Shown: in pieces, positions 1-64,000 of the stretch | How positions within the stretch are numbered: the stretch's first letter is position 1 | Layout of the letters: every line of letters begins with the position of its first letter | Source of the DNA: Bacteroidota bacterium | GTDB lineage: Bacteria; Bacteroidota; Bacteroidia; UKL13-3 | Assembly (NCBI GenBank): GCA_947457395.1 | Contig: CANGVA010000011.1 | Span: 28,048 to 92,047, forward strand | Direction of reading: 5' to 3' | Length of the DNA stretch: 64,000 nucleotides | The notes under the pieces: generated by a model | What the model was told of the DNA's origin: nothing | Seen by the model: only the letters and a program-made list of their open reading frames with translations | Database searches by the model: none | Translations under genes and position numbers: made by a program

Positions 1-708
1 CATTTGGCAAAAATGTTTAACAAACCAAAAGTTGAGGTAAAAAAAGAGGGTATTTTAAATAATGTTGAATTGCGTTTTCATAATGAGCCTGCACGTCATA
101 AACTACTTGATTTAATAGGTGATCTTGCCTTAATTGGTATGCCTATTAAGGCACAGATTATGGCAGCACGGCCGGGCCATGCAGCCAATGTAGCTTTTGG
201 TAAGAAGATTAAGGCGCTTATTAAGAAGTCAAGACAAAATGTAAATGTGCCAAAGTACGATGCAAACAAAGAGCCTGTTTACAATATACAACAAATTTCA
301 AAGTTGCTTCCGCATAAGCACCCATTTCTACTTGTAGATAAGGTTACCCAGGTTGGTAAGAACCATGTGATAGCAGTAAAAAATGTTACATTTAATGAGC
401 CATTTTTTGCAGGTCACTTCCCTGATAATCCGGTTATGCCGGGAGTGCTTATCATTGAAGCCATGGCTCAGGCGGGTGGGGTTTTAATTCTTTCGCAAGT
501 TGAAGATCCTGAAAACTACAATACCTATTTTATGAAGATTGACAATGCTAAATTTAAAGAAAAGGTATTGCCCGGAGATACACTTGTTTTTAGACTAGAT
601 CTGATTTCTCCTATACGCAGAGGTGTTTGTGTGATGAAAGGTTCTGCATTTGTTGGTGATAAAGTGGTGTGCGAGGCAGAATTAATGGCCCAAATTGCAA
701 AAAAATAA
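1..708 (+). CDS. lpxC/fabZ: Bifunctional LpxC-FabZ, C-terminal part (5' truncated by window)
   Basis: The reading frame is open from the first base, so the gene starts outside the window. The first ~75 codons are the end of LpxC (UDP-3-O-acyl-GlcNAc deacetylase): RHKLLDLIGD carries the His and Asp zinc ligands and RPGHAANV the catalytic His. From about codon 95 the sequence is FabZ ((3R)-hydroxyacyl-ACP dehydratase), with LPHKHPFLLVDKV and GHFPDNPVMPGVLIIEAMAQ, which hold the active-site His and Glu. Fusion of these two cytoplasmic enzymes is a known feature of Bacteroidota and couples lipid A commitment to fatty-acid elongation. lpxA follows after 31 nt in the same direction, so the genes are probably one operon. 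The assignment is firm; only the N-terminal half is missing. Confidence 0.96.
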   Translation, partial: HLAKMFNKPKVEVKKEGILNNVELRFHNEPARHKLLDLIGDLALIGMPIKAQIMAARPGHAANVAFGKKIKALIKKSRQNVNVPKYDANKEPVYNIQQISKLLPHKHPFLLVDKVTQVGKNHVIAVKNVTFNEPFFAGHFPDNPVMPGVLIIEAMAQAGGVLILSQVEDPENYNTYFMKIDNAKFKEKVLPGDTLVFRLDLISPIRRGVCVMKGSAFVGDKVVCEAELMAQIAKK

Positions 709-739
709 TTAAATAGCTCATTCAACAGAAATTCCGTTC

Positions 740-1519
740 ATGACACAATCATTGGTCTACATACACCCCGAGGCAAAAGTGGGAGCAAACGTTGTAATCG
801 AACCTTTTACCAGCATCCATCAGGATGTTGTGATAGGTGAGGGCACATGGATTGGTTCCAATGTCACTATTTTCCCGGGTGCACGCATTGGTAAAAATTG
901 CAAAATTTTTCCTGGTGCTGTTATCAGTGCCGTTCCACAGGATCTAAAATTTAATGGTGAGCAAACCATTGTGGAAATTGGTGACAATACCACCATAAGG
1001 GAGTGTGTAACAATAAATCGCGGTACTGCCGATAAACATATAACCAAAGTGGGCAGCAATTGTCTTATCATGGCTTATGTGCACTTGGCTCATGATGTGA
1101 TTGTAGGAAACCAGGTGATTATTGCCAACGGGGTGCAGGTTGCAGGCCACGTAAACATAGCAGATAATGCTAGAATTGGTGGCCTTTCTGCGGTGCATCA
1201 GTTTGTAAATATTGGCAGGCATGTAATGATAGAAGGTGGCTCTATGGTAAGTAAGGATGTACCACCATTTGTTAAAGCAGGTCGTTATCCGCTTTCTTAT
1301 GAAGGGGTAAATTCTGTAGGACTTAGAAGAAATGGTTTTAGCTCAGATAAAATTAATGAGATTCAAGACATATACCGTTTGCTATTTGTTCATAATAGCA
1401 ATGTGGGTAAAGCACTAAAGGTAGTTGAAGCTGAAATGAACGTAACTCCCGAAAGAGATGAGATTATTCAATTCATTAGTGGCTCGGAAAGAGGCGTGAT
1501 GAAAGGTTTTCAGCGTTAA
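740..1519 (+). CDS. lpxA: Acyl-ACP--UDP-N-acetylglucosamine O-acyltransferase LpxA
   Basis: This 259-residue protein catalyses the first step of lipid A synthesis, transfer of a hydroxyacyl chain from ACP to UDP-GlcNAc. The N-terminal two thirds are a left-handed beta-helix made of imperfect hexapeptide repeats (for example IGEGTWIGSN and IGDNTTIREC). The catalytic His lies in the segment MAYVHLAHD. The C-terminal helical part begins near residue 190 with GLRRNGFS, as in E. coli LpxA, and the length matches the family (about 260). The ATG at 740 is the obvious start because the first repeat begins right after it. The gene sits between lpxC-fabZ and an ABC ATPase, and a convergent lpxB lies 0.6 kb downstream. 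Confidence 0.97.
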   Translation: MTQSLVYIHPEAKVGANVVIEPFTSIHQDVVIGEGTWIGSNVTIFPGARIGKNCKIFPGAVISAVPQDLKFNGEQTIVEIGDNTTIRECVTINRGTADKHITKVGSNCLIMAYVHLAHDVIVGNQVIIANGVQVAGHVNIADNARIGGLSAVHQFVNIGRHVMIEGGSMVSKDVPPFVKAGRYPLSYEGVNSVGLRRNGFSSDKINEIQDIYRLLFVHNSNVGKALKVVEAEMNVTPERDEIIQFISGSERGVMKGFQR

Positions 1520-1531
1520 GCAACTTCAAGC

Positions 1532-2164
1532 ATGCAGGTTCAACTGCTTCATATCGGTAAAAAATTTAACAGGCAATGGTTATACAAAGACATGTCGGTC
1601 AACCTTGCATCTGGCTCTGCAACAGCAATTATTGGCAATAACGGTAGTGGCAAATCCACGCTATTGCAAATGATTTACGGTTGGCAGGTGCCAACAACAG
1701 GGAGCATCAATATCAGTAATCAATCACTTGAATGCAAACCGGAAGATGTGCACCGCTTTGCTTCTTTTGCAGCGCCATATCTTGAATTGCCAGAAGAACT
1801 AACTTTGGTAGAGTTATTGCATTTTCATTTTAAGTTTAAGCAATTGCAGGGAGTACTAACGATTACAGACCTTATTTCAATAAGTGGTTTAAGTGGTAAT
1901 GAAAATAAGCCTGTACGCTACTTTTCGTCAGGTATGAAGCAGCGGGCAAAACTTGCATTGGCTTTATTTAGTAAACATGATTTGCTTTTGCTGGATGAGC
2001 CTTGCAGCAATCTGGATGAACAGGGTATAAGCTGGTATCGATCAATTATGATGGAGCGCGTTTCGCCTGCAACTACCATCATAGCATCGAATCAGTTGTT
2101 TGAATATGATTTCTGCACAACAAAAATCAGTATAGCGGATTTCATGCTTCCGGATCCACAATAA
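1532..2164 (+). CDS. ABC transporter ATP-binding protein, small stand-alone type
   Basis: This is a 210-residue nucleotide-binding domain with no membrane domain of its own. Walker A is GNNGSGKST (about residues 35-43), the signature is YFSSGMKQR and Walker B is LLLLDEP with a D-loop SNLD. The position that normally holds the switch (H-loop) histidine reads IIASNQ, so Asn or Gln stands where His is expected. The gene begins 12 nt after lpxA and is probably cotranscribed with it. That position suggests an envelope or lipid-related export role, but no permease lies nearby, so the substrate is unknown. The tail overlaps the convergent lpxB by 23 nt. The family assignment is firm and the function is open. 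Confidence 0.9.
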   Translation: MQVQLLHIGKKFNRQWLYKDMSVNLASGSATAIIGNNGSGKSTLLQMIYGWQVPTTGSINISNQSLECKPEDVHRFASFAAPYLELPEELTLVELLHFHFKFKQLQGVLTITDLISISGLSGNENKPVRYFSSGMKQRAKLALALFSKHDLLLLDEPCSNLDEQGISWYRSIMMERVSPATTIIASNQLFEYDFCTTKISIADFMLPDPQ

Positions 2165-3245
2165 CTTCAGCAGCTCTCTTGCTGGCACCCGGTCCACCAA
2201 TTTTTTCTTGCAATGCTTCATAATTCTCCATCAGCTTCCTGTTTTCTGAACCACCCGGCATTACCTTGTCCAATTCGCTTTTTATTTTATTAGCCGTTAC
2301 ATCAAACTGTATCAACTCCTTAATAACCGGCATATTCATACATAGATTTACTAATGATATATACTTAACTTTTACCAGTTGCTTGGCAATAAAGTAAGAT
2401 AAAGGATGACCAGCATACCCGCATACCTGGGGTACACCAAGTAAGGCAGCTTCAAGTGTTGCAGTGCCGCTGCATACAATTGCACCATCACTGTTTTTAA
2501 GTAAATCATATGTTTGGTCAAAAACCAGGTGTAATCTATCGTTTAACCAAGGCTTGTAAAAGTCTGCAGATATACCAGGTGCTCCTGCAATAACCAATTG
2601 GTGCGTGTGATGATCTTTTGTTGCCTCTATCATTACTGGTAACATGCGCTTAATCTCCTGTTTGCGGCTCCCCGGAAGCAGTGCAATTATAGGTCTACCA
2701 TCAATATTGTTGTTTTCCCTAAACCGGCTATTAAATTTATAGTGTTCTATTTCATCACACAGCGGGTTGCCAACAAAATGGGTTTTTACATCCCATTTTT
2801 TAAAATAATCAACCTCAAACGGAAAAATAATTAATAAATCATCTACAAACTTTTCTAGTTTTTTAGCCCTGTTTTCCTTCCATGCCCACACTTTTGGAGC
2901 AATGTAATATACTACCCTAATACCTTTTGACTTGCAGTACTCAGCAATTCGTAAATTAAATCCGGGGTAGTCTATCAATATAACCACATCAGGTCTAAAT
3001 GTATCAATCTGATATTTACATTGGCGAAGATTGCTGAATATTTTGTTCAGGTTCAGTAATACTTCTACAAACCCCATTATCGTAACATCCTTATAATGGG
3101 TAAGCAATCCTGGTGCCTGCGCCTGCATGCGGTCACCTCCCCAGAAATTAAATACTGCGGCTGGATCCTTTTGTTTGATGGCGGCAATCAAATTGGCTCC
3201 GTGCAGGTCGCCTGATGCTTCACCGGCTATAAGAAAATATTTCAT
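2142..3245 (-). CDS. lpxB: Lipid-A-disaccharide synthase LpxB
   Basis: LpxB is a peripheral membrane glycosyltransferase (family GT19) that condenses UDP-2,3-diacylglucosamine with lipid X to form the lipid A disaccharide. The 367-residue protein starts with the family hallmark FLIAGEASGDLHGANL, contains VILIDYPGFNLRIAEYCK in the N-terminal Rossmann domain and the donor-binding stretch CSGTATLEAALLGVPQV in the C-terminal domain. Length and start agree with the family. It runs opposite to lpxA and the ABC gene and overlaps the latter tail-to-tail. A perfect -7 element (TAGATTTG on the minus strand, 3265-3272) lies 20 nt upstream of its ATG, so it has its own promoter. Confidence 0.97.
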   Translation of the reverse strand: MKYFLIAGEASGDLHGANLIAAIKQKDPAAVFNFWGGDRMQAQAPGLLTHYKDVTIMGFVEVLLNLNKIFSNLRQCKYQIDTFRPDVVILIDYPGFNLRIAEYCKSKGIRVVYYIAPKVWAWKENRAKKLEKFVDDLLIIFPFEVDYFKKWDVKTHFVGNPLCDEIEHYKFNSRFRENNNIDGRPIIALLPGSRKQEIKRMLPVMIEATKDHHTHQLVIAGAPGISADFYKPWLNDRLHLVFDQTYDLLKNSDGAIVCSGTATLEAALLGVPQVCGYAGHPLSYFIAKQLVKVKYISLVNLCMNMPVIKELIQFDVTANKIKSELDKVMPGGSENRKLMENYEALQEKIGGPGASKRAAEVIVDPEA

Positions 3246-3264
3246 GGTGGCTTGGGTGTGTGTA

Positions 3265-3304
3265 CAAATCTAATTATTTGAATGGTTAAGATTTACTACA
3301 TTTG
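3265..3304. promoter_or_regulatory. Divergent -7 elements for lpxB and the coiled-coil gene
   Basis: Two matches to the Bacteroidota -7 consensus TAnnTTTG lie head to head. CAAATCTA at 3265-3272 reads TAGATTTG toward lpxB, and TACATTTG at 3297-3304 reads toward the gene at 3326. For the second, TTTG at 3277-3280 is a possible -33 element with a 16-nt spacer, slightly short. Both lie about 20 nt from their ATG codons. The plus-strand element overlaps the TTG codon at 3302, which argues against that codon being the start of the downstream gene. Confidence 0.5.
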
Positions 3305-3325
3305 ATTAATCAATTAACAATTGCT

Positions 3326-4222
3326 ATGGAAAACAACAAATCAAACCGTACAGGCTCCTACCTCTTGCTCTTGTTACTACTGGGCTCAGTGGCAGTTAAC
3401 GTGTATCAATGGAAATCACATAATACCACTGTTGTGGTTCATGAAAATGTGGTTGATAGCATGATTAGTATTAGGGTGGAACTGGAAAAGGAACTGGCTA
3501 CAACCGGTGTTGAACTGGAGAAATACCGCGGAATGTCGGCACAATTAGACAGTTTGCTAAACGATGCTAATAATCAAATAGCAAAACAGGAAATCAAAAT
3601 AAGAAAACTATTAGCTTCAGAAACAAATGCCAAGACTTTAGGTAAGAAACTTGAAAAGGAACTGGCTGCATTACGCAAGCTCAGAGATGAATACTTGGAG
3701 CAGATCGATCAGTTGATTACCGAAAATAAGGAACTAAAAGCTAAGAATGAGGAACTAAATACCACCGTTACGAATCTTTCCGATGAGAAGAAAAGTTTGC
3801 AAAAGACAGTGGCTACCGCATCGCAACTTAAAGCAGAATATGTAAAGGTTAGTTCATTTAAAAAGCGCAGTTCAGGTAAATATGTGGAGTCATCTATTGC
3901 AAAGCGTACCAATAAAATTGATGTATGCTTTACAGTAATGGATAATAAGGTAGCACCTGCCGGTGAACGTATGCTACATTTGGTGATTAAAGAGCCAACA
4001 GGCAAAATTTTGGCAGGTTACTCGAAAGCGGTGTTTTATGAAGCTGAAACCGGTACTGAACTTTCTGCAACTGCTTCCATGAAAATTAGCTATAATGGAG
4101 AAAAGCAGGATGCCTGTTTGCGTTATGAAAGTGATGAGCGCATTCTTACTTCCGGCAATTACAATATTGAGGTGTATATTGATGGAACCTTGGTTGCTAC
4201 GTCCTCTTATTTTCTTAAATAA
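3326..4222 (+). CDS. Membrane-anchored coiled-coil protein, function unknown
   Basis: I do not recognise a named family. The 298-residue protein has one hydrophobic segment near residues 12-29, a long heptad-rich coiled coil from about 48 to 165 (dense in Glu, Lys and Leu) and a C-terminal region of about 120 residues that looks like a beta-sandwich. An uncleaved N-terminal anchor with a periplasmic stalk and head is the simplest reading. I chose the ATG at 3326 rather than an in-frame TTG at 3302, because that TTG lies inside a -7 promoter match. A hairpin terminator follows, so the gene is probably transcribed alone. Similar single-anchor coiled-coil proteins are common in the phylum, but no role can be stated. 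Confidence 0.75.
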   Translation: MENNKSNRTGSYLLLLLLLGSVAVNVYQWKSHNTTVVVHENVVDSMISIRVELEKELATTGVELEKYRGMSAQLDSLLNDANNQIAKQEIKIRKLLASETNAKTLGKKLEKELAALRKLRDEYLEQIDQLITENKELKAKNEELNTTVTNLSDEKKSLQKTVATASQLKAEYVKVSSFKKRSSGKYVESSIAKRTNKIDVCFTVMDNKVAPAGERMLHLVIKEPTGKILAGYSKAVFYEAETGTELSATASMKISYNGEKQDACLRYESDERILTSGNYNIEVYIDGTLVATSSYFLK

Positions 4223-4246
4223 CCATTTTAACAAGCATATTGAGAT

Positions 4247-4276
4247 AAAGCTGCCTGTGTCAAGGCAGCTTTTTTT
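4247..4276 (+). terminator. Rho-independent terminator after the coiled-coil gene
   Basis: A 10-bp stem AAAGCTGCCT/AGGCAGCTTT (4247-4256 and 4263-4272) with a 6-nt loop is followed by a T-run on the plus strand. It starts 24 nt after the stop codon. Confidence 0.8.
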
Positions 4277-4328
4277 GTTTAAGCCTCAGGAAATAAGTTT
4301 TTTAAATACCTGATATTGATTAATATTG

Positions 4329-5969
4329 ATGAAACATTCGCTTAATGTAACAACTATGAATAAAGTATTCTTGCTCTTTATGCTTTGCACGGCTCTTGCA
4401 AATGCTCAAATAACTGTTAACAATACAGATATGCCGGTGCGCGGAGATACTGTGCGTTATAGCGTGGCTTCAACTGTTGATGTAGCATCCAGACTTTCTC
4501 AGGTAGGTACTAACCAAACATGGAATTTCAATGATCTTCGCCCGGCAAGCCAGAATATTTCAAGTTTTAAGCGTGCATCAGATATTAACGCTGCTTACAG
4601 TTTTACCTTTTCAGGTTCTTCCTACGGTACCGAAGCAGCCAACACTTCATTTGGTGCATTGTTGCAAGCTTCAGATGTGTTTGTGTTCTTCAGCAACGCT
4701 GCAAATTCATATGCTTGTGATGGCCGCGGTTTTGAGGTGAGTGGTTCACCCTTACCTTTAACGCAAACATATTCAGGCAAAGATGTGGTGTATAAATTCC
4801 CGCTGAACTTTGGGAATAAGGATAGCAATACCTATATCAGCAACTCAGTTAACGCGCTTATTGTAACTCTCAATGGTGGCGGTAAACGTGTGAATACCGT
4901 TGATGCATGGGGTAGTCTTACAACCCCGTTTGGCACTTTTGATTGCTTAAGGGTAAAAAGCCAGATTATTACCTACGATACAGTGCGCAGCAGCCTTCTG
5001 CCGATACCTTTTCCTATTACCCAAAATGTTACTGAGTATAAATGGATAGCCAAAGGCCAAAAAATCCCTTTGCTTGAAATCAGAGTCCCATCAGGAGGCG
5101 GAGGTCAAACTACCATTAATTACAGAGATCGCTACAGGCCGGAAGCTTATGAAAACAAAGCGCGGTTTACCATTAGGGGAAATAAGCTTACCTATGCTGT
5201 GAGCAATAATACCGATACGTGCGTGCTTACCAGCAGCAGTTTAAATAATCCTAATTCAGTGCAGTGGAGCATCACCCCTAATACCTATACCTTCACTGGC
5301 GGTACAAATGCCACGTCCAATACCGTTAAAATATTTTTTACCGATACTGGTAAATACACCATCAAACTCAGGGCTAATTACAATGGAGGGTTTGATGATA
5401 CCACACGTGTAAATCTGATTACTGTTGCACGTGGTCCTGTTGCTAAGTTTGGTGCTGATAGGAATGCTACCAATACGACTGCTATTGTTCAACTAATTGA
5501 TTCCAGTGAAGGCAATCCAACTAGCTGGAAATGGACCATTACGCCAAATACGGTTTCATATGTTGGTGGCACCAGAGATACCAGCCAAAATCCAAAAGTT
5601 ATTTTTGATTTGCCCGGCTCTTACACGGTGAGCCTGCGCATTACCAACGCCATTACCACGGCTACATTAACCAAAAATAATTTCATTAACAGCTACAATA
5701 CTGCTGTAAAGGAGGTTACTGCCAAATCAACCGGATGGCAATTATCTCCTAACCCCGTTAGTGATAAGCTTTGGATTAGATCTACCGGAACAAAAATTAA
5801 GGATATTGAGTTATTTGATATAACAGGGAAAATGGTGCAGGCAGCGGTGCTTTCTGCTTTACCATCCGAATGGGAAATGGATTGCAGTTCTATGAAGCCC
5901 GGTATTTACTTTGTTAAATTGATGAATACCCAGGGTGAAATAGAAACCAGGCGCATCTCTGTTAAATAA
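4329..5969 (+). CDS. Exported protein with PKD-like repeats and T9SS type A sorting signal
   Basis: The N-terminus is a signal peptide ending in TALANAQ, typical of this genome's secreted proteins. About residues 30-270 form a domain of unknown function. Two Ig/PKD-like repeats follow (about 280-370 and 375-465), each with the W-x-I-T-P-N-T core and a G-x-Y-T-[IV]-x-L-R motif. The last ~80 residues are a Por-type sorting domain beginning LSPNPVSDKLWI and containing DITGKMV and MKPGIYFVKL. The protein is expected to cross the outer membrane through T9SS and be anchored or released there. ATG 4329 is used; ATG 4356 (MNKVFLLF) would give an equally good signal peptide. The cargo function is unknown. 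Confidence 0.85.
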   Translation: MKHSLNVTTMNKVFLLFMLCTALANAQITVNNTDMPVRGDTVRYSVASTVDVASRLSQVGTNQTWNFNDLRPASQNISSFKRASDINAAYSFTFSGSSYGTEAANTSFGALLQASDVFVFFSNAANSYACDGRGFEVSGSPLPLTQTYSGKDVVYKFPLNFGNKDSNTYISNSVNALIVTLNGGGKRVNTVDAWGSLTTPFGTFDCLRVKSQIITYDTVRSSLLPIPFPITQNVTEYKWIAKGQKIPLLEIRVPSGGGGQTTINYRDRYRPEAYENKARFTIRGNKLTYAVSNNTDTCVLTSSSLNNPNSVQWSITPNTYTFTGGTNATSNTVKIFFTDTGKYTIKLRANYNGGFDDTTRVNLITVARGPVAKFGADRNATNTTAIVQLIDSSEGNPTSWKWTITPNTVSYVGGTRDTSQNPKVIFDLPGSYTVSLRITNAITTATLTKNNFINSYNTAVKEVTAKSTGWQLSPNPVSDKLWIRSTGTKIKDIELFDITGKMVQAAVLSALPSEWEMDCSSMKPGIYFVKLMNTQGEIETRRISVK

Positions 5970-6038
5970 GACTTCAACAACGTTTGTACGTATTAGGTAA
6001 ATGTTAATTATTCCTTCATAAATTGTGGGGTGATGTAT

Positions 6039-6046
6039 TATTTTTG
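6039..6046 (+). promoter_or_regulatory. -7 promoter element before the SPT-like gene
   Basis: TATTTTTG fits TAnnTTTG exactly and lies 21 nt upstream of the ATG at 6068. The nearest upstream TTG (6023-6025) is only 13 nt away, closer than the usual -33 spacing, so only the -7 part is convincing. Its position also argues that the in-frame TTG at 6023 is not the translation start. Confidence 0.4.
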
Positions 6047-6067
6047 CCCTCTAACCAAATAACTGCT

Positions 6068-7324
6068 ATGGATATTTTTGAAAAACTGAATAAAAAGGCC
6101 GGTCCGCTTGGTCAGCATGCTGATGATGCCTACGGATATTATATGTTTCCCCGCTTAGAAGGTGAAATTGGTCCACGTATGAAGTTTAAGGGTCAAATGA
6201 TGCTTAACTGGAGCCTCAATAATTATCTTGGTTTAGCCAATCATCCTGAAGTTAGAAAAGTTGATGCGGAGGCCACTCAGGAATATGGTCTGGCTTATCC
6301 AATGGGGGCCCGCATGATGAGCGGAAATTCTGTTTATCATGAACAGCTTGACAGGGAACTGGCTGCATTTGTAGGTAAAGAAGATGCAGTGCTGCTAAAC
6401 TATGGTTACCAAGGTATGGTTAGTGCCATTGATGCATTGGTTGACAGGCATGATGTTATTGTTTATGATGCCGAGAGTCACGCATGTATTGTTGATGGGG
6501 TGCGTTTGCATATGGGTAAGCGATTTGTATTTGCACATAATGATATCGATAATTTGGAAGTACAATTGCAGCGTGCAGCCAAACTGGTAGAAGGCACACC
6601 CGGTGGTATTCTGGTTATTACCGAAGGGGTATTTGGGATGACAGGTGCACAAGGTAAAATCAAAGAAATTACTGAGCTAAAGAAAAAATATAACTTCCGC
6701 TTATTCGTAGATGATGCACATGGTTTTGGTACAATGGGCAAAACCGGAGGTGGAATTGGCTTTGAGCAATCTTGCAATGATGGTATTGATGTGTACTTCG
6801 GAACATTCGCAAAGTCTATGGCATTGATTGGTGGTTTTATTGCTGCTAAAAAAGAAGTAGTTAAATATTTGCGCTACAATTTGCGTTCGCAGATTTATGC
6901 CAAGTCATTGCCTATGCCTATCGTAAAGGGAGCACTAAAAAGACTGGAATTAATACGCAACCATCCTGAGTATATTGAGAAACTTTGGACTATTGTTATT
7001 GCATTGCAGAAAGGTTTGCGTGAGCAGGGTTTTGATATCGGTAAAACCAATACTTGTGTTACACCTGTAATGATGAAAGGCACTGTTGGCGAGGCTACAG
7101 CTGTTGTGCATGACCTGAGAGAGAATTATAAAATATTTTGCTCAGTAGTTGTATATCCTGTTATTCCTAAAGGAATGATTTTGCTGCGCTTAATTCCTAC
7201 TGCAGTTCATACATTGGATGATGTAACTGAAACGATTAAGGCATTTGCCTCAGTAAGGGAAAAACTGGCTCAGGGTAAATATCAGGTAGAAAAAGGAATT
7301 GTAGCGATGGGTGAAACGCAATAA
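6068..7324 (+). CDS. Alpha-oxoamine synthase family enzyme, serine palmitoyltransferase-like
   Basis: This 418-residue PLP enzyme belongs to the fold-type I alpha-oxoamine synthases (serine palmitoyltransferase, KBL, BioF, ALAS). Visible hallmarks are NNYLGLANHPEV near residue 50, the glycine-rich GARMMSGN, VIYDAESHACIVDGVRLH with the ring-stacking His, the cofactor-binding VDDAHGFGTMGKTG, and TFAKSMALIGGF, which contains the Schiff-base Lys. Bacteroidota use an SPT of this family to condense serine with an acyl-CoA for sphingolipid synthesis, and that is the best guess here. BioF and KBL activity cannot be excluded from sequence alone, and no biotin or threonine genes are nearby. ATG 6068 is preferred over an upstream TTG. 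The gene appears monocistronic, with a terminator after it. Confidence 0.85.
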   Translation: MDIFEKLNKKAGPLGQHADDAYGYYMFPRLEGEIGPRMKFKGQMMLNWSLNNYLGLANHPEVRKVDAEATQEYGLAYPMGARMMSGNSVYHEQLDRELAAFVGKEDAVLLNYGYQGMVSAIDALVDRHDVIVYDAESHACIVDGVRLHMGKRFVFAHNDIDNLEVQLQRAAKLVEGTPGGILVITEGVFGMTGAQGKIKEITELKKKYNFRLFVDDAHGFGTMGKTGGGIGFEQSCNDGIDVYFGTFAKSMALIGGFIAAKKEVVKYLRYNLRSQIYAKSLPMPIVKGALKRLELIRNHPEYIEKLWTIVIALQKGLREQGFDIGKTNTCVTPVMMKGTVGEATAVVHDLRENYKIFCSVVVYPVIPKGMILLRLIPTAVHTLDDVTETIKAFASVREKLAQGKYQVEKGIVAMGETQ

Positions 7325-7349
7325 GTCAAATCACATTTTCTAGATGATA

Positions 7350-7385
7350 GGGGAGGTTGCTGAAAATTGCAGCCTCCTTTTTTAT
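7350..7385 (+). terminator. Terminator after the SPT-like gene
   Basis: GGAGGTTGC and GCAGCCTCC form a 9-bp stem with one G-T pair and a short A-rich loop, followed by a T-run. It lies in the 65-nt gap between two convergent genes and works in the plus direction only. Confidence 0.75.
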
Positions 7386-7389
7386 TGAC

Positions 7390-8088
7390 TTATTTGTGCA
7401 AGTCAAAATAAAGGCCTGTTTGAAAAAAGTCGCGACCTGTTTCATCGTTAATTCTATAGTCGAACTGATGTACATACCCAATCTGAACGCTAACGATGTC
7501 TGATAGTTTACGACCTAGGGCTACCAATATTCTGTTACGTTCAAAATAGGGTTCTCTATCTGTAAAGAAAAGTTCATTGCTAGCTTGTAATACGTATGGC
7601 CTTATTTCATTATCAGGTTTTCCAAAAGGATAAGATAATCCAAGCCGGTAGCGAAACCTATTTCGGTAGCCGTTGCTGGTAAATCTTAACTCTGCCCGAT
7701 AGCGCTGTTCAATTTTCAATCTGCCAATGTTCTGAGTTAACATAAGCTGAGGCCATATCCTAAACTCATCATTGTTTTTAGGTCTTACAAAATCACCTCC
7801 CTCCGCAAAGGTTTGATAGCTGCCTGCACCAAGTGTTGCGCTTAGGTTATTATACAGCCTATAGGTAAAGCCGCCTTTATATTCATAATAATGAAAATGA
7901 TCATAAAATTTAAGGGAGCGTAGCTGGGCTTCAAAAAATGTATAGAAGTTTTTACTTGTTTTATATTTTACCTGCAAAATGTTCCAGCTTCCGGTAGCCA
8001 CCTGTTGGGCAATTGCACTTAAGCCGATTATCATAAATACGGCCATGAGCAGTAAACCTTTCCAGATATTTATTGGTTTGTGTAGCAT
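7390..8088 (-). CDS. DUF2490 domain protein, predicted outer-membrane beta-barrel
   Basis: The 232-residue product has a signal peptide ending near GLSAIAQQ, followed by alternating amphipathic strands rich in Tyr, Arg and Phe (for example RYRLGLSYPFGK and YVHQFDYRINDETG). This is the pattern of the DUF2490 family, which is widespread in Bacteroidota and predicted to form a small outer-membrane barrel. The C-terminus ends in a strand with aromatic residues (FFQTGLYFDLHK), as expected for barrel insertion. No function is established for the family. It is 19 nt from the next minus-strand gene and could be its downstream operon partner. Confidence 0.8.
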   Translation of the reverse strand: MLHKPINIWKGLLLMAVFMIIGLSAIAQQVATGSWNILQVKYKTSKNFYTFFEAQLRSLKFYDHFHYYEYKGGFTYRLYNNLSATLGAGSYQTFAEGGDFVRPKNNDEFRIWPQLMLTQNIGRLKIEQRYRAELRFTSNGYRNRFRYRLGLSYPFGKPDNEIRPYVLQASNELFFTDREPYFERNRILVALGRKLSDIVSVQIGYVHQFDYRINDETGRDFFQTGLYFDLHK

Positions 8089-8107
8089 GTATTTTAAACA
8101 CGTTATT

Positions 8108-10345
8108 TCATAAAGGTTGTTTAATCAACTTAAAGACCTTTTTTTCTTGAGTATAAATGTAATATATACCCGGCTTTATATGAGCGATATCAAAACTGAT
8201 TGTATTTGAATCTTCCCAGATTATCTTTAGTGGTATTTCCTCTCCTAGGATATTAAACAGTTCAAGTGAACCATTCACTTTTTTAGAAGTAATCACATTC
8301 GTTGCAGGGTTTGGATAAATATTCGTTTCGATTTGTTCCTCTATTTCTTTAATCTTGGTAGGTAAAGCTTTAGCTACCACACTTGTGTTTGTAGTGTTGG
8401 TCACAATATCACCATATGGAAAACGCTCAATCAAGGCATAGTTTGTTATAGCATCATTAATTTTCAGTGTTGAGTCAGGTAAAATAGAGAAGTGGAGGTA
8501 AAACGTTCCTGCTATTAAATCGGATGCAGCGGATCTAATCGTATCAATTGACCCAATCTGATAATAATTCCCTGAAGAAAAATAAGCGAAGGAATGGCTG
8601 CAGCTAACCATTTTAAACGTTACATGTTGAAGTGTTTGCTCCAATGATTCTGCTATTGCAATATACCCTATTGCAGTGGGCTGCCAGTGTGAGTATCGTA
8701 CAACATAGTTTAATTTTTGCTTAGTTTTTAAGAAATCAGGCGTAATGGTTTCCTGTGGTATTACCCATTTTACTGCTTCTGTGATAGCAGAATCAGCTAT
8801 TTGGTAAAATGTTATCCTGTTGTTGAATGTATCAGCATCATTAATTTTGGGTGTTATTTCTGCAGAGATATTCAATGTATCTCCAATATTACTGCCTGGT
8901 CTTAAAGATGCATAAATGATGAATTTTTGTCTTTCAAAAGGCCCTAAACTCCTTTGTAGTGTTAGATTATTACTATTTATTGTAGCATTGCTAATGGAAG
9001 TGCTGTCTATTTTTTGTTTGCTACCCAAAGCAATGCTAACGGTTGAATTGGTTGTGATGGTACCTTCATTAAATATCTCTACATTGTAAAGCGTTTGTTT
9101 ACCGGGTGCAGGTTCATTTAGAGGAACTACTGAAATACCGCTATTGCCAATGAGGGAGTCTGCCACCATTGGAAACCAAACCTTATTGTAGGCAAAGTTT
9201 GCCGGCTCCCTGCCTTTAGCCGATTTAAGGTAACTAAATGAAGATTCTACCGACATGGTATCCATCAACCAATTATAGGTGTATTGGTACTTGCCAAAAT
9301 TGTTGCTGTAGAATGTTAATGATTTTTTACTGTTGATTTTTTGGCCTTGCACAGGGCTTTCATTTGTATCCCAAATACCATTTTTATTGGCATCAAAAAA
9401 AACACTGGCCTCAATAATTCTTTTCACGTATTGAGATTTATTCACCCGGTATAATCCTTTATCTGTTGTAACATATACATGCGCACTATCAGCGGTTAAT
9501 TGCCAGGCACTGGTATTTGGAGGTAAACCATTTGCCAATAGATTGTAGTTGATACCTTTATTGGTTGAAACCTGCGGTTCTCTGTTTGCTACCGTTGCAT
9601 AAACCAAACCTTCATCATAAAACAGAAAATTAATACTGTTATTGTTAAGCATGTCAAATTTTTGACTCCATGTTATACCATTATCTGTTGATTGATAAAT
9701 TTTGCCTACTACCGATCCTATTAAATTACCTTCAATACTTAGCATATTGTAAAAATTTAGGGTTGTTGGATACTGGATTGCAGTGAGGCTATCAAGGTGA
9801 ATACTTCTTAAACCATTCTTATGCACTAAAAAAAGTCTATTGTTATGAACTGCTAACGGTTTGGCCGGGGTATTTGATGAGCTGGCTTCGCCATACATGA
9901 AGCTAAAGGTATATCCAAAATCTTTTGAATAGAAGATACCATTGCTTACCCCCACAAAGAAATAATTCTGATAGGCTAGGAGATAATCTGAGGTGCCTGT
10001 TACCTGATTGATTTTGGTCCAGCTATTACCGTTGTTATGCGATATAAACAATGAATCGTTGGTACTATACATCAGGTGTTGGCCTGAATTAACCAAACCA
10101 ATGCTTCCATTGGTGCTAAACAGGCTGCCATTGTTTTTTCTAAGTATCCGTACTTGATTATTATAAAGATTAAATCGAAGGAAGGAACTATCTGACTTGA
10201 GATTGCTTACAAACAGGAAGCTGTCGTTTCGTGCTATACCATTAATAACCTTACCGGTTGTGATTGGGTTAAACGGTAGCCAGTTTACCGCATAAATAAT
10301 GTTTACATATAGCAATTGCAGTAGGAGGTAACTATGTTTTTTCAT
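8108..10345 (-). CDS. Secreted beta-propeller-like protein with T9SS type A sorting signal
   Basis: The 745-residue protein has an N-terminal signal peptide after MKKHSYLLLQLLY. The first ~300 residues contain repeated S-x-D-x-G-x-[ST]-[FW] motifs (SHNNGNSWTKI, SKDFGYTFSFM, STDNGITWSQKF, STNKGINYNLL), the Asp-box pattern of BNR/sialidase-like beta-propellers. A middle region of about 300 residues resembles DUF11-type surface domains (IFNEGTITTNSTVSI). The C-terminus is a Por sorting domain with IYPNPATNV and IKPGIYYIYT. It is expected at the cell surface or released. The ATG at 10345 is taken as start instead of an in-frame TTG 9 nt upstream. No catalytic motif shows that it is a true sialidase. 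Confidence 0.82.
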   Translation of the reverse strand: MKKHSYLLLQLLYVNIIYAVNWLPFNPITTGKVINGIARNDSFLFVSNLKSDSSFLRFNLYNNQVRILRKNNGSLFSTNGSIGLVNSGQHLMYSTNDSLFISHNNGNSWTKINQVTGTSDYLLAYQNYFFVGVSNGIFYSKDFGYTFSFMYGEASSSNTPAKPLAVHNNRLFLVHKNGLRSIHLDSLTAIQYPTTLNFYNMLSIEGNLIGSVVGKIYQSTDNGITWSQKFDMLNNNSINFLFYDEGLVYATVANREPQVSTNKGINYNLLANGLPPNTSAWQLTADSAHVYVTTDKGLYRVNKSQYVKRIIEASVFFDANKNGIWDTNESPVQGQKINSKKSLTFYSNNFGKYQYTYNWLMDTMSVESSFSYLKSAKGREPANFAYNKVWFPMVADSLIGNSGISVVPLNEPAPGKQTLYNVEIFNEGTITTNSTVSIALGSKQKIDSTSISNATINSNNLTLQRSLGPFERQKFIIYASLRPGSNIGDTLNISAEITPKINDADTFNNRITFYQIADSAITEAVKWVIPQETITPDFLKTKQKLNYVVRYSHWQPTAIGYIAIAESLEQTLQHVTFKMVSCSHSFAYFSSGNYYQIGSIDTIRSAASDLIAGTFYLHFSILPDSTLKINDAITNYALIERFPYGDIVTNTTNTSVVAKALPTKIKEIEEQIETNIYPNPATNVITSKKVNGSLELFNILGEEIPLKIIWEDSNTISFDIAHIKPGIYYIYTQEKKVFKLIKQPL

Positions 10346-10386
10346 TTGGTGCAATAATAATCGTTCTTATCGTTCATTAAAAATGA

Positions 10387-12099
10387 TTAAGAAATGGTTG
10401 GTTTATTTTTACATTTTCCAACCGCAGCCTGAATGATGAGTGATGCAGCCACTACCATCAGACAGCCAATTACATTTAACCATAGGAACGAAACTATTTC
10501 GGCTATATAAATAACAATCACTGCTATTTCTGCTGCAATTGCTGCATAAAAAACAGCAACTGATTGTACTTTTTTTAGATAAAAGGCAACTACAAATATG
10601 CCTAACATAGTGCCGTAAAATAAGCTGCCTAATATATTTACAGCCTCGATTAAACTCCCCAGTTTTGTAGCAAACATGGCTGTTACGATACAAAATACCC
10701 CCCAAAAGAGTGTTATCCATTTTGATACACGGTAATAGTGCGTATCTGATTGTGTGGTAACCCACATTCTCTTGTATAAATCTATAACGGTTGAAGAACT
10801 GAGTGAGTTGAGTGCTGCTGCAATACTTCCCCATGCCGACAGGAAGATAACTGCTATGAGCAAACCAACCAGCCCTTTTGGCAAATGATGTAACACAAAG
10901 TACAAAAATATGTAATTGGTGTCGTTGGTATCGGCAGTAAGGTCAGAAACCTTCACTAAACTTTTGGCTTCTTTACGCAATTCCTCTTTTGCATAAACTA
11001 CCTTTTTTAGGTTTAATTCTGCTTTTGCAACCTTTTCTGGTGCATCTACTTTTACAGCGTTGCTTAATTGTAATGCATACGCTTTTGTAGCTGCGTTAAG
11101 TGAATCTTGTCGCCTGTTTAAGTCCTGTAAAACCGATGAACTGAGTTTGCTATTGAGCTTTTCATTAAACAGCACCGGTGAGGAATAAAACAGATAAAAT
11201 GCGAACACCAACGCACCTACCAGTAGTATCAAATATTGCATAGGAACTTTTACCAGGCCATTCATCAGCAGTCCCATGCGGCTTTCCTTTATATCTTTTG
11301 CAGTCAAGTATCGTCCAACCTGACTTTGATCTGTTCCAAAATAGGAAAGGGCCAGAAAGAAGCCACCGATTAGTCCACTCCACAGGTTGTATTTATCCTT
11401 CCACCAGGTGCTGTCGGTTAAATCAATGTGGGTAACAATTGTATTCATTTTCCCCATTCGTGCAGCTACATCTATGGCCTCAGTAAATCCAATCCCTTCA
11501 GGCATTAGTTTTACAACCATATAGCCTGCCAGAAACATGCCTGTGAATACTATAAAAAGTTGTTGCATTTGCGTATAGGCAACAGCCTTTGCCCCACCTG
11601 TAATGGTGTAAATAATGAGTAAGCCTCCCATGATTAGATTGGTGAGGTAAATATTCCAGCCCAGCAAAGAGGAAAGGATGATAGATGGAGCGTAGATACT
11701 GATGCCGGTTGAGAGTCCTCGTGAAACAAGGAAAAGAATGGAGGTGAGTGCACGTGTGCGTAAATCAAAGCGGTGTTCAAGAAACTCGTAGGCGGTGTAA
11801 ACTTTTAGTTTATGGAAAATGGGGACGAATGTGATGCAAAGCACAATCATGGCAAATGGCAATCCGAAGTAGTACTGTACAAACCGCATACCATCGGTAT
11901 AAGCTTGGCCGGGTGCTGATAAGAAGGTAATGGCACTGGCTTGCGTACCCATAATGGAAAGTAGAATCAGAAACCAACTCATGGAGTTGTTGCTTTTAAA
12001 ATAACTGTCGAGGTTTTTTTCGTGCGTACTTTTATAAATGCCGTAAGCTATTACGGCAATTAGTGTAACAATCAGTACAAACCAGTCTATATAGCTCAT
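10387..12099 (-). CDS. Sodium:solute symporter (SSS family)
   Basis: This is a 570-residue inner-membrane transporter of the solute:sodium symporter family. It has about 13 hydrophobic segments, the N-terminal pattern YFKSNNSMSWFLILLS, ASAITFLSAPGQAY, and the family signature region GGAKAVAYTQMQQ. A charged loop of about 80 residues (about 315-395) between two helices is rich in Lys, Ala and Leu and is unusually long for the family. The substrate cannot be read from sequence. The gene lies downstream of a PIG-L deacetylase on the same strand, a pairing I recall from other Bacteroidota. Here a transposase gene now separates them. Possible substrates are therefore sugars or sugar-amine products, but this is inference. 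Confidence 0.9.
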   Translation of the reverse strand: MSYIDWFVLIVTLIAVIAYGIYKSTHEKNLDSYFKSNNSMSWFLILLSIMGTQASAITFLSAPGQAYTDGMRFVQYYFGLPFAMIVLCITFVPIFHKLKVYTAYEFLEHRFDLRTRALTSILFLVSRGLSTGISIYAPSIILSSLLGWNIYLTNLIMGGLLIIYTITGGAKAVAYTQMQQLFIVFTGMFLAGYMVVKLMPEGIGFTEAIDVAARMGKMNTIVTHIDLTDSTWWKDKYNLWSGLIGGFFLALSYFGTDQSQVGRYLTAKDIKESRMGLLMNGLVKVPMQYLILLVGALVFAFYLFYSSPVLFNEKLNSKLSSSVLQDLNRRQDSLNAATKAYALQLSNAVKVDAPEKVAKAELNLKKVVYAKEELRKEAKSLVKVSDLTADTNDTNYIFLYFVLHHLPKGLVGLLIAVIFLSAWGSIAAALNSLSSSTVIDLYKRMWVTTQSDTHYYRVSKWITLFWGVFCIVTAMFATKLGSLIEAVNILGSLFYGTMLGIFVVAFYLKKVQSVAVFYAAIAAEIAVIVIYIAEIVSFLWLNVIGCLMVVAASLIIQAAVGKCKNKPTIS

Positions 12100-12146
12100 C
12101 TATTAAAGTTGTGTCATTTGTTTTTTATAAGTGAAATGAAGGTTCA

Positions 12147-12584
12147 TTAATTAGTGTTATCTAAGCCAGATACTTTAATAAACTCATCATATTCCTGCTG
12201 AAATGTTTTATTAGCATGATGTTGTTTTTGGTTATGGATGTAGTGATATACTTTTTCAACTATCGATTCAGAAACAGAATAAGCTGCATAGCCGGTTTGC
12301 CAGGCAAATTTGACAGAAAGTTCCTCTTTTTGATTTATATAATGTGAACTGGTGCCTTTTATTTGCTTAATGACTTCAGCAATTGATTTTTGAGGATTTA
12401 ATAAAAATAAGCAATGAATGTGATCCGGCATACCATTTATGATTCTTACCGGGCATCCTAGTTCTCGTAATTCTTCAGCAATGTATGCATATACATTTCT
12501 TTCAATAGTTTGGTCAATTAATGGAACTCTTTCTTTTGTTGCCCAAATAGCGTGTATCCAAATTTTGTTAAATGAATGTGGCAT
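12147..12584 (-). CDS. REP-associated tyrosine transposase (Y1/IS200-like, RAYT)
   Basis: The 145-residue protein is a HUH single-strand nuclease of the Y1 transposase group. The HUH pair is H55-I-H57 in MPDHIHCLF, and the catalytic Tyr is probably Y115 in YIHNQKQHH, which keeps the Y-x-x-x-Q spacing of IS200/IS605 TnpA. The reading frame is intact. There is no accessory tnpB and no IS ends are visible, so it fits the domesticated RAYT type that processes palindromic REP-like hairpins rather than a full insertion sequence. A 36-nt perfect palindrome lies 53 nt upstream of its start. It sits between a symporter gene and a deacetylase gene that share its strand, which suggests insertion into an operon. 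Confidence 0.9.
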   Translation of the reverse strand: MPHSFNKIWIHAIWATKERVPLIDQTIERNVYAYIAEELRELGCPVRIINGMPDHIHCLFLLNPQKSIAEVIKQIKGTSSHYINQKEELSVKFAWQTGYAAYSVSESIVEKVYHYIHNQKQHHANKTFQQEYDEFIKVSGLDNTN

Positions 12585-12636
12585 AAATCGTTATTTAATC
12601 ATCAATACATTTTAATGGGTTATTTCCAAAATATAC

Positions 12637-12672
12637 CATCATAGCCCACGGTTTAAACCGTGGGCTATGATG
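12637..12672. repeat. 36-nt perfect palindrome next to the RAYT gene
   Basis: The sequence is completely self-complementary, with arms CATCATAGCCCACGGTTT and AAACCGTGGGCTATGATG and no unpaired loop bases in double-stranded form. There is no T-run on either side, so it does not look like an intrinsic terminator. Its place just upstream of a Y1 transposase is what is known for REP/RAYT pairs, where the hairpin is the substrate. No second copy was seen in this window. Confidence 0.9.
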
Positions 12673-12754
12673 ATAATTAAATGTTAGGTAATGGTTTAAA
12701 CATATTCAATTTGTTTTTCCTGCTTAAATTATATTTATCATCATATCTTATTTG

Positions 12755-15322
12755 TCAGTTTTTATCCAACTCAATTAAATTCACCAGCAAGCGATAAGCG
12801 CCCGGAACTCCGGACGGCAATTGACGAAAGAATACCAAACCGGTGTACACAAAATTTCCTTCACCATGTTTTGCAATAATCAATGCACCATTATCGGGTT
12901 TACCTTTAGGTGATACGCCACCAACGGTCATTTCATATGGATCGGTCATGCTGATAGGGGCCACATAATTGCTATCCCATTCGCCTGCGTGGTAAATGCT
13001 GCGCTCCTGCAACCAACCCTCAAAATCTTTCTCGGTAATTTTGTTTGGTGTGTTAAACACCGGATGATTTGGTAGCAAGAAATTCACTTTTGCTTCTTCA
13101 TCGGTAATACGGTTGCGGGTAATTTTAAACTTATACGGACCAATATCACTGCTCAATGGACCCGCCCAACTGTTGGTATTGTATTGCACAATTAAGTTGC
13201 CTCCGGCAGCTACATAATCCATTAGTTTTTGTTTGAATGATGGAAGTTTTTCGTTGGTGTTATAAGCACGCACTCCGGTTATAATAGCATCATACAAACT
13301 TAAACTTTCACTTGCCAATTTATCATCGGTTAAGGTAGTTACTTCATAACCAAGCTGACTTAAACACGCTTGTACTTGATCGCCCGCACCAGGAATATAA
13401 CCAATACGTTTGCTCTTTTTTACCACATCTAACCTCACCAATTTCACTTCTGCTTCAGGGAATAAAGTTTGAACAGGAATATGATCATACTTAATTTCTT
13501 TGATGCCTTTGGTGAATGTTTGGCCATCAACTTCTGCTTCAATTTTTAATAAGCCATTCACAGCATCCGCTGACGGTATAAGTTGAATAAAGATTGATTT
13601 TGTTTCCTTTTTCTGGGTGATGTTAAATGGAATCGAAACTTCAGCTATCTCAGCATTTAATTGGCTTTTTAAATTTTCGAGATTGTAACTGTAAGCTAAT
13701 TTCCAACCTTTTGGTATTTTGAGTTTGAGCATACCATTAATTAGATCTTTATCTGCCAAAAAAGTAATTGTTAGATTTTGAGAAGTGTTGGTGTTACATA
13801 TCAATATATCCTCACTTGGATTAATCATCACCGGTGGCGTAATCACCACCGGGCGGTACAATTCACCTTTTTCAGGGTCTACCCATTTGTATTGTATGTT
13901 CCGTTCGCTAAAATGTGTATTCAACTTGTTTTTTGATTGTTGGAAAATAATGGCGTTAATTCTCGGATAGTCAAACAACTCCGGATAGCCAATAAGTTGA
14001 GGGTGAATAGTAAACAGGTTGTTTGTTATTGGTTTGTTTAGCCAGTAGGTCCCATTAAATCTTGAATTATCATCCATAAAACCAACACGTGTTTTAAACG
14101 AATAAAGAGAATCATACTTTAATTCTGATGAGGCAATTGTTGTCTTACCATGAAGTCCTTTGGAGAGTGCTACAGATGTTTTAAGTTGAGACCGTTGGAT
14201 AATATTGATTTTAATATTTGCTGAATCGTTGGTTGAATAATTGGCTTTATCAGCAATGAACTCAACAAAAATACCGTTCATGTTTTCAATTAGTTTGATA
14301 TATTCATTTGATTTATGTGAGATATGCTTGTTGTTAGAATTTAAAATAGCTAATTGAATGTCGTATAGCATACTATTGGTGAGAGATGGGTTTTTGACAT
14401 CAAATTTTCCAATTATCTCGTCAACTAATTTTCCAATCTGCTCTCCACCTTTCACGCGTTTCCAGCTGAAATCAATCCCTTCAAAAATGTCTTTCAAGTT
14501 GGCAGTGTCGCCTTTAATGGGTTTAAAGTATTCAAAATACTCGCCACGTTGTTTGGCACTGCCAAAGCCTTGGCTTTTGTGCATGCTGCGACTTTCGGCT
14601 GCAATTTCGCCATAACTTTTTCCCAACAAGGGGTTGTAACCACCCACATCCAATTTTAGGTAAGGACTCATATCTGCATTCGGGTTTTGAAATCGGGTGC
14701 TTACATTCCAAAATAATCTGCGTGGTTTCCAAACGTCCACATATTGCAATTGCTCAGGGAATCGGGTAGGGTCGCCTGCGGCTTCAAAAGCTTCTTCGGC
14801 TAAAATAGCCGATGAAGTATGGTGTCCGTGTCCACCACTTCCATCGGTGGCAAAACGGGTAATGATAATATCCGGGCGGAAATTGCGAATTACCCAAACC
14901 ATATCACTTAAAATAGAATCCTTGTTCCATTTTTGTAAGGTTTCTTCAGGCGATTTGCTGAACCCAAAATCATAGGCACGGGTAAAAAATTGTTCGCCAC
15001 CATCAATTCTTCGGGCCGCTAATAGTTCTTGTGTGCGTATTACTCCCAACTCCACACCTTGTTCGGGGCCAATCAGATTCTGTCCGCCATCACCACGTGT
15101 TAAACTCAAATAACCGGTACGCAAACATTTTTCATTGGCCAAGTAGGCTATTAGTCGGGTGTTTTCATCATCGGGGTGAGCCGCAATGTAAAGCACAGAG
15201 CCAACTGTATTCAACTTTTTAAGCTGCAATAAAATTTCGCTAGAGGTGTAGGAGCGGGGAGCTTGTGCTATGAGTGCAAATGCAGAGAAGAGTAAAAGAA
15301 GGAGAGATGCTGAATTTTTCAT
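12755..15322 (-). CDS. Exported PIG-L family deacetylase with large C-terminal region
   Basis: The 855-residue protein has a signal peptide (MKNSASLLLLLFSAFALIAQ) followed by a PIG-L/LmbE zinc deacetylase domain (about residues 38-290). The metal-binding motif is AHPDDE at 48-53 and the second site is the HGHH motif near residue 165. PIG-L enzymes remove N-acetyl groups from GlcNAc-type substrates. The middle (about 350-620) looks like beta-sandwich modules. The C-terminal part (about 640-850) contains RIGYIPGAGDQVQACL and YVAAGGNLIVQYNT, a glutamine-amidotransferase/ThuA-like fold. Long fusions of this type occur in Bacteroidota. A -7 promoter element lies at 15358. The export signal indicates a periplasmic or surface substrate, not identified. 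Confidence 0.9.
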   Translation of the reverse strand: MKNSASLLLLLFSAFALIAQAPRSYTSSEILLQLKKLNTVGSVLYIAAHPDDENTRLIAYLANEKCLRTGYLSLTRGDGGQNLIGPEQGVELGVIRTQELLAARRIDGGEQFFTRAYDFGFSKSPEETLQKWNKDSILSDMVWVIRNFRPDIIITRFATDGSGGHGHHTSSAILAEEAFEAAGDPTRFPEQLQYVDVWKPRRLFWNVSTRFQNPNADMSPYLKLDVGGYNPLLGKSYGEIAAESRSMHKSQGFGSAKQRGEYFEYFKPIKGDTANLKDIFEGIDFSWKRVKGGEQIGKLVDEIIGKFDVKNPSLTNSMLYDIQLAILNSNNKHISHKSNEYIKLIENMNGIFVEFIADKANYSTNDSANIKINIIQRSQLKTSVALSKGLHGKTTIASSELKYDSLYSFKTRVGFMDDNSRFNGTYWLNKPITNNLFTIHPQLIGYPELFDYPRINAIIFQQSKNKLNTHFSERNIQYKWVDPEKGELYRPVVITPPVMINPSEDILICNTNTSQNLTITFLADKDLINGMLKLKIPKGWKLAYSYNLENLKSQLNAEIAEVSIPFNITQKKETKSIFIQLIPSADAVNGLLKIEAEVDGQTFTKGIKEIKYDHIPVQTLFPEAEVKLVRLDVVKKSKRIGYIPGAGDQVQACLSQLGYEVTTLTDDKLASESLSLYDAIITGVRAYNTNEKLPSFKQKLMDYVAAGGNLIVQYNTNSWAGPLSSDIGPYKFKITRNRITDEEAKVNFLLPNHPVFNTPNKITEKDFEGWLQERSIYHAGEWDSNYVAPISMTDPYEMTVGGVSPKGKPDNGALIIAKHGEGNFVYTGLVFFRQLPSGVPGAYRLLVNLIELDKN

Positions 15323-15357
15323 GATATTGTAATCTAATCTTCAAAGCGCTAAATAAG

Positions 15358-15365
15358 CAAATTTA
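15358..15365 (-). promoter_or_regulatory. -7 element before the PIG-L gene
   Basis: On the minus strand this reads TAAATTTG, an exact match to TAnnTTTG, 35 nt upstream of the ATG at 15322. I found no TTG at the right distance upstream, so only half of the promoter is supported. Confidence 0.4.
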
Positions 15366-15397
15366 TTTTACTAAGTTCGTGTAACATACTTATCGAT

Positions 15398-16825
15398 ATG
15401 ATAATACGAAGTTTTTCGTTTGTATTACTTTTAACTTTTAAATGTTTACAGGCACAGAATCTTCCGCCTATTGGCGCACATTGGTGCTATTGGCAAGAGG
15501 ATGGTTCAGGAAATCCTTATCTTGCTTCTAGCGCTAAATTGGTGGCCGTTTCTGATACGTTTATTGATAATTCTACTTACCGGAAAATAAATCGTTATGC
15601 AGTCAATAAAATTGGCGAAGAGATTATTCAAGACTTTTACCTACTAACCGATAGTAATGGCTACGTTTATTATCTACGCAATGGTGCCAAAGGCTTGTTG
15701 TTTAATTTTAATGCACAAGTGAATGATTCTATAGAAGTTGATGTGTTCTTAGATGACCAATATCCTTTATCTAAGAAAGTTGTATTAGTTACAGATATAG
15801 TAACGGATTCAAATGGCATTAAAACATTTGTGCTTAACGGTAATGCACAAATTAAACAACGAATTATAAATCGATGGTTTTTTCAACATTTTATTACACT
15901 TGATGTTTTTCCTGCTATACCTGAAGGTTGGGCATCTCTGCGCACATATACTGATTCAGCTGTGAGCTATGGAGATACAAGTCAGCCCTGTGTTGTTTCG
16001 CCTTATATTTCATTTTTGGGAAGTAATGCTCAATGGTATTATTCGTTGTGGCGGGAAAACGAACAATCAGGTGGCTATTTCTACAGGGTACGTACCATGC
16101 AAGACACTACAATTACTAATAAACTATGTAAGGTCGTTCAGGTATACGACAGTTATGCATTGCCCATCGCGAATGCACGCTATTATTTGCTAGAAGAAGA
16201 TAAAAAAGTTTTTGTTTGGCAGGGCAATCATTTTAAGTTGTTATACGATTTTGGTGCCCAGGTTGGGGATACGGTTACTTCAGCAGTGGTGTATCATCCT
16301 CGGCTTCGAGTTTTTGAAACACACAATCAACCAACGATGACTGAAGTGAGATACGTCATTAATAACATCAGGGTAGTGGGTGGGCGCAAGTTTTGGGATG
16401 TAACCTACCTCGATAGTGGCTGGCAGTTTTCAGATGCCATCATGGAAGGAATTGGTTCTTGGTTGGGATTTTTTGGCGGCCCATACGCTACTTCACAAAG
16501 CGGCATTGCCGGCAGTTTACGCTGCTATTTTAACGGTACACATGGTTTGAATTATGGAAACTCATCTCAATGTGATAAAATTTTATCAGTATTGGAACAT
16601 GCTGCCAAACTGCCATTAAAAATGTACCCAAATCCTGTAACAGATATAATATATGTGCCTACTCATTTAGCAAACAAGCAGTACATGATTTATTCAGCAA
16701 TTGGCCAACTCATTCAAGAGGGATTCATTGCAAAAGACGGCATCATAAACATACAATTTATATCTAAAGGAATGTATACGCTTCGCATTGTAGAAACAAA
16801 TCAAACCAGCAAGTTTTTGAAATAG
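15398..16825 (+). CDS. Secreted protein of unknown function with T9SS type A sorting signal
   Basis: The 475-residue product has an N-terminal signal peptide (LLLTFKCLQAQ) and a Por-type C-terminal sorting domain starting MYPNPVTDIIYVP and ending with ISKGMYTLRI. Between them lie two related halves: both contain a W-Y opening (GAHWCYWQED, NAQWYYSLWRE), a disulfide-poor core and a Y-D-F-[GN]-A-Q-V-x-D motif (LLFNFNAQVNDS, LLYDFGAQVGDT). This suggests an internal duplication of about 200 residues. I do not recognise the domain. It is transcribed away from the PIG-L gene and has no terminator hairpin that I can see. Confidence 0.8.
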   Translation: MIIRSFSFVLLLTFKCLQAQNLPPIGAHWCYWQEDGSGNPYLASSAKLVAVSDTFIDNSTYRKINRYAVNKIGEEIIQDFYLLTDSNGYVYYLRNGAKGLLFNFNAQVNDSIEVDVFLDDQYPLSKKVVLVTDIVTDSNGIKTFVLNGNAQIKQRIINRWFFQHFITLDVFPAIPEGWASLRTYTDSAVSYGDTSQPCVVSPYISFLGSNAQWYYSLWRENEQSGGYFYRVRTMQDTTITNKLCKVVQVYDSYALPIANARYYLLEEDKKVFVWQGNHFKLLYDFGAQVGDTVTSAVVYHPRLRVFETHNQPTMTEVRYVINNIRVVGGRKFWDVTYLDSGWQFSDAIMEGIGSWLGFFGGPYATSQSGIAGSLRCYFNGTHGLNYGNSSQCDKILSVLEHAAKLPLKMYPNPVTDIIYVPTHLANKQYMIYSAIGQLIQEGFIAKDGIINIQFISKGMYTLRIVETNQTSKFLK

Positions 16826-16895
16826 TCATAACTTAGCAGGCAAGTATGAGGTTTAAGACGTCCCTTTCAGTATTTGCTAACTTCCATTTGCTATA

Positions 16896-17372
16896 TTAGT
16901 ATGATTTATAAAAGAACTCACCCAGTGCTATCTTCAGTGCTTGCCCTTTATACCTCAAATAAATCCATGCAGGTTCAAAGTTCTTATCATCTATAATCGG
17001 GTCTTTTATAGAAATGGTGGTTTGGTTTAAATTTTTACGGTAATCGCCATCTATAATCAATGGATTACTGCTTCTAATAATAAAGGGAATATTCTTGCCA
17101 TTCACAATCAAAGAATCAATTTCAGGAAACGGAGATTGCAGGGAGTCACGGTATATTTCTACGGAAAGGTTTATTCCGGTAGCAGGCCCGGCTTCGGTAT
17201 TAAATATGCTATATGTGCAATGGGTGCGAAAGCTGCTAAGAAATTCCTGCATATAATTCGGCTGCATATTGCCTGCTACCGGTTTTTTTTCATGACTTCT
17301 GCAACTCAATACAAGGCCTAAGAGAGCCATTGTAATGAGCCTGAAATGATATTTGTGTGGTTTAATAGACAT
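16896..17372 (-). CDS. Small predicted lipoprotein, function unknown
   Basis: The 158-residue product starts with a short basic segment and a hydrophobic stretch ending in GLVLSC, which reads as a loose lipobox with the modified Cys at about residue 24. The rest (about 130 residues) has beta-type composition and no motif that I recognise. ATG 17372 is used; an upstream GTG at 17393 would add seven residues to the n-region and is less likely. The gene is isolated: it converges on the T9SS gene to its left and diverges from the next one. Assignment as a lipoprotein is inference from the N-terminus. Confidence 0.6.
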   Translation of the reverse strand: MSIKPHKYHFRLITMALLGLVLSCRSHEKKPVAGNMQPNYMQEFLSSFRTHCTYSIFNTEAGPATGINLSVEIYRDSLQSPFPEIDSLIVNGKNIPFIIRSSNPLIIDGDYRKNLNQTTISIKDPIIDDKNFEPAWIYLRYKGQALKIALGEFFYKSY

Positions 17373-17408
17373 TTGTATTAAATGTTGTTTCACAAAATCG
17401 AAAAATTA

Positions 17409-17439
17409 TTGTGAAGGTGCAAGTTTTTTTCTTTCTTTG
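17409..17439 (+). promoter_or_regulatory. Promoter of the gene at 17471
   Basis: TTG (17409-17411), a 20-nt spacer and TTTCTTTG (17432-17439) fit the TTG-N19-20-TAnnTTTG pattern with one mismatch in the -7 part. The predicted leader is about 25 nt and A-rich before the ATG, as is usual for translation starts in this phylum. Confidence 0.45.
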
Positions 17440-17470
17440 TTATTGTTAAAACTACTTAAACTAAAAAAAC

Positions 17471-18208
17471 ATGAAAAAACTATTACTGATTGCTACAGCG
17501 CTTGTTTCGTTTTCTGCTTTTGCTCAAAGAAATATTGATTGGGCAACTACTGCTATTATCAAGCCTGACAGTATGCGCACAACATCAACAGGAACTACAA
17601 TTCAATTGTCTTTTGAAATGAAAAATCTCGGGCCTGATACAGTGAAACCTGGTGACACCATTCTATGGCAATTTTCAACCACTAACACCAATCCCCGTAT
17701 CTACTACCCTGGTCAAAATTCATTAAGCATCATCATACCAAGTAGGTCTTATGCACCAATGGATACCATGCTGGTTAATACATCGCTTTCAACAACTGTA
17801 GGTGTTTCTCAATCATTTAATGTAACTATTCAAGTGTTATCACTGGTTTTAAATACAGGTTCCATTACACCTGAGCCAACTGCAAACACCCTTAATAATT
17901 CAAAAACAAAATCAGTAGTATGGTATAATCAACAAGGCTGGAACGTGGGTTTATCTGAAGAAATTAGCAAAGCAATCACTTCTGTTTACCCTAATCCTGT
18001 ATCAGATAAGTTATATTTTGAAACCACTTATGAGAAGGCAAAAAATATTACAGTAGTTGATCTGGCAGGTAAGGTTGTTGCTAATATTAATACCGCTGAA
18101 ATGAATACGGAGCTGGATGTTACCTCGTTTGCAAAAGGGCTTTATTTCTATGAAATAAAAACTGAAGAAGGAGCTACCATTAAATCCGGTAAATTTAATG
18201 TTCAGTAA
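17471..18208 (+). CDS. Small secreted protein with T9SS type A sorting signal
   Basis: The 245-residue protein has a clear signal peptide (MKKLLLIATALVSFSAFAQ), a central domain of about 140 residues of beta type (LSFEMKNLGPDTVKPGDT resembles CARDB or fibronectin-like adhesion modules) and a C-terminal Por sorting domain (VYPNPVSDKLYF, VDLAGKVV, FAKGLYFYEI). It should be exported through T9SS. It has its own promoter and a strong terminator, so it is monocistronic, which suggests an abundant surface or secreted product. No enzymatic motif is visible. Confidence 0.85.
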   Translation: MKKLLLIATALVSFSAFAQRNIDWATTAIIKPDSMRTTSTGTTIQLSFEMKNLGPDTVKPGDTILWQFSTTNTNPRIYYPGQNSLSIIIPSRSYAPMDTMLVNTSLSTTVGVSQSFNVTIQVLSLVLNTGSITPEPTANTLNNSKTKSVVWYNQQGWNVGLSEEISKAITSVYPNPVSDKLYFETTYEKAKNITVVDLAGKVVANINTAEMNTELDVTSFAKGLYFYEIKTEEGATIKSGKFNVQ

Positions 18209-18226
18209 TTCGTTATTGATGTTTAG

Positions 18227-18256
18227 AAAGGCGATTCTACTGGAGTCGCCTTTTTT
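18227..18256 (+). terminator. Terminator after the small T9SS cargo gene
   Basis: The stem AAAGGCGATTC/GAGTCGCCTTT (one G-T pair, 5-nt loop) is followed by TTT. It starts 19 nt after the stop codon. Confidence 0.8.
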
Positions 18257-18327
18257 ATGTTCCAATTTCTATACAATGCAAGGGTTTTCTGTGCATTGCT
18301 TTACGCTGATATCAACTATCATTGCAT

Positions 18328-18654
18328 ATGCTTCAGTTAAAAAAATGGCTGGTAAACAAATATATTCTTGCCATGGCTTTGTTCATTGCCATGCTTTTCT
18401 TTTCTGATAAGAACAGCGTAATGGATCAGGTTAAATTGTACAGCCAATATAATAAGGTGAAGGCTGAACATATATACTATACCTCAGAAATTGATAGGGC
18501 AAAAACTGCCTATAATGAGCTATTTTCAAATGATAAAAACCTTGAAAAGTTTGCGCGTGAAAAATACCTGATGAAACGTGATGATGAAGATGTATACGTA
18601 ATTATTGAAGATAAAAAGCCGATTGCTGACGAACAGCAGCAACCGGCTGAATAA
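18328..18654 (+). CDS. ftsB: Septum formation initiator, FtsB/DivIC family
   Basis: The 108-residue protein has the FtsB/DivIC layout: a short cytoplasmic N-terminus, one membrane span (about residues 12-28), a coiled coil (about 35-70) and the conserved C-terminal motif LEKFAREKYLMKRDDEDVYVI, split here around the invariant A-R-E-K. Members bridge FtsL and FtsQ in the divisome. The ATG at 18328 is preferred to an in-frame TTG two codons upstream. It converges on the condensin-like cluster with a gap of only 12 nt and has no evident terminator. The symbol follows the family; FtsB and DivIC cannot be separated by sequence here. Confidence 0.85.
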   Translation: MLQLKKWLVNKYILAMALFIAMLFFSDKNSVMDQVKLYSQYNKVKAEHIYYTSEIDRAKTAYNELFSNDKNLEKFAREKYLMKRDDEDVYVIIEDKKPIADEQQQPAE

Positions 18655-18666
18655 ACAATAAAGATT

Positions 18667-19206
18667 TTAAGCTTCTTCTTCTATCGAATTCTGCTGCAAT
18701 CTACCTTTGGCAAAGTTTTTAGCAAATTCCATAAACTCACGGTATGCGGGGGTAAAAGTAAATTTCTTATCACTGTTTCGGTCAATAATGTTTCTACGAT
18801 TCAGTGTGCCTAAAAACTGCTTTCTGTTATCACTATTTTTTAGTTGGTTGTTGTTTTGAATTAAGTCTGTATAAGACGAGTTGTCAAACAAATTATCGAT
18901 GATTTCAAGGTCAAATTCGGCATATTGGATTTCGTCAAGGAAGTTTTTCCCTTCTTTATCTAATTCATAGCATAACACACCCAGAAAAATGCAAATATCT
19001 CGGCTGAGTGTTTCCATTGTTTCTTCACTAATAATAAATGCATACTCGGTTTTTATCACCAAGTAGTAATCAAAACTTTCTTTAAAGAATTTGCCATAAA
19101 AATCTGCGTTGTTTTTTAGTTCAACAAATTTGGCATCTGTTGCCAGAACAAATTTGCCATCCAGCAAATCGCTCACAATATCTCGGTGGTATCTAGGATA
19201 GTCCAT
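18667..19206 (-). CDS. MukE/MksE-like condensin subunit
   Basis: The 179-residue protein begins with a short helix and the pattern IVSDLLDGKFVLATD, which matches the L-L-x-G-x-[FY]-[IV] opening of MukE, MksE and JetB. It continues with an F-Y-G-K-F-F block and a final winged-helix-like part (about 110-165). In the family, this subunit binds the kleisin and regulates the SMC ATPase. Its ATG overlaps the end of the kleisin-like gene by 14 nt, which implies translational coupling. It is the last gene of the trio and ends 12 nt from the convergent ftsB. Similarity is at the level of pattern and context, so I rate it as probable rather than certain. Confidence 0.65.
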   Translation of the reverse strand: MDYPRYHRDIVSDLLDGKFVLATDAKFVELKNNADFYGKFFKESFDYYLVIKTEYAFIISEETMETLSRDICIFLGVLCYELDKEGKNFLDEIQYAEFDLEIIDNLFDNSSYTDLIQNNNQLKNSDNRKQFLGTLNRRNIIDRNSDKKFTFTPAYREFMEFAKNFAKGRLQQNSIEEEA

Positions 19207-20389
19207 GTCTTTTTACTTTTATTTTAGGTACTCTTAAATTCATTTCTGTGGTTCTTATTACCTGCCTGTCAGTCTTTGTATCGAACTCCAGCTCGATATC
19301 ATCTTCAAATAGCAGGGTAGTTAAAGAGAAAAACTTTTCAGTTTCTACGGATTTGTACTCAGTGCGCAAGGTTTTTCCTGCCCATTCAAAGAAGTTAGGC
19401 TCAGGCAAGTCTTTCTTTAATTTATCTAAATAGAAATCTTTATTGAAAATCCATTTTTCACTCATGGCATCTTCACTCTCATTTAGATAAACCTCATTGC
19501 TCTGCAGGAACTGCTCCACATACTCCAGCGCATTATGATAAGGGTTATTGCTTTGCGGTGATTTACGGTACGTTTTGGTAATAAACGGTAATTCAGATTT
19601 ATCAGGATTTTTCAGAAACTCTATCCAGCCCGTTAAAATGAGTGATTCGCTGCGAATGCGCTCAATTAGCGGAAGCAATTCATTGGTCAGAATTTTTGAT
19701 TGCCTTAGCAGATCATCATTGGTTTGAACAAGGAACGTATACAGCTTTTCAAACTGTTGACGTGCCATTTCATCATCAAAGTTTAATCGCCTAATATTGA
19801 TGTATTGTGAAATATCCAGTAATCGGTTAGTTATCGATTGAGAATGGCTAACATCCAGAATGGTGTTCAATGGTTTGATATAGTAATCAATCCAAAAACT
19901 TGCTTTACGCACCTTCTCGCGATAGTCAATCTTGTCAACGTTGGATTTAAGTTCCTTTGTTTCACTAATAAGCCTAATGGTGTTTTTCTCAACGGCATCC
20001 GTAAAATCGCGTACCTCATTGTTTAAATCAGTGATGCGCTGCAACAATATATTGCGATCTTTGCTAATACCTTCTTTTATCTTCTTAAACAGCGCGGTTA
20101 TTGAGTGCTCATACTTCTCAATGGTTTCGGGTAATAGTGGCTTAAATTCACTAAGTATAAATTCTAGGAACTTAAAATACACCGGACGAATTTCATAATC
20201 ATCCGAAATCTTTTTTAGGAATTTGTATTCAATTAATTTATTTTCAATATCACTCTCATAGTGGGTCAGAATTTGTTTGAGCTCCTCTGTTTTAATAAGC
20301 CCATCCTTCATCTGTATATCAAATAAATCTTTAACTACATCAAAGTAGTTCGACAGGAAGTTTATTATGGTTCTTGGTTCCGTTCTCAT
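19193..20389 (-). CDS. MukF/MksF-like kleisin subunit
   Basis: The 398-residue product is almost entirely helical. Residues 1-85 look like a winged helix (TIINFLSNYFDVVKDLFD, then FLKKISDDYEIRP), about 85-170 is a coiled-coil stretch, about 170-270 a helical middle region, and the last 60 residues return to beta and basic segments ending VPKIKVKRHG. This is the domain order of MukF-type kleisins: N-terminal winged helix, helical middle, C-terminal winged helix. The length is near that of MukF (about 440). Alone it would be a hypothetical protein; the call rests on its place between an SMC-like ATPase (22 nt upstream) and a MukE-like gene (14-nt overlap). Confidence 0.6.
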   Translation of the reverse strand: MRTEPRTIINFLSNYFDVVKDLFDIQMKDGLIKTEELKQILTHYESDIENKLIEYKFLKKISDDYEIRPVYFKFLEFILSEFKPLLPETIEKYEHSITALFKKIKEGISKDRNILLQRITDLNNEVRDFTDAVEKNTIRLISETKELKSNVDKIDYREKVRKASFWIDYYIKPLNTILDVSHSQSITNRLLDISQYINIRRLNFDDEMARQQFEKLYTFLVQTNDDLLRQSKILTNELLPLIERIRSESLILTGWIEFLKNPDKSELPFITKTYRKSPQSNNPYHNALEYVEQFLQSNEVYLNESEDAMSEKWIFNKDFYLDKLKKDLPEPNFFEWAGKTLRTEYKSVETEKFFSLTTLLFEDDIELEFDTKTDRQVIRTTEMNLRVPKIKVKRHGLS

Positions 20390-20411
20390 ATTTTATTCTG
20401 CTTAAGGATGT

Positions 20412-23072
20412 TTAAACTTCTAGCTTTAAATTTTTATCAAGAACTTCCCCATAGGCTGCATTTGTTTTCTCATTGATATTAATTTTTCCTGAACTGCGGA
20501 AGATGAAGTAGTACTTGCCAAAGCCCGGTACTGCATCCGGTGCAGCAAAAATCGGAATAAAGAAGTGGTCTTTACAGAAACGCACCAGTTCAGGTCTGTT
20601 TTGCTTATCAATGGTTGCCACCTCATCAATAAATAATGCTATCCTGTTTTCATGATCAGCCAGTGCCAGCCTGTTAATGATGTTCATTACAATCACCAAA
20701 CGAATCATCTTATCGGTTCCGTCACTTTCAATCTGCTGGCTCAAATCAACCTGCTTAGTACTTCCTTTACGCGATAAATGCAGTGTGATGTCAAATAAAT
20801 CATCAAATTCTATTTGTGTTCCACTTTCAAGGTAGTGATCAAGTACCTTCAAGCTATCACTGTTATCAAATTCAAACATGAGTTGCCCTGTTACCTGCTG
20901 TATCTGGCTTATTTTCTTTACTTCATCAACCAGTCGCTTATTGTCTATCAATTCTATGGTAAGGGCCTCTATATCCGAAATTCTGGTTTGGGTTAGTTTG
21001 CTGTTAAATTTATTATAAATAAATTCTTTAAACTCCTCATAACGCTTCAGTAATGTATAAGCAGGATTAGCGAATTGAGTAGAGATACTTTCAAGTAACG
21101 ACTGGATACTTCTTTCTTTATCTTCAATCAGCGCTACTTCTTCTTCTACATACTTAATAAAATCATTCTCATCTGCAAAGGTGCTTTGTAGTTTATCGCG
21201 CAGTTTTTCAAATAAGTGATCCTTGTTAGATTTTAAAGTAATGCGGTCCTGCCAGTTTAGCTTTACTTTATTATATAATTGATCCAGGCTTTCGTTGGTT
21301 TCAAATTCTTCGCCTGCCAGCCCCAGTTCATCAATTTCATGCTTCATCTCAATAAGCCTATTGATGCGTTCCTGACGTTTTTGTTTTTCATCCAAAAAAT
21401 CGCGTAGCTCATTGCTTTTGCGCGCAATGGTTTTAGCAATTTGTTTCTGTTCGGCTTCAAATTTCTCTTTATCGGCCATCAGTTCATTAATCTCAGCTTT
21501 ATGCTTTTCCAGCGATTTAACAAGCGTAGGTTTAAGTTTTATGCGGGCCAGTTTGTGTTTAATTACTTCAATTTGTTCCTCTATCTTGCCTAATTGCTCT
21601 TGCGAGGCCTCCAGATCTTTCACCACTTTTAGCAATGCTTCCTGCTGCACCTTTTCTTCCTTCAGGGCCGCTAGTTCCTCTTTCAGCTGATCAACATTTT
21701 TAAAATCTTTTATTTCAATATTTTTTGAAATATCTATCTGACCATCAAAAATGTTTAGTGTCTGACTTATTTTATGTATTTGTTTTAATACCTGATCTCC
21801 CGGAAGGCTGCTTACCTGATCGCTGAGTATGGAATTAAGTAGTTTGCGGTTCTCAACTGATCCTGAAATTTTATTGATGAGCAGGTTGCTGTAATTTTTT
21901 ACCTGCATGTTCACGCGTGTCATCTGTTCATCAATACGCACAATCTTATTTTCAATTTGCTGGCTATTTAGCTTTTGCATTTCGGCAATGGTAATGCGGC
22001 TTTCAATAGTTTTGCGCTCTTTATCAAGATTGGCTAATTGCTCATTCAGTATTTTAACCGGTTCATAGGCATCAATAATTTTAATCTCATTTTCTTTTTC
22101 ATGAAGCAGCTGCGTGCGTGCGTTGATCTCGGCCTCCTTACCACCAATTTTTCTGTCTAAATCTGCTTTTTGCGGAATCAGCTCTTCATTCATTTCTGTA
22201 TTCAGGCGCCCAATGGCTTTGTCTTTTTCATGAAGCTGTACCTGCAGCTCAGGCATGGTGTGTGCGTAATTTTTATTAAAGCCAAAATACAGCTCACTTA
22301 AGATGTGAGATTTGGCATTGTATTGACTAACCAGCTCCCTGAATTCATCAAACTCATTCTTAACGGATTTGAGGTTTCTAATTTCGTTATTAATGCGCTT
22401 CAGGTCATTGATATCTTTCTTGTTTTTCTGCGAAAAGTTTAAGGTTTCATTTTCTCTGTTATCTGCTACAATCAGCGCTTCTTTCAGGTTTTTATTGGTG
22501 ATAAGTTTGGTGTTGATGAGGTAGCGATAAATACGTGAGAAATTGTTGCTGATGCCTTCGCTGCGAACACTGTCATCCAACCAAACCACCGCATTGTTGC
22601 GTTTGCCACGTTGATATACAAATTGAAATACATCACGCTTGTCTTTAAACTGCTCAAGCTTAAGATCTGCTGCGGCCAAACGCTCTTTTACTTCCTCAAA
22701 CTTAAGCAGGCGCTTGTCCTCATCAACAAAGTAATCTTCTTTATACTCACTATCAAATTTGTAGTATTCCAGGTTGCTCTCACTATCACGCTTAACAATA
22801 ATGGAGTAATAAGATTTTTTAAATACTTCAAATACAATAAAACTTTGGTTGTGATTGGGGAAGTAGTGGTGAATGGTTTCTTTATCGCCTTTGCGGTTAC
22901 CGCTAAAGCTCATTTTCTGACCATCAATAATGAATAAAAAGTTTAGTGCATAAATAAGGGTACTTTTTCCAATATTGTTAGGCCCAACCAGTTGTAAACT
23001 GTCACAATCATCTAATCTGATTTCAGCTTTTCCATACACTTTGGAATTCAGTACAATAACGCGTGTTAACAT
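20412..23072 (-). CDS. MukB/MksB-like SMC-family ATPase
   Basis: The 886-residue protein has an N-terminal ATPase half with Walker A GPNNIGKST at residues 30-38, then long coiled coils (about 225-420 and 470-640, very rich in Glu, Lys, Leu and Ile). The C-terminal half carries a divergent signature ESDGTDKM near 783 and Walker B RIALFIDEVATID at about 810-822. The following FFIPIFAAPDAVPGFGKYY resembles the I-I-A-A-P block after Walker B in MukB. MukB has about 1,490 residues and MksB about 900-1,000, so size points to MksB. SMC ATPases of this kind load on DNA with a kleisin and a MukE subunit, which follow it here. RecN- or RecF-like ATPases are the alternative but lack such partners. Confidence 0.75.
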   Translation of the reverse strand: MLTRVIVLNSKVYGKAEIRLDDCDSLQLVGPNNIGKSTLIYALNFLFIIDGQKMSFSGNRKGDKETIHHYFPNHNQSFIVFEVFKKSYYSIIVKRDSESNLEYYKFDSEYKEDYFVDEDKRLLKFEEVKERLAAADLKLEQFKDKRDVFQFVYQRGKRNNAVVWLDDSVRSEGISNNFSRIYRYLINTKLITNKNLKEALIVADNRENETLNFSQKNKKDINDLKRINNEIRNLKSVKNEFDEFRELVSQYNAKSHILSELYFGFNKNYAHTMPELQVQLHEKDKAIGRLNTEMNEELIPQKADLDRKIGGKEAEINARTQLLHEKENEIKIIDAYEPVKILNEQLANLDKERKTIESRITIAEMQKLNSQQIENKIVRIDEQMTRVNMQVKNYSNLLINKISGSVENRKLLNSILSDQVSSLPGDQVLKQIHKISQTLNIFDGQIDISKNIEIKDFKNVDQLKEELAALKEEKVQQEALLKVVKDLEASQEQLGKIEEQIEVIKHKLARIKLKPTLVKSLEKHKAEINELMADKEKFEAEQKQIAKTIARKSNELRDFLDEKQKRQERINRLIEMKHEIDELGLAGEEFETNESLDQLYNKVKLNWQDRITLKSNKDHLFEKLRDKLQSTFADENDFIKYVEEEVALIEDKERSIQSLLESISTQFANPAYTLLKRYEEFKEFIYNKFNSKLTQTRISDIEALTIELIDNKRLVDEVKKISQIQQVTGQLMFEFDNSDSLKVLDHYLESGTQIEFDDLFDITLHLSRKGSTKQVDLSQQIESDGTDKMIRLVIVMNIINRLALADHENRIALFIDEVATIDKQNRPELVRFCKDHFFIPIFAAPDAVPGFGKYYFIFRSSGKININEKTNAAYGEVLDKNLKLEV

Positions 23073-23112
23073 AAAGTTTTTTCAAATTTCTTGGAGCAAT
23101 TTAGGTGAAGCC

Positions 23113-23218
23113 TTTTAGCAGTTATGCTCACTTTATGCACAACGGATAGCCTTATTTTACAGCTGTTTCAGCTAACTTAGCTGATAATTGCTAAAATCGG
23201 GCTTTGTTAATTTTAGCA
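23113..23218. promoter_or_regulatory. Cluster of dyads upstream of the condensin-like operon
   Basis: This gap contains a near-perfect palindrome, TCAGCTAA-C-TTAGCTGA (23168-23184), and an inverted pair TGCTAAAA (23189-23196) and TTTTAGCA (23211-23218). A further TTTTAGCA lies at 23113-23120. All share a TAGC core. They lie 40-145 nt upstream of the ATPase start and could be operator sites or alternative hairpins. Function is inferred from position only. Confidence 0.4.
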
Positions 23219-23251
23219 GGTAAAGGTTTGTTTGGTTAGCCTGAAAATGAA

Positions 23252-23274
23252 AAAAGCCACACAAGGTGGCTTTT
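23252..23274 (-). terminator. Terminator of the ferredoxin gene
   Basis: The stem AAAAGCCAC/GTGGCTTTT with a 5-nt loop is followed on the minus strand by a T-run. It lies 20 nt after the ferredoxin stop codon. Confidence 0.75.
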
Positions 23275-23293
23275 CTTTATTTGAATAACTATT

Positions 23294-23638
23294 TTAAATA
23301 TGCATTCTGGTTTTTTTGGCAAGCAGCACATCCTGGCTCTCAACATTCTCAGGGTCAGGTACGCAGCAGTCTACAGGGCATACAGCAGCACATTGCGGCT
23401 CTTCATGGAAACCAACACACTCCGTACATTTCCCGGTAACAATATAATACGTATCGTCTGATTTCGGTGCAAAACGCTTGCTTACGTCAATTTGCTCTCC
23501 ATTTATTTCAATGGTACCACTCAGGGTATTCCCGTCTGACCATGCCCATTCGGCACCGGCTTCATAAATTGCGTTATTCGGACATTCAGGTTCGCATGCA
23601 CCGCAGTTGATGCATTCGTCAGTAATCATTATTGCCAT
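23294..23638 (-). CDS. 2[4Fe-4S] ferredoxin, Alvin-like
   Basis: The 114-residue protein carries two iron-sulfur motifs. The first is C9-x2-C12-x2-C15-x3-C19-P. The second is C71-x2-C74-x8-C83-x3-C87-P, where the 8-residue insertion marks the Allochromatium-type (Alvin/YfhL) ferredoxins with low-potential clusters. A 50-residue insert with acidic strands separates the two motifs and is longer than in the classical form. C91 and C92 are extra cysteines. It is divergent from the acyl-CoA reductase gene with an 88-nt shared region, a pair often seen together in Bacteroidota. The electron-transfer partner is not shown by the sequence. Confidence 0.92.
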
Positions 23639-23726
23639 ATCTAAAGAATTATTGTTTTAATGTTTAACAGATGCAAAATAAGTTTTGTTGATTTGCATCT
23701 CAAAATTTAATGATTCTAAATAGAAG

Positions 23727-24728
23727 ATGAATTTTCAACAACGTGTGGACGCATTGGTGCATTTTGCGCCTAAACTAGGCGAATTGGCAGACAAAGAAGC
23801 TATTTTGATGCAAGCCTCAAGCCAAAACGCTTGGTTTACAAAAGAGGAGGTTAAACGCTCACTAAACGCTTGGAAGGGCCAATTAACAAGAGAAAACATA
23901 CTTCAGTGGCTTACGCCTTATGCTATACCGGATAAACAAATGGATAGCCGAACAGCTATTATCATGGCTGGTAATATACCGCTGGTGGGCTTGCATGATT
24001 TGCTGTGTGTGCTGGTTTGTGGCGGGCATGCACTGGTTAAATTATCATCTGAAGATGCGGTATTGATGAAAAAAGCCATTGAACTGCTTATTGATTCAGG
24101 TTTTATGGGGCAAATAAGTATTAGTGAGGAGCGTATGCCAAAGGATTTTACCAAAGTAATTGCTACAGGCAGCAATAATACCAACAGGTATTTTGAATAT
24201 TATTTCAAAGACAAACCTTCCTTATTGCGCAGAAACCGGAACAGTGTGGCTGTATTATCCGGTAAGGAAAGTCCTGAAGATTACTTGCTTCTGGGTTCAG
24301 AAATTTTCGCTTATTTCGGATTGGGATGCCGAAGTGTATCTAAATTATATGTGCCGGAAGGCTTTGATTTTGTGCCATTTTTTGAAGGAATTGAGGCTTA
24401 TAATCCTATTTTTCATCATCATAAATATGCCAATAACTACACCTATCACAAGGCAATTTTTTTGTTGAATCTTACAAAGCACTATGATAATGGATTTTTG
24501 CTGGTAAAGCAGGATGAGCGCATGGCTTCTCCTCTGGGATGTCTTTTCTATCAGCACTATGAGAATATTAACGGGGTTGAAATTGATTTAAAAAACAGGG
24601 CAGAGGAGGTGCAATGTGTGGTGAGCAGCATACAAAAAGAGGGTTGGCTGCCTTTGGGTGCAGCTCAGCAGCCGGAACTGTGGGATTATGCCGATGGGGT
24701 GGATACCCTTACGTTTTTACTAAGTTAA
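23727..24728 (+). CDS. LuxC-like acyl-CoA reductase
   Basis: The 333-residue protein belongs to the LuxC/acyl-CoA reductase branch of the aldehyde dehydrogenase superfamily, which reduces fatty acyl-CoA to aldehyde. Visible features are IIMAGNIPLVGLHDLLCVL near residue 78, GHALVKLSSED, the LRRNRNSVAVL segment and FAYFGLGCRSVSKLYVP, where C201 is the likely acylation Cys. It is shorter than LuxC (about 480), lacking the N-terminal extension, as usual for the Bacteroidota version. There is no luxD or luxE nearby, so a role in bioluminescence is not implied. The stop codon overlaps the convergent arginase gene by 4 nt. Confidence 0.85.
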   Translation: MNFQQRVDALVHFAPKLGELADKEAILMQASSQNAWFTKEEVKRSLNAWKGQLTRENILQWLTPYAIPDKQMDSRTAIIMAGNIPLVGLHDLLCVLVCGGHALVKLSSEDAVLMKKAIELLIDSGFMGQISISEERMPKDFTKVIATGSNNTNRYFEYYFKDKPSLLRRNRNSVAVLSGKESPEDYLLLGSEIFAYFGLGCRSVSKLYVPEGFDFVPFFEGIEAYNPIFHHHKYANNYTYHKAIFLLNLTKHYDNGFLLVKQDERMASPLGCLFYQHYENINGVEIDLKNRAEEVQCVVSSIQKEGWLPLGAAQQPELWDYADGVDTLTFLLS

Positions 24729-25663
24729 CCAAAAACCTTTCCGAGTAATGCGGATATGACCTCGTGCATGGGTTTGGTTTCATCTAATATGGGGTTTATT
24801 TCGGTTATCTCCATACCCAGTAATCGCTCTTCCGAACCAAACGTGCGTAGCAGATAAGCGGCCTGCTCTAAATTAAGCCCATTTGGTTCTGGTGTTCCGG
24901 TGCCTTCAGATATGGCTGAGTCAAGGCTATCAACATCAAACGATACATAAATGCAATCGCAATTGCGCAAATGATGCAACGTTTGCTGTGCTACCTGCTC
25001 AATGCCAAGGCTAACAATATCCTGAGGTCTGAAGGTTTTAATTTCTTCCTTTGTGATGATGCGCTCCTCTTCTGTTTCAGTGCTTCGCAGTGCAATAAAT
25101 ACAATGTCTCTGCCCTGAATTTTTGGAGAGATGCGTCTTCTACCTAGTTTTTTAAGTACCTCCCACAATTGCTTGGTAATTTCCTTTGGTTCATTTTTAC
25201 CCATTTCTTTGTGGTCCTGCCCCATCAAAGCAGCAATTGGCATGCCGTGTACATTGCCCGAAGGAGTAGTGAAGGGACTGTGTAAATCGGCATGGGCATC
25301 AATCCATATTACTCCTACGCGGCTATTGGCATGGTAATCTTTAATGCCGGATATCAGTGCATTGGCACTGCTGTGATCACCTGAAATGATAAAAGGGACC
25401 TTTTCTAATTTAAGGATATCTTGTATGTGAAGTACAATCTTCTCCTGGAAATTTTTGATGTTTTCTATATTCTTTCCAAAAGGTGTATCGGTGGTTGCAG
25501 TTAATTCTTGAGGCACCAACCGGATATAGTTGAATACATCAAAAGCCCTGAACCCTGATTTTTGCAGACTGCTTAAGAGTGCCTGCGGCCCTAAAGCTGC
25601 ACCTTTTTTACCTGCGCCAAAATCACTTTCAACTGTTATTACTTTAAATCGCTCACCGCGCAT
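24725..25663 (-). CDS. rocF: Arginase / ureohydrolase family enzyme
   Basis: The 312-residue protein contains the binuclear manganese motifs of ureohydrolases: ISGDHSSANAL, VIWIDAHADLHSP and SFDVDSLDSA, followed by GLNLEQA and MEITEINPILDE. The pattern SGNVHGMPIAALMG after the second motif is that of arginases rather than agmatinases. The expected reaction is arginine to ornithine plus urea in the cytoplasm. CtlX and arginine decarboxylase lie within 4 kb, which supports arginine metabolism, although formimidoylglutamase has a similar fold. A -7 element reading TAGATTTG (25686-25693) is 22 nt upstream. Confidence 0.88.
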   Translation of the reverse strand: MRGERFKVITVESDFGAGKKGAALGPQALLSSLQKSGFRAFDVFNYIRLVPQELTATTDTPFGKNIENIKNFQEKIVLHIQDILKLEKVPFIISGDHSSANALISGIKDYHANSRVGVIWIDAHADLHSPFTTPSGNVHGMPIAALMGQDHKEMGKNEPKEITKQLWEVLKKLGRRRISPKIQGRDIVFIALRSTETEEERIITKEEIKTFRPQDIVSLGIEQVAQQTLHHLRNCDCIYVSFDVDSLDSAISEGTGTPEPNGLNLEQAAYLLRTFGSEERLLGMEITEINPILDETKPMHEVISALLGKVFG

Positions 25664-25685
25664 AAAATCATGAATGGTTCAGGTG

Positions 25686-25693
25686 CAAATCTA
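25686..25693 (-). promoter_or_regulatory. -7 element before the arginase gene
   Basis: On the minus strand the sequence is TAGATTTG, an exact match to TAnnTTTG, 22 nt upstream of the ATG. No TTG at the normal -33 distance was found. Confidence 0.4.
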
Positions 25694-25869
25694 ATCAAAA
25701 GCGGCAAATAGACCTTTTTTAGGTTATTGAGTTGTACGGATGTCTGATGACAAATTGGCTAATACTTTATAAATCATAAATTTTATATTTGAATGTTATC
25801 CTAATATGGAATAAAATATCAACATGCTGAAGTTATCACAGCTACGTAGTTTAGTCTATTTTTTAAAAA

Positions 25870-27330
25870 ATGACAATTAAAACTTTCCGAAATACAAGGA
25901 GGCGCCTAAAATTAAGTATTGGGCTTGTGCTAGTACTTTCCTTTTTTACTGAGGTTAAAGGGCAGGAATACTTATTTCTATTAAATCCCGGTGATTGTTT
26001 TAAATCTGATTTACAATTTTCACAGGTACAGCATTTTGTCAACAACAATCAGATCAAGGTTACAATTCTAACTCCTTTTACAGATGAGGTTAATGCTAAA
26101 ATGTTAATGGATAAGTTTAGCCTAAATCTGACTCAAGCTAAACTTGACATTAACGTTAACAGGTATAAAAAGTATAATCATGAAGACTTGAACTCCAAGT
26201 TAATTGTTGAATTTAAGAACAAAATTATTTACAATGAGATTATTGCAACGATAGATACCGGCACAATTCCTATCCTCGAATTTCAAAGGCCCAAGATTAG
26301 AGCTACCTTTCAGGTGAAAGGTAATAGTGCACCATATTATGCCAACGATGGGGTGATATTCAAGAACCGTATTGTTTTAAAAAATATCATTTATCAGAGA
26401 TTGTTTATTCAATCTGATTCTGGTTTTAATGAGTTCAAAGTTCATGACTCAATTTATGATTTAATCATCAATAAAAAATTTTCTAAGGATACTTCTTTAA
26501 TTAGTAAAAATGAAAATTTCATGTCAGCCAATAATGTTTCTAAGATAAAACATTTAGCATTATTCAGTGGTAATTATTTATATACTATCATAGAAATTCC
26601 TGTTCTGAGTTATGATGGAAATACAAATATCCCATCATACCATCTAGTTAAATTTGATAGCAGTTTTAATATCCAATCAATAAATGAAATTCAAGATGAG
26701 TTTAATATGAGTGGTAATCTCTTTTGGTGTGCATTTATTTTTGATTTTGCCGTTGACGAGATTCAAAACCGTTTGCTACTATTCATAACAAGAGGCCATG
26801 ATAATAAGAAATTAAGTAAGCAGGACTCATGTTTATATCTGTTGGCATCTTACAAACTTGAAGGTGACATTTATAAATTTGACGAATTGTTTAATAATCG
26901 ATTGCCAAGATATTATACTGAAAATGAACATTTCTACAGAAATTTATGGCCTAAGATAGGGCTGAGTGAAAACCTTGGTGGGTTAATAGGTTTCCAATAT
27001 TTAAATGAGTTAAAAGTAATCAATGGTGAGACTATATTTCTAGAAGGAATTAAAGCAGATAAACTAATTCTACCATACAATCCTGGTGGAAAATCAAATA
27101 AACCTTTTGAAATGATAACATTTACCTTTAAAAGAAATCTCATTTATACACTGCTGTGGGAGAAAAATAAAATATGGCTTTACGTGCATACTATTCAAGG
27201 AAGGCTTGTAACTAAGAACAAGATTATGAATTCATTTGTTAAACCAGCTGCTGTTTTAAGAGATAATCAACTAATTTTAATTACAGCAACCTTAAAGGGT
27301 CAATTAACCTATTCGCATTATTCGTTTTAG
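25870..27330 (+). CDS. Exported protein of unknown function
   Basis: I do not recognise this 486-residue protein. It has a basic N-terminus (MTIKTFRNTRRRLKLS), a hydrophobic signal segment and a likely cleavage near VKGQEY. The rest is rich in Ile, Asn, Lys, Tyr and Phe and looks like a beta-propeller or beta-sandwich with blocks such as KIKHLALFSGNYLYTIIEI. There is no C-terminal T9SS signal. By eye the coding sequence is more AT-rich and uses more AAT/AAA/ATT codons than neighbours, which could mean recent acquisition. It lies between arginase and ctlX and has no evident functional link to them. Confidence 0.65.
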   Translation: MTIKTFRNTRRRLKLSIGLVLVLSFFTEVKGQEYLFLLNPGDCFKSDLQFSQVQHFVNNNQIKVTILTPFTDEVNAKMLMDKFSLNLTQAKLDINVNRYKKYNHEDLNSKLIVEFKNKIIYNEIIATIDTGTIPILEFQRPKIRATFQVKGNSAPYYANDGVIFKNRIVLKNIIYQRLFIQSDSGFNEFKVHDSIYDLIINKKFSKDTSLISKNENFMSANNVSKIKHLALFSGNYLYTIIEIPVLSYDGNTNIPSYHLVKFDSSFNIQSINEIQDEFNMSGNLFWCAFIFDFAVDEIQNRLLLFITRGHDNKKLSKQDSCLYLLASYKLEGDIYKFDELFNNRLPRYYTENEHFYRNLWPKIGLSENLGGLIGFQYLNELKVINGETIFLEGIKADKLILPYNPGGKSNKPFEMITFTFKRNLIYTLLWEKNKIWLYVHTIQGRLVTKNKIMNSFVKPAAVLRDNQLILITATLKGQLTYSHYSF

Positions 27331-27401
27331 ATTTAACCTTTACTTAATTTGACTAATCAATTAGGTAACTGCGGCTTTGTTTTTAACTTGCGGCAGAATT
27401 T

Positions 27402-28310
27402 ATGGAAAAACAGCATACCTCACATATCCTCATGATTGCTCCGGTTCAGTTTGGATTCAATGTGCAAACAGCCGAGAGCAATACTTTTCAGAAAGCCACA
27501 GAACAACATACGGTTCAGAATCAGGCTTTAATGGAGTTTACAGCACTGGTAGATTTGTTGAGAGCCAATGGTGTGCAGGTATGGGTAGTGCAGGACACAG
27601 CTGAACCGCATACACCTGATTCTATTTTCCCTAATAACTGGTTTTCTACGCATGGCAACGCTAAGGTAGCTGTTTATCCGATGCAGGCAGAAAACCGCAG
27701 ACAAGAAAGAAGGGCTGATATCATATCTAACCTGGCTGATGTATTTTCCATCATTGATATTGCCGATTATACATTGGCAGAGCGTGAAGGGAGATACCTG
27801 GAAGGAACAGGCAGTATGGTGCTTGACAGGGAAAATAACATTTGCTATGCCTGCATTTCTCCCAGAACGGATGCCGCATTGGTGAAACAGTTTTGCAGTG
27901 ATTTTGGCTACCAACCTGTATTGTTCGATGCAATTGACCGCACAGGTAAGCCTATTTATCATACCAACGTAGTGATGAGTGTAGGAGGTGGTTTTATGGT
28001 TATTTGTCTGGATTGTATTCCCAATCCTATGCACCAAAGCGCAATCAAAGATTCAACAGATAAAGAAATCGTAGAAATTACCCTGGATCAATTGGAAGCT
28101 TTTGCCGGTAATATGCTGGAAGTGCAGGGTGAAGATGGCAGGCCCTTGCTTATTATGAGTAGCAGGGCTCATGCAAGTTTAAGACCTGAGCAGATAGCAA
28201 AATTAAGCTGCCACGCCACTTTGCTTCATACTCCGCTTACCACCATAGAAAATAATGGTGGCGGCAGTGCCCGCTGCATGATGGCTGAAATTTTTCTCCC
28301 CAAAAAATAG
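27402..28310 (+). CDS. ctlX: Citrulline utilization hydrolase CtlX (amidinotransferase family)
   Basis: The 302-residue enzyme belongs to the arginine deiminase/amidinotransferase superfamily. Key blocks are IFPNNWFSTH (substrate carboxylate binding), LEGTGSMVLDR, YHTNVVMSVGGG with the catalytic His187, and GGGSARCMMAE with the nucleophile Cys292 near the C-terminus. CtlX is the name used for this branch in citrulline or arginine utilization; direct biochemical support for the Bacteroidota version is limited, and dimethylarginine hydrolase is a related possibility. ATG 27402 is the start. It sits with arginase and arginine decarboxylase, consistent with a role in arginine or citrulline breakdown. 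Confidence 0.85.
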   Translation: MEKQHTSHILMIAPVQFGFNVQTAESNTFQKATEQHTVQNQALMEFTALVDLLRANGVQVWVVQDTAEPHTPDSIFPNNWFSTHGNAKVAVYPMQAENRRQERRADIISNLADVFSIIDIADYTLAEREGRYLEGTGSMVLDRENNICYACISPRTDAALVKQFCSDFGYQPVLFDAIDRTGKPIYHTNVVMSVGGGFMVICLDCIPNPMHQSAIKDSTDKEIVEITLDQLEAFAGNMLEVQGEDGRPLLIMSSRAHASLRPEQIAKLSCHATLLHTPLTTIENNGGGSARCMMAEIFLPKK

Positions 28311-28436
28311 TTGTTTTCAGGTTCTGAAAAATCCAACCAAAATCACAAAAAAAATTCATCATTTGTTCATACCTATTTTCTATCATTGCATCTGTTTTTC
28401 TATTACCCATTCTTTATATAAAAAGCAAAACAAACA

Positions 28437-29840
28437 TTGGCAGCTTTACCCGTTAAAAACAAGTACATTGATCTGATTAATCAGACTTTCTATTTCCCAC
28501 GTCATGGCTTTGAGGTGCGCAACAATAACCTCTTTTTTCACGACATCAATCTGATGGATGTGATTAAGGAATATGGCACGCCACTTAAGTTTACGTATTT
28601 ACCAAAAATCGGGTCTCAGATAAATAAAGCCAGAACCTTGTTTAATCAGGCTATTGATAAGTATGATTATAAAGGCCGCTATAACTATTGTTATTGCACC
28701 AAAAGCTCTCACTTTAGTTTTGTGCTGAATGAAGTGCTTAAAAATAATGCTGATATCGAAACATCCTCGGCATTTGATTTGGACTTAATCAGAAACCTGC
28801 ATGAGCAGGGAAAGTTTGGTAAAGACAAATATATTATCTGTAATGGATACAAAACAGAGCAGTATGCCAAGAATATGGCTGCCTTTGTAGCTAACGGATT
28901 TGATAACCTGATATGTGTTATGGACAATCCAGAGGAGCTGGATGTGATAGAAAAGCATACCAAAGGGCCTGTTAAGCTGGGTATGCGGATTGCTACGGAG
29001 GAAGAACCGGGATTTCTGGTTTACACATCACGATTGGGTATGAGCTATAAGGGTGTGGTTGATTTGTATAATCAGCGTATTAAAAATAACCCTGCTTTTA
29101 GCCTTAAAATGATGCACTTCTTTGTAAACTCCGGCATAAAAGATACGACCTATTACTGGAGTGAATTAACCAGGTTGGTTAATGTTTATTGTGATTTAAA
29201 GGAAGTGTGTGCTGAGCTGGATACAATTGATATTGGAGGTGGGATGCCTATTTATACATCTTTGGGTGTGGAGCATGATTATCCGTATATGATTGATCAG
29301 ATTGTGTACTACATTAAAACCATCTGTGAGTCTAGAGGAGTGCCTGAGCCAAATATTGTAACCGAGTTTGGTTCATTTACCGTAGGGGAGAGTGGGGGTA
29401 TTCTGTATTCAATTATTGGCCAGAAGCAACAAAACGATAAGGAATTGTGGTATATGATAGACAGCTCCTTCATTACCACTTTACCTGATACATGGGGTAT
29501 AGGCCAAAAATTTATTTTGCTAGCCATTAATAACTGGGATAAAGAGTTTCAGCGCATTAACTTAGGTGGCCTAACCTGCGATAGTCAGGATTTTTATAAT
29601 AGCGATACGCACACCAACCAGGTATTTTTGCCAAAACTCAATGGGGAGCCTTTGTATATGGGATTTTTTCATACAGGGGCATATCAGGAGTCATTAGGCG
29701 GTTACGGAGGCATCCAGCATTGTCTGGTACCTGCCCCCAAGCACGTTATAATAGATAAAAAAGAGGATGGAAGCCTTACATATCAGGTATTTGCGCAAGA
29801 GCAAGGCTCAGATACAATGATGAAAATTTTAGGATATTGA
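28437..29840 (+). CDS. speA: Biosynthetic-type arginine decarboxylase (fold type III)
   Basis: The 467-residue protein is an alanine-racemase-fold PLP decarboxylase. The Schiff-base Lys is K89 in YCYCTKSSHF, and ETSSAFDLDLI, TIDIGGGMPIY and VTEFGSFTVGESGG mark the barrel. The C-terminal beta domain carries GLTCDSQD with the Cys-Asp pair that acts across the dimer interface. It is shorter than E. coli SpeA (about 660), as usual for the phylum, where it makes agmatine. The start is a TTG at 28437: an in-frame stop lies six codons upstream and the next Met is at residue 40, inside a conserved part. The symbol is by function; lysine or diaminopimelate decarboxylase is less likely. Confidence 0.85.
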   Translation: MAALPVKNKYIDLINQTFYFPRHGFEVRNNNLFFHDINLMDVIKEYGTPLKFTYLPKIGSQINKARTLFNQAIDKYDYKGRYNYCYCTKSSHFSFVLNEVLKNNADIETSSAFDLDLIRNLHEQGKFGKDKYIICNGYKTEQYAKNMAAFVANGFDNLICVMDNPEELDVIEKHTKGPVKLGMRIATEEEPGFLVYTSRLGMSYKGVVDLYNQRIKNNPAFSLKMMHFFVNSGIKDTTYYWSELTRLVNVYCDLKEVCAELDTIDIGGGMPIYTSLGVEHDYPYMIDQIVYYIKTICESRGVPEPNIVTEFGSFTVGESGGILYSIIGQKQQNDKELWYMIDSSFITTLPDTWGIGQKFILLAINNWDKEFQRINLGGLTCDSQDFYNSDTHTNQVFLPKLNGEPLYMGFFHTGAYQESLGGYGGIQHCLVPAPKHVIIDKKEDGSLTYQVFAQEQGSDTMMKILGY

Positions 29841-29850
29841 GGCTAAATAC

Positions 29851-29881
29851 TTGCCAATTTAAAAAAATGGTTTTACCTTCG
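29851..29881 (+). promoter_or_regulatory. Promoter of the 45-codon gene
   Basis: TTG (29851-29853), 20 nt, then TACCTTCG (29874-29881) fits the consensus TTG-N19-20-TAnnTTTG with one mismatch. The predicted leader to the ATG at 29904 is about 15 nt. Confidence 0.5.
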
Positions 29882-29903
29882 CCACCCATTAAATAAGACA
29901 CCT

Positions 29904-30041
29904 ATGTTTACCCGATACAAAAGAAAAGACAGGTTAAATAAAACCGTTTCTCGTCAGCGCAAACAATTACTTAAGAAGAACAGCAAATTGGTTAATTCCA
30001 AATCACCTAATGCTGATAAGGTAGTTATTGTTGAAGACTAA
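29904..30041 (+). CDS. Small basic protein of 45 residues, function unknown
   Basis: The open frame starts with ATG 29904 and encodes 45 residues. The first 32 are strongly basic (MFTRYKRKDRLNKTVSRQRK and onward), and the end is acidic (VVIVED). It has a plausible promoter 23 nt upstream and a strong hairpin terminator 28 nt downstream, which makes a real transcription unit likely even though the gene is very short. The composition resembles small ribosome- or RNA-binding proteins, but no motif identifies it. It is too short for most gene callers. A regulatory RNA spanning the same segment is an alternative. Confidence 0.6.
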   Translation: MFTRYKRKDRLNKTVSRQRKQLLKKNSKLVNSKSPNADKVVIVED

Positions 30042-30068
30042 GGTTTACTTCAAAACTATAAGAAATGC

Positions 30069-30095
30069 AAAAGGAGCCCCAAAGCTCCTTTTTTT
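30069..30095 (+). terminator. Terminator after the 45-codon gene
   Basis: The stem AAAAGGAGC/GCTCCTTTT (30069-30077 and 30084-30092) with a 6-nt loop is followed by a T-run. The A-run on the other arm lets it also serve the convergent TlpA-like gene. Confidence 0.85.
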
Positions 30096-30121
30096 ATGCA
30101 TATACATTTGTTTTCCTTTGG

Positions 30122-30622
30122 CTATTTACCTGCCAACTCTTTTAATTTTTCCTGAAGTTTAAATTCATCGCCTTCTATGTAACCGTTATGCGACCAAACA
30201 ACTTTCCCGGTTTTATCCAATATAATGGTATAGGGTACATTCTGGCCATTCAAAGCACGCAACAAGTCTCTGTTTACATCCAGTAAAACTTCATATTCCC
30301 ATCCTTGGCCTGCTACATAGGGTTTTACCTTCAACACATTTCTGGAATCATCTATAGATATGGCAACCAACTCTACATTGTATTCATTTTTCCAGGTCTC
30401 ATAGAGGGTTTCATGAATGTTGTTCAACTCTTTTTTACAAGGAGTGCACCAGGTGGCCCAAAAATTAATAATAACAATTTTGCCTGCTTTGGAATATTCA
30501 GCTACATTTTTATTCTTTCCATTCAGGTCTTTAAGAACTATTTCGGGCATGGTTTGGCCATTTTGGGCAGCAGCTCCAAAAGCTAAACTAAACAAGATAA
30601 GTGTGGTCGTTATTCTATTCAT
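30122..30622 (-). CDS. TlpA/ResA-like periplasmic thioredoxin
   Basis: The 166-residue protein has a signal peptide (SLAFGAAAQ cleavage region) and a thioredoxin-like domain of the TlpA/AhpC-TSA type. The redox motif is W58-C-T-P-C62 in NFWATWCTPCKKEL, and the cis-Pro lies in NVPYTIILDKTGKVV. The family insertion between strand and helix (VELVAISIDDSRN) is present. Such proteins reduce disulfides in periplasmic proteins, including during cytochrome c maturation. No partner gene is adjacent. It could be a general periplasmic reductant; the specific target is unknown. Confidence 0.9.
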   Translation of the reverse strand: MNRITTTLILFSLAFGAAAQNGQTMPEIVLKDLNGKNKNVAEYSKAGKIVIINFWATWCTPCKKELNNIHETLYETWKNEYNVELVAISIDDSRNVLKVKPYVAGQGWEYEVLLDVNRDLLRALNGQNVPYTIILDKTGKVVWSHNGYIEGDEFKLQEKLKELAGK

Positions 30623-30735
30623 AATACATTGTTTTCAGGGGTGAATATAGGAAATCTTATTTGTTAATTCACTGATTAATGGCAGAGATTATGCCAAACC
30701 AGAGATAATTCCATTTGAACCGACATAAAAAGCAG

Positions 30736-33048
30736 TTAAGCCGTAATCGCTTCATGTTTACGCACTTTTAAAACTACAAATTTGCTTGTAGGTGTGTTGC
30801 TCTTATCTGCTACACTATTAATGGGTACCAAAACATTTGTTTCAGGAAAATAAGTAGCAGTGCATTGTTCAGGGATATTAAATTCAACTACGATGAACTT
30901 ATGCGCTACCCGCTCAATGCCATCATGATAATTGTATAAGTCTACCACCTCGCCTGCTTTTAGGCCATGTTTTGCAATATCTTTAGGATTCATAAAAATA
31001 ACCCTTCGCTCATTAAAAACGCCTCGATAGCGGTCATTTAATCCATAAATAGTGGTATTAAACTGATCATGGCTGCGCACAGTCATCATCATTAACTCCT
31101 CTGCATCCAGTTTAAAGGGTGTTATATCTGCAACATTAAGCATTGCTTTGCCTGTAAATGTATTAAAGCGACCATTACGCGCTGCGTTAGGTAAGTAAAA
31201 ACCTCCGGGTTCCATAACTCGTTTGTTATAGTCTTCAAATCCGGGTATGGTGCGTTCAATATCTTCACGGATATAGTAATAATGTTGCATATATTTATCC
31301 CAATTAACTTTGCTTTTTTTATGTAGCGTTGCTTTTGCAAGGTTGCAAACGATTAGGCATTCACTCATCAGTTCATTGCTTACAGGTTTTAAATTACCCT
31401 TGCTCATTTGTATAACACCCATAGAATTTTCGCAACTGATGAATTGTTCCTGCCCATTGAGTATATCTTTGTCGCTTCGACCATAAGTTGGCAATATCAG
31501 TGCTTCTTCACCTGTTATTAGGTGGCTTCGGTTTAATTTGGTGCTTACCTGCACAGTTAGTTTGCAACGCTGCAGTGCTTCAGCTGTATAGGTTGTATCT
31601 GGAGTGGCTGAAAGGAAATTACCGCCCATGGCAAAAAACACTTTTGCTTTGCCTGCATGCATGGCCTTGATGCAATCCACCACATCATACCCATGTTGTT
31701 GCGGGGGCTTAAAGCCAAAAACCCGCTCTATGCTATCAAGAAAAGATTGTGAAGGTTTTTCATAAATACCCATCGTTCTATCGCCCTGCACATTGCTGTG
31801 CCCGCGCACGGGGCATGTTCCTGCACCTGGCTTACCAATGCTACCTTTAATTAATAATAAATTTACTACCTCTTTAATGGTATCAACTGCATTTTTGTGT
31901 TGGGTTAGACCCATGGCCCAGCATGCAATTATCTTCTTTTTATGCATGATAGCCTCAGCAGTTATTCGTATCTGATCTGTTGTAATGCCACAGTATTCGC
32001 TCAATTCATTTAGGCTATATTGATCGAGATTAGCAACCAGTGCTTCATAACCCATGGTGTGGTCTCGAATAAAATCATGGTCGAGCACTATGCCCGGATT
32101 TTTTCGGTCAGCTTCCAGCAGCAGTTTCATAATGGCTTTTAGTAAAGCCATGTCTCCGTTAATTTTTACCTGAAGAAAAATATCGGTTAACCGCGCTTTA
32201 ATGCCCAAGGCTCCTTTTACTGTTTGCGGATTGCTGAAGGCAACAAGGCCGGTTTCAGGCAATGGGTTTACAGAAATAATGGTACAGCCATTTTCTTTTG
32301 CTTTTTGCAGGGCACTAAGCATGCGTGGATGATTGGTACCTGGGTTTTGCCCAAGAATGATGATGACTTCTGCTTCATAGAAGTCTTCAAGTGTTACAGA
32401 ACCCTTACCTATACCTACAGTTTCATTTAATGCCACACCGCTGCTTTCATGACACATATTGGAGCAATCGGGCAGGTTATTCGTGCCATACTCACGCACA
32501 AAAAGCTGGTATAAAAATGCGGCTTCGTTGCTTGTTCGGCCAGATGTGTAAAAAACGGCTTCATCCGGAGAAGACAGTTCATTCAGGTGTTTGGCAATTA
32601 GTGCAAAGGCATCATTCCAGCTAATGGGCGCATAGTGTGTGGCACCTTTGGGTAAATACATGGGTTGGGCCACCCGGCCTTTTTTCCCGATGCGGTAATC
32701 ATCTAATTCAGATAAATCGGCAATGCTGTTTTCCTTAAAAAATGCTGGCCAAAGGGCTTTGGTTGTTGCTTCTTCTGCAATGGCTTTAGCTCCATTCTCG
32801 CAATATTCGGCAATAGCCGAGCGCTCATCATCCGGATCGGGCCACGCACAGCCTGGGCAATCAAAACCATCTTTTTGGTTAAGTTTTAGCAGGGCTTTTA
32901 TTCCGCGCACAGGGTCCATCTCACTAAACACGTGCTTTGCCGATGAAATAACAGCAGGTATGCCTGCAGCAACCTCTTTTGGCTTGGTAAGTTTTAAGTC
33001 TTCGAACTTTTCCGGATTTTCCGGGTTGGGCTTCCTTGCTTTTGCCAT
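30736..33048 (-). CDS. FdhF/YdeP-type molybdopterin oxidoreductase
   Basis: The 770-residue protein is of the molybdopterin-dependent (DMSO reductase) family, closest in pattern to YdeP/CbbBc-type alpha subunits. The N-terminus has FDCPGCAWPD, the YdeP-like Cys pair, instead of the four-Cys iron-sulfur motif of formate dehydrogenases. Further blocks are FYTSGRTSNEAAFLYQLF, DCSNMCHESSG, the nucleotide-binding VIILGQNPGTNHPRM and the C-terminal VRSHDQFNTTIYGLNDRYRG. No Tat-type signal is present, so it is cytoplasmic. No beta subunit or FdhD gene is nearby. YdeP-like enzymes are linked to acid resistance in E. coli, but the substrate is not established. Confidence 0.9.
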   Translation of the reverse strand: MAKARKPNPENPEKFEDLKLTKPKEVAAGIPAVISSAKHVFSEMDPVRGIKALLKLNQKDGFDCPGCAWPDPDDERSAIAEYCENGAKAIAEEATTKALWPAFFKENSIADLSELDDYRIGKKGRVAQPMYLPKGATHYAPISWNDAFALIAKHLNELSSPDEAVFYTSGRTSNEAAFLYQLFVREYGTNNLPDCSNMCHESSGVALNETVGIGKGSVTLEDFYEAEVIIILGQNPGTNHPRMLSALQKAKENGCTIISVNPLPETGLVAFSNPQTVKGALGIKARLTDIFLQVKINGDMALLKAIMKLLLEADRKNPGIVLDHDFIRDHTMGYEALVANLDQYSLNELSEYCGITTDQIRITAEAIMHKKKIIACWAMGLTQHKNAVDTIKEVVNLLLIKGSIGKPGAGTCPVRGHSNVQGDRTMGIYEKPSQSFLDSIERVFGFKPPQQHGYDVVDCIKAMHAGKAKVFFAMGGNFLSATPDTTYTAEALQRCKLTVQVSTKLNRSHLITGEEALILPTYGRSDKDILNGQEQFISCENSMGVIQMSKGNLKPVSNELMSECLIVCNLAKATLHKKSKVNWDKYMQHYYYIREDIERTIPGFEDYNKRVMEPGGFYLPNAARNGRFNTFTGKAMLNVADITPFKLDAEELMMMTVRSHDQFNTTIYGLNDRYRGVFNERRVIFMNPKDIAKHGLKAGEVVDLYNYHDGIERVAHKFIVVEFNIPEQCTATYFPETNVLVPINSVADKSNTPTSKFVVLKVRKHEAITA

Positions 33049-33089
33049 TATTCGAATATAAAGATTTTGTTTAAATCATCGGGTATTGG

Positions 33090-35399
33090 TTACCATTTAT
33101 AGCTTGTTTGTACCACAAACATTCTAGGTGGTCTCATATCTGCCGGCCTTGTCATTTGCTCATGGTTGGTTATGTTATTTACAACTAAGTTAAAATGCCA
33201 GTTTGTATTCAATTTATAAGCAATCCTGATATCTGTAATCCAATCGCCATCCGGATTTAATTGCCTTCCTCTTCTTATACCTGGCACTGCTTGCTCTAAC
33301 AAGGGTTCTAAAAAAATCCGATCAATGTTTTGCATATAGCTGTTATACCTAACACTAACTCCAATCGATATCTTTTTATATTCTAATTCCACATCGGCTT
33401 TAGCCAGGTGGTTGTAGCGATATTTCAAGGTATTGTTAGTAGAGTCTTCATTGTAAAATTTATAAGGGAATGCAACCGATCCGTCAAAACTTGTTGCGAT
33501 GATTTTATCAAAATCAACGGCCACAGGATTGTTGTAGGTATATCCTGCTAGTACCTTTAACTCCCAACTATCTGTTAGCCTACCCTGGCCTGCTAGCGTG
33601 ATATCCCAACCTGTAATGCGGGTTTTGCCAATATTAAGTGATTTAAAACCGAGCGATGCAAGCGGGTTGTTAATGTCCGGTTCTTTCCACTGACCGAAAA
33701 TAAATTCAATCATGTTATCATACTCGGTATGGAAATAGGCAATATCTGCATACCCCTGCCAGTTACCCATTTTAAATCCTTGTTTAATGCCAACTTCTCC
33801 ATTCCATCCGCTTTCGGGTTTTAGTGCCGGATTAGAGAATACGTTGAGTATACCCACAGAGGTTGTTACGTATCTTTCTGCAATGGACGGAAAGCGAAAG
33901 CCTTCACCATAGCTTATACGCAGGAATGTATAGCGTGAAGCCTCAATGTTGAGTCCTGCGCGTTTAATGGTTTGACTCTGCTTAAATTCATTAATTGTAA
34001 ACTGCTCATGACGCATACCTGCTGAGAAACTAATTCGTTTATAGCGATAATCCAGCTGTGCAAAGGGAGCATAATTAGCAGCAGTATTAGTGCCGTTGTA
34101 TAGAGGGGAATTGCTGTATGTGTAACTGCCTGCTAAACCCGCGCTGAACATAAACTTGTTTTTGAAGAAAGGCAGTTGACTCTGATACTCACCATACCAA
34201 AGATTAAAGGAGTTATCCTGATTATTGGAGTCGCCCTGAATATTGGTAATATCGTTGTTGGTATGCATCATTCTGCCACGTACTTTGTGCTTTAAACTGC
34301 CTGTATAAAAATCTAGATGAGGGTCTATGGATACGTTTAATACCCTGGCATCTGTTGAGGCTGAATCAAGTGAAATATAAGATTGCGGATAGCTTTCCCA
34401 AAGCAGGAAACTCGCGCTTTTTTGGGTGTTAACACTGCCATTAAGCCCATAACTAAGACCGGCTATTTTTTTGTTTCGGTAGTTGGTTCTCCAATTTATT
34501 CTAAGTCGTTCATCATTTTCACCTAATCTGTATCCTTCATCTTTCAGGTAGTTAATTGATGTGCTAAGATCAAGTTGTTTTATCTTGCGATTATGATAAG
34601 CGTTGAAGCCATATTGCCAGCGGGTACGTTTACTCCACCGTGCGCTGTCGCGATCAGGCTGATCAAAAAAGCCTGAAAATAGCGTAAAACCACTTTGGGG
34701 CTTATCCTTGGGTGTGGCGGTTCTGATATGGATGGTTCCATTTAAAGCAGATGAGCCGTATAAAACAGAAGAGGCACCTTTAATCACCTCCATTTGCTCA
34801 ATATTTTCAGTGGGTATAAATTTCCATTGCACCTGTCCTGCATCGCCACTCAGGTAGGGCATATCATCCAAAAGCACCATTACCCTGGATCCTGCACCAT
34901 AAGACCAACCGCTACCGCTTCTGATGTTTACTTGTCCGTCTATCACATTCACTGATGGTAGCTGATTCATTATGTGTTCCATGTTTACAACCACCTTATT
35001 TTCTATCAGGTATGGCTTAATAATATCTGTTGAAACGCTAACTCGTTTTATCTCCTGTTCAAAGCGGCCGGCCGAAACAACCACCTGGTTTAGTTCTCCG
35101 TGGTTGGGTTTTAATTGCAGGTTCATGCGTGTTTCGCCACTAATAAAGACTTTTCTTTTTTCAGTTTCATAACCTACATAGCTAAAGCTTATTTCATAAG
35201 TACCTGCTTCATTCAATTTTAATTGATAGCTTCCAGAGGCATTGGAGGTGGTTCCAATGGCAGAACTTACAAAGATGCTTACACCGGCCAGCGGTTCCTT
35301 TTTTTCGTCAGTAATAATACCTGTGAGCATATGCTGTGCATAGCCTATGGAAAATTTACAGATGCAAAATGCAAGAATAAATTGGAGTTTCAGGCGCAT
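33090..35399 (-). CDS. TonB-dependent outer-membrane receptor
   Basis: The 769-residue protein has a signal peptide, an N-terminal carboxypeptidase-like regulatory domain (about residues 22-105, with ITDEKKEPLAGVSIFV and YEISFSYVGYETEKRK), a plug domain (about 115-225, with IEQMEVIKGASSVLYGSSAL) and a beta-barrel to the C-terminal aromatic FVVQTSYKW. The MNQLPSVNVIDGQVNIRSG segment places it in the siderophore/cobalamin-type rather than SusC-type group. There is no SusD partner. It takes up a bound ligand with TonB energy; the ligand is not evident. A -7 element lies at 35417. Confidence 0.92.
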   Translation of the reverse strand: MRLKLQFILAFCICKFSIGYAQHMLTGIITDEKKEPLAGVSIFVSSAIGTTSNASGSYQLKLNEAGTYEISFSYVGYETEKRKVFISGETRMNLQLKPNHGELNQVVVSAGRFEQEIKRVSVSTDIIKPYLIENKVVVNMEHIMNQLPSVNVIDGQVNIRSGSGWSYGAGSRVMVLLDDMPYLSGDAGQVQWKFIPTENIEQMEVIKGASSVLYGSSALNGTIHIRTATPKDKPQSGFTLFSGFFDQPDRDSARWSKRTRWQYGFNAYHNRKIKQLDLSTSINYLKDEGYRLGENDERLRINWRTNYRNKKIAGLSYGLNGSVNTQKSASFLLWESYPQSYISLDSASTDARVLNVSIDPHLDFYTGSLKHKVRGRMMHTNNDITNIQGDSNNQDNSFNLWYGEYQSQLPFFKNKFMFSAGLAGSYTYSNSPLYNGTNTAANYAPFAQLDYRYKRISFSAGMRHEQFTINEFKQSQTIKRAGLNIEASRYTFLRISYGEGFRFPSIAERYVTTSVGILNVFSNPALKPESGWNGEVGIKQGFKMGNWQGYADIAYFHTEYDNMIEFIFGQWKEPDINNPLASLGFKSLNIGKTRITGWDITLAGQGRLTDSWELKVLAGYTYNNPVAVDFDKIIATSFDGSVAFPYKFYNEDSTNNTLKYRYNHLAKADVELEYKKISIGVSVRYNSYMQNIDRIFLEPLLEQAVPGIRRGRQLNPDGDWITDIRIAYKLNTNWHFNLVVNNITNHEQMTRPADMRPPRMFVVQTSYKW

Positions 35400-35416
35400 T
35401 CGTTAAATTGCTGAAT

Positions 35417-35449
35417 CAAATGTAAGATAACTATGAAAAAGTTTACCAA
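35417..35449 (-). promoter_or_regulatory. Promoter of the TonB receptor gene
   Basis: On the minus strand the -7 element reads TACATTTG (35417-35424), an exact consensus match, and TTG (35447-35449) lies 22 nt upstream. The distance from -7 to the ATG is 17 nt. The -33 part falls inside the start of the divergent gene at 35433. Confidence 0.55.
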
Positions 35450-36188
35450 CATACTCTTTTTGTTTGTTTTAATAACTGCAGCAAAGGTTAGTCAGTCTCA
35501 ACCTTGTAAACCTGATACGGCTTTCCCGGGTACGCAGGGGATTTTGCCGGCTGAGCTTGAAAAAACCATTGTTAATGTACCTTATACCGCTATTATTCAA
35601 TATAAGGCTCCTGCTGATACAAATGCAACAGTTGCCGGTGCTGTAGTAAAAGTAACGGTAGATTCACTGCGCATTACAGAGGTAATCGGACTACCTGCAA
35701 ATTTTAGCTATGCTTGCCACAATGCCAACTGCATGATTCTGGGCGGAACAGTGGGCTGTGCTAAAATAAGTGGAACTGCCACACCTGCTCAGGTTGGTAC
35801 TTATCCGCTCAAGGTTGTGGTAAAATTAAGGGGACGTTTCCCTTTCTTTGGATTACCTATTCAAATTCCGGAATCCTTGCAATACGATACCAACACCAGA
35901 TACGCGATTGTGATTGGCTACAATACCGGCTTGCGAAAATTGCAGGCGTCTTCACCCATGGTTTTGTATCCCAACCCTTCAACCGGGCATATACAAATTA
36001 CCTTAGGCAGTGCAATGAAAGAGGAGGGGGTTATTGAGGTGAGAGACTTAAGTGGTCGGAGCGTTTATCGTGCAAAACTGGAACATTATGATACTGATTT
36101 AGACTTGTCGCATTTGCCTAAAGGGCTTTATTTACTTGAGGTTAGTGCCATTCAGGGAAATTATAGAAGTAAGCTGCAACTGGAGTAG
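35433..36188 (+). CDS. Secreted protein with T9SS type A sorting signal
   Basis: The 251-residue protein has a signal peptide (LFVLITAAKVSQS) followed by a beta-type domain of about 150 residues that contains two cysteine pairs (CHNANCMILGGTVGC). The C-terminus is a Por sorting domain starting LYPNPSTGHIQI and containing VRDLSGRSVY and LPKGLYLLEV. A secreted or surface role is expected. It lies back to back with the TonB receptor and shares its promoter region, which may indicate a functional link. I do not recognise the central domain. Confidence 0.82.
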   Translation: MKKFTNILFLFVLITAAKVSQSQPCKPDTAFPGTQGILPAELEKTIVNVPYTAIIQYKAPADTNATVAGAVVKVTVDSLRITEVIGLPANFSYACHNANCMILGGTVGCAKISGTATPAQVGTYPLKVVVKLRGRFPFFGLPIQIPESLQYDTNTRYAIVIGYNTGLRKLQASSPMVLYPNPSTGHIQITLGSAMKEEGVIEVRDLSGRSVYRAKLEHYDTDLDLSHLPKGLYLLEVSAIQGNYRSKLQLE

Positions 36189-36207
36189 CACCTAGCAGCC
36201 GGAATGG

Positions 36208-36807
36208 TTAAATGATGCTTCGGGCTGTGAGTATTTTCTGAACATATTTACCAATAATATCAAACTCAATATTAACCGTATTGCCAACCTGCAAGTGTTG
36301 CAAATTGGTATGCTCATACGTATACGGGATGATGGCAACAGTAAAACGGTTATGATTGGTTTTGGCAACAGTCAGACTTATTCCGTTCACGCAAATAGAC
36401 CCTTTTTCAACCATTAGCGTGTTATGATTTGCATTGTTTAATTCAAAAGTAAATAGCCAACTCCCATCTCTGTTTTCAATTTGTATGCAGGTAGCGATAT
36501 CATCTACATGGCCTTGCACCATATGTCCATCATAGCGTCCCGTAGCAGGCATGCACCTTTCCAGGTTTATAATGTCACCTATTTTTACGTGATTTAAATT
36601 GGTGCGCAACAAAGTTTCTTCAATAGCCGTAACTACATAGGTATCGTCTTTTATTTCAACTACCGTAAGACAAATACCATTATGGGCTACGCTTTGGTCA
36701 ATATGCAGGTTAGCTGCAAGGGCACTGTGAATGCGCATGTGCAAATTTGTACCTTCTTTGGTGAGGTTCTTAATAATGCCGGTGGTTTCAATAATTCCTG
36801 TAAACAC
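36208..36807 (-). CDS. ribE: Riboflavin synthase subunit alpha
   Basis: The 199-residue protein is the trimeric riboflavin synthase that dismutates two 6,7-dimethyl-8-ribityllumazines. It begins with the canonical MFTGIIETTG and has two homologous lumazine-binding halves, each with a V-[AE]-x-[GE]-x-[IS]-[CIS]-[VL]-[NT] core: SVAHNGICLTV and GSICVNGISLTVA. The N-terminal Phe2 and the Cys/His residues in these motifs are the known active-site positions. It lies 6 nt from the gliding-type gene on the same strand and could be its downstream partner, which seems an accident of position. Confidence 0.96.
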   Translation of the reverse strand: MFTGIIETTGIIKNLTKEGTNLHMRIHSALAANLHIDQSVAHNGICLTVVEIKDDTYVVTAIEETLLRTNLNHVKIGDIINLERCMPATGRYDGHMVQGHVDDIATCIQIENRDGSWLFTFELNNANHNTLMVEKGSICVNGISLTVAKTNHNRFTVAIIPYTYEHTNLQHLQVGNTVNIEFDIIGKYVQKILTARSII

Positions 36808-36813
36808 GTATAG

Positions 36814-39468
36814 TTAATTACGAATAAGTTGAATGCTGCCGTTTTCCTGGCGCAATTTAACGCCTTCCAGGTATTGCTCATATACTTTCAGCGTATAAAA
36901 ATAAATTCCATCTGTACAATCTGTGCCTGTGATTTTTGATTTACCATCCCAACGGATATCGAGATTTTCAGTATCGAACACAAGTTGTCCCCAGCGGTTA
37001 AAAACCTTAAACGCTATGGCATCTATAAATCTGTATGGGAAAGGTGTAAATATATCATTAATGCCATCTTTATTTGGGCTGAAAACATTGGGCAATCTGT
37101 ACTCGGGACAATTATCTACACAAAACTCATTTAAAAAATTACTTTCATTATTAAAACTATCAACGCCAGTAACCACGTAACAACCACCGATACCTTTCTT
37201 CAACTCTTCACGGTTATCATCAAATGCAAAGGAGAGATTGCTAACAGTTCCGAGTTTGTTATAAATCGTATCATTCCTGAATTTTTTGAAATAGATGTTA
37301 AAAGATACCACATCATCTGCACAAAAGTTATTATTAATCCATTCTACACGGTTGGTAAAACTGCTAAAATCTGCGCAAGGAGTGATAACCCTTACCGATG
37401 GAGGGCATGGCTTTACTGTATCAATTGGGGTACCACAAATTTCTTGAGAGAAGTTCTCGCTTGAATCGGGTAAAAGTGAGTATTTACCAAAGGATTTAAT
37501 TAGGTAGCAATATTCAGTATTGTTAACGAGTTTTATGTCACTATAGGTATTGAATGTGGTAAATGCAATGGAATCAAACTGGTTGTTAACATTCTTTCTA
37601 TACACAACATAACCTACATTATCCCAAGGTACACTGGCTTTCCATGAAAGGATATTGGTTTGATCTGTTGAGTAAATAGATGCTCTTAACGAGGTGGCAC
37701 TTTGGCTTGCATCTATAAACTCAGTTCCTGTGGCTATGCTTATAAAATCAACTACATATGCAGGTTGCAGGGTTGCTGTGTTTAATAAGGTATCAATATA
37801 CCCTGTATCTGCAATGGAGGCGAATGTTGGATAATCAAAGGTGGCAATAGGATTAAAGTTTTGTTCAGGTGTGTTTGCACGTTTTAGGATAAGGCGATAA
37901 GGAGGAGGGAACTGAACTTGATTAATGGTATCTGGTCTTAGCCAGCTAATCTTCACTTTGCCGTTGGCTGTGCCTGTTTGCAGAATAGATACCTGGGTAA
38001 TAACAGGCTTACTTCTAACAATGGCTTCGCATATTTCGGTTGATGCAAAGCTTTCGGATTTATAGGAAACAATCGGTGTTCCGAAACGATCTCTTGCAGG
38101 GAAAACTGCTACCAGCCTGTAGCAGTAGTTAACCATTGGAGAAAGACCTTTGCCATCATTATTATCAAGATAAGAAGTGTTATTAATATCATTTATTTTT
38201 GAAATGAGTTTGAAACCTGTTGATGCCGGTATCCCTCTTTCACACTGGCCTGGGTTCCAGCGTGAGCTATCGATGCGCCTATACAATAAATATTCATTAG
38301 CCAAACCACTTGAGTCTTTATCCCAGCTCACACGAAGTCCGTTTCCTTCCTGAGTGGCTTTTAGGTTATTGGGTGGCCTACCTATAACTGTAATTCTGAA
38401 AGGTTTGATATCAGCCAATTCCGGTGTAAAATTGTCATTTACTTTAATAATACCCTGATGTGCAAAATACCGCACGTGATTGGCCACGGTTTTCCAGCTA
38501 AAATCGGCATTAACAAAAGTAAATGCCTGCGCAGGATCAGGAGTTAATGTAGCCTTGCTGATACTTTGTTCAAACGGTCCTGCATAGCCTCTCAATGTTA
38601 ATATTTGTCCTGTATTAGGATCTGAGGCACTGGTGTTGAATCTTACTGTTTCTCCTGCTCTTATGCAAACATCCGGAAGGGGTGCAATAATTGGAGGTGC
38701 ATTGGGGCAGTTTTTTATTTCAATCTGCATATCACGCACGATATATCCTACCAGACGGTTATTACGAAATTCATTTATTCTAATGGCGATATTATAAATA
38801 CCTGCTATTTGTGGTTTTTGCCATGTTACCTGACCTGTTATTGGATTGAGGCTAAAACTATCGGAAAACATTGGGTCAACATAATTAGGAACGGGTGTGT
38901 TTTCTGCCTGATAGGGTGGTATTAGTTGATAAGCGATAGAATCACCATCGGCATCATATGCTCCTGGATTGTGCACATAGGTAAATCCAATACATCCCTC
39001 ATCAATGGGTGGTACATACATAATAGGTGATTCATTAGAACCTATACTATTATTGATGCGAAGTACTGCCTCTACATAAAAAGGTATTTCTACAGATACG
39101 CCACCATTAATATTTCTGATATTTTCTACGCGGTTAGGATCTGCAAAGTTTACCAAGTAAACACCATCAGTTGCATAGGAGTGCTGGTAAACATATGTAT
39201 TGCGCTGAATGGTGCTATTAATTACTTCTGCTTTTGTTCTTGGTATATCTTCGCTTGCACCATCACCCCAGTTTACCCTTAAAACTCTTGTGTTATCATT
39301 TGCCGGCTTTCTAGGGTCGGTATAGGTTACAAAGGTAAACTGGTAGGTTTTACCATTAACTATTCGGTAAGTAATTTCACCCGCGCGATAATGTGTGGCT
39401 TTTAAATTCGAGAAAAATGCCAGAAATATGGTGCAAAAGAGTAAACGATATATGCGAAAGGGCTTCAG
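36814..39468 (-). CDS. Gliding motility-type (T9SS type B) surface protein, likely CTG start
   Basis: The frame runs from the stop at 39472 to 36814 and encodes up to 884 residues. After a hydrophobic signal-like segment it has ATHYRAGEITYR, the typical opening of the gliding-type surface family, then fibronectin-type and beta-sandwich modules (about 300-780). The C-terminal gliding-associated domain has LPNVFSPNKDGINDIF, FNRWGQLVF and DGIYFYTLKVYEQY, a type B T9SS signal. The first in-frame TTG (39156) would cut off the signal peptide and 104 homologous residues. In the upstream part no ATG, GTG or TTG is in frame; CTG at 39468 is the only likely start. A near-consensus -7 lies about 30 nt further up. 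Confidence 0.8.
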   Translation of the reverse strand: MKPFRIYRLLFCTIFLAFFSNLKATHYRAGEITYRIVNGKTYQFTFVTYTDPRKPANDNTRVLRVNWGDGASEDIPRTKAEVINSTIQRNTYVYQHSYATDGVYLVNFADPNRVENIRNINGGVSVEIPFYVEAVLRINNSIGSNESPIMYVPPIDEGCIGFTYVHNPGAYDADGDSIAYQLIPPYQAENTPVPNYVDPMFSDSFSLNPITGQVTWQKPQIAGIYNIAIRINEFRNNRLVGYIVRDMQIEIKNCPNAPPIIAPLPDVCIRAGETVRFNTSASDPNTGQILTLRGYAGPFEQSISKATLTPDPAQAFTFVNADFSWKTVANHVRYFAHQGIIKVNDNFTPELADIKPFRITVIGRPPNNLKATQEGNGLRVSWDKDSSGLANEYLLYRRIDSSRWNPGQCERGIPASTGFKLISKINDINNTSYLDNNDGKGLSPMVNYCYRLVAVFPARDRFGTPIVSYKSESFASTEICEAIVRSKPVITQVSILQTGTANGKVKISWLRPDTINQVQFPPPYRLILKRANTPEQNFNPIATFDYPTFASIADTGYIDTLLNTATLQPAYVVDFISIATGTEFIDASQSATSLRASIYSTDQTNILSWKASVPWDNVGYVVYRKNVNNQFDSIAFTTFNTYSDIKLVNNTEYCYLIKSFGKYSLLPDSSENFSQEICGTPIDTVKPCPPSVRVITPCADFSSFTNRVEWINNNFCADDVVSFNIYFKKFRNDTIYNKLGTVSNLSFAFDDNREELKKGIGGCYVVTGVDSFNNESNFLNEFCVDNCPEYRLPNVFSPNKDGINDIFTPFPYRFIDAIAFKVFNRWGQLVFDTENLDIRWDGKSKITGTDCTDGIYFYTLKVYEQYLEGVKLRQENGSIQLIRN

Positions 39469-39543
39469 AGGTTACCTATTTAAAGATGTGAAAGTACAAA
39501 ATTTATATGTATTAGAGTGGAATTGCGATGTAAAAGTTGCATA

Positions 39544-39580
39544 AAAAAATCCCATTAATGCATCATTAACGGGATTTTTG
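39544..39580 (-). terminator. Terminator of the sdh/frd operon
   Basis: On the minus strand the arms AAAAATCCCGTTAAT and ATTAATGGGATTTTT pair with one G-T, and the second arm runs into a T-run. It lies 17 nt after the sdhB stop codon. Confidence 0.8.
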
Positions 39581-39596
39581 GAATAAAGTTTTGTTG

Positions 39597-40361
39597 TTAT
39601 GCTTTCTGAACAGAAAGTTGGGCACCAATATAATCTCGGTTCATGCGAGCAATATTGCTTAATGAAATTCCTTTTGGACACTCAGCTTCGCAGGCACCAG
39701 TATTGGTGCAGGAGCCGAAACCTTCTGCGTCCATCTGGGCTACCATGTTCAAAACACGTTCTTGGCGCTCTGCTTGCCCTTGAGGCAGTAGTGCAAATTG
39801 TGATACTTTTGCTGAAACAAACAACATGGCAGAGGCATTTTTACAAGCTGCTACACATGCTCCGCAGCCTATGCATGTTGCCGCTGCAAATGCAGCATCT
39901 GCATCGTCTTTTGGAATAGGAATAGAATTGGCATCTTGCGCATTGCCTGTATTTACAGAAATAAATCCGCCTGCTGAGATGATTCTGTCAAATGCAGAAC
40001 GATCTACGGCTAAGTCTTTAATTACAGGAAATGCACTGGCTCTCCAAGGTTCTACCACTATGGTATCGCCATTTTTGAATGAACGCATATGCAACTGGCA
40101 AGTGGTTACACCCTGCAAAGGTCCATGAGGCCTGCCGTTAATAAACATGCTGCACATACCACATATACCTTCTCTGCAATCATGGTCAAACGCAACCGGG
40201 TCTTTGCCTTCATTTATTAAGCGTTCATTTAGCACATCAAACATCTCCAAAAAACTCATATCAGGAGAGATATGTTGCACCGGGTATGTTTCAAATTTAC
40301 CTCTGTCGTCTTTATTTTTTTGTCTCCACACTTTTAGTGTAAGATTCATATTTCCACTCAT
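39597..40361 (-). CDS. sdhB: Succinate dehydrogenase/fumarate reductase iron-sulfur subunit
   Basis: The 254-residue protein is the electron-transfer subunit. The N-terminal [2Fe-2S] domain has CREGICGMC and a later CQLH that completes the site. The C-terminal domain has [12 protein letters not shown] and a second CEAECPKG motif for the [4Fe-4S] and [3Fe-4S] clusters. It is last in the order C-A-B, which is normal for Bacteroidota type B/E enzymes. ATG 40361 is used; the Met at residue 5 is an alternative start. The operon serves the TCA cycle or fumarate respiration; sequence alone does not fix the direction. Confidence 0.96.
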
Positions 40362-40391
40362 GGCGTATAATATTTACTTTTAATAGATTTT

Positions 40392-42404
40392 TTATTTGTA
40401 AGAGCGTTGGGCAATTTTAATATTTTCATATTTCAGATCTTCGCGGTGCAGCTCCCAGTTGGCATCGCCAGTCATTTCCCATGCAGCCACATAACCGAAG
40501 TTTTCATCGTCACGCAATGCTTCACCTTCTTCTGTCTGAAACTCTTCCCTGAAATGGCCACCACAGCTTTCATTTCTGTTTAATGCATCGCGGCACATCA
40601 ATTCGCCTAATTCAAGAAAATCTGCAACACGTCCGGCTTTTTCCAATTCAGGGTTAAATTCATTTAAACCTCCGGGAACACGAACATCTTTCCAGAAATC
40701 TGCTCTCAGTGCCTGAATATCAGCAATGGCTTGTTTAAGACCTTGCTCATTGCGCGCCATGCCGCATTGATCCCACATAATTTTGCCCAGGCGCTTGTGG
40801 AAATAATCAACTGTTTTTGTTCCGTTGATGTTTTTCAGTTTTTCCAGTCGTTCCCTTACTGATTTTTCTGCTGCTTCAAAAGCCTCGTGGTTGGTATCGA
40901 TTGCCTTTGTTCTGATTTCATTGCTCAGGTATGCGCCAATGGTATAAGGAATAACGAAATAACCGTCTGCCAAGCCCTGCATCAATGCTGATGCGCCTAG
41001 GCGATTTGCACCATGATCTGAGAAGTTGGCCTCGCCTAAGGCATATAATCCCGGAACGGTAGTCATCAAATTATAATCAACCCACAAACCACCCATGGTA
41101 TAATGTACAGCAGGGTAAATCATCATTGGATTTTCATACGGATTTACACCGGTAATTTGCTGATACATATCAAACAGGTTTCCGTATTGCTCTTTTACAA
41201 CCGCTTTTCCTAATTCGGTTAGCTGCTCTTCGGTAGGGTTTTGTATTCCTTTTTTGGTTGCTTCCTTTTTGCCGTACTTATACTTCATATTGAAGGCAAA
41301 ATCAAGATAAACTGCTTCGCCAGTACGGTTTACACCAAAACCGGCATCGCAGCGCTCTTTCGCAGCACGTGAAGCTACATCACGAGGCACCAGGTTTCCA
41401 AAAGCAGGGTACCTTCTTTCCAGATAATAGTCTCTGTCTTCTTCTTTTAAGTCGTTGGGGTTAAGTTTACCCGTGCGTATGGCTTCCGCGTCTTCTTTGC
41501 GTTTGGGCACCCAGATACGGCCATCATTTCTCAACGACTCAGACATCAGTGTTAACTTAGACTGATGGTCGCCAGAAACAGGAATACACGTAGGGTGAAT
41601 TTGAGTGAAGCAGGGATTACCAAAAAAGGCGCCTTTTTTATGTGCTTTCCATGCAGCAGTTACATTGCTACCCATTGCATTGGTAGATAGGAAAAATACG
41701 TTTCCGTAGCCACCACTGCAAAGCAATACAGCATGGCCAAAGTGGCGCTCCAGTTTACCTGTTACAGCGTCTCTGGCTATAATACCGCGGCATTTACCAT
41801 CAATATTTACTATATCCAGCATTTCGTGGCGGGTTAGCATTTCTACCTGACCCAAACCAACCTGACGCTGCAAGGCGCTGTATGCTCCAAGCAATAACTG
41901 CTGCCCAGTTTGACCTGCTGCATAAAATGTGCGTTTTACCTGTGTTCCACCAAAAGAGCGGTTATCCAACATTCCTCCGTATTCACGGGCAAATGGTACA
42001 CCTTGAGCAACACACTGGTCAATAATATTGGCACTTACTTCTGCGAGGCGGTATACATTAGCTTCGCGTGCACGATAGTCACCACCTTTGATGGTGTCAT
42101 AAAAAAGACGATAGGTGCTATCACCATCATTCTGATAATTTTTTGCAGCATTAATACCACCCTGCGCGGCTATACTGTGGGCTCTGCGGGCCGAATCCTG
42201 AAAGCAAAATACTTTTACCTTGTAGCCCAGCTCTGCCAGCGAGGCGGCAGCAGAAGCTCCGGCCAGTCCTGAACCAACAATAATGATTTCAAGATTTCTT
42301 TTGTTTGCAGGATTAACCAATGGCACGGTAGACCTGTATTTGGTCCACTTTTGTTCCAATTGTCCATCAGGAATTTTCGCATCCAGTTTTGGTGAAGTTG
42401 TCAT
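40392..42404 (-). CDS. sdhA: Succinate dehydrogenase/fumarate reductase flavoprotein subunit
   Basis: The 670-residue protein has the FAD-binding [17 protein letters not shown] near residue 44 and the covalent FAD-His region [15 protein letters not shown]. Catalytic segments include [17 protein letters not shown] and [15 protein letters not shown], with [16 protein letters not shown] near the capping domain. The length matches the long flavoproteins of Bacteroidota and B. subtilis-type enzymes. It lies between the membrane and iron-sulfur subunits, with gaps of 14 and 30 nt, so the three are cotranscribed. Assigned to quinone-linked succinate/fumarate interconversion at the inner membrane. 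Confidence 0.97.
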
Positions 42405-42418
42405 ATAGTTATCTAAGC

Positions 42419-43222
42419 TTATTTAATAAGTAAAAAATATAACGGCATGGCAGCAAAGCCTGCAGGGATAATAATGGCAAAAACCCAAGTACTTAAAAAT
42501 TGGATGGCCGGGTTGTAGCGAGGGTGATTAAGGCCAAGGGTTTGAAATCCACTTTGAAATCCATGGTACAAATGAAAGCCTATGGCAAACATTGAAATAA
42601 GGTATAAAGCTACTAAAAGCGGGTTTTTAAAGGTCTCCGCAACTTCAGCATACAAATCTTTGGTAATGGTTATTTTATGATCAACACCATTGATGCTAAC
42701 AATGGTCTCTTCCGCTTTATTTGCTATGGATTTAGGATTACCTGCTTCATCTGCATATGGCTTAGCAGTAATTTCACCACTTTCTAAATTCTCTGTGTAT
42801 TGCACATACGGTATATGCCCGAATTTATACTCGGCCCAAAAATCATTCATGTGAACCACTATAAAAACAAGGATGATGGTTCCCAGAATACCCATGTAGC
42901 GTGAGGTCCAGTGGCTATTAGCTTTCCCGTTTACCACGGCATATCCGACAGGGCGTGCCTTCATATTTTTGTATGCAAGGTGCAATCCTTTAAACGCATG
43001 AAACAAAATGCTGAAATAAAGGATGTAAGAAACTGTTTTGATGAGCGGGTTAGTGGTCATGAAAACAGAATACATGTTGAACGACATACCGTGATCGTCT
43101 TTGAACAACTGCAGATTACCTGTCATGTGAACAACAAGAAAGGTGCAAAGAAATAATCCGGTTAAGGCCACAATCAGTTTTTGGCCAATAGTTGAGGAGA
43201 ACATTCGGGTTAACCAACTCAT
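42419..43222 (-). CDS. sdhC: Succinate dehydrogenase/fumarate reductase cytochrome b subunit
   Basis: The 267-residue protein is a five-helix diheme cytochrome b558 type anchor. Hydrophobic segments begin at about residues 15, 60, 108, 195 and 240. His residues on the helices fit heme ligation ([34 protein letters not shown]). A soluble loop of about 60 residues (about 125-185) is inserted between helices 3 and 4. ATG 43222 is chosen because an upstream in-frame TTG (43255) overlaps a perfect -7 promoter element. First gene of the C-A-B operon. Confidence 0.93.
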
Positions 43223-43252
43223 ACAATTATGATTTCTATATTTAAGTGTGCG

Positions 43253-43260
43253 CAAATTTA
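43253..43260 (-). promoter_or_regulatory. -7 element of the sdh/frd operon
   Basis: The minus strand reads TAAATTTG, an exact match to TAnnTTTG, 30 nt upstream of the sdhC ATG. A TTG at 43285-43287 gives a spacer of 24 nt, slightly long. The element excludes the TTG at 43255 as a translation start. Confidence 0.5.
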
Positions 43261-43407
43261 GAAATACGCATCTTTAATCCTACCCAACTAATCCACATTT
43301 TTAAAATTATTTCCAAATATGACAGGCTTAACTTACAAGCCTATAAACTATCTGGGAATAAGGTTTGTTTTTTAATTCCGATTAAAATATAAACTTTGAC
43401 CCGCTCA

Positions 43408-44433
43408 ATGTATCATTTTCTAGTAAGATTATTGTTTTTAATGCCGGCAGAAACGGCTCATTATTTTACCCTAAACTGTTTAAGGGCTGCGCTTCGATTT
43501 CCTCTCGTTTACACGATAATGCGTAGATTGTTTTTTGTGTATCAACCGGTTGAGTTTTTAGGTATACACTTTCCGAACCGTGTTGGCCTGGCAGCAGGCT
43601 TTGATAAAAATGCCAGGTATCTGAAGGAATTTATGGCATTGGGTTTTGGCTCAGTTGAAATTGGAACGGTTACCCCTAAACCACAGCCCGGCAATGATAA
43701 ACCTCGTTTGTTCAGATTATTAAAAGATGAAGCCATTATTAACCGTATGGGCTTTAATAATGATGGGGTAGAGGTTATTGCGACACGTTTAAAAAACAGG
43801 CCCCAAGGATTGGTTGTTGGGGGCAATATTGGTAAAAATAAAGTAACCCCGAATGAAGAAGCTGCTCGTGATTATGAATACTGTTTTGAAGGATTATATG
43901 ATGTAGTTGATTATTTTGTTGTCAATGTTAGTTCTCCTAATACGCCTAATTTACGTGCTTTACAGGATAAGGAACCCCTCATGCATATTTTATCGTTATT
44001 GGTAAAAAAACGTTTAACCTACATTGAACAAGGAAAACTATTTAAACCCATCCTGCTAAAAATTGCACCAGATTTAACCCGTGAGCAGCTGAATGATGTA
44101 ATAGCCATTGTGCGCGAAAGCAGAATAGAAGGAATTGTTGCTACCAATACCACCATTTCCAGAGATAATCTGTTAACCGATAGTGCAACTGTTACCGCTT
44201 TTGGTACGGGAGGCCTCAGTGGTAAAATTTTGTTTAACCACGCCACCGAAGTGCTGCAATACATTCATCAAACTTCAAAGTCACAAATACCCCTGATTGG
44301 GGTAGGTGGAGTTGACTCGGTTGAAAAAGCTAAACAAAAAATGGATGCAGGTGCCATCATTATTCAACTTTATACCGGATTTATTTATAAAGGGCCATCA
44401 TTGGTTAAGCAAATTGCAGGCATAAAAAATTAA
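43408..44433 (+). CDS. pyrD: Dihydroorotate dehydrogenase (quinone), class 2
   Basis: The 341-residue protein oxidises dihydroorotate to orotate in pyrimidine synthesis and passes electrons to quinone at the inner membrane. The N-terminal ~40 residues (MYHFLVRLLFLMPAETAHYF) form the class 2 membrane-binding helices. The FMN barrel has VGLAAGFDKNARY, GSVEIGTVTPKPQPGN, INRMGFNNDG and FVVNVSSPNTPNLR, where the serine is the class 2 catalytic base. LIGVGGV and AGAIIIQLYTGF bind the FMN phosphate. ATG 43408 aligns with the usual start; an in-frame TTG four codons earlier is rejected. An IscA-like gene follows after 6 nt. Confidence 0.96.
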   Translation: MYHFLVRLLFLMPAETAHYFTLNCLRAALRFPLVYTIMRRLFFVYQPVEFLGIHFPNRVGLAAGFDKNARYLKEFMALGFGSVEIGTVTPKPQPGNDKPRLFRLLKDEAIINRMGFNNDGVEVIATRLKNRPQGLVVGGNIGKNKVTPNEEAARDYEYCFEGLYDVVDYFVVNVSSPNTPNLRALQDKEPLMHILSLLVKKRLTYIEQGKLFKPILLKIAPDLTREQLNDVIAIVRESRIEGIVATNTTISRDNLLTDSATVTAFGTGGLSGKILFNHATEVLQYIHQTSKSQIPLIGVGGVDSVEKAKQKMDAGAIIIQLYTGFIYKGPSLVKQIAGIKN

Positions 44434-44439
44434 GTATAC

Positions 44440-44739
44440 ATGGAAATTGTGAAGTTTACACCCGGAGCCCTTGCCGCCATTGAACGCTATCGAAAAACAC
44501 TGATGATATCGGAAACGCATTACCTGCGCATTGGTATCAGGCAAAAAAATGAAACCAATAAACGCTTGCTCATTGGTTTTGATGAAAAATCAGATAAAGA
44601 CCAAGCAGCCGTAATTAATGGATTACAAGTTATTTACACGCCCGGAGAGGTTTTCTTTTTTGCCGGTATGGTAATTGATTTTGTGGAACAAGATGGTAAA
44701 AGCGGTTTTACTTTTACTGAGAATGTTATGAATAAATAA
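44440..44739 (+). CDS. IscA/HesB-fold protein without cluster-binding cysteines
   Basis: The 99-residue protein follows the A-type Fe-S carrier pattern: FTPGALAAIERYRK, then YLRIGIRQKN, LLIGFDEKSDKD, LQVIYTPGEVFFFAGMVIDFVE and SGFTFTEN. In IscA and ErpA these segments surround three conserved Cys (C-x-G-x-S and C-x-C). Here there is no cysteine at all, and the glycine-rich loop is replaced by KNETNK. It cannot bind an iron-sulfur cluster in the normal way, so it may be a structural or regulatory descendant. It starts 6 nt after pyrD and is probably cotranscribed. The fold call is by pattern; function is unknown. Confidence 0.75.
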   Translation: MEIVKFTPGALAAIERYRKTLMISETHYLRIGIRQKNETNKRLLIGFDEKSDKDQAAVINGLQVIYTPGEVFFFAGMVIDFVEQDGKSGFTFTENVMNK

Positions 44740-44743
44740 GCAA

Positions 44744-45180
44744 TTTTCTTTCGCGCTTTTGAAGGGCCACAAGCGCAGCAAAAGCCCTTTATTTTTGAAG
44801 GCGCTTTGCCTTGGCTCAGGGCTCACATCAAATGCTTTTTGCCCAACTGCTGCATACTTTTGTATAACCCAACTCCCCACTACTGTGCGAGTCCTTTCGC
44901 GTGCTCTAAACTTCCGGTTCTTGCTCATTCCGCATGTCCGGGCCTTATGTATTTTCGCGTAATCAGTGAGAGCAGTTGTATAGCAAATGCCCCGGTGCAA
45001 GCAACCCACTAGCGAAGCGGCTTGGGTTGCGTGGCATACAACAAACGTAACTGATAGCGAAAAGACATACAGTCCTTGATTTTTTGGTTTCTTTTTTATC
45101 AAGAAAAAAGAAACTGCGGGTTTGGGGCGCATAGCCCCATGCTATATAGTTAGAACTCTTGAGCTTTAGAACTTTAGTAT
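44744..45180 (+). repeat. Structured non-coding repeat, copy 1
   Basis: No gene is supported in 44740-45694. This copy begins TTTTCTTTCGCGCTTTTG, followed by AAGCGC and CAAAAGCCCTT blocks, and ends with an A/T hairpin, a GGGGC...GCCCC hairpin and TTAGAACTCTTGAGCTTTAG. Both ends are shared with copy 2 at 45198, while the middles differ. The A/T hairpin is GTTTCTTTTTT/AAAAAAGAAAC (45087-45097, 45104-45114) with loop ATCAAG. The GC hairpin is at 45124-45138. The middle holds an imperfect 112-nt palindrome (44952-45063). Open frames in this region have no recognisable product. Confidence 0.75.
44952..45063. repeat. Long imperfect palindrome inside copy 1
   Basis: Nested arms pair from outside in: TTTTCGC with GCGAAAA, ATCAGT with ACTGAT, GTTGTAT with ATACAAC, and GCAACCCA with TGGGTTGC (45001-45008 and 45023-45030). 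The centre is a 14-nt segment. The structure is interrupted by unpaired segments of different lengths. It is absent from copy 2. Confidence 0.65.
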
Positions 45181-45197
45181 TATAAAGCGTTGGAAAG

Positions 45198-45556
45198 TAT
45201 TTTTCTTTCGCGCTTTTGAGGGGCCAAAAGCGCTGCAAAAGCCCTTCATTTTCTTAGGCGCTTTGCCATTACGCAAGGACTGCATCAAATGCTTTTTACC
45301 CTGCCGCTGTATGCTTTTGTTTTGCAGCAGCACTGCCCAAGCAAAAACAAAACCATAAGGCTGCACAAGGCCTTACTTCTAAAAAGCATTTGCACGCGCT
45401 GCGAAAATGTCTTTTCGCGAGCAAGGTTGATTAACCAATTAATATTTGTGGCCAATTTTTCAGTGACTTTTTATATCAAGATAAAAAGTCAATCGGGGTT
45501 TGGGGCGAATAGCCCCATGCTAGATGATTAGAACTCTAGAGCTTTAGTAAATTAGT
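45198..45556 (+). repeat. Structured non-coding repeat, copy 2
   Basis: This copy starts 18 nt after copy 1 with ATTTTTCTTTCGCGCTTTTG and ends with TTAGAACTCTAGAGCTTTAG. The A/T hairpin is TGACTTTTTAT/ATAAAAAGTCA (45464-45474, 45481-45491) and has the same loop, ATCAAG, as copy 1. Six of eleven stem pairs differ from copy 1 while pairing is kept. The GGGGC/GCCCC hairpin is at 45502-45516. A further hairpin GCGAAAA-TGTC-TTTTCGC lies near 45401-45418. Confidence 0.75.
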
Positions 45557-45680
45557 TGTGATAAAAATGTGTTTTGTCCTTCACGCATTCCACTTAACAC
45601 ATTCTGATAGCTAACAGGCTACATGAACGATTGATATTAAGTTTCTTTTGCCGGAACACCTAATGCCTCCTAAAAAAATA

Positions 45681-45688
45681 TAGCTTTG
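45681..45688 (+). promoter_or_regulatory. -7 element of the pseudouridine synthase gene
   Basis: TAGCTTTG is an exact match to TAnnTTTG and lies only 6 nt before the ATG at 45695, so the transcript would be nearly leaderless. It overlaps an in-frame TTG at 45686, which makes that start unlikely. The nearest upstream TTTG is 30 nt away, too far for a standard -33. Confidence 0.4.
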
Positions 45689-45694
45689 CAGGCT

Positions 45695-46420
45695 ATGAGT
45701 AAATTTTTGCCATTTAAGGATTTGATCTTATTGGAGGATGAAAACCTCATTGCTATCAATAAACCTGCGGGTATTTCTTCGCTGGATGAGCGCAGCAATC
45801 AGATGCCGAGTATATTATCAATGGCAAAAAAATATGAACCCGATGCACAGCTCTGCCACCGCATAGATAAAGAGACAAGCGGGGTTTTACTTATTGCAAG
45901 AAACGAAGCAACCTATCGGGCAATGGCCATGAAATTTGAAGCCAGAGAGGTAGATAAAATATATCATGCAGTGGTGGGAGGTTTTTTGCAGGTAAGCAAT
46001 AAATCTATTTTACTGCCGCTATCACTTACCAAAAACGGATTGGCAAAGGTAGATGTGAAAGAAGGCAAGAAAGCGGAAACCATCATCAGCACCATTAAAA
46101 CTTTTAATCATTACACCCTGCTAGAGTGTAAGCCTGTTTCAGGGCGTTTGCACCAAATTCGAGTACATATGGCTTCTCAAAACTTTCCATTGGTTTCAGA
46201 TACAAGCTATGGAGGCAAGGTGCCGATGTTATCACATTTTAAACGAAATTTTAAAACCGGCAAAGAAGGAATGGAGCAGGGTATGATGAAAAGAGTGGCA
46301 CTGCATGCCTATCGTTTATTGTTTGAGCTGGATGGTAAGCAATATGATATAATTGCACCTTACCCGAAGGACTTTGACGTATTTATAAAGCAGCTAGAGA
46401 AGTTTGACAGTGGCGATTAA
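45695..46420 (+). CDS. RluA-family pseudouridine synthase
   Basis: The 241-residue enzyme has the RluA catalytic motif HRIDKETSGVLL with the essential Asp near residue 58. It also shows the preceding LIAINKPAGISS, the KIYHAVVGG strand and the SGRLHQIRVHMAS block. RluA-type enzymes isomerise specific uridines in rRNA or tRNA. There is no N-terminal S4 domain, so it belongs to the short (RluA/TruC/RluC-core) type, and the target site cannot be assigned. Its stop overlaps the convergent RemB-like gene by 4 nt. Confidence 0.9.
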   Translation: MSKFLPFKDLILLEDENLIAINKPAGISSLDERSNQMPSILSMAKKYEPDAQLCHRIDKETSGVLLIARNEATYRAMAMKFEAREVDKIYHAVVGGFLQVSNKSILLPLSLTKNGLAKVDVKEGKKAETIISTIKTFNHYTLLECKPVSGRLHQIRVHMASQNFPLVSDTSYGGKVPMLSHFKRNFKTGKEGMEQGMMKRVALHAYRLLFELDGKQYDIIAPYPKDFDVFIKQLEKFDSGD

Positions 46421-48090
46421 AAATCCCACCTGCGTTCGGCAAAATTCCATCTGAATGCCAAACAGCCCATAAGCGTTTCTGAATTAAAAATAGAAAGCTC
46501 ACTATCGGTTTTTCTGTAAAGCAACTGCACATCAACAAATAAATTATGTTTAAGCATATAGCTTACCACAATATCGGCCAGGTATAAATTGGTTTTAACC
46601 CCTTGTGCAATTGTATTGCCGAATTTGTTTGGTGAAAGACGATAATTCAATCTAATGTCTCTTCCCCAATTACTGCCATTGGTGTCGTTCCCGTAAATGG
46701 CCACAATGCCCGTGGCTTTTAAGTTTAAGCGCTCGGTTGGCTGATATCTGATAATACCGATGTATTCATAAAAATTTGCACCAAGCGGGTGTGCCATGTT
46801 TTGATTAAAGTTTACGTAAGCATTTCGGGGTTCAAATGAGGTATACATGTATGGGCGGGCTATATTGGCCTCCAATTGTAAATCAAGGTTGCTGATATTG
46901 GCCACATCAATGTATTTTATTCCAAGTTGCATAGCCTGTTTGTTGCCAAACCATCCATTTCTTGCCAGTACATTGCTCATCACAAATTCTGAAATAGCAA
47001 ATTGGCCATATGCAGAAAAGTGCTGCTTAAAGTTATACTTAAAGTCCATTCCAAGCAGCGCCTTATCGGGGCTATTTAGGCCATTTTCAATGGGTTTATA
47101 AAATATAATGGGATTCAGATATTGCAGGTCATAACTGCCATCAGAAAAACCACTATCGCGTTGAAAGGATATGGTTTGAAACAAACCAATATTTAAGCGT
47201 TTGGTTACATTTACATTGGCATAGGTGGTGGCATAATAATGGCGTTTGGGTAATTTACTTTGGCCGCCTCCCACATAATTATACATCTGGCCCCAGATAT
47301 TGGTATAGTTTATTTTCCAGATGCGGGTATTTGCCCTAAGAAACAAATGGTCTCTGCTGAAATCAGACATAAACAAAGAGCGATAGCCGTTGCCCAAAAA
47401 ATTTCTTCCATGCCCAAACTGCACATCAATATAACGGTTGGCTTGTATCACTAGATAACCGCTGGCATTGCCATAATTAAATGTTGTGTAGTCAGTGGTT
47501 TTTAAGAAGCCGGCTCCGGGTATAACCGACTCTGCCATATAAAAGTCGTTTACCCAACTGTTTATTTTAAAAATTTCATCACTGAAATGGGTAAAGAAGC
47601 CAATATTATTGCCAATGGTACCACGCATTTCAATGCCTCTGGTATTAAGGGTGGTCATATCTTTTCTTCTGCTGTCATATCCGGCCTGCAGATAGGCAAC
47701 AGGATTTACCACCAATATAAAGTCTTTTTGTTTTTGGTGATACAAGGCAGCTTTGCTTTTATATAAATGCCTCAGTATTGCTCTGCTGCTGCGCGTACTT
47801 TCACTGTTGCTAAACTCAAAATTATCGTTTTGCAAATATGCCAGGTTAAAGTAGTCTTGCTTGCTCAGTTTCAATCCCTGTGTTTCAAAACTATCAATAT
47901 ACAGTGCAATCCGATTTCGCTGATATGATTTGGATGCTGTACTGAATTGAGCAGGTGTGGCCAGTTTGCCGGATTTTATTTCAAATCTGTCGAGCACATG
48001 CTGGCTATAACTTCCCAAAGGAGTATAGGTTCCCTGCCCATATACCTGAGCTATTATGAGTATTAAAATAAAAACCGAAGCAAAACGCAT
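46417..48090 (-). CDS. RemB-like / Wzi-type outer-membrane protein
   Basis: The 557-residue protein has a signal peptide (MRFASVFILILIIAQVYGQ) and a beta-barrel composition throughout. Blocks such as GIEMRGTIGNNIGFFTHFSD, FGHGRNFLGNGYRSLFMSDF and the aromatic C-terminal strand MGCLAFRWNF match the capsule-assembly Wzi-like family, which includes the gliding protein RemB of Flavobacterium. The exact role (polysaccharide binding or motility) is not shown. ATG 48090 is selected because the signal peptide begins there; the longer frame back to 48231 adds a non-hydrophobic 47-residue leader with no sense as an export signal. Confidence 0.82.
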   Translation of the reverse strand: MRFASVFILILIIAQVYGQGTYTPLGSYSQHVLDRFEIKSGKLATPAQFSTASKSYQRNRIALYIDSFETQGLKLSKQDYFNLAYLQNDNFEFSNSESTRSSRAILRHLYKSKAALYHQKQKDFILVVNPVAYLQAGYDSRRKDMTTLNTRGIEMRGTIGNNIGFFTHFSDEIFKINSWVNDFYMAESVIPGAGFLKTTDYTTFNYGNASGYLVIQANRYIDVQFGHGRNFLGNGYRSLFMSDFSRDHLFLRANTRIWKINYTNIWGQMYNYVGGGQSKLPKRHYYATTYANVNVTKRLNIGLFQTISFQRDSGFSDGSYDLQYLNPIIFYKPIENGLNSPDKALLGMDFKYNFKQHFSAYGQFAISEFVMSNVLARNGWFGNKQAMQLGIKYIDVANISNLDLQLEANIARPYMYTSFEPRNAYVNFNQNMAHPLGANFYEYIGIIRYQPTERLNLKATGIVAIYGNDTNGSNWGRDIRLNYRLSPNKFGNTIAQGVKTNLYLADIVVSYMLKHNLFVDVQLLYRKTDSELSIFNSETLMGCLAFRWNFAERRWDF

Positions 48091-48307
48091 CTCAACAAAA
48101 ATGCAGTTTTCGGCCGAATAAATGAAATTATACTGCCTCTTATCTGTTGATTGCTGCCCATATACATACTGCTGTACCGCTCTCTCTCTTTGTTTTAAGG
48201 CATTTACAGCGCTTTTACATACCCGGTGCATATAGGCTTTGCGCAGTATTGTAGCATTTTTTTCTACCCTCCTGTGCAGCTTTTAATTTGCGCATATTAT
48301 TTGATTT

Positions 48308-51280
48308 ATGCTGCTCAATTGTCATACCTGTTTTAGTTTATGCTACGGTACCTTATCGGTCGAAGCATTACTGACACTTGCCAGGCAGCAGGGCTATACG
48401 GCACTTGCGGTTACCGATATTAATAATACCTCGGCATGGGTTGAGGCGCTGAGGCTTGCTCCAGGCTTTGGTCTGGAGGTAAAGCCCGGTATTGATTTTC
48501 GCAACGGAGTAACCATGCAATATGTGGGTATTGCCCAAAACAACCGAGGTTTATTGCAGCTGAATGAGCACCTGAGTTACCATCTGCACCATGGCTTACC
48601 CTTTGATGTATGTGCACCCGATATGCCGGATGTATTTGTTATTTATCCTTTTGCAGCTGCCATTAACAGGCCGTTACGGGTAAATGAGTTTGTGGGTATT
48701 ACTCCGCAAGATTTGCTTAAAACCAACTTTGCGCAATCTGTTAGTGAAAAAAAAATGGTGGCGTTGCACACGGTTAGTTTTACCGATAAGCGCAGCTATA
48801 ATGCCCACCGCTTGCTACGTGCTATTGATAACAATACTTTATTAAGTATGCTGCCTAAATCAGAACAGGGAAATGCCGGGGCTGTGATGCCCTCAGCAGA
48901 TGAGATGCAGGCCATGTATCGTCCATACCCGATTTTGATGCGCAATACAGAAAGGCTCCTTAGCAACTGCCATGCTTATATTGAATTTGGAAAATTTGCA
49001 AATAAAAACCTCCACTGCTACACCGGTAGTGCTGCAGGCGATATGGAGTTACTGAAGGCCGAAGCAGAAAAGGGTATGGCTTATCGCTACGGAAATGCGG
49101 TTTGCCCTGATGTGCATGCGCGGGTAGAAAAGGAGTTGCGCATTATCAGTCAGATGGATTTTGCCTCCTACTTTTTAATTAATATGGATATTGTGCGTTA
49201 TGCGCAACACAAAGGTTATTACTATGTAGGACGCGGAAGCGGGGCTAATAGCATTATTGCCTACCTGCTGCGCATTACAGATGTAGATCCCATTGCTCTT
49301 GATCTGTATTTTGAACGTTTTATTAATCCTTACCGCAGCACCCCACCGGATTTTGATATTGATTTTTCCTGGACCGATCGCGATGATATAACACGTTATA
49401 TCTTTGATCGTTTTGGAAGGCACCGCACGGCATTGCTTGGAGCATACAATACCTTTCAGTTTGATGCTGTGGTGCGTGAACTAGGAAAAGTATTTGGTTT
49501 ACCTGCTCATGAAATAGACAAACTGCAGGCAACCCGCGCCCATAGCCCCGGTGATGAAAATGCACGACTCGTTTTGCGCTATGCCGATTATTTACGGGAT
49601 TTTCCAAGCCACCTGAGCATTCATGCCAGTGGTATTCTAATAGCAGAGGAGCCTATTCATGCATATACAGCCACCTTTATGCCTCCCAAAGGATATGCTA
49701 CTACTCATTTTAGTATGATAGAAGCAGAGGATATTGGTTTGTATAAGTTTGATATTCTGAGTCAGCGCGGACTTGGTAAAATTAAGGACACACTTGGTTT
49801 TATCCGGCAAAACAGACAGGAGGAAATAGATATACACCAAACGGCTTTGTTCATGAATGATGAGCCCGTAAAGCAACTGCTGCGTGACGGTAAAACCATG
49901 GGTTGTTTTTATGTGGAAAGCCCTGCCATGCGCATGCTGCTAACCAAGTTGCAGGCCGATGATTACCTCAGGCTCGTTGCGGCCAGTTCCATCATCAGGC
50001 CGGGGGTATCCAAAAGCGGAATGATGAATGCTTATATAGAGCGCTATCGCAATCCTGCTGCGCGCAAAGAAGCACAAGAAGCCCTGCCTGAAATGTATGA
50101 GGTGCTGCAGGAAACCTATGGTGTAATGGTGTACCAGGAAGATGTGATTAAGGTGGCACACAAAATAGCCGACCTGAGCCTGGCTGATGCTGATTATCTG
50201 CGCAGGGGCATGAGTTGGAAATTTAAGCAGCGCAATGAGTTCTGGAGGGTACGAGATACGTTCTTTACCAATTGCCGCAATAAAGGATATGCAGAGAAAA
50301 CTATTGAAGATATCTGGTTTCAGATAGAAAGCTTTGCCAACTTTGCTTTTTCAAAGGCCCACTCCGCAAGCTATGCTGTTGAGAGTTTTCAGGCCCTTTA
50401 TCTCAAAGCACATTATCCGCTGGAATATATGGTAGCCACACTCAATAACGGTGGCGGCTTTTATCGAAAAGAATTTTATGTGCACGAAGCACGTTTACAT
50501 GGTGGCCTGATTGAAATGCCTTGTGTAAACCATAGTGAAGTATTGAGTAGTATTGAAGGTATAACAATATGGCTTGGGCTGCACTTAATTGCGGGCCTGG
50601 AAGAGCAGGTAATGTATGCCATTGCAGATGAGAGAAAAAAAGGCGGACCTTTTTTAAGTCTGGCTGATTTTATGAAACGCCTGCCTGTTTCCATTGAACA
50701 AGTGCGCTTACTTATCCGTGCAGATTCATTGCGATTTACAGCTAAGAGTCGCAAAGTACTGCTATGGGAAGTGCATATACTTGCCGAGAATAAAATGCCT
50801 GTAACATGCATGCCGCATTTGTTTACAGCCGAAAAGAAAACATTTGAGTTGCCCGCACTGGAAGAGTTTGCTGTTGATCGCATATTTGATGAGATGGAAC
50901 TGATTGGTTTTCCTGTAACAGTATCAGGTTTCTATTTACTAAGCGAACCTCCGGTAGAAAAGCTGGTTGCGGCCGATCTGAAAAATTTGCAAGGCAAGGA
51001 GGTATGCCTAGTGGGTTATTGCGTTACCCATAAACGCACATCCACATCGACAGGCAATACCATGTTTTTCGGTACTTTTCTGGATATGAACGGGCAGTGG
51101 ATAGATACCGTACATTTCCCTCCGGTGGCTAAGGTTTTCCCTTTTCGAGGCAGGGGATGCTACCGATTAAAAGGCAGGGTAGTAAATGAATATGATTTTA
51201 TTTACATAGAGATACAGACCATGGAGCGCCTGCAGGAAACTGACCGTGATACACGTCAATACATAACGCGTATCAAATAA
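48308..51280 (+). CDS. dnaE: DNA polymerase III alpha-like (DnaE2/ImuC-type) polymerase
   Basis: The 990-residue protein has the C-family polymerase layout: PHP domain (1-240), palm and fingers (about 280-700), OB domain near the end (VCLVGYCVTHKRT). Catalytic acidic residues are in PDFDIDFSW and KFDILSQRGLGKI, and the GRGSGANSIIAYLL loop is intact. In the PHP domain the usual H-x-H and D-H ligands read NCHTCFSL and VTDINN, so two metal-binding His are lost. Replicative DnaE is usually 1,150 residues or more, and the shorter length and the MLLNCHTCFSL start match the extra, error-prone DnaE of Bacteroidota. No imuA or imuB gene is adjacent, so the mutagenesis role is inference. Confidence 0.85.
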   Translation: MLLNCHTCFSLCYGTLSVEALLTLARQQGYTALAVTDINNTSAWVEALRLAPGFGLEVKPGIDFRNGVTMQYVGIAQNNRGLLQLNEHLSYHLHHGLPFDVCAPDMPDVFVIYPFAAAINRPLRVNEFVGITPQDLLKTNFAQSVSEKKMVALHTVSFTDKRSYNAHRLLRAIDNNTLLSMLPKSEQGNAGAVMPSADEMQAMYRPYPILMRNTERLLSNCHAYIEFGKFANKNLHCYTGSAAGDMELLKAEAEKGMAYRYGNAVCPDVHARVEKELRIISQMDFASYFLINMDIVRYAQHKGYYYVGRGSGANSIIAYLLRITDVDPIALDLYFERFINPYRSTPPDFDIDFSWTDRDDITRYIFDRFGRHRTALLGAYNTFQFDAVVRELGKVFGLPAHEIDKLQATRAHSPGDENARLVLRYADYLRDFPSHLSIHASGILIAEEPIHAYTATFMPPKGYATTHFSMIEAEDIGLYKFDILSQRGLGKIKDTLGFIRQNRQEEIDIHQTALFMNDEPVKQLLRDGKTMGCFYVESPAMRMLLTKLQADDYLRLVAASSIIRPGVSKSGMMNAYIERYRNPAARKEAQEALPEMYEVLQETYGVMVYQEDVIKVAHKIADLSLADADYLRRGMSWKFKQRNEFWRVRDTFFTNCRNKGYAEKTIEDIWFQIESFANFAFSKAHSASYAVESFQALYLKAHYPLEYMVATLNNGGGFYRKEFYVHEARLHGGLIEMPCVNHSEVLSSIEGITIWLGLHLIAGLEEQVMYAIADERKKGGPFLSLADFMKRLPVSIEQVRLLIRADSLRFTAKSRKVLLWEVHILAENKMPVTCMPHLFTAEKKTFELPALEEFAVDRIFDEMELIGFPVTVSGFYLLSEPPVEKLVAADLKNLQGKEVCLVGYCVTHKRTSTSTGNTMFFGTFLDMNGQWIDTVHFPPVAKVFPFRGRGCYRLKGRVVNEYDFIYIEIQTMERLQETDRDTRQYITRIK

Positions 51281-51287
51281 GTTTATC

Positions 51288-52358
51288 TTAGGCTATGCCT
51301 ACCATACGCAGGTGCGAAACATGTGCTCGGATGGCTCTGAACAATGTGGGGTATTCAATATACTTCACTTCATATTTGGCACATAACTCTTTTACGAGTT
51401 TGTTAATAGCTGGGTAGTGAATATGACTGATTTTTGGAAATAAATGGTGCTCTACCTGAAAATTTAGTCCGCCAACAAACCAGGAAACCAATTTACTTTT
51501 GGTGGCAAAATTAGCTGTAGTTGAGAGCTGATGTACAAACCAGTTCGACTCTATTTTATGTGAATCCGAATCAGGTACCGGAAAATCAGAATCTTCCACC
51601 ACGTGGGCTAACTGAAACACGATGCTTAGCACCAAACCACAAACACTACAAATAATTAAATAACCAATCAATGCCTGCGCCCAACCAACCACTGCAATAG
51701 GGATAACTAAAAATGCAAGCGCATACAAAACTTTGCTGGTCCAGAAACCAATATGTTCCCGTGTTTTCATTCTGGCAAACTTGCGGTTAGATACTTTTCC
51801 GCTGAAATATTTGCTGAAATCACGAAACGCAATCCAAACAAAATAAGTAGTGGTATACAGGATAAAGGAATAAATATGCTGATAGCGGTGATACCAGTAG
51901 CGCGGTTGATGTGTATTGGTGCGTATCAGTGGCTTGATATCGATATCATCGTCATGCCCTTCAATGTTAGTATAGGCATGGTGCATTACATTGTGCTTAA
52001 CTTTCCATAAAAAGGAGCTGCCTCCCAATGCATTAAGGGAATAACTCATCAACTCATTTACCCATTTTTTGCTGCTGTAACTGCCGTGCGCACCATCATG
52101 CATAACATTAAAGCCAATGGCAGCAAAGTTCAATCCCATTAGCACGCATAACAATATATTTATCCATGTAGGTGCAATGCCGGTAAGCAGCAGAATATAG
52201 CAACATGCACCAAAGCCGCAAAGCAGCAAGGTTTTGTAATATAATTTCCAGGTTCCGGTTGGTTTAATATTGTTTTCAGCAAAATATGCTTCCACTTTTT
52301 TCTTGAGTTCCAGCGTAAATGGTGTATGTCCGTTGCTGAAGGATAAGTTTTTGCCCAC
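51288..52358 (-). CDS. Acyl-lipid/acyl-CoA fatty acid desaturase
   Basis: The 356-residue membrane enzyme has the three His boxes of front-end-type desaturases: MHDGAHG, KVKHNVMHHAYTN (H-x3-HH) and QVEHHLFPKISH (Q-x2-HH). Hydrophobic segments flank the boxes at about 45-90 and 190-245. Lack of a cytochrome b5 domain is normal in bacteria, where ferredoxin or flavodoxin supplies electrons. It introduces a double bond in membrane fatty acids; position not determined. The start is a GTG. A strong promoter (TTG-N19-TATCTTTG) lies just upstream. Confidence 0.9.
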   Translation of the reverse strand: MGKNLSFSNGHTPFTLELKKKVEAYFAENNIKPTGTWKLYYKTLLLCGFGACCYILLLTGIAPTWINILLCVLMGLNFAAIGFNVMHDGAHGSYSSKKWVNELMSYSLNALGGSSFLWKVKHNVMHHAYTNIEGHDDDIDIKPLIRTNTHQPRYWYHRYQHIYSFILYTTTYFVWIAFRDFSKYFSGKVSNRKFARMKTREHIGFWTSKVLYALAFLVIPIAVVGWAQALIGYLIICSVCGLVLSIVFQLAHVVEDSDFPVPDSDSHKIESNWFVHQLSTTANFATKSKLVSWFVGGLNFQVEHHLFPKISHIHYPAINKLVKELCAKYEVKYIEYPTLFRAIRAHVSHLRMVGIA

Positions 52359-52379
52359 TTTTTTGATAATCTATTAATT

Positions 52380-52409
52380 CAAAGATAAGTCATATGCCCG
52401 ATTAACCAA
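52380..52409 (-). promoter_or_regulatory. Promoter of the desaturase gene
   Basis: On the minus strand TTG (52407-52409), a 19-nt spacer and TATCTTTG (52380-52387) match TTG-N19-TAnnTTTG without mismatch. It is the best promoter in the window. The GTG start lies 21 nt downstream of the -7 element. Confidence 0.65.
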
Positions 52410-52449
52410 GTTATAGTTTTGCACAAGCAGTTGCGGATTACAAAATTGG

Positions 52450-52481
52450 TTTGTGTATGTTTAAAATACGCTGTACCTTGC
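52450..52481 (+). promoter_or_regulatory. Promoter of the DUF2520-kdsC operon
   Basis: TTTG (52450-52453), 20 nt, then TACCTTGC (52474-52481), which fits TAnnTTTG except for its last two bases. It lies 25 nt before the TTG start at 52507. Moderate support. Confidence 0.4.
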
Positions 52482-52506
52482 CGCAAAACCATACGCCACA
52501 CGTATA

Positions 52507-53277
52507 TTGACCACAGCTATTATTATTGGAGCAGGAAATGTAGCAACACATTTGGCTCTTGCCATGTATCATTCCGGAGTTAAAATTCTGGCTATTTACG
52601 CACGCAAACAACAATCAGCAGAAAAGCTTGCAAATAAAGTTGATGCCAAATCCTTTACGGATTTATCATTGCTTCCTGGCAATGCATCACTCAATATAAT
52701 TGCCATTAGTGATAGTGCAATTGAATTAGTAAGTAATAAATTACAAACAAATGGTATTGTTGTTCATACCTCCGGTATCACACCCATGTCGGTGTTAGCA
52801 AAGCATCCAAGGCGCGGTGTGTTTTATCCACTGCAATCTTTTAAAGTAAATGTGCCGGTTAAATTTAATGAAGTACCGGTTTTGATTGAAGCCTCGGATG
52901 AGGAAGCACTTAACTTATTAAAGAAAGTAGCCAATCTTATCAGTAAGCAGGTAGTAGAGGTTCAAACGCATGAACGACAAATGGTTCATTTGGCTGCCGT
53001 ATTTGCTAATAATTTTACCAATCATTTATATGCGGTTGCGCATGACATTTTACAGGGTCATGGCTTGTCATTTGATATGTTAAAGCCTCTTATTGCTCAA
53101 ACGGCAGCTAATATGCAGCATCAGTTACCGGAAAATGTGCAAACGGGTCCGGCCGCAAGGGTTGATATGGATACCATTGAAATGCATTTGCAGTTATTGC
53201 GTGAGCATTTGCCTTACCGACAATTGTATGAATTGATTTCGGCAAGTATTATTGAAAAACAAAATAACAGGAAATGA
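52507..53277 (+). CDS. DUF2520 / Rossmann-like NAD(P)-binding protein
   Basis: The 256-residue protein has an N-terminal Rossmann domain with GAGNVATHLALAM right after the start and a C-terminal helical DUF2520 domain (about 125-250, with VHLAAVFANNFTNHLYA and VDMDTIEMHL). The layout resembles pyrroline-5-carboxylate reductase and 6-phosphogluconate dehydrogenase-like proteins, but no substrate is known. The start is TTG 52507; the next Met lies after the nucleotide-binding loop. It overlaps kdsC by 4 nt (ATGA), so the two are translationally coupled. The pair is common in Bacteroidota. Confidence 0.85.
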   Translation: MTTAIIIGAGNVATHLALAMYHSGVKILAIYARKQQSAEKLANKVDAKSFTDLSLLPGNASLNIIAISDSAIELVSNKLQTNGIVVHTSGITPMSVLAKHPRRGVFYPLQSFKVNVPVKFNEVPVLIEASDEEALNLLKKVANLISKQVVEVQTHERQMVHLAAVFANNFTNHLYAVAHDILQGHGLSFDMLKPLIAQTAANMQHQLPENVQTGPAARVDMDTIEMHLQLLREHLPYRQLYELISASIIEKQNNRK

Positions 53278-53801
53278 AGAATTATTTAGAAAATTTGCAA
53301 CATATAAAGTGCTTTGTGTTTGATGTTGATGGCGTACTTACGGATGGAAAAGTATTGGCACTTGCAAGCGGAGAGCAACCAAGAAGTTTTTTGGTGAAAG
53401 ATGGTTATGGTATTGAACGTGCTTTATTGGCCGGCTACATCATTGCCATTATTTCAGGCGGTGCACAAGAGGGTGTTCAAAATCGACTGGAATTTTTAAA
53501 AATTAAACATATCTACTTAGGTGTTAAAGATAAAGTAGTCACTTTCGAAAATTTGTGTGAGGCCTTACAAATAAAATCATCAGAAGTATTGTATATGGGT
53601 GATGACCTGCCGGATTATGATGTAATGAAAAAGGTTGGATTGCCTACCTGTCCGGCTGATGCTGTGCAAGAAATAAAAGAAATTTCTGACTATGTTTCCG
53701 ATAAAAAAGGTGGAGAAGGCTGTGTACGAGATGTGATAGAAAAGGTAATGAAAGTGCAAGGTACATGGCGTAAATTTGAAAACGAAAATATTAACAACTA
53801 A
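53274..53801 (+). CDS. kdsC: KDO-8-phosphate phosphatase KdsC
   Basis: The 175-residue protein is a C0-type HAD phosphatase that makes KDO for the lipopolysaccharide core. The nucleophile motif is FDVDGVLTDG near residue 17, followed by IISGG (motif II), the Lys of VKDKV (motif III) and YMGDDLPDYDVM (motif IV). Length and lack of a cap domain match KdsC, which is tetrameric. Genes for lipid A are in the same window (lpxC, lpxA, lpxB) but not in the same operon. It overlaps the DUF2520 gene by 4 nt. Confidence 0.92.
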   Translation: MKNYLENLQHIKCFVFDVDGVLTDGKVLALASGEQPRSFLVKDGYGIERALLAGYIIAIISGGAQEGVQNRLEFLKIKHIYLGVKDKVVTFENLCEALQIKSSEVLYMGDDLPDYDVMKKVGLPTCPADAVQEIKEISDYVSDKKGGEGCVRDVIEKVMKVQGTWRKFENENINN

Positions 53802-53839
53802 CCTTTCGTTATTATTATTGTTATCTAGGTTTAAATGTG

Positions 53840-55108
53840 ATGAGCAGCATAATTAAAGCATTACTATTGATTCTTTTTTTTGGTGTGGGCATGCAGGCTA
53901 TGGCCACCCGCATCCTTATTCCCATGGATGAAAATCAAAAAAACCACTTAAAAGCATATGGAATTGCCTACTGGGAATTAAAAAGAGATTTGGATGTAGA
54001 TTGGTTACTAAATTACCGTGATGGTAGTTTTATGTTGCCTTATGATGAAGCAGCCGAGAAAGAATGCCGTGTGCGAGGCGTTACCTACGAAGTAATCAGT
54101 GAAGGTCAGGTTAGTCAGATTCTGGCAGAAATAGCAAAACCTGAGGTAAATATGGAGTTGGTAAAATTGCATAAAGCCCCCAAAATTGCTGTGTACTCGC
54201 CTAAAACCAAACAACCATGGGATGATGCAGTAACACTGGTACTAACCTATGCCGAGATACCATATGATGTGGTATTTGATGATGAAGTACTGATGAATAA
54301 ATTGCCTTTGTATGACTGGTTGCATCTGCATCACGAAGATTTTACCGGGCAATATGGAAAGTTTTATGCCAGTTTTGCCAATACAGCCTGGTATCAGGCA
54401 GAGGTAAAGGAGGCAGAAGCAACTGCCACACGCAACGGTTTTTCAAAAGTGAGTGAATTAAAGTTGGCTGTTGCTAAAAAAATACGTGATTATGTAATTG
54501 GCGGAGGATTTTTATTTGCCATGTGCTCGGCAACCGATTCATATGATATTGCATTGGCTGCTGATGGTGTAGATATTTGTGATGCCATATTTGACGGTGA
54601 TCCGATGGATCCCAATCCAGATGCTAAACTGGATTACGCTCGCACATTTGCTTTTAAAGATTTCAGACTAATTACCAATCCTTATATCTACGAATATTCA
54701 TATATTGATAATACTCCTGAAACACGCCCCATATCTGAGGATAATGATGTTTTTACCTTATTTGACTTTTCTGCCAAATGGGATATGGTGCCTACCATGC
54801 TTTGTCAAAATCATACCAAATCCATCAAAGGTTTTTACGGACAAACCACTGCTTTTAGAAAACAATTTATCAAAAGTGAAGTGCTGGTAATGGGTGAAAC
54901 GAAACAATTAAGTGAGGCCAGATATATTCATGGAACCAGCGGAAAAGGAACCTGGACATTTTATGGCGGACATGATCCGGAGGATTATCAGCATCAGGTA
55001 GGAGAGCCGCCAACAGATTTAAACCTGCATCCAAATTCACCTGGATATCGGCTAATCCTAAACAATATTTTGTTCCCTTCGGCCAAGAAGAAAAAAATGA
55101 AAACCTGA
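53840..55108 (+). CDS. Exported protein usually labelled asparagine synthetase B
   Basis: The 422-residue protein has a signal peptide (ALLLILFFGVGMQAMA) and conserved blocks LPLYDWLHLHHEDFTGQYG, GGGFLFAMCSATDSYDIALA and HGTSGKGTWTFYGGHDPEDY. Homologues in the phylum are often called asparagine synthetase B, yet I see neither the N-terminal Cys glutaminase nor the SGGLDSS ATP motif. The fold looks like a class I amidotransferase/ThuA type (DUF4159-like), with a possible Cys in AMCSATD. ATG 53840 is used rather than GTG 53837. It follows kdsC by 38 nt and may belong to its operon. Function is unknown. Confidence 0.75.
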   Translation: MSSIIKALLLILFFGVGMQAMATRILIPMDENQKNHLKAYGIAYWELKRDLDVDWLLNYRDGSFMLPYDEAAEKECRVRGVTYEVISEGQVSQILAEIAKPEVNMELVKLHKAPKIAVYSPKTKQPWDDAVTLVLTYAEIPYDVVFDDEVLMNKLPLYDWLHLHHEDFTGQYGKFYASFANTAWYQAEVKEAEATATRNGFSKVSELKLAVAKKIRDYVIGGGFLFAMCSATDSYDIALAADGVDICDAIFDGDPMDPNPDAKLDYARTFAFKDFRLITNPYIYEYSYIDNTPETRPISEDNDVFTLFDFSAKWDMVPTMLCQNHTKSIKGFYGQTTAFRKQFIKSEVLVMGETKQLSEARYIHGTSGKGTWTFYGGHDPEDYQHQVGEPPTDLNLHPNSPGYRLILNNILFPSAKKKKMKT

Positions 55109-55122
55109 GTATTCTTAATCCA

Positions 55123-55572
55123 TTAGCCCTTATAGCGCTGCAACTCACGCTCCACATCTCTTTTCTTAATATCTTGTCTTTTATCAAAAGCTTTTTTGCC
55201 TTGAGCAATTCCTATTTCAAGCTTGGCATAACCTGTTTCAGAGAAGAATATTTTAAGCGGCACAATGGTGATACCCTGCTCACTGCTGCGGCTCTTTATT
55301 TTTCTGAGTTCTGCTTTCTTGAGTAATAGTTTTCTGATGCGTGTGGGCTCATGCTTCTCATGCGTGCCTTGTCGGTATACGCCAATTTGCAGGTTGCGCA
55401 CATATAATTCATCATCCTTAAAAAAGCAGTAAGCATCATTCAGGTTTACATTGCCCTCCCGAATAGATTTTATTTCAGTACCGAGCAGCTGCATACCTGC
55501 AACATATTTCTGTGAAATATGATACTCAAATGAGGCTCTTTTGTTGACGATATTTAAATTACCTTTGCTCAT
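55123..55572 (-). CDS. smpB: SsrA-binding protein SmpB
   Basis: The 149-residue protein binds tmRNA and delivers it to stalled ribosomes. Family features are NLNIVNKRASFEYHI, GTEIKSIREGNVNLNDAY, HEPTRIRKLLLKKAE and the C-terminal GKKAFDKRQDIKKRD. ATG 55572 is chosen because a -7 element (TATGTTTG, 55583-55590) lies 10 nt upstream, between this start and the longer TTG-initiated frame. The tail is basic and disordered in solution, as known for SmpB. The start of the divergent selD lies 48 nt upstream. No ssrA gene was found in the window. Confidence 0.95.
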   Translation of the reverse strand: MSKGNLNIVNKRASFEYHISQKYVAGMQLLGTEIKSIREGNVNLNDAYCFFKDDELYVRNLQIGVYRQGTHEKHEPTRIRKLLLKKAELRKIKSRSSEQGITIVPLKIFFSETGYAKLEIGIAQGKKAFDKRQDIKKRDVERELQRYKG

Positions 55573-55582
55573 GAAAACGCTG

Positions 55583-55590
55583 CAAACATA
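55583..55590 (-). promoter_or_regulatory. -7 element of smpB
   Basis: On the minus strand the element reads TATGTTTG, an exact match to TAnnTTTG. It is 10 nt from the ATG, so the leader would be very short. No good -33 partner was found. Confidence 0.4.
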
Positions 55591-55619
55591 AGCCTTTTCA
55601 AATTGATAAGCGGTAAAAC

Positions 55620-56663
55620 ATGGAATATACACTTACATCATATGCGCCTGGTAGTGGCTGCGGTTGCAAAATTGCTCCGGCTATTTTGTCTGAAATACTA
55701 TCAGGTAATCGTACCATGCTTTCTTTTCCTTCCCTATTGGTAGGAAATACCAGCAATGATGATGCGGCCGTATGGGATTTACATAATGGTCAGGCTCTCA
55801 TCAGCACTGTAGACTTTTTTACGCCCATCGTTAATAATGCATATGATTTTGGGCGCATTGCTGCAGCCAATGCCTTAAGTGATGTTTATGCCATGGGAGG
55901 TAAACCTGTTTTTGCCAATGCCCTGCTAGGCTGGCCGGTTGATGAGCTTCCAGTTGAACTTGCCCAACAGGTAATGCAGGGTGCAATTAGTATTTGTAAC
56001 TTGGCAGGCATCCCAATTGCAGGCGGTCACACCATCAATATCAAAGAGCCGTTGTTTGGTTTGGCTGTTAATGGTTTGGCTTTAAGAAAGGACATCAAGC
56101 AAAACAATACAGGCAAAGAAGGTGATGTATTATACCTAACCAAACCTATCGGTACAGGTGTTATAGCCACAGCCATTAAGCGCGGAGTAGCTGATGCAGC
56201 GCATATACAGGCTGTAACGGAAAGTATGTGCAGCCTTAACACCATTGGTATGTTAGCCGCGCAGCATGAACAGGTGCATGCCATTACCGATATTACCGGT
56301 TATGCTTTGCTTGGCCATTTAATTGAAATGACGGAAGGTTCAAACGTTTCAGCAGAACTTGATTTTGCAGCCGTTCCGGTATTTCATGGCATTGATATCT
56401 ATTTGCAACAAAACCTCATTCCTGATAACACATACCGCAACTGGAATGCGATAGAAAAAAAGGTAACCGGTGTGGCGGATATGCATTCTTTTCAGTTGCT
56501 TAATGATCCGCAAACCAGTGGTGGTTTGCTACTGGCTGTGGCTCCCGATTTTGTAGGTGCGCTTGAAAATCTGCTTTCGCAAAACGGATTAGCTGCATTT
56601 ACCAGGCCCATAGGAAGGCTCATTAAAAAGACTAACTTTGAAGTAAACGTAGTGCTGGCATGA
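55620..56663 (+). CDS. selD: Selenide, water dikinase SelD
   Basis: The 347-residue enzyme makes selenophosphate from selenide and ATP. It has the N-terminal GSGCGCKIAP motif, with C14 at the catalytic position (Cys, not selenocysteine), and the PurM-like ATP-grasp blocks NDDAAVWDLHNGQ, STVDFFTPIVNNAYDFG and LNDPQTSGGLLLA. Length matches the family. selA, selB, selU and selenoprotein genes are not in this window, so its use (selenocysteine or 2-selenouridine tRNA) cannot be read here. It overlaps nnr by 4 nt (ATGA). Confidence 0.94.
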   Translation: MEYTLTSYAPGSGCGCKIAPAILSEILSGNRTMLSFPSLLVGNTSNDDAAVWDLHNGQALISTVDFFTPIVNNAYDFGRIAAANALSDVYAMGGKPVFANALLGWPVDELPVELAQQVMQGAISICNLAGIPIAGGHTINIKEPLFGLAVNGLALRKDIKQNNTGKEGDVLYLTKPIGTGVIATAIKRGVADAAHIQAVTESMCSLNTIGMLAAQHEQVHAITDITGYALLGHLIEMTEGSNVSAELDFAAVPVFHGIDIYLQQNLIPDNTYRNWNAIEKKVTGVADMHSFQLLNDPQTSGGLLLAVAPDFVGALENLLSQNGLAAFTRPIGRLIKKTNFEVNVVLA

Positions 56664-58195
56664 AATTATTTTCTGCACAAGAGTTGAAAGAATGGGATGC
56701 ATTTACTGTGCAACATGAACCCATTGCATCCATAGATTTAATGGAACGAGCAGCCACCGCCTGCATGCCGCATATCTTGCCGCATGCTATCGCGGCAACT
56801 CAAGTGCACATTTTATGTGGACCCGGAAACAATGGTGGAGACGGCCTGGTAATTGCTCGCCTCTTATCTTCGGCTAATGTTCATACACAGGTTATCACAA
56901 GCTTTAATGAAACAGAGCCGTCAGTTGACTGTATAACCAACCTGGCACGCTTGCAAGGCAATCAACTGGTAAATATTATTGATCTGGAACAATTGCAACA
57001 ACTTCCTGATTTTCAAACAACCGATTTGGTTATTGATTGTTTGTTTGGTTATGGACTAAACAAACCGGTGAGTGGTATTTATAAAGAAGTTATTGACCAG
57101 GTGAATGCATCAAAGGCATATGTTGTTTCTATAGATATGCCTTCGGGTTTACCTGCCGATGTATTGCATCCGCAAACCATAGGCTCCTATGCGGTGCTGC
57201 AGGCACAGCAAACACTAACTTTTCAAACGTTAAAACATAGTTTACTTTTTTCTGAAACAGGCGCTTATGCAGGTAAGGTTCATGTGATTCCTATTGGAAT
57301 GCATGCCGGTTATTCCGGTCATGCACGTGCACACATGGAATTGATTACCGCACAACTGGTTCAATCAATTATTAAAACCCGGCAAACCTTTACACACAAA
57401 GGTACACAGGGACATGTGCTGCTTGCGGGTGGCAGTTATGGTAAAATGGGTGCGGCTATATTAATGGCCAAAGGCGCGCTTTATAGCGGATGTGGCTTGT
57501 TGCATGTTTATGCACCAAAAGTTGGTTATACCATTTTGCAAACAGCATTCCCGGAAGCCATGGTTATGACTGATGATGAACTTTATGAAATCAGACATTT
57601 CCCGAACCTGCAGGGGTGCAGCGCAGCAGGCATAGGCCCGGGAATGGGCATGCATGCGGAAACTATTAAAACACTTGGAACAAATTTGCCTTCTATTAAA
57701 ATACCTGTGGTGCTGGATGCCGATGCGTTAAACTGCTGTGCAACATTATTGCAGGAACATCATTTTAGTTTTCGTTTTCCTGCGCAATGTATTATTACAC
57801 CGCATCCAAAAGAGTTCGACAGGCTAGCAGGTTACTCATCCAATAATTTTGAACGCCAGCAAAAGGCGCATGCATTTGCACAAACGCATGGCGTGGTTGT
57901 GGTGCTTAAAGGAGCCTACACGCGTGTATGTCTTCCTGATGGAAACATCTTTGTTAATACCAGCGGAAATCCTGCTATGGCTACAGGAGGTAGCGGTGAT
58001 GTGCTTACAGGCTTGCTTGCTTCCTTACTTGCACAGGGATATTCAACATCGCAGGCAGCCATTGCCGGAGTTTATATACATGGCCTTGCAGGAGATAAAG
58101 CCGCTGCAGGTAAATATGCTATATCAGCTTCAGAGATTGCTGCATCCATTAGTCCTGTAATGTTTCACATAATGAAAGCCTCAAGCCTAAATTAA
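56660..58195 (+). CDS. nnr: Bifunctional NAD(P)H-hydrate repair enzyme Nnr
   Basis: The 511-residue protein repairs damaged NADHX and NADPHX. The N-terminal YjeF/NnrE epimerase (1-210) has GPGNNGGDGLVIARLL and IDMPSGLPAD. The C-terminal NnrD dehydratase of the ribokinase-like fold (about 225-505) has GTQGHVLLAGGSYGKMGA, VVLDADALN and ATGGSGDVLTGLLASLLAQG, where the Asp of GSGD is catalytic. Both domains look intact. The 4-nt overlap with selD couples translation, though no functional link is evident. Confidence 0.95.
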   Translation: MKLFSAQELKEWDAFTVQHEPIASIDLMERAATACMPHILPHAIAATQVHILCGPGNNGGDGLVIARLLSSANVHTQVITSFNETEPSVDCITNLARLQGNQLVNIIDLEQLQQLPDFQTTDLVIDCLFGYGLNKPVSGIYKEVIDQVNASKAYVVSIDMPSGLPADVLHPQTIGSYAVLQAQQTLTFQTLKHSLLFSETGAYAGKVHVIPIGMHAGYSGHARAHMELITAQLVQSIIKTRQTFTHKGTQGHVLLAGGSYGKMGAAILMAKGALYSGCGLLHVYAPKVGYTILQTAFPEAMVMTDDELYEIRHFPNLQGCSAAGIGPGMGMHAETIKTLGTNLPSIKIPVVLDADALNCCATLLQEHHFSFRFPAQCIITPHPKEFDRLAGYSSNNFERQQKAHAFAQTHGVVVVLKGAYTRVCLPDGNIFVNTSGNPAMATGGSGDVLTGLLASLLAQGYSTSQAAIAGVYIHGLAGDKAAAGKYAISASEIAASISPVMFHIMKASSLN

Positions 58196-58224
58196 ATTCA
58201 TTTTTACAGGAGCGTAATAAGTTT

Positions 58225-58232
58225 TAGTTTTG
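58225..58232 (+). promoter_or_regulatory. -7 element of the cysteine synthase gene
   Basis: TAGTTTTG fits TAnnTTTG exactly and is 10 nt upstream of the ATG at 58243, so the leader would be very short. No TTG at the normal -33 distance was seen. Confidence 0.4.
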
Positions 58233-58242
58233 CATCCTATCT

Positions 58243-59286
58243 ATGAGCAGAATTAATCCCAATTTTTCCAACCAGCTAGCCAATAAATTCAAGTATCTCT
58301 GGCGCATGGTAGGCAATACGCCCATGCTGCGTATACGCTATCGATATAATAGCGAGGAGCGTGATGTGTTTGTAAAATGTGAGCATTATAATTTAACTGG
58401 CAGTATTAAAGACCGCATGGCTTTATACATTTTGGAACAGTCATATAAGAATGGCAGCATTAGTCCGGGTAATGTAATTATAGAGGCCACAAGTGGCAAT
58501 ACTGGTATTGCCTTTTCTTCTATTGGCAAGGCATTGGGACATCAGGTAAAAATCATCATGCCCAACTGGCTAAGTCGTGAGCGTATGGATATTATCAGTA
58601 GCCTGGGTGCTGAAGTGATTTTAATAACCAAGGAGCAAGGTGGATTTCTGGGTAGTATTGCATTGGCAGAGAAAATGGCTGCCGAAGATGTCAATATCTT
58701 TTTGCCATATCAATTTAGCAATCATTTTAATTCCGAGGCTCATGAAAAAACCACCGGTCCGGAAATCTGGAAACAGCTCGATAATTGCGGATTAAAACCG
58801 GATGCATTTGTTGCAGGAGTGGGCACCGGTGGAACAGTGATGGGCGTAAAGAATTTTTTAACGAAATTGGATGCAGGCATAAAAATTCATCCGCTTGAAC
58901 CTGCGGAGTCGCCAACTTTATCGGTTGGACATAAAGTAGGAGCGCACCGCATTCAGGGCATTTCCGATGAGTTTATACCGGAGATTGTGAAGCTGAAAGA
59001 ATTGGATGAAGTAGTGCATGCATCCGATGGTGATTCTATTTTAGTTGCGCAGAAACTGGCCTCACAATTAGGACTTGCTGTGGGCATTTCATCCGGTGCC
59101 AATATTATTGGTGCTATTCAATTGCAAAACAAATATGGTAAGGATGCCACGGTAGTTACCATCTTTTGCGATAGCAATAAAAAATACCTGAGTACAGATT
59201 TGATGAAAGCAGAACCCGTTAAAGAAACTTATCTGGCACCATATATTGATTTCCTGGATTTTGAACCCATTGACAGGGCCTTTTAA
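58243..59286 (+). CDS. Cysteine synthase family PLP enzyme
   Basis: The 347-residue enzyme is a fold-type II PLP protein of the CysK/CysM/cystathionine beta-synthase group. The Schiff-base Lys lies in NLTGSIKDRMALYI, followed by EATSGNTGIAFSSIG (substrate loop) and GVGTGGTVMGVKNFL (phosphate cradle). The C-terminal ISSGANIIGA contacts the pyridine. It likely makes cysteine from O-acetylserine and sulfide. The C-terminal 40 residues after the catalytic domain are longer than in CysK and lack CBS domains. Its stop TAA shares one base with the ATG of the next gene. Confidence 0.9.
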   Translation: MSRINPNFSNQLANKFKYLWRMVGNTPMLRIRYRYNSEERDVFVKCEHYNLTGSIKDRMALYILEQSYKNGSISPGNVIIEATSGNTGIAFSSIGKALGHQVKIIMPNWLSRERMDIISSLGAEVILITKEQGGFLGSIALAEKMAAEDVNIFLPYQFSNHFNSEAHEKTTGPEIWKQLDNCGLKPDAFVAGVGTGGTVMGVKNFLTKLDAGIKIHPLEPAESPTLSVGHKVGAHRIQGISDEFIPEIVKLKELDEVVHASDGDSILVAQKLASQLGLAVGISSGANIIGAIQLQNKYGKDATVVTIFCDSNKKYLSTDLMKAEPVKETYLAPYIDFLDFEPIDRAF

Positions 59287-60017
59287 TGACTTTTCAGTTT
59301 AAGCAGTTTGCCGTTAAGCAGCAGGACTCGGCCATGAAAATTGGAACCGATAGTGTGTTGTTGGGTTGTTTTTGCGATACAAAACAAGCAAAGTATATCT
59401 TAGATATCGGCACAGGTACAGGTTTACTGGCATTGATGCTGGCCCAAAAAAGTGAAGCGTTGATTGATGCTGTTGAAACCGATGAAGCGGCTGCAAATGA
59501 AGCAGCCTTTAATTTTTCTCAATCACCGTGGGCTCACCGAATCACTTTATACCGGCAGCGCATACAAGAATTTAAAGCCCAAGAAAAATATGATATCATT
59601 ATCTGTAATCCGCCTTACTACCGCCACAAAGCCAGTATGAGTATTACCGATGAGCAACGCAGCTTAGCCAGACATGATAAAGATTTACCTTTTGCTGATT
59701 TGCTTCAACGCATGCAATACCTGCTGAAAGATACCGGAATAGCATGGCTTATTTTACCTGATAAAGAAGCAGGCGAGTTACTGGCGCAATCAAGTTTGCA
59801 TGGCTTGTATTTACACCACCTCATTTACATTCATTCTGTTGAGAATAAAAATCCCAATCGGCATATTCTCGTATTGGGTAAAACGCCTACCATACCTACT
59901 GAGCAACATATGGCAGTTTATAATGCACAGGGAAAACCCACACCGGAGTACAGGCAACTAACAAATGATTATTATCTCTGGAAAGATCAGCATGCAGATG
60001 AGCGCCTGAAATGGTAG
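59286..60017 (+). CDS. trmN6: TrmN6-type tRNA1(Val) A37 N6-methyltransferase
   Basis: The 243-residue SAM-dependent methyltransferase contains ILDIGTGTGLLALMLAQ (SAM motif I), VETDEAAANEA (motif II) and the catalytic IICNPPYYRHK (N-P-P-Y), which marks adenine N6 or glutamine methyltransferases. The N-terminal FKQFAVKQQDSAMKIGTDSVLLG is the YfiC/TrmN6 opening. The E. coli enzyme methylates A37 of tRNA1(Val). A 1-nt overlap with the cysteine synthase stop codon (TAATG) suggests coupling. The substrate is inferred from the family. Confidence 0.88.
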   Translation: MTFQFKQFAVKQQDSAMKIGTDSVLLGCFCDTKQAKYILDIGTGTGLLALMLAQKSEALIDAVETDEAAANEAAFNFSQSPWAHRITLYRQRIQEFKAQEKYDIIICNPPYYRHKASMSITDEQRSLARHDKDLPFADLLQRMQYLLKDTGIAWLILPDKEAGELLAQSSLHGLYLHHLIYIHSVENKNPNRHILVLGKTPTIPTEQHMAVYNAQGKPTPEYRQLTNDYYLWKDQHADERLKW

Positions 60018-60105
60018 TAAAGATGCTGTTTTCGGCCTTCAAATAGCTGTTTGCTCGTTTTGGCTAATTTACGTATACTGCAACTCAGATTATTTTACTA
60101 AAGCA

Positions 60106-62334
60106 ATGAAAAATAAAATACTTCTTTTGGGTGCAGCAGTGCTGCAAATATTCGCAGTCTTTGCCCAAAATAAAATGCTCACGGTTGAAGATGCAGTCCT
60201 TAAACAAAGAACCACGCTCGCACCGGAAAGGCTCTCGCAACTTATGTGGATTCCGGGCACGCATTTGTTTACTTATGTAGCTAAACGAAATGGGAAAGAA
60301 TGCCTGGTAAGGCAAGATGCTGACAATATGCAACGCGATACTATTCTGGGTATTGAAGAGATAAAGGCATGGTTAGATGCTGCTGGTACAGAAAAACGCT
60401 TGCCAGAGCGCTTTCCATTTTTAACTTGGGTTAACAAGGACGCTTTTCGTTTTTTTTACAATAACGGCTGGTATTTACTTGATTTGCAAAAACGTAATAT
60501 TACGCTACTAAATAAAATCCCTGAGAACGGTGAAGAGCCACAGTTTGAGCCTCAAAATAACCATGTGGCTTTTGTTCAATTCAACAATGTGCTGGTGTAT
60601 AATCAACAGGCTTGGGAAAAAGTTAAAAGTCTTAAATCCACTGTAGATGTTGGCGATGGCTCATACAAGGAGTTTGCTATTACGGGCGATGGAAGCACAT
60701 TTGCCGTTGTAAATGGGAAAGCAGTTCACCGCAATGAGTTTGGTATTAACAAAGGTATTTTCTGGTCGGCTACGGCAAACCGAGTTGCTTACTATAAATG
60801 CTACGAAGGTTTGGTAACCAATTATCCATTGCTTAAGCTGAGCAATGATACCAATAACAATACTCCTGGTTATACAGAGCAAATACGTTATCCCATGGCA
60901 GGCAATGCCAGCCACTCTGCCAAGGTGTATATATATGACATTAACAAGCGTATCAATGTAATGGTAGAAACAGGTACTCCGGATGATCAATACTTAACCA
61001 ATGTTACTTGGTCTCCGGATGATGACTACCTGTACATAGCGGTTTTAAATCGTGATCAAAATGAAATGAAGCTAAACCGCTATGATGGTAAAACAGGTAA
61101 ATTTATTAAAACATTGTTTACCGAAACGCATGCAAAATATGTAGAACCGGAGCATGGTCCCATCTTCCCTGATAAGAGTGGCAAGCAATTTATTTGGTTT
61201 AGTGAGCGAGACGGATATAACCATTTGTATTTAATGGACCATAACGGTAAGGTTATACGCCAGCTTAGCAAGGGCAAAGCGGATGTTACAGAACTGGTGG
61301 GATTTAATGCAAAAGGTAGCATTGCATATTATATGCAGGCAACAGAAGATGGACTTGAAAGGCAATTACATTCCGTGGAATTAGCCACAGGCAAAGTATT
61401 TCAGATAACCCGAAACAAAGGCGTGCATGCCTGCAGCATTAGCAGTGATGGTATGTATGTTTTAGATACTTACAGCAGTACCACTATTCCGCGCAGAACT
61501 ACACTCATGAAATCTGATGGTGCAGAGTTAGCTATTTTGCTACAGGCAAAAAATCCACTGTTTGATTATAAGACATGTGGTATTCGCTTGTTTTCGATTA
61601 AATCAGATGATGGTACACCGCTCAATTGTCGAACATTTTATCCGCCTGATTTTGACTCAACCAAAAGATATCCTGTGTTGGTATATGTTTACGGAGGCCC
61701 CCATGCGCAGATGATTACTAACAGCTGGATGGGCGGAGGTGATTATTGGTTATATTATATGGCGCAGCAAGGCTACGTAGTTTTTACACTTGATAACAGA
61801 GGGTCGTCTTTCAGAGGGATGGCTTTTGAGCAATCCACATTCCGGTCATTAGGGGATATAGAACGTGCAGACCAACTGGCAGGTGTAAATTTTTTAAAGC
61901 AGCAATCTTACGTTGATGCTGCGCGCATAGGCGTATTTGGGTGGAGCTTTGGTGGCTTTATGGCCACCGGGCTCATGAGTCGAAGCGATGCATACAAGGT
62001 AGGTGTGGCCGGGGGGCCTGTGATTGACTGGCGCTTATATGAAATCATGTATACAGAGCGCTATATGGATATGCCTAAGCAAAATCCTGAAGGATATGAA
62101 AGTGCAGATCTTACCAATTACGTGAAAAATATAAAGGGTAAGTTGTTGCTCATTCACGGAACTGATGATGATGTGGTGGTATGGCAGCACAGTTTAACTT
62201 ATCTGAAAAAATGTGTAGATGAAGGTGTGCAGGTTGATTATTTTGTTTATCCGGGACACAAGCATAATGTATTGGGTAAGGACCGTGTGCACCTGATGCA
62301 AAAAATTACCGATTACTTTAAACTGCATTTATAA
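60106..62334 (+). CDS. Dipeptidyl peptidase IV-like S9 family peptidase
   Basis: The 742-residue protein has a signal peptide (MKNKILLLGAAVLQIFAVFAQ), an eight-bladed beta-propeller (about 30-490) and a C-terminal alpha/beta-hydrolase. The catalytic Ser is in VFGWSFGGFMA, Asp in GTDDDVVVWQ and His in YPGHKHNVLG. It removes X-Pro or X-Ala dipeptides from peptides in the periplasm. The length (DPP-IV about 720-770) and the propeller blocks TWSPDDDYLYIAVLNRDQ and FSERDGYNHLYLMDHNGK match the family. It is independent of the genes upstream. Confidence 0.9.
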   Translation: MKNKILLLGAAVLQIFAVFAQNKMLTVEDAVLKQRTTLAPERLSQLMWIPGTHLFTYVAKRNGKECLVRQDADNMQRDTILGIEEIKAWLDAAGTEKRLPERFPFLTWVNKDAFRFFYNNGWYLLDLQKRNITLLNKIPENGEEPQFEPQNNHVAFVQFNNVLVYNQQAWEKVKSLKSTVDVGDGSYKEFAITGDGSTFAVVNGKAVHRNEFGINKGIFWSATANRVAYYKCYEGLVTNYPLLKLSNDTNNNTPGYTEQIRYPMAGNASHSAKVYIYDINKRINVMVETGTPDDQYLTNVTWSPDDDYLYIAVLNRDQNEMKLNRYDGKTGKFIKTLFTETHAKYVEPEHGPIFPDKSGKQFIWFSERDGYNHLYLMDHNGKVIRQLSKGKADVTELVGFNAKGSIAYYMQATEDGLERQLHSVELATGKVFQITRNKGVHACSISSDGMYVLDTYSSTTIPRRTTLMKSDGAELAILLQAKNPLFDYKTCGIRLFSIKSDDGTPLNCRTFYPPDFDSTKRYPVLVYVYGGPHAQMITNSWMGGGDYWLYYMAQQGYVVFTLDNRGSSFRGMAFEQSTFRSLGDIERADQLAGVNFLKQQSYVDAARIGVFGWSFGGFMATGLMSRSDAYKVGVAGGPVIDWRLYEIMYTERYMDMPKQNPEGYESADLTNYVKNIKGKLLLIHGTDDDVVVWQHSLTYLKKCVDEGVQVDYFVYPGHKHNVLGKDRVHLMQKITDYFKLHL

Positions 62335-62338
62335 CAGC

Positions 62339-63100
62339 GTGAAGGTAACTTTTTTAGGAACGGGAACTTCGCAGGGTGTGCCGCTAATTGCATGTGATTG
62401 CAGGGTGTGCACTTCTGCCGATGAGCGCGACAAACGTTTGCGCTCTGCAGTGCTCATTCAAAAAAATGGAAAAAATATCGTCATCGATTCCGGCCCTGAC
62501 TTCAGGCAGCAAATGTTACGTTGCGGCATAAAACATCTGGATGCACTGGTTTTTACCCATGCACATAAAGATCACTTAGCCGGCATGGATGATATCAGGG
62601 GATTTAATTTCAGGATGAAAAAACCCATACGCATCTTCTGTGATGAACGTGTAGAGAAACAAATGCGTAATGAATTTCACTATATCTTTTCAGCCGAAAA
62701 ATATCCTGGTATACCCGATGTGGAAATCAACCGTATTGGTAAAAACCAATTTGATATTGATGATATACCGGTACAACCCATAGAGGTAATGCATTATAAA
62801 TTACCTGTACTTGGTTTCAGGGTTGATGATTTTGTTTACATCACCGATGCTAATTTTATTGCCGAAACAGAAAAAGAAAAAATAAAAGGATGCCATACAT
62901 TGGTTCTTAATGCGCTTCGCAAAGAGCCTCATGTTTCACATTTTACGCTACAGGAGGCCTTGGATATCATAGCAGAAATTAAACCCCAACAGGCTTACCT
63001 TACGCATATAAGTCATCAGCTAGGATTAGCAGCTTCTATAGAAGCAGAATTGCCGCCAAATGTACACCTGGCTTATGATGGACTGCAATTGTTTTTTTAA
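62339..63100 (+). CDS. Metallo-beta-lactamase-fold hydrolase, PhnP-like
   Basis: The 253-residue protein has the MBL motif FTHAHKDHLAGMDDIRGFN, the N-terminal LGTGTSQGVPLIACDCRVC and the terminal YLTHISHQLG. The Cys-x-Cys-x2-Cys in the N-terminus is typical of the PhnP branch, which hydrolyses cyclic ribose phosphates, but other members of the group act as tRNA processing or lipoyl-related phosphodiesterases. The start codon is GTG 62339, four bases after the peptidase stop codon. The gene is followed by a truncated NFACT gene 3 nt downstream. The substrate is not known. Confidence 0.85.
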   Translation: MKVTFLGTGTSQGVPLIACDCRVCTSADERDKRLRSAVLIQKNGKNIVIDSGPDFRQQMLRCGIKHLDALVFTHAHKDHLAGMDDIRGFNFRMKKPIRIFCDERVEKQMRNEFHYIFSAEKYPGIPDVEINRIGKNQFDIDDIPVQPIEVMHYKLPVLGFRVDDFVYITDANFIAETEKEKIKGCHTLVLNALRKEPHVSHFTLQEALDIIAEIKPQQAYLTHISHQLGLAASIEAELPPNVHLAYDGLQLFF

Positions 63101-63103
63101 ATC

Positions 63104-64000
63104 ATGCATCAGCATTATCATACCATCAGGCAGCTAAGTGCAGCCCTAGCTTTGTCTTTGCATCTGGCTGTGCTTACCAATGCCTATACCTTAAGTAAAA
63201 ATGAGCTGGTGTTGCAGTTTGAAAAAAACGGAACATGCTTCTACATTAAAATGGTTATTGCATCGGGGCATTGCTTTTTGCTATTCGGACATGAGGAGCT
63301 AAAAAAGGTTTCCAATGCGCAAATGGTTTTTCAGGAAGTTCATCAGCAATCCATCTCCGCACTTCATATGCACGGACAAAACCGCTCATTTGAGATGGTA
63401 TTTGCCAATGGGTTTAAACTGATATATAAACTATATGATGGTTTGGCTAATGTGTTGTTATATGATTCCAATCAAATGCAGACAGATGTATTTCGAGATT
63501 CCATACAAAATGATTTGCAATTGAGCTATGAGTCATTTTTAAGTCCGGTTAGCATAACTGCTGCAGACATAGTTAAAGATGGATATTTTTGCATTTGTAA
63601 AACTAATGATGCGCGCCTGCCTTATCACCTTTATCTTAAGCCTATCGAACATAAGTTGTATGAAAGCAGCGATGTGCTGGATTCGCTTACTCAATTGGCG
63701 CGGTTAAATTTGGCACACCGGCATTTTATGCAGCAGAAGAGCGCGGTATTGCATAGCCTGAAAGCGCAAATAAAAAGAACAGAATCACTGGTACAAAAAA
63801 CTGCTATGCAATTGCAGGAACATGGTGATGTGTTAACTGCAGAGCAAACCGGTCATCTAATCATGGCTAATCTCCACATATTGCATCAGGGTATGGAAAT
63901 GGCAACCCTGCATGATTTTTACCACAACCAATCTGCTCAAATCAAATTAAAGAAAGATTTGAGTCCACAAGAAAATGCAGCTTACTATTATCGCAAACAC
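63104..64000 (+). CDS. NFACT/RqcH-like protein, N-terminal and middle part (3' truncated)
   Basis: The frame starts at ATG 63104 and is open to the last base, giving 299 residues. The N-terminal part has the NFACT-N pattern SKNELVLQFEKN and ANGFKLIYKLYDGLANVLLYD. A coiled-coil middle (about 205-270) follows, then HDFYHNQSAQIKLKKDLSPQ with ENAAYYYRKH, which is the hallmark start of the NFACT-R region. RqcH-type proteins bind stalled 50S subunits and recruit tRNA for C-terminal tailing. The D-R pair known from RqcH appears here as N-R in HGQNRSFEMVF. The fold is clear; activity is uncertain. Confidence 0.8.
   Translation, partial: MHQHYHTIRQLSAALALSLHLAVLTNAYTLSKNELVLQFEKNGTCFYIKMVIASGHCFLLFGHEELKKVSNAQMVFQEVHQQSISALHMHGQNRSFEMVFANGFKLIYKLYDGLANVLLYDSNQMQTDVFRDSIQNDLQLSYESFLSPVSITAADIVKDGYFCICKTNDARLPYHLYLKPIEHKLYESSDVLDSLTQLARLNLAHRHFMQQKSAVLHSLKAQIKRTESLVQKTAMQLQEHGDVLTAEQTGHLIMANLHILHQGMEMATLHDFYHNQSAQIKLKKDLSPQENAAYYYRKH

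Follow-up and report, generated by a model that had tools for sequence, protein, structure and literature searches.

Condensins of the MukBEF type are encoded in Enterobacteria in the gene order MukF-E-B. How the MukBEF/MksBEF condensins relate in evolution to the plasmid-killing Wadjet systems is the wider question, and the available text of one study calls a defence-system past of such condensins "tempting to speculate" (PMC10586767). For two Bacteroidetes, the accessible part of another paper reports no homologue of known condensins and suggests unidentified SMC complexes (PMC10197239). Here we analyse a three-gene locus on the reverse strand (18667-23072) of a 64,000-nucleotide stretch of Bacteroidota DNA, referred to here as the window. 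The locus encodes an SMC-type ATPase, a kleisin and a KITE subunit, and no description of this trio was found in the literature searched, as far as the available texts extend.

Like MukBEF of Enterobacteria, the trio combines an SMC ATPase with a predicted MukF-like kleisin fold and a MukE/MksE-type KITE, and has neither a nuclease nor Smc-ScpAB alongside. It differs in its gene order (B-F-E), in its host (a Bacteroidota lineage), in the length of its ATPase (886 residues, compared with 1467 in the MukB chains of the PDB) and in a kleisin whose profile has no sequence match to any solved structure. With MksBEFG/Wadjet (JetABCD) it shares the MksE family, JetC among the fold matches of its ATPase and, in four-gene relatives of the trio, a JetD-like Toprim gene. 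However, the nuclease gene is missing from the window, as it is from 48 of the 52 carriers of its order, JetC is about 1130 residues long in the order's four Wadjet loci, and those Wadjets are arranged F-E-B-G whereas the four-gene relatives of the trio are arranged B-G-F-E. The trio's kleisin and MksE also differ in having no PADLOC match. MksBEF of Pseudomonas aeruginosa works beside Smc, according to the available text of PMC7485682, while the trio's order lacks ScpA and any Smc above the cut-off. The same absences, together with the MukF/MksE-like partners, set the trio apart from Smc-ScpAB, with which it shares the predicted general architecture, and the lack of a CxxC zinc hook in its ATPase distinguishes it from Rad50/SbcC.

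Components and layout of the trio

The ATPase (B; MukB/MksB/JetC-like, 886 aa) occupies 20412..23072, the kleisin (F; 398 aa) 19193..20389 and the KITE subunit (E; MksE, 179 aa) 18667..19206, all on the reverse strand. A gap of 22 nt (20390..20411) separates the ATPase from the kleisin, and the MksE and kleisin ORFs overlap by 14 nt. A convergent DivIC/FtsB-like ORF on the forward strand (18322-18654) stops 12 nt from the MksE stop; its 28.2 bits fall just below the Pfam cut-off of 28.9. A preliminary description of the locus had given the same ORF sizes, spacing, overlap and DivIC distance, all of which we reproduced. The ATPase-kleisin-MksE order that it reported is kept in the order's loci, and all 41 loci of the synteny set hold all three genes. 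This constancy, and an MksE well above its Pfam cut-off, argue that the trio is not a chance assembly.

In the ATPase, sequence inspection identified a Walker A motif (residues 30-37, GPNNIGKS; 22962..22985), an ABC signature (residues 783-789, SDGTDKM; 20706..20726) and a Walker B motif ending in D816 and E817 (20622..20639), each on the reverse strand. Across alignment A5 (38 sequences, the window's own included), G30, G35, K36 and S37 of Walker A, S783, G785, T786 and D787 of the signature, and both acidic residues of Walker B are invariant. The AF2 model (pLDDT 73.9) predicts two head segments (1-214 and 696-886) joined by coiled coils (215-359 and 488-695); the middle (360-487), where a hinge might be sought, is poorly predicted, with low confidence. 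Hinge-less SMC variants have been described, in Actinobacteria, in the accessible portion of PMC12153180. The best Foldseek matches of the model were MukB and JetC, to which head and arms align. At the sequence level, the ATPase profile matched mostly coiled coils among solved structures, its hhalign alignment with the order's JetC was confined to the Walker A region, and the PADLOC JetC profile scored merely 11.3 bits (E 0.017). The top PADLOC match, AriA (4.8e-8), covers residues 28-133 only; it was read as the common ATPase fold and rejected as an identity. The protein has two cysteines, C23 and C833, and no CxxC zinc hook.

The 179-residue protein is a KITE subunit of the MukE/MksE family as judged by its match to Pfam PF21980 (E 5.8e-21, 76 bits versus a cut-off of 27). 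The kleisin is MukF-type according to its predicted fold, for which MukF is the first structural match. Sequence profiles of kleisin and MksE gave no match to solved structures, and hhalign of the two against the order's JetA/JetB was not significant. The assignment of the parts to the MukBEF/MksBEF type in the preliminary description therefore stands, on the MksE Pfam match, the MukF-like fold of the kleisin and the MukB/JetC-like fold of the ATPase.

A JetD-like gene in relatives of the trio

In 10 relatives, the position of the 22-nt ATPase-kleisin gap is taken by a gene of about 264 codons, here called the slot gene. Three of these relatives belong to the order (G299, G345 and G327), and the others are Pontibacter vulgaris, Mesonia, Arenibacter, Nonlabens xiamenensis, Flavobacteriaceae 14752, Flavobacteriaceae UBA3078 and Cyclobacteriaceae ACE_BAC7 (G186). 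A JetD_C scan of four slot genes gave 26.7 bits for G299 (cut-off 22), 15.3 bits, below the cut-off, for G186 and no match for G345 and G327. In the 21-member slot-gene family, 8 sequences match JetD_C and 11 match DUF7281 (E 0.01), and an hhalign comparison of the family profile with the order's four JetD proteins gives E 5e-5 at a probability of 67%. A profile search of solved structures with the nuclease gave no match. Five residues, E143, N144, D186, D188 and G191, are invariant. We interpret the slot gene as a JetD-like, Toprim-type putative nuclease.

The ATPase-kleisin junction could be read in every one of the order's 52 carriers: three have an intact slot gene, one has a fossil and 48 have none. 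Of these 48, only G331 (439 nt) and G332 (268 nt) have a gap longer than 163 nt, and none of the gaps could accommodate the gene. When 37 gaps (one genome twice), a subset of the nuclease-less loci, were scanned with the nuclease profile, only G340 scored, with a 55-residue open piece on the same strand that matches the C-terminus of the slot gene (30 bits, E 6e-9). G345 carries the slot gene and its close congener G346 is without it. A further 51 loci come from genomes beyond the order's 64, a set defined by that sample and not by checking the order membership of each genome singly; the junction is readable in 48 of them and holds the slot gene in seven. By eye, two nuclease-less loci have other insertions between ATPase and kleisin, namely two secreted-type ORFs in one (L198:12629-17205) and a reverse-strand YgiD-type-dioxygenase-like ORF in the other (L209:12644-13909).

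Outside the order the identity of the nuclease tracks that of the ATPase (ATPase/nuclease pairs of 52/51, 48/48 and 47/51%). Inside the order nuclease identity is 31-36% versus 59-74% for the ATPase, which fits relaxed constraint or a separate acquisition. The base of the nuclease tree is too weak to separate inheritance from repeated gain, parsimony on the nuclease state requires five changes whose direction it does not give, and it is only at the G340 fossil that loss rather than repeated gain is supported. Taken together, the four-gene relatives, the slot and its fossil indicate at least one loss of the nuclease, and losses were probably frequent. With a JetD-like gene occupying this position in relatives and its fossil surviving in one genome, the window's trio reads as a nuclease-less derivative.

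Distribution, constraint and the absence of ScpA

Our sample of the order comprises 64 genomes of one family, 45 of which are referred to as good (at least 90% complete, at most 5% contaminated). The ATPase was found in 52 of the 64, in 38 of the good genomes and in 12 of 14 genera, and MksE likewise in 52; either or both are present in 53 genomes, and both are missing from 11, seven of them good. Such prevalence gives the trio the look of a core gene set of the order. It is not indispensable, as the ATPase, MksE and ScpA are all absent from 7 of the 45 good genomes. In genus g148, where four genomes retain the trio, another six (G334-G339) have no ATPase, MksE or ScpA, possibly a clade-level loss of any recognised condensin; two of the six (G335 and G336) contain weak SMC-like pieces with internal stops (<39 bits). 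Across an even sample of 296 genomes of the phylum, a single-sequence ATPase search gave three matches, one of merely 19.7 bits, and a 28-row ATPase profile (A3) gave seven, full-length only in G000 and G186.

A 94-ATPase tree, built by a quick method, requires 11 changes of genus label among 12 genera, the smallest number possible (mean of 30 when shuffled), in a count that leaves out 50 rows without a genus label. Genus g150 nests inside g148. Genus g142 sits among unlabelled rows on a branch of 2.23, so that a separate acquisition or a tree artefact is possible there. One locus labelled Candidatus Competibacteraceae (Gammaproteobacteria; L227) has an ATPase that groups with Flavobacteriales records and may be mis-binned.

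Selection was assessed by Nei-Gojobori dN/dS in 16 pairs. The ATPase is under strong purifying selection without the nuclease gene, with dN/dS of 0.015-0.037 in the seven of 16 pairs with ATPase dS <1, all nuclease-less. In nuclease-less pairs with their own dS <1, values were 0-0.033 for the kleisin and 0-0.049 for MksE. Three of the four four-gene pairs have ATPase dS <1, and their dN/dS was 0.052-0.098 (ATPase) and 0.074-0.151 (nuclease).

ScpA was detected in none of the 64 genomes of the order, compared with 247 of the 296 in the phylum sample. No Smc (TIGR02168) above the 567-bit cut-off was found in the 64 either; all of them have weak matches, the best of which (51 bits) is a Wadjet JetC gene. 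The closed chromosome of UKL13-3 (G357; CP012155.1; 3,236,529 bases) carries the trio, and searches of it returned no ScpA, no JetD and no Smc above the cut-off. The available text on this organism describes a single circular chromosome and no plasmid (PMC5248499). The order-wide absence of ScpA and of above-cut-off Smc, the JetD-like slot gene of relatives and the fossil were all missed by the preliminary description.

Loss of ScpA is wider than the trio, because all 14 listed phylum-sample genomes of family f5 are without ScpA and the family is also without MksE and the trio ATPase. The idea that the trio fills the place of the condensin missing from all ScpA-less Bacteroidia was considered and rejected for the sampled f5, where profile A3, full-length only in the two genomes named above, finds no such ATPase. 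For part of the class, the trio is a concrete candidate for the unidentified SMC complexes suggested in the available part of PMC10197239; in the listed f5 genomes it was not found. Among other families, the single listed genomes of f7 and f8 are devoid of ScpA, MksE and any relative of the ATPase, and f4 and f10 have no ScpA in their listed genomes and one MksE match each. Most MksE-positive genomes of the phylum sample (32 of 42) belong to family f18 (genera g49/g54) of another class, and 30 of these 32 also have ScpA.

ScpA and the nuclease were compared in 50 genomes of unstated completeness, tested via their loci. Two of the 50 have ScpA and both are four-gene; ScpA was absent from all 40 nuclease-less trio genomes with a readable junction and from all three with an unreadable one. 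The remaining five of the seven four-gene genomes (Flavobacteriaceae) are without ScpA, as are the order's three carriers with a nuclease gene. Since the genomes share ancestry, this co-occurrence is a pattern and not a test.

The surroundings of the trio differ between genera, indicating that the locus has moved. In genus g141, aroC-topA lies downstream in 11 of 11 loci and a ParA-family gene, parB, dapB and lepB lie upstream in five, with other upstream genes in three and three loci that end too soon. In the only g142 locus that was fully read (L157), rpoA and ribosomal genes are nearby. The tRNA methylthiotransferase gene mtaB is upstream in G344, a congener of the window, and in 14 of the 51 loci from other genomes. 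Between the window and G344, the three trio proteins are 96/91/91% identical and four shared neighbours 77-84%. BLAST (E 1e-15) finds the DivIC/FtsB neighbour in these two genomes only, and the link to cell division that had been raised from it is not upheld. In the flanks of 13 loci inspected by eye no defence cluster was noticed, and a defence-island context was set aside. A universal fourth partner was also rejected, as any one family accompanying the trio is found in at most 11 of the 41 loci of the order and at most 14 of the 51 elsewhere.

Possible roles of the trio

We favour, with moderate confidence, a compact MukBEF-type complex that loops its own chromosome and descends from a four-gene Wadjet-like system minus its nuclease. 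Prevalence, vertical signal, constraint, context and the missing ScpA point to a housekeeping function, most likely chromosome organisation, and from conservation, context and the absence of ScpA we infer that the trio is probably a chromosome condensin. By analogy with MukBEF and Wadjet, two ATPase subunits would pair, the kleisin would bridge their heads and recruit two MksE subunits, and cycles of ATP would draw DNA into loops. A four-gene version of this motor would recognise a small DNA circle and set off the nuclease, and in the nuclease-less form looping alone would remain. A fuller and more tentative version, which we rate somewhat below an even chance, is that a disarmed plasmid-defence motor runs the chromosome in a Bacteroidota lineage that has lost Smc-ScpAB: here a compact B-G-F-E system of the Wadjet kind has become a fixed core gene set and has shed its nuclease repeatedly, with armed, fossil and disarmed versions coexisting, even within one genus. 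The occurrence of these three forms in one order makes the direction and the consequences of nuclease loss testable.

It is rather unlikely that the trio still serves plasmid defence, sensing small circular DNA and leaving the cut to a nuclease elsewhere or to an unrecognised partner. Four-gene relatives do have the JetD-like gene in the same operon, and the MksE family is common to Wadjet/MksBEFG, with MksE matches beside the order's JetD genes. However, the window's own genome has no JetD_C match (E 0.001), which widens to the whole genome the absence of JetD first noted within 10 kb. JetD_C occurs in only five of the order's 64 genomes, four times in separate JetABC loci; no fourth family accompanies the trio beyond the counts given above; and the trio is present in most genomes of the order. 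The ATPase of the window found a single weak, partial match (26%) among plasmid records, and a tblastn search of phage records with the L235 ATPase gave none. Our reading thus agrees with the preliminary description that a chromosomal role is likelier than plasmid defence; its parts, gene order and lack of JetD also hold, and the cell-division link is what falls away.

We also consider it improbable that the trio is an accessory SMC complex, with a main condensin still to be discovered and a special chromosomal task of its own (for example terminus handling, repair or changes of the nucleoid with growth phase). The ScpA-less f5 Bacteroidia, in which these profiles detect no condensin and some other means must operate, would agree with this, as would the seven good genomes of the order without the trio and the secondary-diagonal contact signal described, in the accessible part of PMC10197239, for a Bacteroides species without known condensins. 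Yet beyond sporadic Wadjet-like loci, searches of the order with the ScpA, Smc, MksE and JetD profiles reveal no SMC complex besides the trio. We give very little credence to a repair ATPase of the Rad50/SbcC/RecN type with two unrelated neighbours, considering the missing zinc hook, partners that are MksE and a MukF-like fold, and the three genes standing together in 41 of 41 order loci.

The Wadjet loci of the order, in which JetD stands with its own JetA, B and C, are sporadic, unlike the trio, and were found in G358, G310, G301 and G320; the fifth JetD_C match in the order is the slot gene of G299. Two more divergent Wadjet-like operons of the order (L107:2369-8486 and L108:2514-8827) have the arrangement kleisin-MksE-ATPase-Toprim, the former with weak Top6A/JetD_C similarity and the latter with a DUF7281 protein.
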